Assembly: GCF_026210795.1 (NCBI RefSeq)
Contig: NC_089437.1
Span: forward strand, 4,836,001 to 4,900,000
Reading direction: 5' to 3'
Length of the DNA stretch: 64,000 bases
Source of the DNA: Rhizophagus irregularis
Lineage: Eukaryota > Glomeromycota > Glomeromycetes > Glomerales > Glomeraceae
Under the pieces are notes generated by a model. It worked only from the letters and a program-made list of their open reading frames with translations, was not told where the DNA came from and did no database searches. This document shows positions 1 through 64,000 of the stretch, one piece after another (positions within the stretch are counted from its first letter, which is position 1; each line of letters opens with the position of its first letter). A program made the position numbers and the translations under genes.

Positions 1-1299
1 CATTTAAAAATATTTGATAGAAGTAATTTTATGAATTTTTCCTTTTTTTTTAATAAATATATAGAAATATATGAAGGTTAGATTATAAGATAATTTGATT
101 AAGCCTCATTAGATAAAAAAGAAAAAAAATGCGAGAATAAAGCGATTTAAAGGAAAGTTGGGAAATCGACCTACCATATAATACATTAAAGTTCCGGGAT
201 CGCGCGGTCCTCAGTTATGAACTCTGATGTATATATTTGATATTTTTAATTACTTTTTATTTGTACTTAAAAAACCAAAATTTTGTTTACAACTGTGATA
301 ATGATGATGATTGTTTTAATTGTATTTCGAGTTTTTAATATGCTTTTAAGTTTATTTTTAAATAGCATTAGCAATAAGAAATATAATATTGAACATTTAA
401 TAATATCGAATAATATAAATTATTCGAAATATATCATCTTTGATTATAAAGATAATGATTTATTTCATAAAAATTATTATTTAGAATATTATGCCAAAAA
501 ACAAAAAACTCAAGATCAAAAAAAAGAAAAAAAAACAAACTAATAATAAGTCACTTTGATTAGGCCTAACACCAATACATTAAGTTAAAAAGATTAATGT
601 ATTTGAAAGTAGTATAAATAATATGTATTAAAATTACAAAAAGCCTACCTAAACAGCATATGTTTCTGCCTCTGTGACACATTAGAGGATAAGGCAATCA
701 GAATGTTTACTACAATACTTCGCAGACACAACAGTAATAAGAGAGGGAAGAACAATAAAACGAACTTTCATTTTGATTTTCACGTGATCATTCGGTATAT
801 CAAATATGTGGCTAATATATATTTGATCGAGTTCGGATGCGGGCATTTAAAGAATTTGCATAATGCAAAGCGATCACGTGTTAGTGCATATAGAATAAGT
901 TCGACATTTATTTATACATGAGCACGTGATAAAGTGTATGCAAATTGTTTAAATACCGGATGCGGTATATACTGTTAATATAGTGCTTCCCGAAGGGCGA
1001 GGTCCTGGGCAAGTGGCAACGGGATGATATTCTAGTTCTTTTTATCAGATAGTTCCCTTTGTTAATTCATATAGCTATAATTGTATTAGTATATTAGAAT
1101 AAAATAAAAATAAATATAGCATTTGGTTATATCCGGTGTAATTAATTATAAGAAAATCGGTTCTGCAACTATTTGGTTCGATATAACGAGTTTTCGGTAT
1201 ATCCAGATTCGTTGTATCCTGTGAAATTAATAATACGTATTAAATTTAAATTCCTTATTTTTTTTAAAAAAAAAAGAAAAAAATTATAATTTCTACGAA
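1..1299 (+). other. AT-rich intergenic stretch
   Basis: No gene recognised. Short open frames here (for example 283-543 and 703-921) are low-complexity and have no family resemblance. Around 1119-1236 two imperfect direct copies of a GGTTATATCC-GTGTAATTAAT-like segment lie just upstream of the first gene; they may be remnants of a transposon end, but no partner end is visible. Confidence 0.4.
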
Positions 1300-4200
1300 A
1301 TGAAATTAAAACATCTCTTAATTTTTTTATCAATAATAAGAAACTACAGAATTTCAAGTGGCAGACATTTTGCAATATGCAGATAATACGATAGTTTTGC
1401 AAATAGTTCGCAATTTAAGTGGTGGAAATTGTTCTGAAACAAAAATATCATTTCGCGTCATTTATCCCAATGGTAATATTATACCAATCGATCTTTCGAT
1501 GGAAGAATTGGAGATACAATCTTTCAATTTTTGTACTGTCGATGGACTTAACCCTATTTCTCTTAATGCCATAGAAACAAAAAAAGGCAATTTTATAATA
1601 GTAACTTATACTGTAGCTGCGGACGTAAATAATCCTCTAACGTATAATGATTATTTAATGTTGATTGATTTAAATGGAAATATTTACAGGTTAGAATGAA
1701 TTCTTTTTTTTAAAACCTTTTCGGAGAATATATATACTTTTTTGTAATATACTGTATGTACTTTTCTTTTATGGCAATAGTAAAACTTTAATGAGTCCTT
1801 CTCTTATTGACTCAAGTAATAATAATAATACATGGATACCTCAACAATCTTTTATTTATCCAAATGCAAATAATAAGCAAGGATTTCTCTACTTTGCACC
1901 ATTATCGAGTGGTTATGATGATGTCAATTTTAATTATAACTTGACGCAATGGATAATGTAATTTATCATATTGATAAAATTTGATTTTTAATTTTTAATT
2001 TAATGTATGGTTTAACTTATATTCCTTTCCTCTTTTTATGAAGAAATGAAGACGGAAGTTTTAGCAATATTGCAGCAACGGTTTTAACTCTTCAAGTACA
2101 ACCTTCGGTAGTTTCAACAGTGGATGGAGGTTACATGTTTATTTATCCTAATGTAACAACCTCCCAGGATCCTTATTCTTCACAGACAGGGCTTTACGCC
2201 ATGTATTGTGGATATGGAAGTAATATTGTGCGAGAAACAGTTATTCTTTATGAAAATATGATGTATTTAAATATTGTTGGCCTTAATTGTTTTATCTCTT
2301 ACTCGGAAGTTGGACAAATTTGTTTGATATCCATACAATCTACCACCGATCCAAATCCAATCATTGTTAATATTCAAGTTAGTTATCTTTCAAGAGGAAC
2401 CGTATTTGATATCAAACATGTAAATGTCACACTTCCCACAATTATTAATGATCCTAATTTTACGCCATTACCATTCGGAGGTTATTTATATAGTGTTATT
2501 CAAACAACCAATATGAGTAGTTATATTTGGGGCTATGTTTTGGATGAAAATGGCAATTTAAATCAATGGGACCTTTCATATCCTACCCTGTCAGATTCTA
2601 ATTTTCCCCACCAAATTTTAACAAATAACACTCTTGTAATACTTCAACCAATAGTAGGACAAAATTGGAGTTTAATCACCACTGATTTGTATAAAATTCA
2701 TGAAGGTAATGTGATAGCGAAGATTTTTTTTTTTTTTAATTCTTACAAATACTCTAGATAATGGTTATGGTAATATGTTCATCAGAGATACATCTCCGAC
2801 CATTCAACAAACTATCACCGCACGTGAAACTAATCCCCTTAAAATTACATATACGATTCCTATTGTTTTTTCAATCGGCACAATTACAATTTTTCAAAGT
2901 AATGGCAGTTCTAATCCTGGGATTGTACGTCAAACCATTAATGGCTTAAATAACCAAAATTATGTAACATTTGATAATGATACCGTTAGTATTGATATAA
3001 TTGAAAGTACATTTAATAATCCTGATTCAACGTATTATGTTATGATTGAGAATAATTTTGTTTCGACTCTATCATACAATGAACCTCTCCCTGGTTTATA
3101 TAGTAATATTTGGTCTTTTACAACGTGTAAGTGATTTATAATTATGCTCATAAAATTGAATTATATTATATATATATTAATTATTTTTCAAATAGTACCA
3201 GAAGAAGAAAAAGAAAAAGGAAGTAGTAAAATTAAAATGTTTTTTGATGGCATTTATGGAAAAGTTAGATTGACCAAAGACGGAACTTCTTACTTTGACA
3301 CTCTCAACTCCAATCAAATAAATAAATTCTTTAATAATTTAACACAAGAATTGGCCGATGCAGTCGCTGTTACATCAAAACGAATAATCACCAATTATAG
3401 ATTTGTAATTGACACTAACATTGAAAGTTCTTCAAAACAATATCTTTTATCCATTAAGATTGATAAACCACAATCTGCATCAGATAGGGAGACTAAATTA
3501 ATCACTAAAGATTTAGATATTATGATTCGGAATATGGACATCACTGTTCTTGCATCTGGAAGTTCTTCGAAATATTTGGAACCAATCTATGGATATGTAA
3601 CTATACGTAAATATTCGTTTTTCAATTTTTTCAGAAAAATTTAACCAAATTAATTAATTTTTCTTTCTTTCTTTTTTTTAATAAAATAGCCAGGTGGTAT
3701 GAGAATTCTGACAATATATGCCAACTTATTTTAACAGTTATATTCATTTTGATATTGACCATACTTTGCATCATTTCTATACATTATGATGCAAAAATTG
3801 AAGTAAAAGTGATGCAAATAGTAGTGTTAGGAAAGCTTTTTTTCACATAATGAAATCGGGTATATGTAAATTAATCCAACCTTTAAATTTATGTAAGAGG
3901 AGGGAGGTTAATGAGAGGAGGGATGTTGATGAGGATAAGGTAAAGTACACATTCTATATTTAATTGAAAATCAAATGCTAACATAATGTTTATTTATTTA
4001 GAGCAACCACTTTAAAATTTTTTTATATGGATTTAATGTTTTGTCATTTGTGTTGGACATTTTTTTTGTTAAGGTAGAGGCAGGCAGCATCAAAATTATT
4101 TTTTTTGCGAGGTAAATATCAACTTCTGAACTAAAAAAATTTTTTTTAAAAAAAGACTAAAATAATAAAATTTTCTTTTTTAAGTGTTTTTTTGGTGACA

Positions 4201-4828
4201 GTTCCATATGTTATCAAGTTAGGATATGCAGTTTACATTATCCTTAACGAACTTGTAAGCAAAGAAAATTCAGAAGATTCAGTTCAACTTCTTGATGAAC
4301 CCGGAGAAAAAGATGATCCAGAAGATTTAAATGATCAACAAGATGGTTCACAAGGTCAACAAGATAAAGCAAAAGAAAAAGTTACGATCAAGAAATGGTT
4401 AGAAGATTCAAAAGATCATAAAATAGTTCTCGTAATGTTGATATCACTAGCAGGAACTGATGTCGGAGTTCTAGAAATATTTAAATTTAATTTCCAATTT
4501 TGTAGATATAAATTTAACGTTAAGTTATCTAAAAAATTTGAACGAAAGATTATTATTGGAGAAACTATTGGTATTATTATTAAAAATATGCCTGACCTAG
4601 CTTTTAGGGTATGTAATTTTTTTTGCGTCACCTTATTTTTTTTAAATCAAATATTAATCAAGTTGATTTAATTTTTTTTTTAAAAAAAACTATTAGGTTT
4701 ACTTTTTGAGCAAAGCGATTGATTTTAGTTATTTATCCATTCTTACTCCTTTAGTATCTCTTATAAAAATCCTAAGTCTTTTTACAAACTTCACAAAATT
4801 AATGAAAACTAGGAACTATGGCTCTTAA
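1300..4828 (+). CDS. Large secreted/multi-pass membrane protein, unknown function, nine exons
   Basis: I infer exons 1340-1689, 1781-1957, 2044-2705, 2758-3126, 3196-3606, 3690-3802, 4002-4111, 4185-4608 and 4697-4828. All GT...AG phases agree, giving one frame of about 915 codons. The first two thirds are a hydrophilic, Asn/Thr-rich region likely outside the cell (early motifs YADNTIV and NLSGGNCSE). From 3690 the protein turns hydrophobic: ICQLILTVIFILILTILCII, LYGFNVLSFVLDIFF, VTVPYVIKLGYAVYIIL, and a last segment in 4697-4828, so several membrane spans separated by an acidic Asp/Glu/Gln loop. An ATG at 1300 encodes an ideal signal peptide (MKLKHLLIFLSII) but is one base out of frame with the first exon (open from 1340). 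The 3802-to-4002 splice skips a stop at 3848 and is the least certain junction. I recall similar long proteins as an expanded family in Rhizophagus genomes, but do not know a function. It could be a recent pseudogene. Confidence 0.6.
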
Positions 4829-5257
4829 ATTTGTCATTTTCCTTATTTTCTTACACATATCACGTAATTATTTCATATTCTGAATACTTTAAAAAATGTT
4901 CGTTTAAAGATTGGGTTTGTATATGTTTCACCATCATAAAGGAATCAGAGTGAATTTAATAAATTTCCTTGTCTTTCACAATAGGCATCCATTAATTTTT
5001 TCAGTTGTATTATACGCTTGATTTTGATTAGTAAAATTTTATCAAACGCACATTAGCTCTTGTCACAATCTATATTCTTTCATACTATTATTTAAAAGTG
5101 TCTTAAAATAATCTGATCTTTCTGATGAGCTGCATCTTTGCACATAAAATGTTTCCTTTAATAAGTAATTCGTTCTTTGTTCTATCTTCAACGTATTTAA
5201 TAACTGAGCTTTTTATTTTACACATCGTTTATTTCTGGGTGATTAATAATCTTTTTA
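4829..5257 (+). other. Intergenic, no gene recognised
   Basis: Follows the stop of the membrane-protein gene. An open frame starting at 5125 runs into the Tc1 terminal repeat and poly(A/T), shows no family resemblance, and is treated as chance. Confidence 0.4.
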
Positions 5258-5468
5258 CAGTAGTGGTCAAAAGGATCCGACCCTCATCATTAAAAAAGTT
5301 TTTAATAAACAAAAAAAAAAATTTTTTTTTATTTTAAAGTACAAGGTGAACCATGATCATTAATACATAGTATAATCCCCCGCCTCTATTAATGCTGCAA
5401 CCCGCTTCTCCATACTACCAACAGATTTTTAGCTAATTCGATTGATAATTGGTTCCACTCTTTTGTTA
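5258..5468 (-). mobile_element. Tc1/mariner fragment: terminal repeat and transposase C-terminus
   Basis: A terminal repeat starting CAGTAGTGGTCAAAAGGAT follows a TA at 5256-5257, the target site preferred by Tc1/mariner elements. Inside it, on the minus strand, is the last part of a Tc1-type transposase ending at a TAA (5360-5362). The visible pieces are ELTKEWNQLS and, after a small frameshift, SMEKRVAALIEAGDYTMY, the usual tail of the DDE transposase (known family pattern: EW....L...SMP.R...VI.A.G..T.Y). Catalytic residues and the other terminal repeat are absent. The fragment stops at about 5468, directly against the GBP pseudogene. Confidence 0.8.
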
Positions 5469-6164
5469 ATTCTACATCAAATTCATAAAAAATTTCTTAA
5501 TTCCCTTATCAGCTACAAAAAATTTTTTATTGTTAAAATTGATCAGTTTATAACATTATCAACAAATTTCTTTATTTGTAGCTCACTTCGGGATTGACGT
5601 TATTTAATTTTTCCAAAAATAATCTTTAAAGCTCTCAGGAATTACTAAAGTAAAATCACGTAATAAAATAACTAATCTCGGTAAAAAATCTCCAACTTCT
5701 GATTCTTGAACGAATTTACTTAATTCTGTCGTTAGGTACAATTTCCCTATATCACCCCTCCCAACAATTCCATTTATATAGAAACAACTAAACATAAAAT
5801 AAATAATTTCGTTTGCTCAATTTTCATCCTGTTCATCAAATCCTTCTATCCAGGACAATAACTCGTTTCTGAATTATTTTATCATCGGATTGTTTACTCT
5901 CTAATTCGAATGGGGAGACCACACGTATATTCCACGTGTATGCTTACCGACAGAAATGATAGCAAGAGGCTCATGAATGGTTCAAAGGACGTTTAATGCT
6001 TCTGGATTAAGAACAATTTGACCAAAATTTTCATTTCTGGTTCTTTCGTTATGTTGCCAAAACTATTGCCATTTTCAATAGTTCCTGTCTTGTGAGAGTT
6101 TCCGTATCATATTGATGATATGAACGATAAAAATTTTATTACTTCCTAAGTGTTGAAAGTTGAG
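5469..6164 (-). pseudogene. Broken second copy of the guanylate-binding-protein gene (N-terminal half)
   Basis: Closely matches the first three exons of the intact GBP gene at 6641-9026, in the same orientation. Shared segments include LNPEAL, EPLAIISVG, TRGIY-WSP, INGIVGR-DIGKLYL-T-LSKF and LLRDFTL, and the intron donor GTGAGC near 5580. It is dead: a deletion joins the first intron donor directly to TRGIY, removing the acceptor and the whole P-loop; several stops and frameshifts follow; the frame breaks after FKDYF; and it ends in the micro-exon region at the Tc1 fragment. All C-terminal helical exons are missing. It is a tandem segmental copy, not a retrocopy, because intron sequence is retained. 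Confidence 0.85.
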
Positions 6165-6640
6165 TCATGATCTAAATTTTTAATTGGATTGTTATAAAAA
6201 AAATTATAATGGTGCTATTTATATTCAAAAATTTCGGGAAAAGATTCCGACGCTATTCCGCATAAATGCATAAATCACAAAAAAATATATACAGTGTAGA
6301 CAAATATACCGACTTGTACATCAGATAACAACATGTATACTGTATGATTTATCGCCATTTTACTTTGTTATAATATAATTTTTTATTGTTATTTTAAATT
6401 TAATTAACATACTGCTGTAATGCTGTTGCCACTTAAGATAATAGATTTTATTATTATTGGTTTCTCCTGAACTTATTTCCGCCAAGAGATAAATAATCTG
6501 ATCACGTGACACAAATCAAAGTATATAAATGACGAAAGTAATAATTTAATAATTTATTTTAGACATAAAATAAAATGAACAATGTTAAATAAACAAGTAT
6601 TTATTTAATTAATTATATAAAATTTCTTTTATCGAAATTA
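6165..6640 (-). other. Intergenic / 3-prime flank of GBP gene
   Basis: No open frame of note. The part nearest 6640 is presumably the 3-prime untranslated region of the GBP gene. Confidence 0.4.
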
Positions 6641-9026
6641 TTATGAAATTAGGCAACCACCCTTCTTGTCTTTCTGCATAAGTTCCACCATCGCACTGTG
6701 CTGTCTTTCATTTGCTGCAATTTGTTCAGCAAGTTGACTCTTGTAAAATTCATTTTGACTTTCAATGGCTTTCTCCTTCTCTTCAAGTAATTGTGCTCTC
6801 AATTCCCTATTTCTCTCTTCAGCTTCTCTTTGTATTTGCTCAAATTTGAACTCTTGTTGTTCAAGCAATCTTATTTTTTCTTCTTCACTTAATTTTTGTT
6901 GTTCAAGCATTTCGTTGTGCAATTGTTCAAATTTCTGATTATATTTTTCAGTCGCAATTTCTCTTTCTTTAATTAAACGTTCTTTCATCTCTTCATGCGA
7001 TTTATTTTGTTGTTCGATATTTGCTTGTAGTTCTGCCATTTTCTCTTTGAAATTTCTTTCATTTTCTGCACGCTCATATTTTTGTGCTTCCATTTCCCTA
7101 CGGAATTCTTCTTCGCGGGCCAATGCCTCTAACCGTAATGTTTCAGCCTCTTCTTTGGCTTTCATTGCTTTTGCTAACTCTGCATTCATTCTTCCTAATT
7201 GCGTCATATATTCAATTGCAGTAGGGTATTGATTCTGCATGTATGAAGCAATTACTTTAGCAGCTTCGGGAGACTTCATAAATGATTTCTCGTAAGCTAA
7301 TTCGAAGGCTCTGAGTGCTTCCTGGAATTCATCATTGCTCTATTTAAAATGAAAATTATTAAATTCTGTTAATATATGCTAAATTAAAAAAAAAATTAAA
7401 AAAAGATATCATACCTCAAATAAGTTTTCTTGGGTTAACCCAATCTTTACGAATCTTTCCCAATAATCCTTCGCAATATTTTCATTATAAGCCGTTAATT
7501 CATCAGAATTTATTTTCGTGAACTCTTCTTTAAATTTGGATATTTTTTCGCTTAGTTGTTCCTTAAAATTTTCCATTTGAGTGGGACTTCCAATTATTTT
7601 TTCAAAAAATATTTTATTGGCCTCTGAAATGCAATTATTATGTATTTCTGTGAATTCATCCCATAAAATTGGTAATTTTCCTTCTTCATTTAACACACGG
7701 TCCATTTGTTCTTGATATAATACTACAGCATCTTTAATTGCTTCTTGCGCGACAAATTGTATAATTGATTCATACTCAGAAGGAATTGAAAGAAATGCTG
7801 AATTTTCTGATTTGTTCATACGTTCAACGAGATCATTTATGAATTTCACAAAAGCTGTGCCTTTCATGGTGGAGGAACCAATGTATTTAAGAGGAAGTTG
7901 AGAGTAAATTAATTTTACAGCATTTTCTACTTCGTCAACAAATTCTTCATCAAGGTCATCGGTAGCAGCATCTTCCATATGCTGTAACATTTTTCTTTTA
8001 CATCCCGGATGCTATGTGAAAGTAAAGTATACAAATGTTAGATATAATAAGTAGATTGATAATTTAAATGTTTTAATAACCTACAGGCAACCTAAAAATT
8101 TATGAAAAGATAGATCATAATAAATAAATAAAAACATCAATTTATAATAACTAAATAAAATTACATTCATATTTACCCGTATACGTCAAAATCAACAAAG
8201 ATTTTTTTAATTCCTTTAGCAGCTACAAAAATTTTTTGTTAAAATTGATCAGTCTATAACATTATCAACAAATTCTTTATTTATTAGCTCACCTTCGGGA
8301 TTGACGTTATTTAATTTTTCCAAAAAATAATCTTTAAAGCTCTCAGGACTTTCTAATGTAAAATCACGCAATAAAACAACTAATCTCGGTAAAAAGTCGC
8401 CTTCTTCTGGTTCTTGAATGAATTTGCTAAGATCAGTCATTAAGTACAATTTCCCGATATCATCTCTACCAACAATCCCATTTATATTATAAATAAAAGT
8501 AGATGAAAGGGCTAAACATAAAATAAATAGTTTCGTCGCCCAATTTTGGTCCTGTTTTGGATCATCAATTCCTTCACTATCCAGGACAATAACTCTTTTC
8601 TTAATTACTTTGCCATCAGATTGCTTGCTTTCTAACAAAAATGGTGGAGACCACATGTATATTCCACGTGTACATCCTTCTACTTTTGCTCCCAGATCAA
8701 AACCGTCATGTCGTCCATGTAATACATTCGCGAACCAAGATTTACCACGGCGATATGAACCGACTATTGAAAAATAAATGGTGTCATGTGAATATCAAGC
8801 GATGGAGTCTTAATTAATAATATATTTATTGTCTTCTTATATATTGTTTACCAACTGAAATAATCGCAAGAGGTTCACGGATGGTTTGAAGAATCTTCAG
8901 CGCTTCTGGGTTAGTAACGATTTTACCGAATTCTTCTCCCGAATTATCTTCGATATATTGTAATAGCTGAATTGGTTCACCTTCACGAAATTCTATTTCT
9001 CTACCAAACCTATTACCTGTAATCAT
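6641..9026 (-). CDS. Guanylate-binding protein (GBP/atlastin-type large GTPase) with CaaX box
   Basis: Exons on the minus strand: 9026-8852, 8763-8293, 8222-8185 (a 38-nt micro-exon), 8011-7415 and 7339-6641. The phases agree and the total is 1980 nt, about 659 residues, against roughly 590 for animal GBPs. The ATG at 9026 starts a normal pre-P-loop strand (NPEALKIL...EPLAIISV). G1 is GSYRRGKS (about residues 60-67), G3 is DSEG (about 120-123), and the GBP-specific RD pair is in LLRDF (about 191-192), the hallmark of the GB1/RHD3 G domain. A helical middle domain follows (EQMDR region), then an Arg/Glu/Gln-rich coiled coil over roughly the last 170 residues, ending KKGGCLIS. CLIS is a CaaX box, expected to be farnesylated, as in prenylated vertebrate GBPs. 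The family hydrolyses GTP, dimerises and coats membranes; membrane attachment here is inferred. A truncated copy lies just downstream at 5469-6164. Confidence 0.9.
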
Positions 9027-9555
9027 AATTTTAACTAACTAAAATATATAATATAGTTTATTTATCAAATTTTTAAATTGTTACAAAAAAAGAAATTTTT
9101 TTCTTTTTTTTTTAAAAAAAAAAATTCTGAACATTTATAAGGAATTGCTTCCAAAATTGATGAAGAGATAACAACATAAATAGCTAAAGCCTGCCTGATT
9201 GTAACTAGCTTTTTTTGTGCCTACTTACGCCAAACAAAAGCAATGCAATTCTAATACAATATTTTGCATTTTCATGCATTATCACATTGTCTTACAAATT
9301 TTTTTTTTACATTTTACAGGATTCTCAAACTCTTTTTTTTTCTTTCTTCTCCTTCCTTTTTTCTTTTTAATTTAATTAATTTTACGGAGTTTACGAGATT
9401 AAATAGACGACCATTTACAATCATTTTCGGACATGTTTAGTTGTACAATTGCTTTTGTTTCCGTATTTGGAATTTATTTCATTCATGTTTTTATGTTTTT
9501 TAACGCATAATGGATATATTGTCTTTGATTATGCGACAATAATAATCATATTTGA
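9027..9555. other. Divergent intergenic region between GBP and the 9556-11386 gene
   Basis: Lies between two genes transcribed away from each other, so it should hold both promoters. I see AT-rich DNA with poly(T) tracts but no recognisable motif. The first exon of the right-hand gene may lie here (an open frame starts at 9449 in another frame) but no join is convincing. Confidence 0.4.
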
Positions 9556-11386
9556 TTATCAAAGTTTATCTCTACCAATAAATTTGGGGCTGTCACATTC
9601 ATTAGCCGGTATTATAACTTGTTTTCTATTGCCGATCAATGCCGAAAAGAGGATTTATCATTTAATCAGCCACAGAATTGCAGCTTTTTCCCAAAGATGT
9701 TTGTTAATGAAGAGGAGAAAAATAAACCTAATTTACAAGACCTTCAAAATAATAATTATATTAACCAAAGATATGGAATTTCATCTTCGCCTACATCCGC
9801 AGAACCACATTCTTTTCTAAGTGAAAATGAAAAAGAATTTCATACAAAAAATTCCGAACAAATTAATCAAAATATTTCTCACGATACCCAAAATAAAATC
9901 AAACGAAAGGCTAAAACTATTTCATTTCCTATTAAGGGAGAGAAAGCCAAATTTAACTTTGAAAGTCCAGGTTAAAAGATTTATAATATATAATTCAATA
10001 TATGATTCTTATTATGAACTTCGTTTCTTAAAGGAAATTTGTTTTTTAGAACTAACACATCGGCTTCGAGCTGTAAATACCTCGGATAAAGAAAAAAGCG
10101 ATGAAAAGCACGAATCTAAAGAAAAGGTCAATGAGGAGATGGACTTTTATACGAAAAAAATCCATTGGACTTGGATTTTATTAGCATTAATCGTTTGTGC
10201 TGTTTTAATTTATATGAAATTTCGCTTAGTAAGTAAATCTTTTTTATAGCTTTACTAATATATTTTTGGTTTAGTGAATATATTTTTCAAATTCCTTTCA
10301 CTAAAGTTATAATTTCATAATTAGAAAGAAATTTATGTTGATGATAAGAAATTTGTTGTTAAGGTTGGTTTATAAAAATAGGCATTAATCAATTTTTTTG
10401 TTGAATTAAAAGAAACGCATTCTAGTATATCCTCAATACAGTTCCAACCTTTCGAAGACTTTGCGAGCTCGACAACAAAATTAGTCGAAGATATTGTTCA
10501 AGTAGATTTACCATGTAAATATTTTTAATTTTCTATAATAATTTAAGAGTCATATTAATTTTACAATGATATTCCCGTTCTTTTAATTTTTATTTTAGCA
10601 TCGGGTTCTGTAATGGATGGGACAGTGTCATGTCGTAGATTTGCAAATATAGTTGAAGATAGCCCAGCATTCAAAGAAACGGGTTCATCCATTGCAAACC
10701 TACTACGAGCGTTTTCCGCCAAAATAATGGATGCAGGAGTTGCATTGGAAGACATGTATCGTAATGGCAACATGTTATTTTGGATACTTAACAGCGAAAT
10801 TTCCGAGATGATGTCAAAGTTTAATTCATATAATAGATGGTTCGGAAATGAAGATGAAACATTTTTTAGAAGTCGTGTACATAGGTTGGTTAAAAGTATC
10901 GAGGAATTTAGTGTAAAGGTCACCCATGCAAGAAAAGCTATTGTTGATGCTGAATCTTACAGAGGCCCCGCTGAAAGAAAAGTACGACAAGGTATTGCCG
11001 AGGCTACTAAATTTGTTCATCATGATCCTGATAAAGCACAAGAGTATATTCTTAAGTTCAGGGGGGAAGGGTATATTCTGGAAAAAATTGGTAGTAAAGC
11101 TAATGATGTGCTGAATGTAATGGACGAATTGAAACATGCAGAAAACATGTTAAATATTTTAGAAAAAAGTCATGAAGCCCTGGATTTAATTAATAAGATT
11201 TTATCAGTTTATAAGAATAAACTGTTTTATTTTGAATCTCAATTGGGTAAAATAAAGAAAAGCAAGGTAACAAAAAAAGACTTGGACAAATTAGAGAAAT
11301 TAGTTAATATTTTGAAATCTAGTCAACAAAAATTCATCGACAAAGAAACTTTAGAGGATAAAGAAGAAGCAAGGATCTATGTGTAA
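9556..11386 (+). CDS. Single-pass membrane protein with long helical C-terminal domain, unknown function
   Basis: Exons I can support: ?-9970, 10050-10228, 10325-10363 (39 nt), 10442-10514 and 10599-11386, with consistent phases. The frame is open from 9556 but contains no clear ATG, so the true start may be in an upstream exon. The order is: about 130 residues that are Ser/Asn/Gln/Lys-rich and likely disordered; a charged stretch (KEKSDEKHESKEK); one clear membrane span (WTWILLALIVCAVLIYMKF) in exon 10050-10228; a short linker; then about 260 residues of almost wholly helical character with regular heptad-like Leu/Lys/Glu spacing, ending EARIYV. There is no enzyme motif and I do not recognise the family. 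The topology is that of a membrane-anchored scaffold, which is only a guess. Confidence 0.7.
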
Positions 11387-14336
11387 TTAGTTACCCTATA
11401 ATTAAATAAAAATAATAAATTTATTTCTAAATTTTTTATAATTCATTTATCTACTTCAAAAAAAAAAAATTCTAGTATTATTTATCTGTTATCGGTGGAA
11501 AATTTAATTAGAGTACGCCAGTACGGAATATACAATAATAATTCATTTTACGAGAGTGGGAGCGCTCAGAATCGATATATGTATGAACCGGTTCGTGTCA
11601 TTTCCGATCGATCCAACCTTTTCATGATTTGATCAGATACTGTTCAAAACTGAGTTCAAAAATACCCAGTATCGCAGATCGGTTCGGCACCAAATTTCAA
11701 AATTCAAGATCTATCAATCAGTGAGTTAACTAACTGCACAAATTTTTGTATCATTGTTCGAAGAACCGCGAACTGATTAGTTCATGAAAAAAAAACTTTT
11801 GTGCTACCATCTTAGCTCTTAACTATTACAACGGTAAAATTCGTTGAAGTATAGATCAATGCATTACGCAATCAAATTATATACTAATAGAGCGTTGGTA
11901 GGTCGGTAAACGTTCTTTGTTGCTTGTGCGAAGTCTTTAAAATGTGAGAAGCAAGCAGGAATAAGCGAAGTGCTCTTAAGGTATGTAAATAATTTTTTTT
12001 TCTTAGATTCCACGATTACAATAAGAAAGATATTTTCTTGGAGACTACATACTACTATTATTATTATTAGTAATTGTACCTCTATCATGCTCTAAAATTA
12101 AATATAGTTTGTTAATTTGTACGGATTTTTTCAAAGACAGAAAAATAATAGTTGAGGTAATCTTTATACAACTTTGTTATTACGTGTATGAAAAGAAGGA
12201 AAGAGGCAGAACTTGCATTTTGATCGGTTTTGAGAAAGGTGCTCATATTGATGCAGAGTATTCAATTTAAAATTGATCATTACATCGGTGTTCATTCAAA
12301 CAATATTAATTAAAACAAAGAAATCAGAATTTTTTCAGCATTTATAATGTCAATTGGTAATGTATACAGTAGCTATACATAATATATTTTATAAAATTTC
12401 TGATATTTTAATAGGGAGGAACTTGTCAAATTCCCAGTTGAACTGATTAATTTTTGCAAATGATGATGCGCTTCTTCTGTATTTCTATTAATTAAATCTA
12501 ATGTCAACATCTACAGTTATATTTGTCCTCTTCCTAATTTTTTAATAACTAATAACAAACCAGAATAAAATGAAGAATATATGGAATATATTAACCTACA
12601 GTATATTGCTGATAACAATAAAATACATGGTGAATTAGGCGCAAGAAAAAGACAAACTTCATTTAATCAAATTGTATTTCAAATAATTGTATAAAAAGTA
12701 GTAATGTTGAAATTATAACCAGTCATTATATTTAATCTTACATACTTCAAACCAATAATTCATTTTATTGAATATTTTTTTGTAAAAATAACTTATTTTT
12801 TCTGTAGAATATATTGAAAATTTATTAGAAAAATATTTTAATAATATCATGGATTATATATGCATTAATTAAAGTTTATTTACCTATAAAGGTAGAAATT
12901 GTATTAGAATAATCCATCTTATTTTTATAACTATTGGAAAGTAGTTGAAAAACTTGCTATTCTGCAATTTTCATTAAATTATAACTCTTTTTATATAAAA
13001 TTTGGTAAATAATAATGCAATTTTAAATAATTTGCAAAGAGAAATATACAAATTATAATTTTTCCTTAATACTAATAATATGCCAAATTACAAAAAATTA
13101 ATTAACTTTAATTATTATTAAAAAAAATATTTCCATATTTCAAATTTCCTTTAAATAACAATTTTATAGATAGCAAAATAAAGAAAAATAAAAATAATAT
13201 AAAATAAATAATAAAATAAAAAAATAAAATCAAAATATAATTTCTATATAAATAAAATTTTAGGATATTGCTGGTAATTGTCATTTAATTAAAAATTACA
13301 ATTTGGCCAGAATTTAAATACTAAATTATAATTTTAACCAGAATTAAAAAATACTAATTATACTTAAATAATATATATATTAACAAATATTAATTTAATG
13401 TTAACCATGAGCAATAAAATTTTAAAATTTTTATCAAAAAAATTTTAGTAAAATAAAAAAATTAAAAATTACAATATTATCTTAAAATATATTAATATAT
13501 TATTGCCATTTTCAAAATAGTATATACAGTTTATTTGTGATTATATATTCAAATAACAGGTTTTCATCTGTTTTTTATTCATATTTTGTCTGATTTTCAG
13601 TTTTCTTTTTTTTTATTTAAATTTAACTGTATACATTATTTTAAAAATGGTGATAATATATTGTATTAAAATTATATTTATATATATTATATCAAAATCC
13701 TGAATAATTATAGTTAAAATCATATCTAATGTTCTGCATAAACCAATTTTTCCTCTAAAATTTGATTTGATTTATATTCAATTTAGACTTAATTCGACTT
13801 CCAAAAATAATTATCTCAGGATTTAATGATTTAATTTTGATGATTTTTTTAATTGATAGCTTTTATTACTCTGATCAAAATAAAATTTTAAATTTATAAG
13901 ATTAATATTAAATAAATAATTATTTTATATATAAATTAGTTGTAATAGGATTGCTAAATATATTATGAAAAAAATTTATTATAATAATAAATATAATATC
14001 TATTAAGTTAATTAGTACAAAAACTTTGAATCTGTATAAGGTTATGCACTTATGCTTATATTTAATAGTCCTAAAAATTCAATTCATACAAATAAAGATG
14101 ATATAAAATAAATAGTATAATATAATTATATTTAGGAGTTCTATTATAATCTATTGTTTTGCAATAGAGATCGTAAAATAATTAAAATTTGATCAATTTA
14201 TCAAATTAGACTCATTTAAATTAAAAGTTTTATAATTCAATTTACACTTAAAAAGCTTAAAAATTAACTTAAAATATCCAACTTGATCTAGCTTAAACTT
14301 AATATATTAAAAATCTAATTCAGCTTAGACCCAGAT
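11387..14336. other. AT-rich intergenic DNA
   Basis: About 3 kb without a supportable gene. 11520-11960 is somewhat less AT-rich than its surroundings and has several short dyads (for example ACCGGT), but no terminal repeats pair up. From 12100 on, A/T runs dominate and all six frames close quickly. Confidence 0.5.
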
Positions 14337-14643
14337 AGGACCCCAAATAATATTAATATAACTCACAAGTAAACTTTAAGTACTAAAGTAAAAATACATT
14401 TTAGGACATAACTCTATCAATATTGAAGTTAGGAATTCGATTTTACTATCATTAGAATTCTCTCATTGAGTCGAATCCAATGATATAAATTTTATTAAAA
14501 TTGAATTACTGGTTATGTTAAAAATAGGGGTATGTAAAATAACAAAATTTTAAAAATACCCCTGTAATACACAACTTTTGAAAATTTTAATATAAACTCT
14601 ATGCAAACTCAAATGTAAGTTGTATTAGTATTGTTTGAATCCT
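14337..14643. mobile_element. Short TIR element (MITE), AGGAYC family
   Basis: The left end reads AGGACCCCAAATAATATTAA and continues TATAACTCACAAG. The reverse complement of the right end reads AGGATTCAAACAATACTAAT and continues ACAACTTACA. Both match the ends of the 1.1-kb element at 58076-59172. The 307-bp interior is non-coding. No clean target duplication remains (ACCCAGAT against GCACACAC), so this is an old copy. Confidence 0.65.
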
Positions 14644-15633
14644 GCACACACTCTTCAATTAGTTATAGGAAAAGCATTAATATGTAATGCTAATATTCAA
14701 ATTTTTATTCTAAGAGTAAAAAGATTAATATTTTTTTTAATTTACTAAAGCAATTGGAACATTTAATTGCCAATTCGCATGTGATCAATAGAATTTATAT
14801 AATAAAATGTGTCGCAACATTTATATATAAGCCATGTCAATCATATTTTTATATCAAATAAAATGCAACCATATTGTTATACAATTGCGTAATTTAACAC
14901 CTGCAATATATGTTTAAGATCTTAGAAAAAAAAAATTTTTTTATAAAAAGTTTTTTTTCTTTGTAGTTTATAAAGTTTTATATGTAGGAAATGAAGATTT
15001 CATAGTATTTACTACTATTTTACTTCTATGGTATAAACGATTTCTAACTCTTTAACTTTTCTTTGACGCTTATAAAACTTTTTTTGATTATTATTTCTGT
15101 TAACTATTACATTTTTAATAACACTACGCACTTTTATATCTCTTTTTCTTTCACAAATATGTCCAGTTTGTAAAAAATATGAATATAATGAAATATATGA
15201 ATAATAAAAGGACTTTTATTAAGTTTTAGCGTAATTTCAAAATAGGAATAGTTATCTTGAATTTTTTTCTTAAAAAATAATAAACAAATCATATAAATAT
15301 GGATATAATAATGAAGTTCTAATATAATAGCGCCAGTTGCAACAAGTTTTTTGGGAGTTATGTATGTATTTGACGTTGTTATTTCTTGGGAAAACAGAGA
15401 TTTCAAACGGCATTTTTTTTATTAATTAATATAATGCCACATTTTACTATGTAAATTCTATCGATCATATGCAGATCGGCAATTAATATTTGCTCAAGAA
15501 CAACTTAATTATACAAAAACATATAAAATTGTTAAGGACATCCAAATAAGATAGAATTCATCTTTTTATTCTTGAAAAAAATTATTATTGTTAAAAAATA
15601 CTTTGGTTTATTTACCTACTAGTAAATTAAAAG
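14644..15633. other. AT-rich intergenic DNA
   Basis: No gene, terminal repeat or RNA gene seen. The minus-strand frame at 15134-15406 is low-complexity and unsupported. Confidence 0.45.
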
Positions 15634-17015
15634 CAGATTAAAGGATGGTAATAGACTTGAAAGAATAATGTTAAGTGAGAAGAAATGGAGATTTATGGAA
15701 GAATTGGTAATTATTTTAAAAGAATTTGAAAAAATCACAAGAATATTAAATGGTTCTAATTATATTACTTTATCATTATTATATCCTTTGATTTCAAAAT
15801 TAAAATGCTTTATTGGAGATATGATAAAAAAATATCAAAATAATGAAAATAATAATAACAGTCTTATCTAATGTTTGATCGGACTGACCTGGAGCTGGAA
15901 GTATCATTCATAGAATATTTGTGATTATTATGTAATTCAAATATATTCTAATAAAATGGTATATGATTCAACATTTAAAAAAAAAAATAATAATAATAAC
16001 AGTCAAAATTTAGATGAAATTTTATCAAATGATGAAATACAAGAAGATATACTAGAGAAATTTGAAGAAATACCTGATAGTGAATCTGCAAATATAATTG
16101 AAATCAATGAAAATAGGTCAAAGAAAAACTTAAATATTTCAAATCCAATTAAAATAAAAAGACTAGTTTTATTATTTTTGAATACATTCAGCAAGTCATT
16201 AGAAAAATATTGGTTAGTTTTTTCTAATGTTGGCCTTCTTGCTACTCTATTAGATTTGCATTCCAAAAAATTAATATGTTTTGGTTAAACTAAAAAGCAA
16301 AGTACTACTACTTTACTTACAGAAAGATATATGATATATAATTTGCAAAAAAAACTTTCATTGAGAAATATGAAAAAGATGACGAAAATAAGATATTATG
16401 CTTGATTTAGAGAAATCCTTAATAGATAGTATCTTTGGCGAAGAAGAAAATGAAGATAATGGTGATGAAAATGAAGTTAAAGAATATTTAAAACTCAAGC
16501 CAATTAGGAATATTGATTTTTTATTAGTGTTTCACACAAATTGATTCATAACACGGTATGACCTTGATTGCTTCTAAATAATAAAAACGTATTTTGCAAA
16601 TAACATTTGATCTAGCAGTCTAATTTCGACAATTTTTTTATTTTAATCAGGGTAATAAGACCTATCAATTAAAAAAAAAATCATTGAAATTAGATCACTA
16701 GATCCTGAAATAATAATTTTTGGAGGTTGAATTGAGTTTGAATCAAGTTCAAATCGAATCAAATTTCAGAGGAGAAATTTGATTTATGCAGAATACTATT
16801 CTTTATCTTGGTGGAAAAAAAATGAAAAAAAATTTCCATTTTTAAGTAATTTGTCCAAAGAGCTTTTTGGAATTTCTGCAACATCAATTCTGTCAGAAAG
16901 GTTATTTTTTGATGTAGAAAATTTGATTACAAATAAACGTAATAGTTTAAAACCAGAAAAAGTAGAAAAATTAATCTTTTTAAAAAGAAATTCCAATTTA
17001 CTTGATATCATGTAA
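15634..17015 (+). pseudogene. Dead hAT-family transposase
   Basis: Three fragments follow hAT order. 15634-15871 has the pre-catalytic helical region (LSEKKWRFMEEL, ILNGSNYITLSLLYPL). 15956-16288 has an acidic linker followed by KYWLVFSNVGLLATLLD. 16779-17015 carries the C-terminal hAT dimerisation domain (WWKKNEKKFPFLSNLSKE, ATSILSERLF, LKPEKVEKLIFLKRN). Frames are broken by stops and by about 260 bp (16530-16785) of unrelated sequence between the YLKLKPI and WWKKNEK motifs, probably another insertion. No N-terminal zinc finger is visible. Confidence 0.85.
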
Positions 17016-17459
17016 TTACTTTAATTTGTAACATAAAGGAAATAATATAAATATTAAATAAAATAAAGAAATAAAGATATAATTTTACTAAAAAAAAATA
17101 AAGTTTGTAATAAAATTATGAAATTTGAATATTGTATGAGATTCAAATATCATATATTAATTCGAATAATATATGAGATTCAAATATCATATGATTAATT
17201 CAAATATTATATAATATTCAAATCATATTTGAAATTCTATTTCAAATATTTTTAAACATTTAAAATACAATTTGACTTTCAAATAGAAGCTCTAAGATCA
17301 TGTGTAGGAACAGAAAGATATTTTATTAATGAATTTTACTTTCTTTTTTAGTATCAGAATGACCTAGCTAAGAATAATATAGATTAAATGGTGAGAATAT
17401 TCAATATTATTGTATTAAATTTGTTTTTGTATATTGTTTAACATTTCTTTTTATTCTAG
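17016..17459. repeat. AT-rich flank with short repeats of GAGATTCAAATATCATAT
   Basis: Between 17138 and 17260 the unit GAGATTCAAATATCATAT and close variants (some inverted, such as ATATTTGAA) recur four or five times. No coding potential. This may be the edge of the hAT or MULE remnant on either side. Confidence 0.5.
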
Positions 17460-18348
17460 AATCTAAATATAACAAGTGAAACTGAGATTATTAAAAATAA
17501 TGAGGATTGCTATGACTATCAATAGGTTTATTTAAAGGCATTATTAAAATCAACTTCAAGAAGTTCAATTAGAGAAATTTGGCAAATTATTCCTTATATA
17601 ACAACAAAAACTTATCAATATATTATTATACTTAATAATAGTACCCATTTGTGTACCTATTTGTTATTGGAGTTCTATAGAATTATTTGTTATCATTACT
17701 TCAAGCTAATGGTAGAAAATCAGAATGCTGTATTTCATATTTTACCAATATCAGCAAGATAGTTGCAAGATAATGCATAGGAAAATATTGAATTTCTATA
17801 TAACAAGCCTTTTATTAATGCAGGTGGTCATAAGTCTCAGAATATTAATTTACAAGGATTTATTCTCAAACATTATAACAATATTCAAGAAGTTTAAGTT
17901 TACTATTAGATGCAGAAAAGGATGAAATATGGTCAAATTATAAGCCATTTTAAGAAAGCATTAAATTATTCAATAGAAGAAAATAATCAAAAGAATTTAG
18001 ACAATTTGATTTTATCTTACATTGCTAATAAAGAAAAATAGCATAAAACTTAATTGACTATTACTAAAGAACATCAAATTTCAGATGATATTGTAAAGTT
18101 ATCTGATAAATGTATTTATAATGTTAGTGATATTAAGGATCTATTAGCACATCATGATAAAAGTAGACCTTCTACAAAATAATTAAAAGCTTATAATGAA
18201 AAACAAATAAAACAGGTACTAGTAAAAGACAACAAATTAATGTTGATTATGAAAAAAATGAAAAAACAATGTAGGTGAATATAAATATAATTTGTGTCAC
18301 ACAATAGGCCATTATGCTTCTAAGTGTCCTGGCAAAGAGAACATATAA
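17460..18348 (+). pseudogene. Dead MULE transposase: SWIM and zinc-knuckle region
   Basis: In broken frames I can read the C-terminal half of a Mutator-like transposase. There is EIWQIIPYITT; then a SWIM-type finger, STHLCTYLLLE...IICYHYFKLMVENQNAVFHI (C.C...C.H in the family, where Cys-Tyr-His replaces the usual Cys-Arg-His); and finally a CCHC knuckle near 18270-18340, YNLCHTIGHYASKCP, whose first cysteine has become tyrosine. At least ten stops interrupt it and no DDE core or terminal repeats are seen. The assignment rests on motif order from known MULE families. Confidence 0.7.
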
Positions 18349-18817
18349 CAAAAGTTATAATATCTATAGTAATGTTGAATAATAAGTTAGATAATCATTA
18401 AATATATATAAATTGGTATTGATATATGCCAGTAACTGTAATTTTTTAATTTTTATTAATTGTAATTACTAATTAATTAATAAAGTGATATCATGTGATA
18501 TCACATAATATACCAGTGTGATGTATAATATTTATTGCACCATGTATTAAATAAATTTACTAATTAAATTAATCTATAAATAATTTATATTTTAAATTTT
18601 ATTTTTGATTGGCTTTAATTTTAATATCAATTCATGTAATTAATGATCAACAATAGAAGTGGTATGTTACTTTTGTAAGTCACTGTATATTACAAAATAC
18701 TCAAAAGAATTAAACATCTTCAATTAGTTCCGGGTACAAACTCGCATGGGTACAAACTCGTTTGCCATCCCAGGAAGCTGAAATCAAAGAAAATTCGCTA
18801 CCTGTTAGTTTAACGGA
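18349..18817. other. AT-rich intergenic DNA
   Basis: No gene. Contains a short direct repeat, GGGTACAAACTCG, twice at about 18731-18760. Confidence 0.4.
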
Positions 18818-19346
18818 TCCAAAAAGGTCTTTATTTATATTTTACTGGAAACTTATTAGTAAAAATTCACATAATAAAAAATACAAGATTAAGCCTTTAA
18901 AATTTAAAAATCATATATAAAATACTTTACAGATTCTACTATAAAAGAAAATTTTATGTTACATTGTTATAATTTTTTCCTTTTTAACTAATTAACCAAT
19001 AGAATTTAAGAAAAAATAAGATAAAAACTATTAGTAAAGAGCTAATTTTTTATGGTTACCTTTATTATAAGTAAGTTGAATCCTTCTGAAATACTATAAT
19101 CTACAATATATGGTATATAGATGTATTAGAAGACAATTTTCAATTTTTTATATAAAAAGCATTATTTGAAACTAATGCAAGTGATGGTTTAAAATGACTT
19201 TTTTAATAAAAAAAAAGAAGATGAAGATAATGGTAATGATGATAATAATGACCTTTTTAGATCAATTAACCAATAGAATCACTGGTAAAATTACTAGTAA
19301 ATTTGAAATTTTTTTTGAAGATATTTATTAGGAGTAAGTGGGTCCT
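18818..19346. mobile_element. Probable second copy of the MITE found at 45464-57869
   Basis: 19250-19346 is a direct match, with few changes, to 57779-57869 (ATCAATTAACCAATAG, ATCACTGGTAAAATTACTAG, TTATTAGGAGTAAGTG, GGTCCT). The left end, GGATCC then TACTGGAAACTTA, resembles the left end of that element at 45465. The copy is about 530 bp, longer than the 235-bp reference, so it may hold another insertion. I could not identify a target duplication. Confidence 0.5.
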
Positions 19347-19934
19347 GTTACTATTAATATTTGTTACCAAAGTTGGTAAAGAATTTTCAAGAATAGTAGA
19401 GAAAAAAGAGTTCATGTGATTATTATTTTACATTTCAAATGATTTAAATTGGATCTATTTTAAGTGAATTATATATATTTTGTAATTAAATAATTTCCAG
19501 TTTTTTTTTATAACATGCTATAATATAATTATTTATGTATTTATATATTTTTCAAAAAAATCTGGTAATTAATTGCTAGAATTATGAATTATATATTTAT
19601 ATAAAAATATAGATTTATCAATATATCAGTTATAGAACTGAAAAAATAGGTTATATAATAGCTATTTTTACCAATCAATAAAAGATTTGATTGTTATCAT
19701 AAATAAGCTTTAATAAACTTTCATTTACTATTTTTTTTTCTTTTTATAATTAAATAAATACATTTAACTCTTTTTTAATAAAAAATATTATTATGTAAAA
19801 ATATTAAAAAAAAAATAATGCAAAAGTAAAGTTCTGAATTCCTAGTTTATTTTTTAGTTTTAGTTCTAATCTGATTTTTATATAAAAGTATTTTTAGATC
19901 AAAAAAATGAAACTACTTTTTTAACAATACTCTT
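19347..19934. other. AT-rich intergenic DNA
   Basis: Nothing recognised beyond poly(A/T) runs. Confidence 0.4.
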
Positions 19935-20250
19935 AGTTTAGTTATTAATCTTTAAATGATAGTTTATCCTATGCAATTTTATTAATTTGGCTCTGAATTA
20001 CTTTTTAATAATATTCTTTTCCTTTTAATATCCTAATAGTTTGATTATTAATCTTTAAATGATAGTTCATCCCATGCGATTTTTGTCAATTTGGCTCTGA
20101 ATTACTTCTTTTAATATTTTTTATTATTTCTTTTGATTGGTTTTTTTCTTGATAACTTATTACTGATCATCTAATTATTCTTTAATATCCCAATAGTTGG
20201 CAGTTCATCCCATTCGATTTTTATCAATTTGGCTCTGAACTACTTCCTAT
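19935..20250. repeat. Tandem repeat, three copies of a 100-150 bp unit
   Basis: The pair of motifs AGTTYATCCYATKCRATTTT and CAATTTGGCTCTGAATTACT recurs three times (about 19970-20010, 20070-20110 and 20205-20245), each preceded by TTATTAATCTTTAAATGAT or a remnant of it. Non-coding; all frames are closed. Confidence 0.75.
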
Positions 20251-21800
20251 TACATTTTTTCTTTCTTTAAATAATTTTTTTTTTCTAAATAAATTTTAAA
20301 AATGATATTTCAATACAATTAATTTTTTTAATATAATAATTTAAAAATGATTTTTCGGATGAAAATTATAAGGTATTGTTAAATAACTTACTGTTAAAAA
20401 TAATTTTTCAACAAAAATTGTATGTTCACGTAATCATATCGGCCAAAAAAATCATGTGAGCGTGAATCTTTGTTGACGATAAAGTAACAAATAATTTTAT
20501 CTATTTCATGGAACAATCGATTGGACACTCTAATGATAGTATATTTGGTGACGAGTAATATATGATTATATATGATTAATGTACATAAATACAGTACATC
20601 CCGATTCACGAGTATATACTTTGTCTTAGGAACTTTAATGAAAACAATTGATTTTATATTTAATCAAATAAAAATTATCTTTTTTTTAAATTTTCAGACT
20701 AATTTTTAATTCGATATAAACTTTTCTATAAATAATTTCGAATGGCAGTTTTTACAACATACCTTAAGGTAACCTTTAACTAGGTCGACATTATATTGTA
20801 AGTTTACCCGGCAGTCAAAATTAATACCGATACATTACATAATCATTATGTATAATATTTTAAATTATTATAACGTAAGTATATTATATAACCGAGAATT
20901 TGTTTAGATAATTTACTTAAAAAAAAAAATATGGTTTATATACGTATTAATGAATGAATAATTAATTATAAGATAATTAAAATAATTAATTATTGTTAAA
21001 AAAATTATTAAAACTTAAAATGTTTTTCGACTTTTGATATTTCAAACATACGCTCGTACATTTTCTACCCCAATAGATATTTTTTTAAAGTAATCAATGC
21101 GGTCGATACAATTGTTTCATAAACAAAATGCGAATCAACGTAATTGAACGTATTGATATGTAAACATCAAATATTGATACAATATCAAAAAATAAAATTT
21201 CTTCCAATTTTTTTCAAGACATTTCCTGAGATAATTATTATAAATCGGTTATCGGTATAAAATTAAAGTATAAAACCAAATTAATTCATTTATTTATTAT
21301 TTATTTTTATAATTTTTTTTTTTACATATCAAATATATATATATTACATGGATAAATAAATAACAGGATAATCCGTAAAAATGAAGAAATCGGTATTATT
21401 TTAATAAATTTTTTTTTTAAAAAAAAAAATTTATTCTTTGGGATTAATTTTTTATTTATGTTTTAAAAAAAAAAAAATTTTTTTTTTCAAATAATAAATA
21501 AACAATGAACAATATCATAGAATACCTTCCTTTGTATTATGAATGCATGATAAAGTTTTCATTATTTTTAGATTATCTAAAAAAAAAATTTTTTTTTTTA
21601 TAGTAAATCTCTATAATAATTTTTAATTTACCTCTCACGATCATTTGAATCACATTTGAATCATTTGAAAATTTGAATGATTTTTTTAATAGAAGGAAAA
21701 ATGGAAGATTTTTTTCAAAAATTAACTAGTGAAAGCTGTAACCAATTCATTTAAAATTCCATTAATATTCTTAAATGGGTATGTTCCTAAATAATTTATC
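20251..21800. other. AT-rich intergenic DNA
   Basis: No gene. The minus-strand frame 20394-20609 resembles nothing known. From about 20900 on, long A and T homopolymers become frequent. Confidence 0.45.
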
Positions 21801-21895
21801 CAAAATAGCTATCCAAAATAGCATCCAAATAGCATCCGAATGTCATCTAAATGGACATCCAAATTGACATCCAAAATTACATCTAAATGACACAT
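21801..21895. repeat. Short degenerate tandem repeat of CATCCAAAT
   Basis: About eight copies of a 10-12 bp unit (GCATCCAAATA, ACATCCAAATTG, TCATCTAAATG) in a row, imperfect, non-coding. Confidence 0.7.
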
Positions 21896-24726
21896 AGGAT
21901 GTGAAGTTTACTTTTAATATATTTTTAAAAATCGCGTACCCGAATAATCAGGTATTTTTTTTTTAAAAGAACCCTTAAAGAGATCAGATCATCTGGTAAT
22001 ACAAAAAAATTATTCCAGGATTTCCAGTATTAATACCTGTCATTAAAGTTTCAATCCAATTCGAAAAAAAAAGAAATGTTTGAAATGTTTTTGAAATGTT
22101 TTGAAATGCGTTATTTTGTAATCAAAAATGTGATGGATTTACAATACATAAAAATGGTAACGCGCAAAAGAATAGAAAAAAAAACTTTCGATTACGAAAA
22201 CAACTTGCATTTCGCATCTCTTTAAACTTTAAAAACTTGATTTTTTTGTAAAGTTCAGATGATCTTTATTCATTTTTTTTTTTGATTCAATCCATTTAAT
22301 CCATTTAATCCATTTAATAAAAAATGAATGAACTTAAAAAAAGTAATCTGATGATGACATCTTTTTTAAATAAATGTTAGTACATTCGGCATACATTCGG
22401 TATTCTCCTTTTTAATTACGTTTAATATTATTATTACACCAAAATTGTTATTATAAAATGTACAATCTTTGACTAAAAGATCTTCATTAATGTTAGATTT
22501 CGGTAAGAGAGATCCGTTTTTCCTTTTCTCATCGAAAAGCTCGGACTTACATACCTTGTGGGGGAAATTAAGCCAAATAGTCGGAGTGGTAAATTCCGTA
22601 ATTTCTGCAAGTAAGAAAATGACATAATTAAAGAGGGGTTTGTTTCATTTGAAAGAGTTTTTTATTTATAGGTAATAGGTTATTGTTCCATTGTATAAAC
22701 CATACCATATAGGCAGGCATATACTTGATGATAGAGTTTTTTTTTGCAAAGTAATAAGTGGAAGGACCCTTTTGTTTTTTATTGACAAGATCTGCATGCA
22801 TTATTTTGCATAAAATACGTACTAATTCATTTTAGTACCATTTCTCGTTTGTTGTGGGGAGATAAAAAGAAAAATTCTTAGGTCATTGTTTATAAAAGAT
22901 ATGGTGGAATCTTTTAGGTTTATAATTATGCTGAAACGCCTAGAAAAAATCTAATGCAAAACAAAACTGTACTTGTTACTCGTCATAAATACGTTGTCAT
23001 AATTTGATTCGTTAAACGAATGTTTTTAAAGTTCGAAAGAGTAAACATTTTTTGTTTCGTAAATAGGAAGAAGAAAAGAGTAATTCAATAAGAGATTAAA
23101 AGGAAATCATTATAAAGAGAAAGCATGTCGGCGTTTTTATATTTATTTTTATTATTCTTTCTTTTTCGATTTTCGAGAAATAAATTTAGTAAAAATAATA
23201 AGTAAACTTTGAGCATTAATAGACATCAAAAGATACAGTAATTACAGTATTTTTGTAGTGGTTGTAATTTGTAAATGATTTGTAAATGAAAAAAAAAAGC
23301 CAAAGATGTCAGATGATTATCTATTATTGCATTATTATTATTATTATTATTTTAACTTATTTTTTTTGGTCTATTCAAAGAAAAAATTTGTTTGTCAAAC
23401 AAAAAATATCCGACTGGACTGCGCATTTCCGCATTTCAATACGCATTTCAATACGCATTTCAATAAGCATTTCAATAAAAGGATAATTTTAGCCAAAATT
23501 AGTGTATTTCTTCTTTTCCTAAATTGAAATTAGAAAAAGAAATAAAAATGTATATATATATCAGATATATAAATATTTTGATTGGATAATGCAAAATTAT
23601 GCAAAATTATGCAAATATATGTAAGATTATGCTGATAAGCTGATTAATGTTATGCAGTACTATATTATCCAAACATCCACCCTCTTTTTGACCCTTTTTT
23701 AAATATGCATGGCTTAGGAAATTCACTTATTCCACGTTTAACAACGTTTAAAAAAATTTTTTAAGCTTAAATAGGTTTGTTTTACTGTTCTTTTTATTTT
23801 TTTTATTTTATTATAAAAAATGCATTATCTTTAATATATCTATTAAAACTGTCGTACTTCCATAGTTAAAAATTATGTGGTTATCGTGGTTATTATTGTG
23901 GTTATTGTGGTTATTGTGATAATTATATTTGTGTACTTTTATGTACATCGGAGTAATCGAGAAAGAAAATAAAAAAAAAGAAATAATGAACTTTTTTTTT
24001 TTCGTACAATAAATGCACATTATCTAGTGTTCGTCACAAAAAGAAAAAAAAACGCGATAAATGATAATCCAAAAAAAAAAAAGTAAAAGTAAAATAAAAT
24101 TAAAATTTAAAATTTAAAATAAAATAAAATTTGTTCCCCGGAAAAAAAACGAAAATTTTGATTTTTTTTTTTTGATCCCGTCCCTTTTTCCCCAAAAAAA
24201 AAAAAAAAAATACAGACCCTCCCCCCCTCCCCTTTTAAAAAAAAACTTTCTTCCCCTTCTTCATCCCTTAAAAAAAATAATAATAATAATAATAATTTCT
24301 TTTTTTAATCAACACCCCTTAAAAAAAAAATTTTTAATTTTTTTTTTATTTTAAAATTACATGAAATTACATGAAATAACATAAAATAACATAAAAATTT
24401 TTTTTTTTTTTGTTCTAATTTCTTTGTTTTATTCGATAATTCTCCTCGCATACATTTACCTTCCAATTACAGTTCATATTTGTTACTTAAACAAGAGTCA
24501 TGAATAATGAACTAAATGCAATACCTAATTATTTTTTTTTTTTTTTCGGGCTGTGCGTTTTTTTTTTTTTTACTAATCGCATGGTCATTGCATTACCAAT
24601 ATAATCTTCTAAATTAGTATTAGGAATTTTTTTTGAAAAATTGAAATTTTAAATTATTAAATTAAACGATTTATTAAGTTAATTAAATTAGGTAAATTTG
24701 GTAAATAACATATGATTTACGCATTC

Positions 24727-24757
<31 letters not shown>

Positions 24758-27050
24758 TAATAAAAATTGTTAATAATTACAAAAAGTAAATCACTCCATA
24801 AACTTTTTTTTCATCATGTTTATTATCTTGAAACATTTCTTGAAACCAATGAATGTTGAAAAAGAAAAAAAAAAGAAAAAGTGAAAAAAAAGGAAAAAAA
24901 AAGGAAAAAAAAAAAGAAAACAATAAAATCAACAAAAAACAAATAATTATCAAAGCCACGAGAGAGGAAAAAAAAATCATATCATATGATATCAATTACA
25001 GAGATAACTTAAATAATAACTTAATAACTTTTTTAGTTTATTTTTTTATTGTTTAACGGAAGATTAAGAAGATTAAGAAGATTACGGATATTCCAAGCCT
25101 GTTGATGAATTTTTTTCTTAAAAAAAAAATCAATAAAAAAAAATCAATAAAAAAAAAGTCTATAAAAAAAAAATCAATAAAAAAAAATCAAATAAAAAAA
25201 AATCAATTTAAACCAAATAAAAATAAATTAAATCATGTTTTTTTTCATGTTCATAAAACAAAGAAAAAAAAAAATGATTCGAAAAAAAAATAACGAGATT
25301 TTTTTATTTATTTATTTATTTGTTTAATTAAAAATGAATGACGGCGATGATTTTTTTTTTAAAACGTCAAAAAATATATATATATATATGTATAATAAAA
25401 GTAATTGAAAAGAAAAAATTTCGCGTTAAAAAGGAAAAAAAAAGTGAAAAATATTTCTCTTTGTTTAATTGAAATAATTGAAATTCACAGGCAAAATAAA
25501 CAAATCTTAATAAATTTAGTATAATTACGAAAATATAAAAGGGAAAATTTTTTTTTTTGTTTACGTACAAAAAAAAAATTTTTTTTGCCATACTGACTTT
25601 TGGTATATCCGGATAGTTTAAAGTCATACAAATATATCAAATATATAAAATTTATATAATATGTAATATATATATTATTAATTTTATTACCAAATTATTG
25701 TGTGTTATGTATACAGTATAAATTTATCAAAAAAAGTCATTTATCATGATATTATAATAATTTCCAATTAAGATTCTTACCGTTGATAAAAAAAATCATC
25801 ACATGTACATAATGTTACATTTTTTTTTGTACAATAATTATGTCATTTATATATATTCGGCCGTGCTGCGACCGTGTAACTATACTCGAAAATGTATTTT
25901 GACTAATTTGTTAGATTTCGTCTCACGATTTTTTTGTGTTGTGATTGTTGCGTAACTTGTACGTAAAACTTAAAGAATGGTCTTATGTATGACACTTTAT
26001 ACTTGTAAGAACGCACAATTGTACAATTGTGTATGCACTTTTAAAAAATTTTAATATACTTGTAAAAAAAAAAATACACTTTAAAAAAATTCAGGGCAGA
26101 CGATTTTCTTTTTTTAGTTCAAAGATGTCAAATAAAATATCTTAATATATTTCATATTTTTTAGATTTAAAAATACATTTTTTTTTCTTCTAATAATATA
26201 ATATATACTAATTACATACATATATAATAATTTTTTTTTGTTTTTTTTTTTTGATATAAAAATTTTTTTTTTTCTGTTTTTTAAAAAAATTCATATACCC
26301 AAATCCGCCTTTTCTTTCTTTTGCTTAAATTCGCTTTTTTCCCTCCCCTTAAAAAAGGAAATGAGAGAAAACGTCCATTCCTTCCATTAAATTATGTGAA
26401 TAAAAAGAAAATTGGTTCTCGATCTCAATTCCTCTGTTTTTTTTTTCATATAGATATTATATATACAAATTAAAAGGAGAAAAGCAAAATAAAATAAAAA
26501 AAAAGAGTAAGTAATAATAATTACTTCCCAACCCAAATTTTTCCGTAACCCAAAGTTTTTTTTTCTTATACAATAAAAAAAAAAAGTGGATTAGGGTATT
26601 AAATATAAAAATCTCCAGCGATTCTTAAAGTTGTAATCTTAACTATTTTCCATCTAAAAACTAAAAAAATATATATATAAAATATATATATATATATATA
26701 TAAAATAATAATATAATAAAGTTCTAAAAATACTTTTGGTAAGATAAAAGAAAAGAAAAAAAAATAAAAAGAGATTCTATACACAATATATATATATATA
26801 AGGATAATGATATAATAATAATATAAAGGAAAAGAAAAAGAGAAAAAAGAGTAAGGAGAAAATATATAATACTTTTTGGTAAGATATTAAAATCTAATAA
26901 TTATACAAAAAAAATAAGTGAGGATCAAAATTATTAAAGAATTAATCCTTTGATGAAAAAAATATTAGCAAAGAATATTACAAAGATTAGGTGATAACAA
27001 ATAAATTCAAATTCACGAAAAATTAAGTTATTATAATAATATGATTCTTC
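21896..27050. other. Homopolymer-rich gene desert left of nudE
   Basis: No supportable gene in 5 kb. Microsatellites seen: ATCCATTTA x4 (22286-22318), ACGCATTTCAAT x4 (23425-23478), GTGGTTATT (23876-23930), ATTT runs (24727-24755) and TCAATAAAAAAA repeats (25125-25205). Lysine- or phenylalanine-rich open frames (for example 24853-25056 and 25102-25293) are products of poly(A/T). 22500-22620 is less AT-rich but shows no coding signal. Confidence 0.5.
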
Positions 27051-27777
27051 TTTCCAAACCTATTTCTACGTTGTTCAATGTTCGTGGTATCCGTCACTTT
27101 AATATGTAATGGATGATGTTAAATGATGTTGTAATTATACTAATTAATAAATTATACTGATAAACCCATGTAGAAAGCATGTAGTAACTCGATAAGATAT
27201 AATTATCATTAAAAACGTTAATCCTCATTTTTTAATGGTGGCTTAACTTGTTTGGATGATTTAAAAGGCATAGATCTTCGCAACGCCAAACAATACTTTC
27301 CACCAGAAAGGAGGAAAAAAAGAAAATTACAAAGTGTAAAAAAAAATTTTTTTTTTTTTTTTCAAAAAGAACTAATTTCATGTGTCTTAAACGAATTCTG
27401 GAAATCATAACTAAACATATCAAAGGGCTGAGCTACATATGGGTTTATATGAACTTTTTCTTAAAAATGAAGCGACCTCCATCACGAACAATGAACGTAA
27501 AAAGAGCTTTTGGTAAAAAAAGAGAACGAAAAAAAAGGGGGGATAATAATAAATGAAATCATTAAAAAATTGTAATAATATAATAAATCATAAATTTGTA
27601 ATTCATTAGTTATCAACTTATTCAATCGTCTTTTTGGTTCGTTTGTTAAAAGTTGACGCCCTCTTCAAAGAGGAGAGGGATTGTTCTTATATTCTTCACC
27701 ACACAACTTCACTACCACAACACCATCGGACCAAACACCAATCGGACCAAACACCATCCGATACGACATTGGGTAAG
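27051..27777 (-). other. Downstream flank of nudE with a possible orphan terminal exon
   Basis: On the minus strand, 27310-27226 can be read LRRSMPFKSSKQVKPP followed by LKNED and a stop. Its basic, Ser/Pro character resembles the nudE C-terminus, but no clean splice acceptor precedes it. 27715-27770 holds short tandem copies of ACCAATCGGACCAAACACC. Both could belong to the 3-prime untranslated region or to an alternative last exon. Confidence 0.3.
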
Positions 27778-29214
27778 TTATTGAACTTTACTCATTGCGT
27801 TAGGTCTCATTTGATTAATTGACATTGAGAAAGCTTTAGACTTTTGAATAGAAGGGCGTCGATAAGCTCCCTTCATTGACCGAAAAGAATTATCAACTCT
27901 CGATTTCGGTGATGGTGGGGGAGATTGTGAAGCGAGTGGCATTGTTGTTGAATATGATGGTGGTGGTGCGAGAAGTGGAGAAACGAGTGAGCGGCATGAA
28001 ACAAGACGCGCTTCGATACTCTAAAAAAAATTAAAATTATCAAAAAGTTAAATAAAATCTACCTACATAATTTTTTTTTTAAAAAAAAACATTTTTTAAA
28101 GTTATTTTTTATTTACCTTTACTCTGCCAACCATTTCTTGAACCATTTTGACGGTATTTGAATTTTGATCTAGTCTTCCTGTATTTGTGGTTGATACTTG
28201 AGATACTTGAGATGGTTGAGGTGCTGGTGAATTATAGATTTCCTTCTTTGGTGGAGAAACAGGTTCTGAAGATGGTAGCGGTGGTCCTAGCTCACCATCT
28301 TGTTTGTTCTTCAATATAGCCAATTCAATATGTACATCTATAAAAATATAAATTCTCAATGAACAATCATTCCAAAGTAAAATATATTATGTTTCTGTTC
28401 AAAAAACCCACCTTTCAATTCGTCCTTAAGACGTTGTACTTGTTCAATTAAACTATTCTTGCCTTCTAATTCATTTTCGAGAATTACATTACGTTCAATT
28501 GCTTTATTGTATTTATTTTCTAAATCCAACAAAGAACTTGTTGCGGCTCTAAAATTATAATAATATATATTAGTTTTTTCTATTTTTTTTCTATTTTTTT
28601 CTATTTTTCTATTTTTTTTTTAAAAAAAAAACTAACCTTTCGTTACGTTCTAAATCATCACAATTAATCTCAAGGTCTCGTGTTTTAACCACAAATTCTT
28701 CCTGTAAGTTTCTTAGAGAATCCAGTTCTCTTTGCATTTGTCTTTGATTCTCATTAGCTTCAGTTTGTGCATGTAAATATTTTCGCTATATTTTTAAAAA
28801 AAAGATCCATAAAAAGGGATTAAAATATAATCATTTTTATATATAAAAATATCCATAAATATCTATTCTATTAAACAAACCTTCCACTCTTCAGAATCGC
28901 GTATTAAGGATTCATTTCTTGCTTTAAGTTCTTTATATTTTTTTTCTGATTGCTCGAGTTCTCGTTCTAAATCCTCTTCTAACTCCCTAGATGTCATTTG
29001 AAATTCTTCTAAAGCATTTTGTGTTTCGTTTAATGTTTCTTCCATTGACATAGAATAAGTTTTATAGTATTCAAGCTCTTCTTTGATCGAAGAAAAAGTT
29101 CTAATTTTTTTTAAAAAAAATAAGAAAAAAAAATAAGTTAAAAAAGGTTCAAAAGATTAAAAAAATTAATTATTATATATTAACGACCGAGATTTCCACT
29201 TACTTTCCAGTCAT
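27778..29214 (-). CDS. nudE: NudE (NDE1/NDEL1-type) dynein regulator
   Basis: Minus-strand exons: 29214-29204 (only 11 nt, MTGK start), 29100-28881, 28785-28637, 28548-28412, 28337-28117 and 28020-27778. The sum is 981 nt, 326 residues, with every phase consistent; animal and fungal NudE proteins are similar in length or somewhat longer. The N-terminus has the family signature: EELEYYK, ETQNALEEFQMTSRELE, DLERELEQSEKKYKEL and RDSEEWK (about residues 10-77). One long coiled coil runs to about residue 185, then a Pro/Ser-rich low-complexity tail (PLPSSEPVSPPKKE) and a basic end (RRPSIQKSKAF). In characterised fungi and animals NudE uses this coiled coil to bind LIS1 and the dynein intermediate chain for nuclear migration and retrograde transport; that role is inferred by homology. 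It stands alone, flanked by more than 5 kb of non-coding DNA on both sides. Confidence 0.92.
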
Positions 29215-32200
29215 TTTGAAAAAAATACGGGTTTTAAGGTTTTACAAATAAAAAGTTTTTTTTTTGTTGAAATTTAGGAGTGTTTTGTGAAATATAAAAG
29301 TATTTTATGTATATATATAAAAAAAACCAAATATTAAAAAAAAATAAGGGGAAAAAGAACTCCTTTTTTTTTTTGAAAAAGTATTTAAAATAGGATTGAA
29401 TAGGAGTATAAAATAAAGAAATTATATCAAGTATTCAAAAAAAGAAATAATAATGAAAAAAAAGTAGATGTGTATGTTATATTATAAATTTTAATTTCGT
29501 TTCTACTCCCTTTTTTTTTTCTTTTTTATTTTGGAGGTATAAAAATAGAAAAAAAAGTTCGCTCATAAAAAAAAAAGTTAATAAACCCAAAAAGTTTCGC
29601 TCGTATTTTTTTTTTCTAATTTCCAGACAAGCGTTCGAAGGAAAAAGTTAAACGAATTACGGGTTTTTTATAAGGTAAGGGGAAAAAAAAAAAAAAAAAT
29701 TATCTGAGCCAAGCAGGGCTTGTATTGCTTGTATTATTATTTTGAAATATAAAAAAAAATTTTTATATATATACATTAAGTATATTATTATATTGTAACA
29801 CAATAAAAATAAATAAATAAATAAAATAAAATAAAAAATTATATAATGTAATTTATCATAAAAAATATAAAAAAGTAAAATAAAATGAAAAGAATTAAAA
29901 TAAAGCAATATATATTTTATTATTATTATTATTATTATTTATTATTATTATTATTATTATATATAAATAAAAAAGCTAAGTTAATAAACTAAAATAATTT
30001 ATACAATCAAAAATTTTATAGAAGAACTCATTACTCTATAAGGATTAAGGAAAGAATGAGGGACATAAAAAAAAAAATTTGAAAAAATTGGGGGGATCAA
30101 TTTTAACTTGTCACACGCTCACATTTTTTCAGGTGACAACCTAAAAAACAAAACGCAAAAAAAATGATTAATATTCGCTTCTGAGGAGGGGGCTGAAATC
30201 ATTAAAATAAAAATTATGTCATCGTTTGCTTATTCCTATTTACTCATTAATAAGATGATTTAAGAGAGTACTAATTTTTTCGTCCCTTCACTATGGAATT
30301 GAAAAAAATAAAAACGGCCAAAAATTTTTTTTAATGATGTCAATTGTAAATGTAACACATACACTTGTAATTTCTCGGTCAAAATTTTTACCAATATTAT
30401 TTTTACTTTTTTTTTTTTTTTTTTTATTATTTTTTATTTTATTTATTTTAATAAATAATATAAACATAACTTTATGCGTGTGTAATTTTTAGCCCCAGAG
30501 GAAGGCTGAACCTTAAAAGTCGAATTGAGAAAAAAATAAATTTCCAAAAAAAAAATTTGTTAACTTTTGTATCAAAAAAAAAAGGTTTGTTTGTCACCGA
30601 CTAATTAAGGATTTGTTTCGGAAATATCTTTGGGTAAATATAATATAATTTGTCACACATCGTGAATACTTTCCTTATCGTTATAAAAAAAAAAGCGGGA
30701 AAATTTATTAAATGTCACAAGTCAATCCAAGAAATCGCGTGAATTCAACGTCCGATCTATTCCATCTTTGTTTCGAAAAGTAGGGCCCATAATAAAACTA
30801 ACCTTGTATGAATTATTGTATGAAATCTTTTGTAACTATACGCGATAAAAAATAGAAAATGGCAAAGTTTTTTGATGGGGTGCATTATTTTCTCAGTCTT
30901 TGTATAAAATATTTATAGGTAATTATTTTGAAGCAATTTTCAATATAATATATAATAATAGTAATTTCTTCTTTACTAATCGTGCATGTCAGATACTGCA
31001 ATCGAAAATAAAAGCAATTAAAATTCTTTGAATAAAAACTTTTTTAACTCTTTTTACTTTTTTTTCATTCGTTTTTTTTTTATGCATTAATAATAACGAT
31101 AATTTAATTTTAGTTAATCGTTTTTTTTTTTTTTTTTTTGTAACATTTTCCCCTAAATATGTACGATTGTACGATTGTATTGTAAATAATAATAATAATA
31201 ATAATAAAAAATAATATTTTTTTTGTAACAAGATTTCTATTGTAAATACTTTTTTCCCTTTATATGCATAGTTTTTTTAGGGAAGGAAACTTGTAACCTT
31301 TTGTTATAAGACCACAAAAAAAAAAAAAAAGGACAATATAAAAATTTTCAAGAGAAATCAAGGTGACACCATCATAATTTCATTAGTAAATTTGTATCAC
31401 TTCTAATATGAGGATTATTTTTGGTAATTTCGAAATGTTACAATTGGAGAGAGTCAATCATTCTCGTATACCTTCTTTTCAGAGTAATAAAACCCAAATT
31501 AATTCTTTTGTAACAGGAAGAGAAAAAAAAAAAACTATTATTATGATATATATAACTTCAATATTGTATAAAATGTAAAAGCAATTGGGCGTTCATTTCA
31601 TGCATTTCGAATGCATCTTCTTAAAAGGTCAAAATCTGGTTAATAGAAAAATTTTATTATCGAATAAAAATACCTTTTAATAATAATCCAATACAAAAAT
31701 AAGTAAAAGGTGGGAAATTTAACAATGAACGGAGATAATGACATGTTGGGGTGCATAACTATAAAATATTACCACAAAAAGAACAATTGTTATATTTAAA
31801 TTTTTCCCTCGAGCATGTCGGAAAATCTTTTTATTATATAATCTAAAAAAGTTTACTTAATTTTTTTTTCCGTTTTATTTGTCAAAAAAAAATTATTGAC
31901 AACAATGCAAAATTTCTAATTTGTATTAATAAAAAATCTGTCAAAAATACTTCAAAAAAATACATGAAAAATACTTGTATGATTTTATAAAAGAATACAT
32001 CTTTAGGAGAAAACTTGGTATTACAATAAAATTTTACATAATATTTTTTTAATATTCATAATTATTTATTAATATTTTATAAAAATATTTTAAAATTTTA
32101 AAATTTTTTCAACCAATTAAATTACATGTTCTTATAGGTAAATCTTAAACAAATAAAATTTTGCCCCAAATTTTTTTTTTTAACTTTAAAAAAAAAATCT

Positions 32201-32722
32201 TCACCAACAGGTTTTTATTTTTCTTATAAACAGGTTTTCTATTCACCTGAAAATATCGGTTTTATTGTAAGAAAATTCATTGTTCATTAAATTAAAACAT
32301 TGAACCAAATAAGGTTCAAGATTATCATAATATTATTATCGGCTTTTCGGTTTATTGGAATGTCTAATGAAAAAAACGTGTCGCAAAGAATCGTCACTCA
32401 CCGGATTATCATCAAAATTATTATATATATATATCTCTTTTAAAGGTTATTTCCGACCAATCTCACGTGATTTTCATGATGATCCGTCACCGCAGTAGAG
32501 AGATTGAAAATTAAAAATCTATTCGTCAATATTTATTAATCTTTTTGACAGAACAATGATTTCTTTGAATTATATTGTAAAAAATCATTTCTCCACATTT
32601 TTTAGGTTTTAACTTTATTCTATAAAGGTTTCGGAAAAAATATTGTTTGTGATTATTAAAAAGTGATGCATTCATTTTGCCACATAATAATAATAGTAAT
32701 GACAATAATAATAAAAAAGGTT

Positions 32723-32758
<36 letters not shown>

Positions 32759-35700
32759 TCCCCTAAAATTTTTAAAAGTGAACAATACGAAAAAAATGAA
32801 TCAGATAAAAAAAAAAAATCACTTATCACACTCAAATTCTATAATAACTTTTTAGATTCTTTTTTACTTCTTTTTGATCCATTTCATTAAAATGAAAAAT
32901 TTTGAAAAAACTGTAAGTTTATAAAATGTACATGTATGTATGCGTTGTCAATTAACCATTTGCGAAAATTTTCATACTGAAAGTCAATAAATGCTGCGGA
33001 CATGAACAATGGACTTTTAAACAATCGAATTCTTCTTTTGAATCTTTTATTCCAATTGCATTAGGATTACTCTTTTAAAGTTCAATATAAAAAATTCATT
33101 TTATAAAATAAATTGATCCATCTATATATAAAAAAAAATTTTTTTTTTCTTCTCTTACACTGGATTTCACGTGATCTAACTTATTTTACTGCGGAACGAT
33201 GAAAAAATGTTTAAAAACCTAAAAAGTAAAAAATATAAAGCAAATGTTTATATCGAAACATCGGAAACATCGAGACTAATACAATATTTAACTTAATACA
33301 TAAACTCCACAATAAACAAATTTATTATTATTACTCCACAATGTTTTATATAACGTCAACAATTATCGTGGCTTTCTCCGGATTTTCTATTTGTTTAAAA
33401 AAAAAAAAGATAATTTAATTTTCTTAAAAGATATGATGAAGTTTAATTACCCTTTTCGATTATTGGAGGATATATAAAATGACTACGTAATAATAATAGT
33501 ATATATAACTGGCTCCTTTCAGTTCCTCCCCTTGCATAAAATATAGACAATGGATAACGGGTTTATTTGAGAAAACCTATAATCCGAAAAAATGGGTTTT
33601 CACGGATTAATATGATTTATCTGATGTTAAGATCTTTTTTTTAACTGTTACTAGTAAACCGGACAATGGCGGAAATCATAATAAAAATGTATGTACCCCA
33701 CATTATTTTTTACAATTATATTATTTTATTTCCCATCACCTTTTGGTCCAAAAAAAAATATGAAAAAAAAATAAAAAAAAAATTTTAGATAATCCAACTT
33801 TCCTAAAATGGTTAATGTAGAAAAAATTTTTTAGTTCAATCACATGTTTTTTTAAAAAAAAATTTTTTTTCATAAAGGAAAAAATACAGGAATTGATGGA
33901 ATTCTAGGGTCAAAAGGCGTAATTGCGAAATTTAAAACAACAATAGATTCATTATTAAGATTTAATAACAGGTTTTAAATCAAAAAAGGAAACTAAACGG
34001 AATTAGAATCGGAATAACCTAATATAAATTCGAAAAAAAAAATAAATAAAATAGAATAAAAAACAATTTTTTTTTTTAAAAAAAAAGAGAGAGAGAGAGA
34101 GAAGAAAAAAAAAAAAAAATTTTTTTTTTTCCTTAAATGCATGTCACAAAAAAAAATCCTATTGTATTTAAGCTGATTGTAACAGACTTTATTGTTAAAT
34201 AATAATCTGGCTCGTACAAAATATTTTAAAATAGAATGTTTAAAATAAACTTGTTAAAATTCCTGTTTTCCCGAATCAAGATAAATTTTTTTTTTTTACA
34301 TTATAATTGATAAAGTATGATGTATTTTTAATGTCAATTTCCAAGGTGGTCAGAGCTCACAGGCATCGGTATGTCGATATCGGTACCTCCTTCCTAAATT
34401 GTAAGGTGAAAAAAAATTATATTTTTTCTGCGGCGTAAATCACGTGAATTAAAATCTAAAACATATTATCTAATAAAGGTAAATAATATGACTAAAACTC
34501 AAACTGCATATCTGTAAACTAAATCCAATAGGAATATCTTTGGGGTAAAAAATGCACGCCAAATTGCTTCATCCCGCAATCTAATTTTATATGAATTAAA
34601 TTGTCACCAGCATCCCATTCGGGATATGGGAACTATGAAATCACATCGCATCTAATTCTACGCATCATTTACTTTTTTAATATCTATTTAAATAATAATC
34701 TAATGGATTTAAATCCTTTAAAAATCTCGAAATTTTTTTAAAATTGACCTTTTTTTATCTCATTAAAAAATAATAGTTTATTATTGATTATTATATTTTG
34801 AAACTTTAAATGTATCTATCCGATGTCTTTCAAACAAAGAGTTTGTAAAATGATTGGTTGTGGTTATGGCGCAGTATTCATCACATCCCTCGTATCCCTC
34901 GTGAAAATTGAAAAAAAGTAAATTCAAGTGAAAAAGTGATATTTATGACATCAAAAATAAATAAATAAATAATAATAATAAATAATAATAAATAATAAAA
35001 ATAAAATAAGATTAAAAATAAAATTACTTTTTATTACTTTCATTTTCAAATATTTTTTTTTTTTAAATCATATGCCTGTCTTTGAAATTTTGATAAAAAC
35101 AAAGAAAAAAAAAACATTAATGAAATATAAAAAAATTTTCTTTTGGAAAAAAAAAAAAAAATTTTTTTTTTGTATTAAAAATCAAAAGATCAACTTCATA
35201 CACATCCCATTGTTCTAAAAATTAAGAAAGGAAACATTGTTTTTTATTGCCGAAAAAAAAAAAATCCTCCGCCGTTATATTTCTTCATGTGTATTTGAGA
35301 ATACCGACATTCATATGATATGTTTTATATATTCTTTTGAAAAAAAAAAAGAGTTATATTATATTTATCAAATTTCTTTATAAATTTTTTACGATATTTT
35401 TTTCCGGACGTGTCATGAGCTGTCAAACATTTACTTTCGTGACACAAATTTAACATTCCAACACATTATTATTGTAATACCTTGATAGGGAAATCAAACA
35501 ACTCTTTAGTTAGAAGGAAGATTAAGAAGGACAAAGAAAAGGCGTATACTATTGTTGATCGCTAGTTCTTTTTTTCACTTTCCCGCTTGTGTGCATGCAG
35601 ATTTAAAAAAGAATCCTTCTTTGGTATAATCTGTCTTATATTCATAAGACTTTTTGTTAAATTTGAAAAAGAAAAAAAATTTTTTTTTCTTACTTTTTTT

Positions 35701-38700
35701 TCTTAAAGTCTTAAAAAGGTCTTTAAGGAATTTTATATATATTCGAAAAATATTATGCTCTGAACTGTATTTGGTGATACATTGCACGTGACAATCGTGA
35801 CATTGGGACATTTTTCTTATTAAATTCCACGTTATTATAATTTATTATGTTAATTTTAAGGTAAACATTTTAAAAATTTTCCTAATTGAAATTCAAATAA
35901 TTTTATTATATTAAATTCTTAATACAAATCTGGACATAAACATTTATGTTCCCCACATAACTTATTTTCGTGTGACGATCCGTGATCATTTACATAAACA
36001 AGCAAATTAACATGTTTTTTAATTTTCGAACATGTCAACATGTTAAACATGTCGAATATGTCGCGTTTTTGAGGGTGTAACCTAAATGTCATTTCGTATA
36101 AGTTTTTGTGTGATATGCGCTAAAATTAATCGGTTTTATGTAACACATGTAAACTCATGTTAAATTCTTAATCTTTACGCGAACTTCAAATTGATACGAT
36201 TATACGATTTATTAAAATTTTATGATCATTTTAACTGCGGTCGAATCAAGTTCGCGTCGAACTGAACACTGTACAGTTTTTCTCCGGCAAAATTCGGAAA
36301 TTAACCTTTTTTTTTTTTAAAAAAAAAAATAATAAAAATACATATATGACATATATGACATATATGCTTACATGTATAAATTTCCCAAAATAAAAAAATT
36401 TCTTTTTTTCTCTTGAAACAATTCAAAAAAATGCATGCATATCAGTAAAATGTAATGATGAACATATAAAAATTCCTATTTTATGTATTTTATTTGAAAA
36501 AAAAAATTTCTTTGTTTTTTTTAAACCATGTGAACAAAAAAAAAAAAAATTTTTTTTCAAAAAAAAAAAAAAAAAAAAAAAAAATATTTTATAAAGAAAT
36601 CCATCAATCAATCACACGAGAAAATCTTATTAAACGCGTGATACTTCATTGTTGTAAATTTTTAAGGAAATTTTTTCTATTTTAGAATATACATGGCGTA
36701 AATTATAATCTAGGTTAAAATAATAATTATTAATCCTCCTATATTAGACAGACGTAGATATAGTCACATAGACATACTGTATGCAATACCTTCACCTGTT
36801 ACTATCGCAAGAGTTGTCAGAGAATATGCATTTTTATTTAAATATGATGCATCTTCTAACATATTACTTTATATGGTAATATCACTATAAAAGCCCATTT
36901 TCTATGTTTAAAACAATAAAAATATTTTTGGAATTTTTTTTCCTCCATAGAAAATTTATTTGGTAGCTTATGTCCGGAAATTATTTGGTGAATACCGAAT
37001 AATATTGTTCATATTTACCATATTTACGTATATTTTTTTCATTATGCATTCATAATCATTCATATCATTCATACGTTTGATACGCATACAAAACGTATAT
37101 ATCCGGTTATTTTTCGAATCAGTTCCGGTTCTTCCGTAAAACCCGTAAATCGTAAATCTATAGAGCCCTTTTTAGGTAAATAATAGAAACTTATTGTTTT
37201 ATATATATATATATATTATCTAGGTAATTTATATTATAACCTGATTACTGATTTACTGATTTATCTGATTTTATGATGTCACGCGAAAGATATGCATGTG
37301 GATGCATTGGATACGACATCGTATCACCACCGCGATATATTAATTTTTTCCGAATCCCATCCCAATTACTTTTTTTTTAAATCATCACATATTCACACGG
37401 GCAAGTTAAGCCTTTTTTTTTTTTTTTTGCGCCAAAAAAAAAAAAAAACCCATTGCATATCTATTTATATTAAATGTTTACTATAAACAATTTTTAGGCA
37501 CTTAAATACTAATAGTTGGAGATTTTTTGGCGTGCATTTTTTACTTTTTGATACAATTTGTTTTTTTTTTAAAAGATGATGAAATTTACGAAACTGAAAT
37601 CATGTTCTTTCAAAAAACTTTGTTGATTTGAAAAAGATATCTTTTTGAATTTTTTTTCATCATCATCATCATCAAAACATTTACGCATGTGTGCTCTGAC
37701 CATTATCAATAATATCAAAAAACCTGTTATCATGAATAATATTTTTTTTTTAAAAAAAATATATATATATATATATATATGTATATTTTTTCAAGTATTT
37801 CAAAAAAAAATCACATGTTTTTATGTGCATTTTTTTGGAGAAGTTTTGAAATTTGAATGATAAATTGAAAAATTCAAATGATTATGCTTTTTTTTTCAAA
37901 AAAAAAAAAAATTATTAATTGTTGTTAAAAAAAAAAAAAAAAAAAATGATGTAAATGAGAATTCAAAAGATTAAATAAAAGATTAAAGATTATTTTTTTT
38001 TCTAGAAAAAAAAAAATAATCTTAAAAAAAAAAAAAGATCGGAAAGTTACTTAAAAAGCTGGATTTTTATCGTAATGATATGTAATAATCTGTGGTGTAA
38101 AATTTATATTTGGTAATTAGTATATAAAATGAATTTCTTTTCTATGATTTTTTGTTCGTCATTTAACATTATTATACATTAAAATTTTATAATCGTATGA
38201 ATATACTTGGAACGGGGCATTATTGAATAATTGAATATGTTAACTCTATAAGTATATAAATATATAAGTGTTTTACGCCGTTAGCCTGTTAGCAATAATA
38301 GCAATAATAGCAATAATTGAAGTAACGTGATCAAAGAATATATAGAATCTATATTGTTGTATGAAAAACAAGTTAATAGCCCAGTTAACTTTTTTTGATT
38401 GTCGATAAAGATCTTGATAACAATTCTAAATTATACTCAGAAAACGCCAGAATACATAGTCAAAATTTTATAACCTTTTTTCTTAAAAAAAAAAATAATA
38501 ATAATTTTTTATAGTTAACACTATAATTGTATATGAATGGTTATAATATATATAAAATCTTTGAATTTACTTCTTAGATTGTAAATGTTTAAATTGTTTA
38601 TACTTATATACAATACATTTGCATAAAAATTACAAAAAATTAATGAGTCTTTACATTCTCAAAAGTGATTCGTGGTGGAAATCACAATTTATAAATCACA

Positions 38701-38929
38701 TGTGCTGATCAGCTGATTCGAACTTTCCATTTTTGGTTTACCATCGCACAGTATTCAAGTTATATAAATTGCATTATTTTGTCCATTGTCATTTGTCATT
38801 CATTTGTCAGTTGTGTTTTTATAATTTTGTCCTTCCTATATTTCGTGTCTGTCACGTCTTGGACACAACTCCTTTTATTAATCCTGAAGAGTGAAGACGA
38901 ATCTGCTTACATTTACCGTCACAATCATT
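29215..38929. other. Homopolymer-rich gene desert upstream of nudE
   Basis: Nearly 10 kb without a supportable gene, RNA gene or paired terminal repeat. Poly(A) or poly(T) runs of 9-30 occur every few hundred bases (for example 32730-32752 and 36560-36582), many as A-run next to T-run, giving small dyads. Also seen: (GA)n at 34088-34103, ACATATATG repeats at 36340-36370 and ATC repeats at 37658-37675. The stretch next to 29215 must contain the nudE promoter. An open frame at 38779-39042 begins without an ATG and overlaps the repeats that follow. Confidence 0.5.
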
Positions 38930-39520
38930 ACACGTTTTTAGGATTAAATAAGCGGTTGAACATAATCTTTGGGCTTAAGAAAGGTGACACCATGCTTGAG
39001 AAACAAAATAATCCAGTATATATACGTTCCAAGATGAAATAATAGCTCACAGACTTAATATTTGTTCATTTAAACAAAGTGTTTCGAGATATTTTCGCAG
39101 TGCTAACGACTTAATATGTTTTTTCGTTTAAACAAAGTGTTTCAAGATATTTTCGCAGCGCTATCATCTGTTTTGGCTTCAGGATTAACAAAAGGGTGAC
39201 ACCATGCTTATATACGTTCCAATACGAAGTAATAGCTCACAACTTTAATATTTGTTCGTTTAAACAAAATGTTTCAAGATATTTTCGCAGTGCTAACGCT
39301 TAATATTTTTTCGTTTAAACAAACAAAGTGTTTCAAGATATTTTTGCGGCCGCTATCATCTGGTTCAGATCCTCGATTCTTAAAACTTAATTCAGAAAAG
39401 ATTATGTTCAACAGTTCATCAAATCCATCAAACGTTTGATGATAGTGATAAATGTAAGCCGATTCGTGTACAGGATTAATAAAAGGGCAACACCATTGCT
39501 TTTATAAGTTGAATATTTCT
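38930..39520. repeat. Higher-order direct repeat with GTTTAAAC and AAACA-TGTTT dyads
   Basis: A unit of roughly 190 bp is present twice (about 38980-39170 and 39185-39360) with a partial third near 39470. Shared pieces are AGGATTAA-AAAAGGGTGACA, CCATGCTT, TATATACGTTCCAA, AATAATAGCTCACA and, twice per unit, TCGTTTAAACAAAGTGTTTC followed by AAGATATTTTCGCAG. Each sub-unit has the palindrome GTTTAAAC beside AAACAAAGTGTTT. No coding frame survives across copies. Confidence 0.8.
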
Positions 39521-40866
39521 ACCAATAATACTATAAGTTCCAAAAATATCAAATAATAACTCAAAGGTCCTCATTCAATAAGGTTGGAGTATTTTGATAA
39601 AGAAGCCTATTATTCTGACTGAGAACTCACTAGTCATATCTGTACAGCTCAAATATGGTTAGTTTCTTATCGTATCTACTGTTTATAATGTTAATTAGTT
39701 TGTTTCTATGTATTAACTGTAAATGTATCTCTTGTTGCTTCTTATGACTATTTGATTACTATTCGATTTATATTATTTATACTGTTTCCAGTACAGCCAA
39801 GATGAGAGTTATTTTCAAGTCAATATGCACACCCAAAATGTTGCCATAATCATCCTTAATATTGAAGACCCTTGATATTCCTACATCAAATGTTTTCAAT
39901 TGATTCTTCTTATCGTTTAAGTAGAAAGTATTTTCTTATAGTAGATAATGAATCAATTTATTATAACTCTTCCTTCTGGCTCTTCTGATTCTTCTAATTC
40001 TTCTGATTCTTCTGATCCTTCTGATCGTTCAGTGTGACAAACAAGCTCATCATTCAAACTTCATGTAGAAGTAAAAGTAAAAACATTTTATCAGATTATA
40101 TGTTACACAGTTTGCAAAAGTTAAAAAAATTCAGAAATCTAATGTCAATAAATTGAACTTAGTTTTTTTGCACCTATTATCTTTTAATATTAAATCAAGT
40201 GTGTTTAATAGTTAATAAAGTATTTTTACTCTTGTATTTCATAATACAATATTTTATAATACAAAACAGCAACAAAATTCACTTATATTTAATACCAAAT
40301 TCCAGTATTTAAATCAGAGTAATAATTACAAGGTATTTATAAATGATTTATAACAATACATTTTAAATTATTATTTTACATAATAAATAAAATCTTATTC
40401 CATAAATTTTTCTATAAAATCTTATTCAACTGATTTCATTAAGTTATAAAATAAATATTAAATATTAAATATTATTAAAAAATATAATTTAAGGATTCTG
40501 CTATTTATTACTATATAATAGCAAATAACTATAGTTATTTGATCCTTTAAATTTAATTAATCCATTAAACAATAATCCTAATCTTAATTCTAATCTTAAT
40601 AATTCTATATTGCAGCAAATTTTTTTTTTTTAATATTTATGTAATTTATTATGTTTTTATAATTTATTTATTGTGTATTTAATTTATAAAAATATTAATT
40701 ATATAATTTATTTTTTTTTTTAAATAATTATAGAATGGATTTAAACAAATTTATTGGGATGTAATAGTTGAATTTATGCAATTTTAGGCTTGTTAGAAAG
40801 CTGTTGATTTGCTCTATTCAATATATAAAAACTACATATTTGGTTGAATAGTTGATAAGAAATTAC
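39361..40866. other. Intergenic DNA with a Ser/Asp microsatellite
   Basis: 39968-40035 repeats TCTTCTGAT and variants. In one frame (ATG near 39948) it would read MNQFIITLP followed by Ser-Ser-Asp repeats and stop at about 40036, 29 residues in all. I regard it as a microsatellite, not a gene. The remainder has no recognised feature. Confidence 0.45.
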
Positions 40867-41229
40867 CACAGGTCGAAATTAGTTAAATAGGGTATCAATA
40901 GGTTATCAATAGGTTATTAATCGGCTATCAATAGGCTACCCTATTGGTAGCCTATTGAACTTGCGCCATAATCCGTCACCAATCGGGCAGGCTGATTGAT
41001 AACCTATTGATAACCTATTAATACCTTATTGATAACCAATTTGATAAAAATACCAATAGGATACTAATAGGTTATCAATAAGTTATTAATTGGCTAACAA
41101 TCAGCCTGCCCGATTGGTGACGGATTATGGCGTAAGTTCAATAGGCTACCAATAGGGTAGCCTATTGATAGCCGATTGATAACCTATTGATAACCTATTG
41201 ATACCCTATTTAACTAATTTCGACCTGTG
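40867..41229. mobile_element. Foldback (long palindrome) MITE
   Basis: The two halves of this 363-bp segment are near-perfect reverse complements. The left arm begins CACAGGTCGAAATTAGTTAA and the right arm ends with its complement. The arms extend almost to the middle, sharing ATAATCCGTCACCAATCGG and CGGGCAGGCTGATT, with a loop near 41030-41060. Within the arms ATAGGTTATCA is tandemly repeated. A TAC on each side (40864-40866 and 41230-41232) may be a 3-bp target duplication. Non-coding; the superfamily cannot be named from the ends alone. Confidence 0.85.
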
Positions 41230-42337
41230 TACATCTTAAAATTTGGTAATAAATACACTCACTATCTAGACAAAAATAGCAGACCTTTCATTTTTGTCAA
41301 TTACTTAAAATTGTATATAATAACAATACTTGAAATTTTAATATATGATAATGTAAATTTCAAAAAATATATATATTTAAAAACTCACACTTCTAACTTT
41401 TATACAGTTAGGTTATTCCAATTTGATTATTTATTTAACATCCTCCATCCTCTCCATTTTTTAAAAAATTTGAAATCTAATAAACATATATTAATAAATA
41501 TCCCCTCTATTTTTGAAAAAATTTAAAAGCTAATAAACATATAATGATAAATATTCCCCTTAAATTTTACCTGAAATTTTCAAATTTTTCTATTTTATTT
41601 ATTTAGTTTGTTATACTTAAGCTTCCCTCCTCCCTTAATTTTTTCAAAAAGCCTGAATGTTAAACAAACAATTAAATTGAAATAGCCTTATATTAATTAA
41701 ATAAAGAAGTTTGGTAATCATTACATTATTTAAACAAAAAATAGTGAATCCTCTATTTTTGTTAATTATTTAAAAATTATATATAATAATAATACTTGAA
41801 ATTTTAATATATAATAATAGACTTTAAAACATATAGGATCAAATTTTCATACTTTTAATTTTTATACAGCTATATTTATTAAAAAAATTTAAATTCTTGA
41901 TGATCATCAAATTAAAAAAAAAGTGAATAATTTTTTATTTTTTTAGATATTAATAGTTAATTGTTAATTTGAAAGAAAAAAATATAAAAATTTATATAAT
42001 ATTTATTCTCCAGAATTGTGACTTTTAAACAATATATAAATTAAAGTATTTTATTATATAAAATTTTGAGAATATTAATATTTTGTGATGCACATAATTT
42101 TATATAAATAGGGACTTTCTTTCATTTCAAATTTTTTTTTATTTTAATTTTAAATAGATGTATATATATGCTTATATATACATATATATAATATTATATA
42201 TTTGTTAACTAATACTTTATAAAAAGCCTTTTTTTTGTAAACAGGTAAAGATTATAAAGTACCTATAAATAGAAAGCTATTACTGCTTCTTTCGCCTATT
42301 TATAATGACAAAAAAAGGAAATTTTCAGTAGTAAGGT
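41230..42337. other. AT-rich intergenic DNA
   Basis: No gene. Includes two diverged direct copies of a segment with AAAATTGTATATAATAA and TACTTGAAATTTTAATATAT (about 41307-41350 and 41772-41815), so an old duplication of some 100-200 bp. Confidence 0.45.
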
Positions 42338-42782
42338 ATAGGTGCCGTCGAAATTTCCTAATTACGGCATTTCGGCATTACGGCATATGTTGTAAATAAT
42401 GCCGTAACCGTAATAAAATGCCGTAATTAATTATGATCACGTGACTTGAATAATACCAAATGATTGGCAAAAATATCTCCTTTTTTAGAAACGTGTGTAA
42501 CCTTGCGTAACCCATTTCTTTGATTTATTGGGGGACAAAATTTCCTTTTTTGGAAATTGGTGTAATGTCATGTGATATAATGCGATAAAAAAGTTGACCG
42601 GGCATTACGAACGGCTGAAATTAAGTTTAGTCTTATTTATTTACGGCATATTACACTACGGCATTATGGCGTCAAGTTAAATTACGGCATTACGGCATTA
42701 CGGCAATTACGGTTTACAGTTTTTAATTACAGTGATTATGGCACGTGCCGTAACTGTAATAATAATTTCGGCGGCAACTATA
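42338..42782. mobile_element. 445-bp TIR element with 9-bp target duplication (MULE-like MITE)
   Basis: Ends read ATAGGTGCCGTCGAAATT on the left and, reverse-complemented, TATAGTTGCCGCCGAAATT on the right. Both are flanked by TAGTAAGGT (42329-42337 and 42783-42791), a perfect 9-bp direct repeat. Nine bases is the usual MULE duplication. The interior is non-coding and has many TACGGCAT repeats near both ends, arranged as inverted arrays. Confidence 0.85.
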
Positions 42783-44199
42783 TAGTAAGGTTTAGTATTA
42801 AATTAAATAACGCATTATGTTAATACATTGTTAATATTAATAATATATTTAGCTGTTAGTGTTAAATATAAATATTATAAATTTAATAATATTTGTGATT
42901 TTTATAAATAAATAAAAATGCTATATTATCCAGTATTTTTTTTGTATTTTAGTACAATACCTATATTATTTAATATAATTCCAGTATAATGCAAAATTTT
43001 CTAAAAAAATATGATAATTGTGATATTTTAATGTAATATTACATTGTCCAGTGTAATTGTAGTATTTTTTAATACAATGCTATATAATCTAATGTAATGC
43101 TACATTTTCAGTATAATTTAATGTAATGTAAAATTTTCCAAAAATGTGATAATTGTGATAGTTTTTAGTGTAATTTAGTGAAATGCTATATTTTTCAAAA
43201 TAAAACTATATTATCAAGTATTTTTTTTTAAAAAAATGTAATATTTTAACATTTTGATAAAAATGAAATATTTGACAAAATTTAATATTAATTAAAAAAA
43301 AAGTAAAATTTGATTTTAATTGACAATATTATAACAATATTGTAAAATATTACAATGATATTATATTGGTAAAAAAATGTAATATTTTTCCAAATTTTCA
43401 TAAAATTTAAACAATATTGTAACAATGTTATTCTACAATTTTCCATTATTTTTCAGAAAAATGTGGAATTTGAATTTTTTAAAATTTGGATGATAATACC
43501 TTTTCAACCTGTAAGTTGCATGGCATTTTGAACAATACTCTTATAAAAATCTTTATTTTTTACTTTTATTATATTAATAATTTTTGCAATTTGAAGTAAG
43601 TTTATCTTTGATTGGTTTTCTTACTTTTCTAACAGTATGTATGTCTATCAAAGCTAAATATTTGGAATTTTAACTTATCATATCAAACTATCTTACTTCA
43701 GTTTTTATAATTCAATTCTTAAATCTAGTAAAATTAAATCTTTTTTTATAATGTTTATTTTTTTGAATAAAAGAGGTTTTTTACATTTTGCTTTAGTAGC
43801 AAAATTATTTTTCTTAACACTATATATAGTATAATCTCAGTAATGACTTTAATATCTTCATTAATTTTATAATTTATACAAATTTTATTAATGGAATAGC
43901 AGTTGTATAATTTTCTGTCAATAAGCTTTTTATAATAGTATGTTCATTACATTTATTTAACTTGGGTAGTCAACTTGAATACTGTTTATCTTTAATATTA
44001 CCAGTTTTTTCATATTTCTTTTTAAGTCTTAGTATTATTATATAACTTTCATAGCCAATTTTGGTGGCAAATTCTCTTGAAGTAAAGTTACGCTTAATTA
44101 TTATAATTGCCTATGTTTTTTATTTTATAGTAAGTCTGATTTTTAGTTTATAAATAAAAAATTTATAATTTTGAAAAGTATTTATAAGTATATTATACA
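42783..44199. other. AT-rich DNA with degenerate repeats
   Basis: 42930-43250 contains several diverged tandem copies of a unit like AATGCTACATTTTCCAGTAT followed by AATTTAATGT. No coding potential anywhere in the interval. Confidence 0.45.
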
Positions 44200-44363
44200 T
44201 GCCGCCCAAATTATTTTGGGATGCCATAATTATAATTTGGATGCCGTAATTCATTCAGTTTATATACAATTTACTATGTAAAGTGCCAAAATAATTTGGG
44301 ATGCTATAATTGAATTTGGGATTTTACTTATAATTATGGCAGCCCAAAATAATTTGGGTGGCA
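44200..44363. mobile_element. Short TIR element, about 164 bp
   Basis: The left end, TGCCGCCCAAATTATTTTGG then GATGCCATAATTATAA, and the right end are reverse complements over about 38 bp with one or two mismatches. The centre holds a third partial copy (GCCAAAATAATTTGGGATGC). Flanks are AT-rich and the target duplication is unclear (possibly AT). Non-coding. Confidence 0.75.
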
Positions 44364-44789
44364 TATATAAAGTATATAAGTATTTTTATTAGTATTACAT
44401 TATCATTAATTATAAAAAAAATATTTTTTCTAAAAAAAATTTTTCTTAATAAAAATGAACAAAAGTAACATATCATGATTTAAGAGTACAGTTAAATCTC
44501 TATATACTGATATAGATATTTTTAAAAAAAAATATTGGTATATTAAAATATCAATACGTTATAAAAATTTATATACCGATATTAATAATAAAATGTAGAT
44601 ATATAAAATTTATATAAAATTACAATGTATTTTAAATTATTTAATAAAGTGATTTTATTTAAGTCAAATTCTAATAAAATACTTTGAAAAAATATTAATA
44701 TATTATTTAGTATATTTATTATATTAACATATTAGTGCATATAATATAAAACTATATTAAAGAATTTGAACAAAATTATCTAATGTAGT

Positions 44790-45463
44790 TTACTTTGAGT
44801 TATTAATATGTAATTTTAATACTTGATGCCTTAACTTCTGCAATACATTTAATTCATTTAGGTTAATACAAATATCTGATAAATGTTTAAAAAATAAAAC
44901 AAAATTATCTAAATAACCTAAAACTTTTGTTTCAAAAATTACTACTGGAGGCTCTTCATCTGAATCTATTTCTGATTCATTATTATTATTTGGCTTTATT
45001 ATAGATATAATTTCATTATCAGTTAACCCTTTGTTACTTTTTAAACAATCATCAATATGAAGAAATTCATTTGCATCCATAAGATTATCAAATGGTAGTT
45101 TGTTAATTAAATCTTGTAATTTCATTTCATCATGTAATGCTTGATCTTCAATTTTATCAATTTTGTTTATTTCATTTATTGGTAGAATTCCTGTATATTT
45201 CCAACAATTATTAATAATGGTTTATTAACTTACAGAATTCTAAGCATTCATACTGAAATTAATAAAATCATAAATAATTATAGAAGTAAGCTCTTTATTA
45301 AATTCTTGTGAAATTTCATATACTATTTCTAATAAGTAATTTCCAGTATTATGTCTAAATTACTAAGAGTTTATCATAAATCAAATTAAACTTCATAAAA
45401 AATTACTATTGCAAATTAATATTAAAAATTACTAACTTTACAGAAATTAATGATCTCTGCATC
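44790..45463 (-). pseudogene. Tigger transposase, C-terminal segment
   Basis: Reads from 45463 down to a stop at 44790. Visible: EIINFCK directly at the insertion junction, EFNKELTSIIIYDFIN, NSVS preceded by a TAG where the family has Trp, TIINNCWKYTGILP, then the acidic tail MKLQDLINKLPF, EFLHIDDCL, LTDNEIISII, DEEPPVVIFE and a final leucine-rich helix. This order (AW..V....I..CW...G, then acidic LT..EI) is the normal end of pogo/Tigger transposases. The upper boundary is the 8-bp target duplication of the MITE at 45464-57869. Confidence 0.85.
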
Positions 45464-45780
45464 AGGATCCTGCTTACTTATAAGATAGGTCACCAGAAAC
45501 TTAAGATAAAATTTATAATCAAGAATTTTTAAAGATCTTACTACAGTCAACTCCCTCTATAGTCACTCCCGTTATAGTCACATTCTACTATATAGTCACA
45601 CCAGTTGAATGTTCAAAACACTTTATTATTAAAATCTATCCTATATAGTCACAATCTATCTATAGTCACTATCACACCTATCCTCAAAAATCTTATATTA
45701 AAAAGAACCGTTTATAATCACAGTTATATAAAGAATATATTAAATAACTTGGCATCTAATAATCGTACAAAGATGTATCA

Positions 45781-46430
45781 TAGCTTGTTAGAATCGTCTC
45801 ATTGAGACGAATCGAATGGTAGTAGTTTTATCCTTTTCCGTGCAAACAGTCTTTTGACTTTATCTTTTATTTATATTTTGAACTTCGGAGATATAGCGAA
45901 CAATATTAAGTAGTTTTATCCTTTTCCGATTACTGGCTGACGAGTTATTCAACAAAATGTTAAACATCGGCATTATAATATTTCTTGATTTACGTTTACT
46001 GCGCCATTTAACATTTTGCTAGATTTCTCGGTACTTAGGTATTGTAAAAAGATGATTTATAGCTCGTTGGAATCGCCTCATCGAGACGAATCGAATGGTG
46101 GTAAGCTCATCTCTCTGTGATCAATATTGACGGAGTTATTACTTAAAAACCATTTAATATTTTTTAATTTCAGAAATTGATCTAGTGATTGGATTTCGAT
46201 GTATCTTATACCATTAGATTCGTCTCATCAAGACGAATCAAATGGAGTAAAATCGTCTTTCTAGGATCAATATTGGCAGAGTTATTACATAAAAACCATT
46301 AATATTTTTTTAATTTCGGAAATTAATCTAGTGATTGTATTTCGACGTATTTTATACCATTAGAACCGTCTCATCAAGACGAATTGAATGGCGGTAAGAT
46401 CATCTCTCTACGATTTATATTGGTGAAGTT
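45781..46430. repeat. Four copies of a unit with an ATTCGTCT-AGACGAAT dyad
   Basis: The core TTCGTCTCATCAAGACGAAT, followed by GAATGG, occurs near 45793, 46068, 46213 and 46365. The last three lie in a unit of about 145-150 bp that also contains ATCATCTCTCTRYGATCAAT and TTGRCGGAGTTATTAC. The core is a perfect 8-bp stem around CATCA in the third copy. These repeats make up most of the interior of the 45544-57716 element. Confidence 0.8.
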
Positions 46431-48108
46431 ACGATACAATATAGTTTTAAGTATAATTCTGGCTAAAATTATGTTAATTTTTGGCCGGAATTATGATATA
46501 CAAATATAAGAAATTTTTTATATAGTCACATCTCTTTATAATCACCAAATATGAGGATCATCGCAACTCTTTCCTGAATTTTTGAAAATACTAATAAAAT
46601 TTATTTTTGAAATTTTCGTTCGAAAATTTCTAAGTGCTCGTTCAGAATACTAATAATTTCCCAGTTGCTTTCCTCTTTACTGAGCTTTAAACTATGACTA
46701 CACCTCCAGCTCCTTCTGTTATTAACCCGGATATTTTATCGCCACCGCGTCCTGTTGTTTCTACTCCCTCTGGAGACCGACCTTTATCTCCCACTAGTAC
46801 CGCTGGCGCACCTAATAAACGTACACGTACTATCTCTGATGACGCGATGAATGTTGATATAACTTCGCCCTCTGCTCCTGCTCCCAACCTTATTTCCACC
46901 GTTCCTTCTGGTCTTCCTGTCAACAAAGTCCACGTGATTACATCTCCTCAAAATATTACCACTCCTGTTGAAACTGTTGACGCTTCTATCCATGCTCCCT
47001 CTAACACCAGTGGTAAAGGCAAAGCCGTCGCCTTTGATATCCCAGAACGACGACCATCTCCCCTGATGGAAATGCTGCTGCTATCAAATCCGCACCTTCT
47101 CGTTATCATGCTGCGGCCTACCTACGCGACGCACCTGACGCGTTCAAAGCTAAATTCACCACCAATCGCTCCATGTGTGACGAAGTGGATTGTTCACTCT
47201 CCCGTTATTCTTCTTATGGCGCTCGCGCACGATGCGATGGATCAGGCGATAACAAGAAAATCCTTGTCTTCTTCAATAATCATGATGATTTTACCGATTG
47301 TGTCAACTCTCCACGTGCCGATCTCCTCGATTTGGCCTTCAGTCATTACTCCCTTGCAGACGCCAAGCTCAGTGATGAAATGAAGTCTTTGTTCGTCACT
47401 GATATCCCACTTTTCCTAACTGAGACTCAAGTCCGTCAGGCATTTTCCCGATATGGCACTGTAATCAAGTGCAAACTTACTCCTAGGAAACATTATCATA
47501 ATGGACATATCCAGTTTTCCTCCGCAGATGCTGTTACCCAATTTAATGATATTTGGACGATCATTTACCTTGGTAATTCTTTGTGTGTCTGCCCGGCATC
47601 CTTTTCGAAATCCCAACGCGATAGCTGCAGAGAACATGTTGCTATCCTCGCTGGCATCCCAAAGAATATTAAAGAAGCTGACCTGTTGGAAATTGCTACT
47701 CAAGTTAACGCTAAAGCCCTTAACGTTCCTCTTTCTATTAGTTCATACAAGCCTAAACCCTATGTATATTTGAATTTCTCCTCATTCGAATCTCTTGAAG
47801 CTGCCAAAGAAATGACCGTGGCTTTCCGCGGCAAAGGATTAACATGGCACCCTCCCAATGAAGCACAAACTCTATCTGCCACGTTTGCGGACGTCCCACC
47901 TGGTTGTTCTTCCTCCGTATATGTAATCCCCGTCTGGACACTACGGAAAGTGGATGATTGCCTTAATAAACTTTATTCTCGCTTCAATGCTGGCCCTAGA
48001 CGTGGTCGTCAGGATTCGCGCCAATCACGTGAAAATTCTAATTCCCGTTCAAGATCGCGCTCCAATTCTAGATCCCGCAATAATAATTCCTCTTCATCCC
48101 GTTCTGAC

Positions 48109-51100
48109 CAGTGTTGGCATTGGACTCATTCCAATTGATTTAATTGGACGATTTGGACAATTGGACAATTGGATATAGACCAATTGCGTCCAATTGTCCA
48201 ATTGGTCCAATACACATTTGTTGGATTTGGACCATGACCAATTCATCCAATTAGGCAATTGGACGTACAATTGGACTTGGTCCAATTCATCGTCCAATCA
48301 AATTTTCGTAACACATAATGATAATTGATAAATCGTCAAACCTGAATTTCCGATAATCTTTTTTTTTAATTGCGATATTAAAAATGACGCGCGAAAAACA
48401 TAAACTTAGTGGATATTTTTTAATGTTAGAAGAAAAGTCCAATAAATATAATAATTATGCAGTTTGTCAAGAATGTGTTAGGGGTTTGGATCGAGAGGAA
48501 GCGATGAAACAGAGGTTTACAAATACAAAACGTGCATGTGCAAAGCATCTTGAAAATTGTCCTTATTGGGCTGAAAGACACTCTTCGGAAGAGACTCAAG
48601 CTATAATTCAGAAAGCTATGGAGTATGGTTCGAAAAAACCAATTAAACGACAATGATTATCAATAGATAATGACTTTGATGAGGGTAAAACTGAAGTATT
48701 AACACCGCTATCAAGCACATCAACACCTTCCCAAGGTTCTTCTAATTTGAACAATTTTTTTTATAAATCATCACGTGCAAACAGCATAAGTAGCATATCA
48801 GATATTTCATTTCGAAGCTTTGGTCCCCTTGATAACTATATGTATCATGAATTGAAGCCAGAACAAATAGAAACATTTGAATGTTTACTATTAGATGTTA
48901 CTGTAGCTTGTGGTTTTGCTTTTTCATTGGGTTGATAATCCAGCAGTTAAAGAGCTCTTTAAATGGCTTAATCCAATGTTAGAGTTACCAGATCGTAAGC
49001 AGCTTAGCGGCAGAATTCTTAAAAAAGCATCCAATAACCTTAAAGATATTGTTCTTAATGATGCTATTAATGATGATCTTGGGATTATGCTAGCTTTTGA
49101 TGGTTGGAAAAATGTTTCTCGTCAAAATTTATTAGGGTCCGTTTTATTTACTTCAGAATGCAATATGATTATATGGAAAGTTGAGGATATCGGTGGAAAA
49201 AGATGTACTAGTGATATTATAATAGATGAAACGAAAAAATCATTTGATGAGCTTGAAAAAAAGAATATTAAAATTAATGGATTAATTACGGACTCTGCTT
49301 CAGAAAATGTTGCTGCAAGGTAATCAATAATAATTATTTTTAATTTTAGGTTTATAAAATTATTTAAAATTATTTATTAATTTTATTGATTTAGAAAACG
49401 ATTGCGCCTCCAATACCGGGACAAGATATTTTTGCCGTGCTTTGCGCACCAGATGAATTTGTGTATTGGAGATATATTTAAAGAGTCATCAAGTCTGAGT
49501 GATGCTGCTGAAGGGGCTATTAGTTTAATTACTTTTTTCAGTCGGTCAAAAGTATGGCTTGGACGACTTCAAAATGAGCAAGCAGCTATTTACAAAGTTC
49601 ATATTGCATTAGTAACCTCAGCTACTACTCGATGGAACTCATACTATTACTGTTTTGCTAGTTTATTAAAAACAAAAGGGGCTTTACGTGTATGTATTAT
49701 GCAATAAAAATTTTGGGTTGATCTTTGTTTTTACTTTTTAATTAAACAATTTTATTTTTTTTAGAATCTTGCAACGAAAATAGATGAAAAAATTATTTCT
49801 GATGGCTATGATTTTCCCGAAAAACATTTACAATGCATTTTAGATAATAATTGGTAGATTTCTATTAAAAAAATTGAAACCTTTTTAATTTCATATTGTG
49901 CAACACTTAATAAACTTCAACGACAAAATTCACGATTGCACGAAGTTCTTCACGGATTTGGTAATGTAGTTATGACACTTAAAACATTTGAAGATCAAGA
50001 ATTAGCCACTACTCTTCTTTCAAAAATTGAGCGACGATGGAGAGATTGGGAACAGCCTTTCTTGTTACTATCATTTTTGCTACATCCATTTTATCGTGAT
50101 ACAAAATTTAATCCTGCATTAAATTTATCATTTCCTCACCTAGCAAAATGGGTTTTATATTATTATTGTGCATGGTTTAAGGAGGAACCAACAGTTTTAC
50201 TAGCTGAACTTGAAGAATATAGATCAAAAAAATATCCTTATACTGATTCTATTTCTAAGCAATTTAAAAATAATATTTTAGATTATTGGAATTTTACAAA
50301 AGGTTACTCAAAAGAATTGTATAGGGTTGCTCAACGAATTTTTTCAATTACTGTATCAACAGCTTCATTGGAACGATTGTTTTCAACAATGGGATGGTAT
50401 CACTCAAAACGGAGGAATCGATTAAAGGTACAACATATTAGCATATTTATTTATATAATTTAACTACAAAGTTTTTTGCAATGTTTTTTTTGGTATTTTA
50501 GGCGGAAAAAGTGTTAAGTTTAGCCCAGATTCGTGCAAGTATGCAAAGACAACAACAGCTTTACGAGTTAGATTATCATGCAAAACAATATCAAACAACT
50601 ATAACAAGAACTTCAGATAATATAGAATTTGCAAGATTAGAAAATGATGATGAAATTTTCATTCTATAATAATGAAGGTTCTGATACTGATAGTGAAACA
50701 AATGAATATGATAATGAAAGTATAAATAATATTTATACACAACCATTAGCATCTGCTAACGAATGGAGAAAAACAGTAATGGATTGGATAGAAATGATTG
50801 AAAATGAATTACAGGACCAAGATAATGAATTAGCAAGCATTACTGATACATATGATATTTCTATTGAAAATATTGAGCAGATACAACATCCTGCTATTGA
50901 TCCGCAAGCAAAATGGGAATTAAAAAATATTTTTATAGAAAATTTAGAGTTACCAGGTTACTTAGAAGATTTTATTATTGGTAAAGCTTAATAAATAAAT
51001 TTAATAAATTTGCAAATTTCGAACTTTAATAAATCATGTAAAATTTATGATGTCATTTGCTAAAATTATTTTTATTGGTTAATAATTTCAGTTGGAATTG

Positions 51101-51206
51101 GACTGAGTCCAATTGACCAATTGTTTATTTGGACTAATTGGTGCAAGTCCAATAAGTCCAATGTCCAATTGGTCCAATTGTCCAATAAGTCCAATTGCCA
51201 ACACTG
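48109..51206 (+). mobile_element. hAT transposon with BED-finger transposase, 3098 bp
   Basis: Ends are CAGTGTTGGCATTGGACT and, on the right, its partner ending GTCCAATTGCCAACACTG. Both sides carry GTTCTGAC (48101-48108 and 51207-51214), a perfect 8-bp target duplication that removes cleanly to restore ORF1. Both sub-terminal regions (48120-48300 and 51095-51200) are packed with CCAATTG / CAATTGG motifs in both orientations, likely transposase binding sites. It is the innermost and so the youngest layer of the central stack. Confidence 0.95.
48384..50991 (+). pseudogene. hAT transposase (BED finger, DUF659, C-terminal dimerisation)
   Basis: The ATG at 48384 opens a BED zinc finger (CQEC...KHLENC, about residues 28-58). 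An in-frame TGA at 48654 interrupts it, and the same frame runs on to 48935. After a one-base shift in a T-run, 48910-49323 holds the DUF659/RNase H-like core (LAFDGWKNVSRQNL, INGLITDSASENV). Introns at about 49321-49394, 49690-49764 and 50429-50501 have normal GT...AG ends. The last large exon has a TAG at 49855, then the hAT signature TASLERLFSTMGWYHSKRRN (about 50360-50425). A final acidic tail is joined only through another frameshift near 50660. Three to four lesions make it inactive, but the damage is light. Confidence 0.9.
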
Positions 51207-51931
51207 GTTCTGACAACAGCAACTATAATACTAACACTTCTCGTCCCAATATTTCTCGCAGTAACAATCGGACTAACAATAATACTAATACTAATAATCA
51301 CAGGAACAATGGTTATTCTTCCAGTTCTACTCAACCTCCACATAACCCTCATTCTGCCAATTCTACACCACCTACTTCTCCATCTGACAGTCCTGCCCAT
51401 ACACTTCCTCAACATATTATTGATGATTTAAAGGCGCAGATCAAAGAGATCGCTAACACCCTACATACTCTAGAGGAAACTGTCTCTTAAATGAATGATA
51501 CTATCACGTCCCATGAGTATAGGATATCTGAGCTTGAATCACAGATGAACTATGACAACCCTGGTGACTCTGATTTGTATCCGCCTCGTGATGACCATGA
51601 AAATCGAAATCATTCTTATGATTATGGATGGGATGATGCCCCATCCCAAGACACGAATGCTGGATTCAATCTTCCCCCCATACTACTCCTTCTCTTATGG
51701 ACACTTCTCCTGATGCCTTCTTCTCAGCTCTGGATCCTAACTCCGTCTTATCACGCAGACATGTCCCATTACCTAACTTCCGCCCTGCTATCAATTCCTC
51801 TGATGCTACTACTTTCCGTCTACAATCGGAAATTTCTAATATCACTAATGTACAAAAGAATCTTTCTACCCAACTTAGTTCGATTATGGAAAAATTGGAC
51901 TCCTTCTCTCCCTCAAAACCCTCCCCTTCCA

Positions 51932-54900
51932 ATGATTGAACATCAATTTATATCGGATGCTTTACAGGGATCTCACCCCCCTGATAGTGCGCTACTTAAT
52001 AATAATAGTCCCAATTACTGTCCTTCCTTTTCCCCTCTTATTAATTTTGGACAAATCAATGTTAATGGTTTGTGCTCCCCTGTTCGTCAGTTGCATTTGT
52101 TAAATTATTTTTTCCATTCTTCTTTTGGCGTTTTATCTTTAAATGATACTCGTCTTATTTCTTCTAGTGCTAAATTTATTTATCAAACTGAACATTTCCA
52201 ACATAATTTTAAGTCCTATTGGGCTCCTTCTCCTTCTAATTCACGACCTCATGATGGTGTTGGTCTTTTACTTCGCCATCCTTTACATAAACATGTTCAG
52301 AAGATTGATCCTTGGAAAGGTCGTCTTTTAAAATTAGATCTTTTTTTTCACCAAACAAAAATTTCTATTATTTCTGTCTATATTCCTCCTTATCACTCTA
52401 TTCATTATAAAGAACGTGATGCTATTTTTGCACGACTTAATTTATGGCTTGATAATGCCCGTTCTAATAATTATCATGTAATCATCCTTGGTGATTTTAA
52501 TGCAGATGAAATTTCACATTCACATCTTCCTCGACATCATTTGAAAATTTTGCGATCACTTTCTTCTCGATATTTTACGGATCATCAATCCCATACCTCT
52601 TTAATTTCAGGTCCAAGTCCTACCTTCTATTATCAGAATGGTTCTTCAAGACTTGATTATATTTGGTCGTCCCCTGGATTTCCTGCTCCTGGTCTTTTCT
52701 CTCATGTTGAAACTTGCCCTAAGTTGAATGATAATCAATTCACTGATCACCATGTACTTATAACGGCCTTTGATTTTAGCTCTTGTTTCGCTACTCTAGC
52801 TAAAGCTAGATTAAAACAAAAAAGCGAACAACGCACCATTTTTCTCTACAAAAATATTAAAGAGGATTCTTGGGTGACATTTTCCAATGAAGTAAACTCA
52901 CGTCTTGAGTTGTATTTGGCCACACATTATCCCTCATTATCTTCACTTTCAGTTCTTTCTCTGGATAAACTTTGGCACGCTCTTAAACGCTCTATCCTTG
53001 GTGGTGCCATTGACTCTCTACCGTTTCAACATGTATCCAATACTCACCATCATAAATATCCTCCCGAGCTTACCATGCTTATTGCTATCAACAAGTTCTT
53101 GGATAGATTATTGTTTAAATTGACCATGTCTAGGCCTAGTCATCCTGCTCAAATTTCACAAATGATTAATTCTTTGCCTACGCAATTAACTCTTCTCAAA
53201 TCTCTTTTAAAAGATTATACTATACCTATTTATAATATAACACCACTTCCTGCTTTCATCAAATTTTTGTGTTCACAAAAAGCTTTGGTCTCAGCTTACC
53301 TTTCCACACAATTTCATCAATATCGTGTGGATTCCATAGAATACTATACTGCTCTCAGAGATGACCATTTCTCTACGTCTCTGGGCTCCTTTATTTCTTC
53401 AGCCCTATCAGTGGAACATCGGTCTATCGTTCTTGATAGAGTCTTGGTTGTTATTGACTCCAAACCCACTTTACTTACTGATCCTTCAAATATCAAGCAA
53501 GCTGCTATTAAACACTTCCAATCGGTTGTTACTCCTCCTTTGGTCCAGTATTCTTCTACGGATTCATTTCCTCCACGTTGGCAAAGAGCCTATACTCCTC
53601 TTTCTGATATTGATTCATCATTATACAACTCGGTCATGTCTCCTATTCTGTAAGATGAATGGACGAACACTCTCCATTCTATGCCTAATAACAAAGCCTC
53701 TGGTCCTTCCAAGATCTCTTATGAGATGCTCAAACATTTAACTGGCGAAGCTTTTAATTTGTCTCTTATTTTAGCTAATGCCTGTCTTGATCAAGGCGAT
53801 ATTCCTGTTGATTGGCGTGAAGCGCTTGTTTATCCCATTCCAAAGCCTCATGAATTTGATGCCCAATTAAAAAATACGCGGCCTATCACTTTGCTGGAAA
53901 CTGTACGGAAATGTGTGGTCAAGGTCGTTACAACTCGACTTTCAAAAATCCTAGCTGACAACCAAGTGCTTCAAGGTGGTAATTTCGCTGGATTACCAGG
54001 CGGTTTCACTGATATTCCTATAAAGATGCTTGATGCTATTATTCATCAACGACGCTTCGACAAAAGTGATGACCAAGAGTTATGGATTGTTTCTCAAGAC
54101 ATTTCTAAGGCCTTTGACTCAATTGATTTGAATATGCTTAAACTAGCTTTAATTCGCCTGCATATACCGTCTTTATTGATTAAATTTATCATTAACCTTT
54201 TTACAAGACGTAATAATAAAATTATTACCCACCATGGTGATACTTCTGGATATAGAGTTAGAATTGGTATTGACCAGGGTGAAATCATTTCTCCACTATT
54301 ATGGGTTATTTACTTGGATCCTTTACTTACCACACTTAATCGAGAAGCTTGTGATCCCTTTATTTTGAAATCTTCTGCATTATTGGATTATTCTCCATTT
54401 GAATATGAACAACACAATCTTCCTGTTTCACATATTACATTTATGGATTACTCTACTTTGATTGCTTCATCCAAACGAGAAATCGAAGATCGCCTTTCCA
54501 TTACTGCTGAATTTTATACTTTAAATAATACTCAAGCAAATTCAGCAAAATATATCCTTCTTTCTTCTGAACAATTTTCTCAAACTATTGTGTTTGATCT
54601 TTCCCCTTCTCCTTTAATTGCATCTCATACCCTTATTTTAAAGGCGTTAACCTTATCTATATCCTTTCATTTTTTAGGTGTTTGGTTTAATCTTTTGGCT
54701 TCTTCTCGTTTTGTTCACAACCAAACTGTTTCCATGGTCAAAGATATGGCTGCTTTACTTAGTCCTAAAAAACTTTTGGCACAACATGTGGCTTACCTTT
54801 ATAATATTGTTTTACTTCCGAGGCTAGAATTTCGCTTACAATCCACATTATTTGCTGAATCCACCATTAATCGTATGGTTTCTCCAATGCTTTCTCTTAT

Positions 54901-57115
54901 TCGACAAAAGGCTGGTTTGGCCTCAGTCACTCCTCTTTCCGCGCTTTTCACATTATTGCCGTTCTCTATTCAACAAGCATTTGGTCGATTTCTATCATCT
55001 CATGTGGCTTCATGGCAAAGAATTTTTTCTTACCCTTCATATAAGCTCTTTGCCAATTATATGATTACTTATCTCCAAGGTTTTTTGGACTGTGATGCCT
55101 GTCCTTCTATTATTGACCTGGAACCATAGTCCCATACCTTTTCCTTGCGAACACATTCTTTATTTAATTCTTTATTGTTCTCTTCTCGATTAAATATCAC
55201 ATGGTCTTTATTGTTCCGACCTCCGAGGAAAGATTTACGCCCGGCGATTCCACTCCGGTCTATTTTACCGAAACATTTATTTACTTCCATGAAAAATGTT
55301 CAGAAAAATTTCTGCACTCGTTATCTTGCTCAATTGACTACACCGTGTGGCTCTCGACTTCTCTCATGGAAGGATTTACGCTTCCTTAAACGAGTATCGA
55401 ACAAAGGATCTGTGCCTGCTTGGTTTACTTATTTATTTAATCTTATTGTTATTCCTACTTCTCCTTCTTTTTTTGTTTTATCGCAATTTAGAATTCCTAT
55501 TTCTCATACTGTAGCTTCTATTTCTTTTATAGATATTAGTCGAAATTATTGGTTTAACCCTCAATGGGCTATTTCTTTTAATCGTATTACTAACTCTTTC
55601 CTTATTGGCCGTGTGATTACTACCTATCCTGCTCCACGTAATGAAGCTCTTATTTCACACTGGATTGCGTCATCTGTTGATGATTTGCTTTCTGAATTTA
55701 CTGCATGCTAAGGTTGTGCCTCTGCTATTCCACGATCCTCTACTTCTAAGACTTTACTTAAACGATGTCCCTCTGAAGGATGCTTTTCTTATGTTCCGTT
55801 ATCAAGTTTGATCCATTATCCTACGAAACCTCGTACTTACATATATGCGAATACTCGCTCGGTTTCACTTTCTGCCTTGTTAGGCTATGCCAAATCTCTT
55901 TTATTATTTCATCTTTTTGCTCCGATTCGACTACCCCTTACGAATTACCAAGTGTCTAGGATTTCTGATATTCAACTTTCTTCCTCAGTGTCTACACTGT
56001 ATATTGATGGTTCCTTCCTTCCTCCTTCTAGTCATTCGATATCTTCGATGGCTTATGCATGGACTGCTATAGATCCTGATGGATTTATTTTGGAATCCTG
56101 TTATAATAACATTTCTTCCATTTTTCCTTCTGCTTTACGTTCAGAAATTTTTGCTTTATTGCACGGTTTGGACTCCCTCCCTCGGAATTCAAAGATTACT
56201 GTCGCCACTGATTGTGCCCAATTACTTTCTTTATGGTCTTTATATGTGGATGCTCCTTTTATTCCCAGAATGCTTAATGAATCCAACCACCTCTTGTGGT
56301 CCTCCATACGCACTATTATGTTGCAAAAGAATCTGGATGTTTCCTTGATCAAGGTTCCTGCTCACGCTGATGATCCTTTGAATAATTATGTGGATGCATT
56401 AGCCAAAGCCGCTTATAACGACTCATATCTTTCTTCTCGTCCATCATCGGAATTGCTGGCTCCTTGCATTTTACAATTTAATTTTTTACCTGTGAATATG
56501 AATATCCGGAAATTTATTAGAGATATTTTTGACGCTAAAAGTCTTTTAACTCTGGCAGTATTACCAAGATTTAATTCCTACTCTTCAGCTTATGATATCG
56601 ATTGGGCATGCACCAAATTTTGTCTCAATAACAATAAGCTATTCGTCTCTCATCGGAATGGTCGTTCTGAGTTTTGTGGTTTCTGTATCAAATTATTATT
56701 GGATATGCTTCCGACACTTACAACTCTTCAGAGACGAAAACCTCATCTTTATAATCCGAATTGGCTTTGTCCTCAATGTAACTCTTTTCCTGAGACTTTA
56801 GACCATTTGTGGACTTGTCCTTATATCTTACCGGAATTTAGCCCTTTAAATACTTTTAAAACATTGCTAATGACTCTTCGGACTAATTATCTTGATAAAT
56901 TTCTTTCCGCGACATCTTTAATACCTTTACCGGACTCTTTTGCTGCTGAATTTACAGCTTTTAACTGTTGGGATTGTGACCCTCTTTCAATTTCCTACCT
57001 GCGCTCGCATTTCGATACTTATACCGATATCCCTTACAGAATTTCTTGGAAATTATTTTTCTTCACTTACTATATGGTCTATTTTAGATACACCTTTGCA
57101 CGACTTTCATTTTGA
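51932..57115 (+). pseudogene. LINE ORF2: APE endonuclease, reverse transcriptase, RNase H, zinc knuckle
   Basis: One frame from ATG 51932 to the stop at 57113-57115 (1,728 codons), interrupted only by stops at 53651, 55127 and 55709. The ATG overlaps the ORF1 stop. Endonuclease: GQINVNGL, VYIPPYH, ILGDFNAD, SRLDYIW, FTDHHVLI. Reverse transcriptase: NNKASGPSKISYEML, RPITLLETVRK, SQDISKAFDSIDL, GIDQGEIISPLLW. The active-site box, normally F.DD, reads FMDYSTLIAS, so its second aspartate is lost (about 54441-54455). RNase H: LYIDGSF, LRSEIFALL, VATDCAQL, and the His-Asp end HADDPLNNYVDALAKAA. A C-terminal CCHC knuckle, CPQCNSFPETLDHLWTC, lies at about 56770-56820. With stops and a dead RT the copy cannot move by itself. 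Confidence 0.93.
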
Positions 57116-57662
57116 CCTTTATGTCCAAATCTGGTTGTGCCGTTCCATTTTCTTTCATCATTGGTAATCAGCTCAAGGCATTACAAAAAAAATGAAATCG
57201 TCAACTTTTGGGCCTTCTTCTACTTTTTGTCCTTCCTCTAACATTCCTCTTGACTCTTCGACACCTTCCTTGGCGACAGCTTCCTTGGATTCCTGGGTTT
57301 CTTGGGTTTCCTCTTATATAATCCGTAGGGGATCTTGAATTTCGCATTTGGATTTTTGGCGCCGCTTAACAGTTCAGCTTCTACTTAGGATTTCTTTTTG
57401 GTAACGGATTAGATCTTAGGACATGCTGGATAGTTGATTCACACTGGCCTTCAGGTAAAGATGGGGTATGCGTTTCTGTAATAGTTTAGTTTTTCTTCAC
57501 TTAATTTTATTTTGTTTAGATTTCTTTACTTGTATGAATCGTGAAGCTAGTTCTTTTTATTTTTTGTTTAATTTTCTATATTTTGTAATATTGTTCAATT
57601 TGTTCATTGTACTTTTCGTTTAAAATTCATAATAAAAGATAAAGTCATAAGACTGTTTGCTC
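57116..57662 (+). other. LINE 3-prime untranslated region
   Basis: Non-coding, with a short CTTGG/TTCC repeat near 57255-57315. Ends in ATAATAAAAGATAAAGTCAT followed by AAGACTGTTTGCTC, directly before the 16-bp target duplication; there is no poly(A) tail. Confidence 0.7.
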
Positions 57663-58075
57663 ATAATCACCAAATATGGACTGTCCCAAATGTGTGACTA
57701 TAAAGAGAGTTGACTGTATATATAGATAAATTACACCTAAAAAAGGAAATGTTACATTAAGTTGTTATGATTTTTTTTTTAAATCAATTAACCAATAGGA
57801 TCACTGGTAAAATTACTAGTAAATTTGAAATTTTTCCTGAAAACCTTTATTAGGAGTAAGTGAGGTCCTTCTGCATCACATAGCTGTAAATAAGATGTAG
57901 TATTTGGTGGCAAAAAATGAACTACTATATTTGTTAAATTAACATTTTCATTTATAATGTGTATGGAAGCATTGTCAACAAGTAAAAGAATATTGTAATT
58001 TTGTAATCTAATTTGCCTATCCAATTTTTTAAAATAATCATTCCAAATACTAACTTGCATTTATACAGTTGAATT

Positions 58076-59172
58076 AGGATCCCGAATAATACTAATATAA
58101 CTCACAAATGATCAGCATGCATTTACTATTAACACTACGCAACTTTTTTTTCATAGTAACGCTACGCAAATTCAAATCTTAATTCAAAAAAATTTTTGTT
58201 ACTAATATAATGCATTTCACATTTTTTCTATTAAAATATTAATAAGATCATGCAAACCTCTCCATTTTATGTTAAAATAGTGTGTTTCGCACTTTTTTCT
58301 ATTAAAATATTAATAAAATCATGCAAACCTCTCCATTTTATGTTAAAATAGTGTGTTTCGCACTTTTTTCTATTAAAATATTAATAAAATGGTGTGTTTC
58401 ACACTTTTTTCTATTAAAGTATTAATAAAATAGTGCAAAACTCACCATTTATTTGTAAAAATAGTGCGTTTTACACTTTTGTCTATTAAAGTATTAATAA
58501 AATGGTGCAAAACTCACCATTTATTTATTAAAATTGTGTGTTTTGCACTTTTTTCTATTAAAATATTAATGAAATGATGCGAAATTCACCATTTTTTGTT
58601 AAAGTAGTGCATTTCACATTTTTTTCTATTAAAAAATATTAAAATAATGTGAAATGCATTACTTTTTATTACTTTATATAATTAATTACTTATTGCAAAT
58701 TTCAGAAATATATTATGGATCCATCCTTAATGGTGTTGTGCAACTTAATTTTTATTTATTAATATCAATATTATACAATTGATTAACATATAATGGGTGT
58801 TACGATAACATGTAGTGTATGAATATCTATGTATGTAGGGTATGCAAAATTTCACACGCGTTCTATACAGATCTACATTGTTTATTACCAAATAAGGAAA
58901 GGCCTAGACTGTTCTATTCTGTACAATATATGGTCACGTAATACTTTTATATGTGATGTTTAACCATACCCTACATACATAGCCAACCATACACTACATG
59001 TTTACTATACTCTCACATATAATGCAATTTATAAACTTTACGCAAACATGATATGTGAGTTATCCCAAAATTGACCGATCTACGCAAACTCAATTTATGG
59101 GTTTAAAAAGTAATTTTATATAAACTCTACGCAAACCCGTTTGTGAGTTATATCAGTATTATTCAAGGTCCT
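58076..59172. mobile_element. 1.1-kb AGGAYC-family TIR element in the Tigger transposase
   Basis: Ends are AGGATCCCGAATAATACTAA (continuing TATAACTCACAAATG) and, reverse-complemented, AGGACCTTGAATAATACTGA (continuing TATAACTCACAAACG), about 31 of 35 identical. GTTGAATT flanks both sides (58068-58075 and 59173-59180), an 8-bp duplication as for hAT elements. Non-coding interior: a tandem array (58209-58660) and an inverted pair at 58808-58846 and 58963-59003 around TATGTAGGGTATG. The shorter relative at 14337-14643 shares the ends. Confidence 0.9.
58209..58660. repeat. Seven-copy tandem repeat of about 72 bp
   Basis: The unit contains GTGTGTTTCGCACTTTTTTC, TATTAAAATATTAATAAAAT and CTCYCCATTTTATGTTAAAA. 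Copies 2 and 3 are identical over nearly all their length; outer copies diverge. Each unit has a GTGNGTTTNNCAC-like dyad. Non-coding. Confidence 0.85.
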
Positions 59173-59681
59173 GTTGAATTCCAGTAATAGTTTACTGATA
59201 ATTCTTTTTTTTTCTTATTTAATACTTGCAGATTTTGGTATTTATGGATAAATAATGATTTTAATTTTTCAGTACCAGTAGCATTGCATGTAAGAAGTAG
59301 AGTAATTCATTTTTTAGATTTTTTTTTTCCTAAAAGAGATATATATATATATAAACCCTTATGCTAATGTTTTTGATGGTTAGATTCCAATACAATCTTA
59401 AAATAAACAAATCTTAAAATATAAAAAATAGGAGCTTTATTGGGAAAAATAATTTTACCTGTTTCATTACAGTTAAAAACATTATTTAAGTCATAATATT
59501 TAATAATTTCGTATAAAATATCTCTTTTTTCATCTAAGGTTTCTAATAGCGCACTTTTAGCTTTATTCTACTGACTTAATATATTCTTTTAAATTATGCT
59601 GTCTTTTATATTAATTCATCTATTAGAAAATAAAAATTTATTGATTTCAAATTACTGTGCAAAATATTTAGCCTTTTCATG

Positions 59682-60430
59682 TAGTGTTGTGATTCAGATG
59701 AATCTGTGATTTATCAATTTAATTCAAAATGATTTAAATATTCGTAATAAATCTATGAATTCATTTGTTACCTATTCAAATATTTGCTGAATGCATCTGG
59801 ATATACGGATAAATATTTTTCTAACATATTTTTTTCATAATTTTGGCCAGAATATTAAAATTACCATATTTAGTCTTTATATAACTATTGCTTTCTTTTT
59901 TTGGTAATACCCTTTCCACAAAAATTTTGATTTCTATTTTTAAGCATTATTAAACATGGAATATTATGTAATAATAATCACTAAAAAAAAAATTTTTACC
60001 ATTGATTACTTAATTCTAGCTGGAATTATGATTGATAGTTTATACGAATTATCTGAATGATTTGTTTTTCCTATCCAGATCTATTCGTAATCTGATTGAA
60101 ACCAGATAACTCAAATGAATTTTGAATTGGATAAATCTGCAAATTGACAGATTGACAGATCAACAGATCGCAATTAAGGTTGCTTGCTGAAACCTAGGGG
60201 TTTAGGCAAGATGGCGTTTTGCCGAAAAGCGAAATTCTGCTGAAACTATATTAAAGTTATATTAAAAAACTGGCGAAACTTTAGAGAAAGGCGAAACTGC
60301 TGAAACTTATTATAAATGCCAAAACTGCCGAAACTCTGCTGAAACTATAATAAATCTATAGTAAAATTTTGACGAAACTAATCGTAGGATTTTGAGGAGG
60401 TTTAGACAAGCAACCTTAATCGCAATACTA
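59682..60430. mobile_element. hAT-type MITE in the Tigger transposase, itself containing a MITE
   Basis: Ends are TAGTGTTGTGATTCAGATGA and, reverse-complemented, TAGTATTGCGATCTGTTGAT. TTTTCATG flanks both sides (59674-59681 and 60431-60438). Once removed, the transposase reads DILHE then KAKYFAQ, the expected Tc5-type HTH order. Sub-terminal inverted copies of TTTATC-AATT-AATTCAAAAT strengthen the pairing. About 500 bp without its own insertion; non-coding. Confidence 0.85.
60175..60418. mobile_element. 244-bp TIR element nested in the 59682-60430 MITE
   Basis: Ends are TAAGGTTGCTTGCTGAAACC and, reverse-complemented, TAAGGTTGCTTGTCTAAACC. A perfect 8-bp duplication ATCGCAAT lies at 60167-60174 and 60419-60426. 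The interior is built from repeats of GCCGAAACT / GCTGAAACTATA. Non-coding. Confidence 0.92.
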
Positions 60431-60720
60431 TTTTCATGTAAAATATCAGTGTTGATATTAAGTTCTACAGTAAATGCATTTATTACCCATAATGAAAGGG
60501 TTTCTTTTATTTGAAAAAAATAAACAGACTTCTCCTTCTGTTTATTTGCGTCTTCAAAGTCTGGATTTACAAGTAACTACTTTTCTTTTTTTTTAAAAAA
60601 AATATCTGAAATTGTATTTTACTTAACTATAAAATAGCAAGTTCCTTTTGAGTAGAGTGTAATATTTTCTGAGAATTTAAACAGAGTTAATGCTTTTGTG
60701 TATACAACTCTTTTATTTGA
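60431..60720 (-). pseudogene. Tigger transposase, N-terminal DNA-binding segment
   Basis: On the minus strand, near 60660-60630, TQKELAIL matches the conserved helix of the CENP-B/pogo N-terminal HTH (T..ELA). Further down, NPDFEDANKQKEKSV and KETLSLWVINAFTVEL followed by NINTDILHE match the second HTH (Tc5/CENP-B type, EE.L..WI..A). The segment ends exactly at the TTTTCATG duplication. Frames are broken between the two motifs and no start codon can be named. Confidence 0.75.
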
Positions 60721-61002
60721 TTGGAAGGTATCTTGAACAGATTTTCCTTTTCTTTGTTGTTAAAACATTATTATTAGTTAAAACATGACATGTTAAAACA
60801 AATAAAGCTAGTATATATGCTGGTGTAACTTGAAATATCAGTATATAGTACTATATATTATTTATTAAGGAACAAAGAAATTACATCAGTATATATTACA
60901 TCATGAAACAATATGTAATATTGGTATAATAAAAACAAAGGAAATTTATCAGTATATATCAATTATCAGTATATAAACTATTAGTATATCGAGGTTAGAC
61001 CA

Positions 61003-61871
61003 TATAATAGAATTTTTTTATTACATAGAAAAGGGTAGGTATTTATTTATATGTTAAAGATCTATATCTTTTATTTTAAAAATATTAAATTAAACAGATT
61101 TGTTTTGATTGATAAACATGTAATTTATTATTTTGTGAATCACTATAGAATAGGATAAATTAATGAATGTAATTTATATATAATAATTAAATAAAAAATA
61201 TACATTTAAATAAATAAATAAATAATAGTATAAATAATAAGAAAAAATCAGTAGCAAATATACATTTAATATCATAAACAGTTTGATAAGGATTAAAAGA
61301 AATATCAGATTGCTAAAATTCTTTGTAATATTCACATTAAACTTACCCAATACTGCTTGACATTTATTCCAGTATTACCGTTACTTTTCTGCCCTTATGT
61401 GACTTTTTGGCTGGCATTACAAAATTAAAAAATTAATCATATAATAAATAAGTATGTGAAAAATAATTTTTCACACCTTGAAAAAAATCTGTTTTAGAAT
61501 AATACTATGTGATAAATATTTTTACTATGATCACGTAGAGCAGAAAAGTGATGGGTAATAAGATCTGCTTAATCATAACTTATATCTAATCTGCGATTTT
61601 CTCTAGCTTCACCATTAAAAAAGCTTGGGTACATAACCATGAAATATTCGTTACATTATCACACCTCTGGTCGAGTTTTACTGTTTATATATATCTGAGG
61701 AATTTAGTTTTTTTCAAGTAAGTAAAAAATTATTCGTCATGCCATTATTCGTCACTGTTTATTTTCACATGTTAGTGCATAACACCATAATGTGGGCCAA
61801 ACCTGAGTTTTTTTGATGGTGTAGCTGGAGGAGTTCTAATCTGTGCCAAAAACTGGTTAAAATATATAATA
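61003..61871. other. AT-rich flank of the nested stack
   Basis: No coding region or paired ends found. The short segment near 61790-61850 (ACACCATAATGTGGGCC and GATGGTGTAGCTGGAGGAGT) is less AT-rich and may be part of a further element without visible partner. Confidence 0.4.
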
Positions 61872-62184
61872 GGGCTATCAGGTATTTAATAGTTATTCAG
61901 CACGAAGTGCTGAATAACTGTTATATTGGGTAAATCAAGTTTGATTGGTTGATTCGGGCTTTGCAGAAGCCCAAGATTAACTGATCAAATTATATAACAA
62001 GCTACCTATAGGTAGCATTAGTTATTTGGCTTGAAGTACCAAATAAGTAATTTATCCGATATCTCGTGATTTGAATATTGCCTGATACACGAATTTTTGC
62101 CTGATATGTACACGATTTATTATAACCATTTTTAATTATAAAAAATCACGTGATACCAGATAAATGAAATTTACCTGGTAGCCC
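61872..62184. mobile_element. TA-flanked MITE made of consecutive hairpins
   Basis: Ends are GGGCTATCAGGTA and, reverse-complemented, GGGCTACCAGGTA, each next to TA, so a Tc1/mariner-like target. Inside are at least four short dyads in a row: AGTTATTCAGCAC-gaa-GTGCTGAATAACT, GGGCTT-tgcag-AAGCCC, GCTACCTATAGGTAGC, and TTATTTGG...CCAAATAA. Non-coding, 313 bp. Confidence 0.8.
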
Positions 62185-62486
62185 TAGTGAATTGGATGCA
62201 TAAAATTTGCATTAATTTAATGGGATTACTACTCTTATTTTTTAAATTATTCCTTAATTGTTTTTCTCTTTACATAGAAATTCAGTAGATTTTCTTTGAA
62301 CTACTTTTTTAATGAATTGCTTACTAACATTTCATTTTGCTTTTTTTAGTCAGGTATAGATGCATCATGCATGGAATTTAGTTTCAATCTTTGAGAAAGA
62401 CCTTCATCATTGGATTATTTCTTTTTTGAACGTGTTGGTTTTCAGATTTTGGTAAGTATTTTCTTTAACTTTAGTTATATTAACTA
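62185..62486. other. Short intergenic stretch
   Basis: About 300 bp with nothing recognised, ending in the left target duplication of the next element. Confidence 0.4.
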
Positions 62487-63262
62487 AGCATAGCGAACAT
62501 CTCTATTTTATCACAAATTTGCCGATCATTTGCTGATCATTTATTTGATCTTATCACATAATACATATGTCGTGACAGATCAATTTTACACAATAATAAA
62601 TGTTTAAAATTTACAAATAACTTCACAGAATTTTAATTTTATTAAAAATTTATATAAAACATAAAAATTAATACAAATACTAATAATTATATTAATAATT
62701 TAACCCATGTTTAGTATAATATTTCAAACAGATTATCTATATTACTTACTATTATTTCTAAATTATTTTCAATATTCTCATCATTATTATCTTCACTTAA
62801 ACTATTATCATCTTCATCTTCAACTAAAAGTTTTTCATTATCTTTAATGATGTAAATAATCTTTTTTATTAGAAATATATTAATAACAAATAATTGGCTA
62901 ATTTCTCTATAAGCAAAAAACCTGCATTATGGGTTGAAACCTTGCATTATTTTTTTTACAGATTATATATAATAAAAGGAATGTTCATGCAAAATTTCAA
63001 GTTTCGGCTTTGCGTATTCGGCTTTGGCCTTCAATTTTTATCCCGAAACTTCAAATTATCACATATTAATAATTTTGCATATAAAAATTAAAAATTATAT
63101 AAATTATTTAATTTAAAGTTATACAACAATAAAAGGTGGCATATTTTATTTTTTTCCTATTTAGGCATTTACTTTGCCTTGCACTTTTTCATAATTTAAT
63201 CATTTTTTAATAAAATGAAACTTGTGATCGGCAAATGATCGTCAAAGCATGTTCGCTATGCT
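62487..63262. mobile_element. 776-bp TIR element with 9-bp target duplication
   Basis: Ends are AGCATAGCGAACAT on both sides (inverted), then imperfectly GATCATTTGCCGATCA. The perfect direct repeat TATTAACTA lies at 62478-62486 and 63263-63271; nine bases suggest a MULE-type transposase. On the minus strand near 62840-62705 an acidic tail (KLLVEDEDDNSLSEDN... ending NLFEILY and a stop) may be the last piece of a lost transposase. Otherwise non-coding. Confidence 0.85.
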
Positions 63263-63707
63263 TATTAACTAACAGTTACTAATGCTTCATTCTTTAATAG
63301 CATCTACATCAAAAAAGACAAAGAATGGTGAAGAGAGGAGTATTTAAATGAGGATAGAGGAAATGTATTTTATAATTAAAGTTAAAGATGTATTTTTACA
63401 ATTAAATTTACAATATATTTTACAGTTAATAAGTTAATATTACAATTGATATTATATAACTATTGTACGATGTCCCTACAAGACCAATAACGAGTATCTT
63501 AACATGGTTTGTATACAATGTACTGTAATATTAATTTTACGATACATTTAAAAAATTTTAAGTTGTTAGCAAAGTATATGGACTTTTTTCACTTACCCGA
63601 CAGCTTAATATCAAAACCTGGTAACGTTATATAAATATATGTTTATTTGTTAGCAAAGCATATTTTGTTTTTTTGCCAGCAGGTCAATGTATATACTGTA
63701 GATGTTA
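63263..63707. other. 3-prime flank of the Rho-family gene
   Basis: No gene seen. The part nearest 63707 presumably holds the 3-prime untranslated region of the GTPase gene. Confidence 0.4.
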
Positions 63708-64000
63708 TTATAAAATAATACATTTCCCGCGTCTCCTACGTTTTTTCTGAATACGCGAAAATGCAAGTGCAGCACGGGTAGCTTGCTCAAACACTTCATT
63801 AATACCCTCATAAGCCTTTGATGAGCACTCCAAATATTTAACCGCATTTATCTGATTTGCAACTCTAAGCCCCTCTTCATAAGTTACCAGAGTTTGATGA
63901 ATTTTTTTCAATTCTTCAATAGCACTGATATCATGTCTCAGGTCTGCTTTGGTACCAATCAAAAGAACTGGTGGAAGTTCACTTTGTTGAAAATTTCCAT
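63708..64000 (-). CDS. Rho-family small GTPase, C-terminal end (partial)
   Basis: The frame runs from the window edge down to the stop at 63708 (97 codons visible, no intron). It contains the G4 motif GTKADLR and the G5 region YLECSSK. The tail EVFEQATRAALA is typical of Rho GTPases, followed by a polybasic stretch KKRRRRGK and the CaaX box CIIL. Leu in the last position favours geranylgeranylation, and the basic stretch favours the plasma membrane. The P-loop and switch regions, and the 13-residue Rho insert apart from its end, lie beyond position 64000. The family switches between GDP and GTP to control actin, polarity and cell wall synthesis; which member (Rho, Rac or Cdc42) cannot be decided here. 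Confidence 0.88.
   Translation of the reverse strand, partial: GNFQQSELPPVLLIGTKADLRHDISAIEELKKIHQTLVTYEEGLRVANQINAVKYLECSSKAYEGINEVFEQATRAALAFSRIQKKRRRRGKCIIL

Follow-up and report, generated by a model that had tools for sequence, protein, structure and literature searches.

In Xenopus laevis, the LINE Tx1L, which carries an APE-type endonuclease, inserts at a fixed site of the abundant DNA transposon Tx1D, and the R1-clade LINEs R1, TRAS and SART have rDNA and telomere repeats as their targets. According to the part of PMC4640811 available to us, most target-specific LINE families fall in the early-branched, Tx1 and R1 clades, and the accessible sections of PMC8869645 name other transposable elements among LINE targets and cite a paper on the Tx1L endonuclease. 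Among fungal LINEs, CNL1 shows a site preference and forms arrays near telomeres, and both CNL1 and MoTeR are described as related to R2 in the portion of PMC12810828 at hand. In Rhizophagus irregularis, a LINE R1 (PMC8647823) and a SINE together with several LINE groups (PMC11075540) have been reported in the parts of these papers open to us, and the families described below may already be catalogued in the supplements of the latter with their target unmentioned. The available parts of the Rhizophagus transposable element literature held no description of any LINE or SINE that has a MITE as its target.

Here a stretch of 64,000 nucleotides from R. irregularis (hereafter the window) was analysed and compared with the genome (146.7 Mb, 32 contigs). 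We are confident that the elements of this locus were truly inserted one into another in succession and that the core of the nest is targeted: in it, a LINE (LINE-A) is site-specific at an abundant MITE, a SINE-like element co-uses its site and a related LINE (LINE-B) occupies a second site.

Results

Composition of the nest

The first-pass annotation of this locus had described a stack of eight insertions. All eight are present (Table 1) and their target site duplications (TSDs) are identical base for base, which rules out chance duplications. A ninth event, missing from that description, is a 69-bp LINE tail lying in the MITE between two copies of the 19-bp TSD GTAGTTTTATCCTTTTCCG. Inverted ends were found on seven of the eight elements, the LINE being the exception. 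The outer element was assigned to the pogo/Tigger type on its TA TSD and on the HTH_Tnp_Tc5 and DDE_1 domains of an uninterrupted copy (L011), DDE_1 also being present in the window copy, and the element within LINE-A was assigned to hAT on its 8-bp TSD and hAT dimerisation domain. The five superfamilies of the earlier description were not borne out: Tigger and the TA-flanked element are alike in having a TA TSD and a CAGT-starting end (the other Tigger end starting TGGT), and AGGAYC tips are common to a pair of the 8-bp-TSD elements.

Table 1. Elements of the nest and their target site duplications, in window coordinates.
Feature	Position	Strand	TSD	Remarks
Outer pogo/Tigger-type DNA transposon	44489–61002	-	TA	~2.24 kb own sequence; minus-strand transposase
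Small 8-bp-TSD element, AGGAYC ends	45464–57869	.	TCTGCATC	~231 bp own sequence
TA-flanked MITE (landing pad)	45544–57716	.	TA	~961 bp own sequence
LINE-B tail, 5'-truncated, at MITE site 1	45841–45909	-	GTAGTTTTATCCTTTTCCG	69 bp; TSD at 45822–45840 and 45910–45928
LINE-A target duplication, left copy	46538–46553	+	ATAATCACCAAATATG	
LINE-A, site-specific LINE	46554–57662	+	ATAATCACCAAATATG, 16 bp	8003 bp own sequence without hAT
hAT within LINE-A	48109–51206	+	GTTCTGAC	3098 bp
LINE-A target duplication, right copy	57663–57678	+		followed by the final 38 bp of the MITE
AGGAYC-ended element in Tigger	58076–59172	.	GTTGAATT	minisatellite inside
Element in Tigger, hAT-like TAGTRTTG ends	59682–60430	.	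TTTTCATG	
Element inside the 59682 element	60175–60418	.	ATCGCAAT	244 bp; TAAGGTTGCTTG ends

Several repeats were seen within and around these elements. Both ends of the hAT (48109–48303 and 51086–51206) are dense in TCCAATTGG-type repeats in both orientations, which are perhaps transposase binding sites. The minisatellite of the 58076 element (58194–58637) has a unit of ~71 bp, and related copies elsewhere align to it in several overlapping registers, which suggests that its repeat number may be variable. In the MITE, GTCTCATTGAGACGAATCGAATGG blocks are repeated at 45741–46423, two of them within a 146-bp tandem. A palindromic element at 44139–44424 has 97-nt arms of 73% complementarity, with ~180-bp copies at 94% in L012 and L082, and the minus strand of 63760–64000 resembles, by eye, part of a Ras/Rho-type GTPase gene.

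Empty sites and order of insertion

Other copies of the host elements carry empty sites at the nested levels, and the nesting is therefore real. Tigger copies elsewhere in the genome (78–89% identity) lack the three first-level inserts, with one exception: the first site is uninterrupted in six of seven other copies, the seventh (L013) having ~900 bp of other DNA there, the second is empty in 7/7, and the third is empty in all six readable copies, L013 ending before it. Further inward, the TA element is missing from the other copies of the small 8-bp-TSD element (5/5), the LINE from most MITE copies (16/20), the hAT from the LINE copies (5/5) and the 60175 element from the copies of its 59682 host (3/3). 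A single long element is ruled out by the empty sites at every nested level examined. Together with the exact TSDs, these empty sites back successive insertion in the order originally claimed, in full along the main axis; the side insertions are ordered only relative to Tigger, plus 60175 after 59682, and the nesting yields a partial order only. The transposase motifs said to rejoin once the inserts are removed did so in part, CDA/EIIN and YYWNS/T being continuous in L011 and ILHE/KAKYFA being split there between two frames.

The closest other copy shares 89% identity with Tigger and 92% with the small element (best values 88–92%), 98% with the MITE (97–98% across its main part, among the best 40 of 1565 candidates), 96% with the LINE 3' end (among the best 40 of 349 candidates) and 99.4% over 2.5 kb with the hAT (L072). 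These identities broadly track the depth of nesting, from which only the LINE deviates slightly, and an insertion is not dated by identity of this kind.

LINE-A and its target

LINE-A, whose window copy is broken up by stop codons as well as by the hAT, has RRM_1, Exo_endo_phos, Exo_endo_phos_2, RVT_1 and RNase_H domains. Its reverse transcriptase (RT) shows similarity to R2 and LINE-1 ORF2 chains, and its endonuclease ORF gave no match to PDB sequences at 0.01. The combination of an RT and an APE-type endonuclease with a constant 3' end, a TSD and 5'-truncated copies identifies LINE-A as an APE-type non-LTR retrotransposon.

To read its junctions, 29 other copies (L030–L058, from the best 40 of 349 candidates) were fetched by 3'-UTR similarity alone; copies of the window itself were left out, as were alignments that did not reach the LINE end. 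In 29/29, the LINE-A tail runs directly into the target ATAATCA(C/A)(C/T)AAATA, beyond which lies a MITE end (13), another LINE (6), the SINE-like element (9) or a diverged SINE-like tail (L033); L031 and L056 each have a second tail outside the fetched match, which does not enter this count. The same target precedes all 12 other LINE 5' ends in the fetched loci, with a LINE tail (8), a SINE-like tail (3) or the MITE (1) upstream, and a regex search of these loci gave no LINE tail in the opposite orientation. The junctions place LINE-A at one base, 38 bp inside the MITE right end, in one orientation and with 15–17 bp of target duplicated. LINE-A is accordingly a target-specific LINE, its separate copies occupying one identical base of a repeated target in a single orientation; diverged relatives could be less specific.

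A nest made of random hits throughout, the 16-bp duplication of the LINE being an ordinary TSD, suits the non-LINE layers, where TSDs and empty sites are as expected, but it is contradicted by the same target sequence meeting every one of the 29 LINE tails. As a reading of the whole locus it is extremely improbable; it is refuted for the LINE layer and is retained provisionally for the rest of the nest. The reading of the stack as chance hits, with the five-superfamily clock that the first-pass annotation had offered, is likewise not supported, the LINE family using one fixed base of the MITE family.

Occupancy of the MITE site

Twenty other MITE copies were picked by similarity to the left of the target and their right ends were then read. 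The LINE-A site was empty in 16 and occupied in four, and the LINE 5' junctions of these four all differ: two have 1–2 extra bases, one is short of ~9 LINE-start bases and one (L096) starts in the 3' UTR. A genome-wide pattern scan (≤1 mismatch) gave 63 LINE-MITE junctions and 355 empty sites, with 0 matches for the reversed-pattern control. Both numbers count pattern matches and do not amount to a complete census, and the 63 junctions are of the LINE type only, the pattern being one base short of the SINE-like tail; on this basis the LINE occupies ~15% of such MITE sites. In the fetched loci, the flanks outside the MITE-end junctions (13 LINE and 6 SINE-like) are all different, giving 34 distinct outside flanks when the empty MITE copies are added.

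Recurrence of the same junctions in other copies had been named beforehand as the mark of a single long element, and the MITE-LINE junction does recur (63 times). The LINE family inserts at one fixed MITE base, and the MITE-LINE level therefore recurs genome-wide; it is still not one element, because the four occupied MITEs differ in their LINE 5' junction and most sites are empty. Identical MITE-LINE junctions at many places are also what would be left by a single LINE insertion into a MITE whose transposase then copied the MITE-LINE unit around. This composite transposition was rejected on the differing 5' ends, one of them truncated into the 3' UTR, and is rendered very unlikely as well by the presence of the 355 empty sites and by the target being followed by the LINE, the SINE-like element or the MITE end in an order that varies by copy.

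LINE-A also forms arrays. Among the 39 non-window matches listed, five pairs of 5' ends lie 7.9–8.0 kb apart, which equals one LINE length, and the array junctions sequenced read LINE tail, target, LINE head. The same 16 bp at these LINE-LINE junctions would fit a LINE that itself includes the 16 bp and multiplies mainly via recombination or unequal crossing-over between arrays, but empty MITEs carry the 16 bp once and without a LINE, solitary insertions sit in different MITEs with different outside flanks, and 5'-truncated copies exist, so that we give this account little credence and retain insertion at a fixed MITE site.

A SINE-like element at the same site

The junctions also place a second, non-coding element at the LINE-A target site. 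It is 1001 bp long, with a longest stop-free stretch of 61 aa, carries an exact pol III B box (GGTTCGATTCC) at 69 and 466, varies in its 5' truncations and occurs in tandem with itself (L041 and L042). No tRNA was called in it by ARAGORN at default settings and no Rfam match was obtained; eight weak calls at a relaxed ARAGORN threshold were not counted. Comparison with the window, which contains LINE-A, gave no similarity at E 1e-5, so that the element and LINE-A have no tail in common. A tail shared with a partner LINE was thus not found, LINE-A being the LINE compared, and the element is therefore named SINE-like and not classed as a SINE. Judging from its pol III-type boxes, this 1-kb element is probably a SINE, and a third LINE carrying its tail is possible. 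At a single locus (L053, 540–640), the SINE-like head adjoins MITE site 1, the second address described below, which suggests that the element may be able to use both MITE addresses.

LINE-B at a second MITE site

The 69-bp piece within the MITE resembles a LINE end. In L031, a tail of this type is preceded by at least 1 kb of DNA, the last part of which is 74% identical to LINE-A (555 columns), and LINE-B is used here as the name for this LINE-A relative at MITE site 1. Both MITE halves were found in 26 other copies among the matches listed (best 40 of 1565). Site 1 is uninterrupted in 20/26, where the two halves overlap by 17–19 bp, corresponding to the duplication; by coordinates only, four carry the same tail with 210–483 further bases and two are interrupted by different DNA (147 and 341 bases). 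LINE-B uses a second MITE site, on the opposite strand to LINE-A, as seen in the window and in L031 and, by coordinates only, in four more copies. The sites of LINE-A, the SINE-like element and LINE-B all lie in one MITE, which makes this MITE a landing pad that several retroelements share.

Discussion

The features observed at the LINE-A site, namely a fixed target, one orientation, a 15–17 bp duplication, variable 5' ends and a constant 3' end, would most likely reflect target-primed reverse transcription, in which the APE-type endonuclease of LINE-A would select the site and nick its bottom strand at the left edge of the 16 bp. Since insertion duplicates the target, each new copy would recreate it and further copies could stack head to tail, and the arrays observed here presumably grew in this way. 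The SINE-like element may be mobilised by borrowed LINE machinery. The MITE would spread by its own transposition and so carry fresh targets through the genome.

On balance, we favour a broader reading in which one MITE family serves as a mobile landing pad for a guild of retroelements, with two related LINE lineages at two addresses and a SINE at one of them, probably at both, the LINEs having left fixed targets of the rDNA or telomere kind for a target that multiplies itself. A LINE confined to landing in another transposon shows how an element can multiply while sparing genes, and how its fate comes to depend on the transposon that hosts it. LINE-A and LINE-B, with different addresses in one MITE, form a natural pair for finding the residues that set target choice, and with ~63 occupied sites and 355 empty ones, targeting can be measured between isolates. 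The locus also carries a caution for the dating of nests: where one layer is targeted, the depth of a nest does not equal the number of random events that occurred independently.

The nest as such is ordinary, and LINEs aimed at other transposons are already known in kind; it is the targeted layer that departs from the ordinary. Among fungal LINEs, CNL1 and MoTeR have site preference in common with LINE-A but are R2-related, with a telomeric target in the case of MoTeR, whereas LINE-A has an APE-type endonuclease domain. The R1-clade LINEs R1, TRAS and SART are like LINE-A in combining an APE-type endonuclease with a strict target, and differ from it in what that target is, here a MITE. Tx1L resembles LINE-A both in its APE-type endonuclease and in its fixed site within an abundant DNA transposon. 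To our knowledge, however, RNase H is absent from elements of the Tx1/L1 group, whereas LINE-A has an RNase H domain, and, unlike the Tx1L case, two sites of one MITE serve two related LINEs here, with a SINE-like element co-using one of them.
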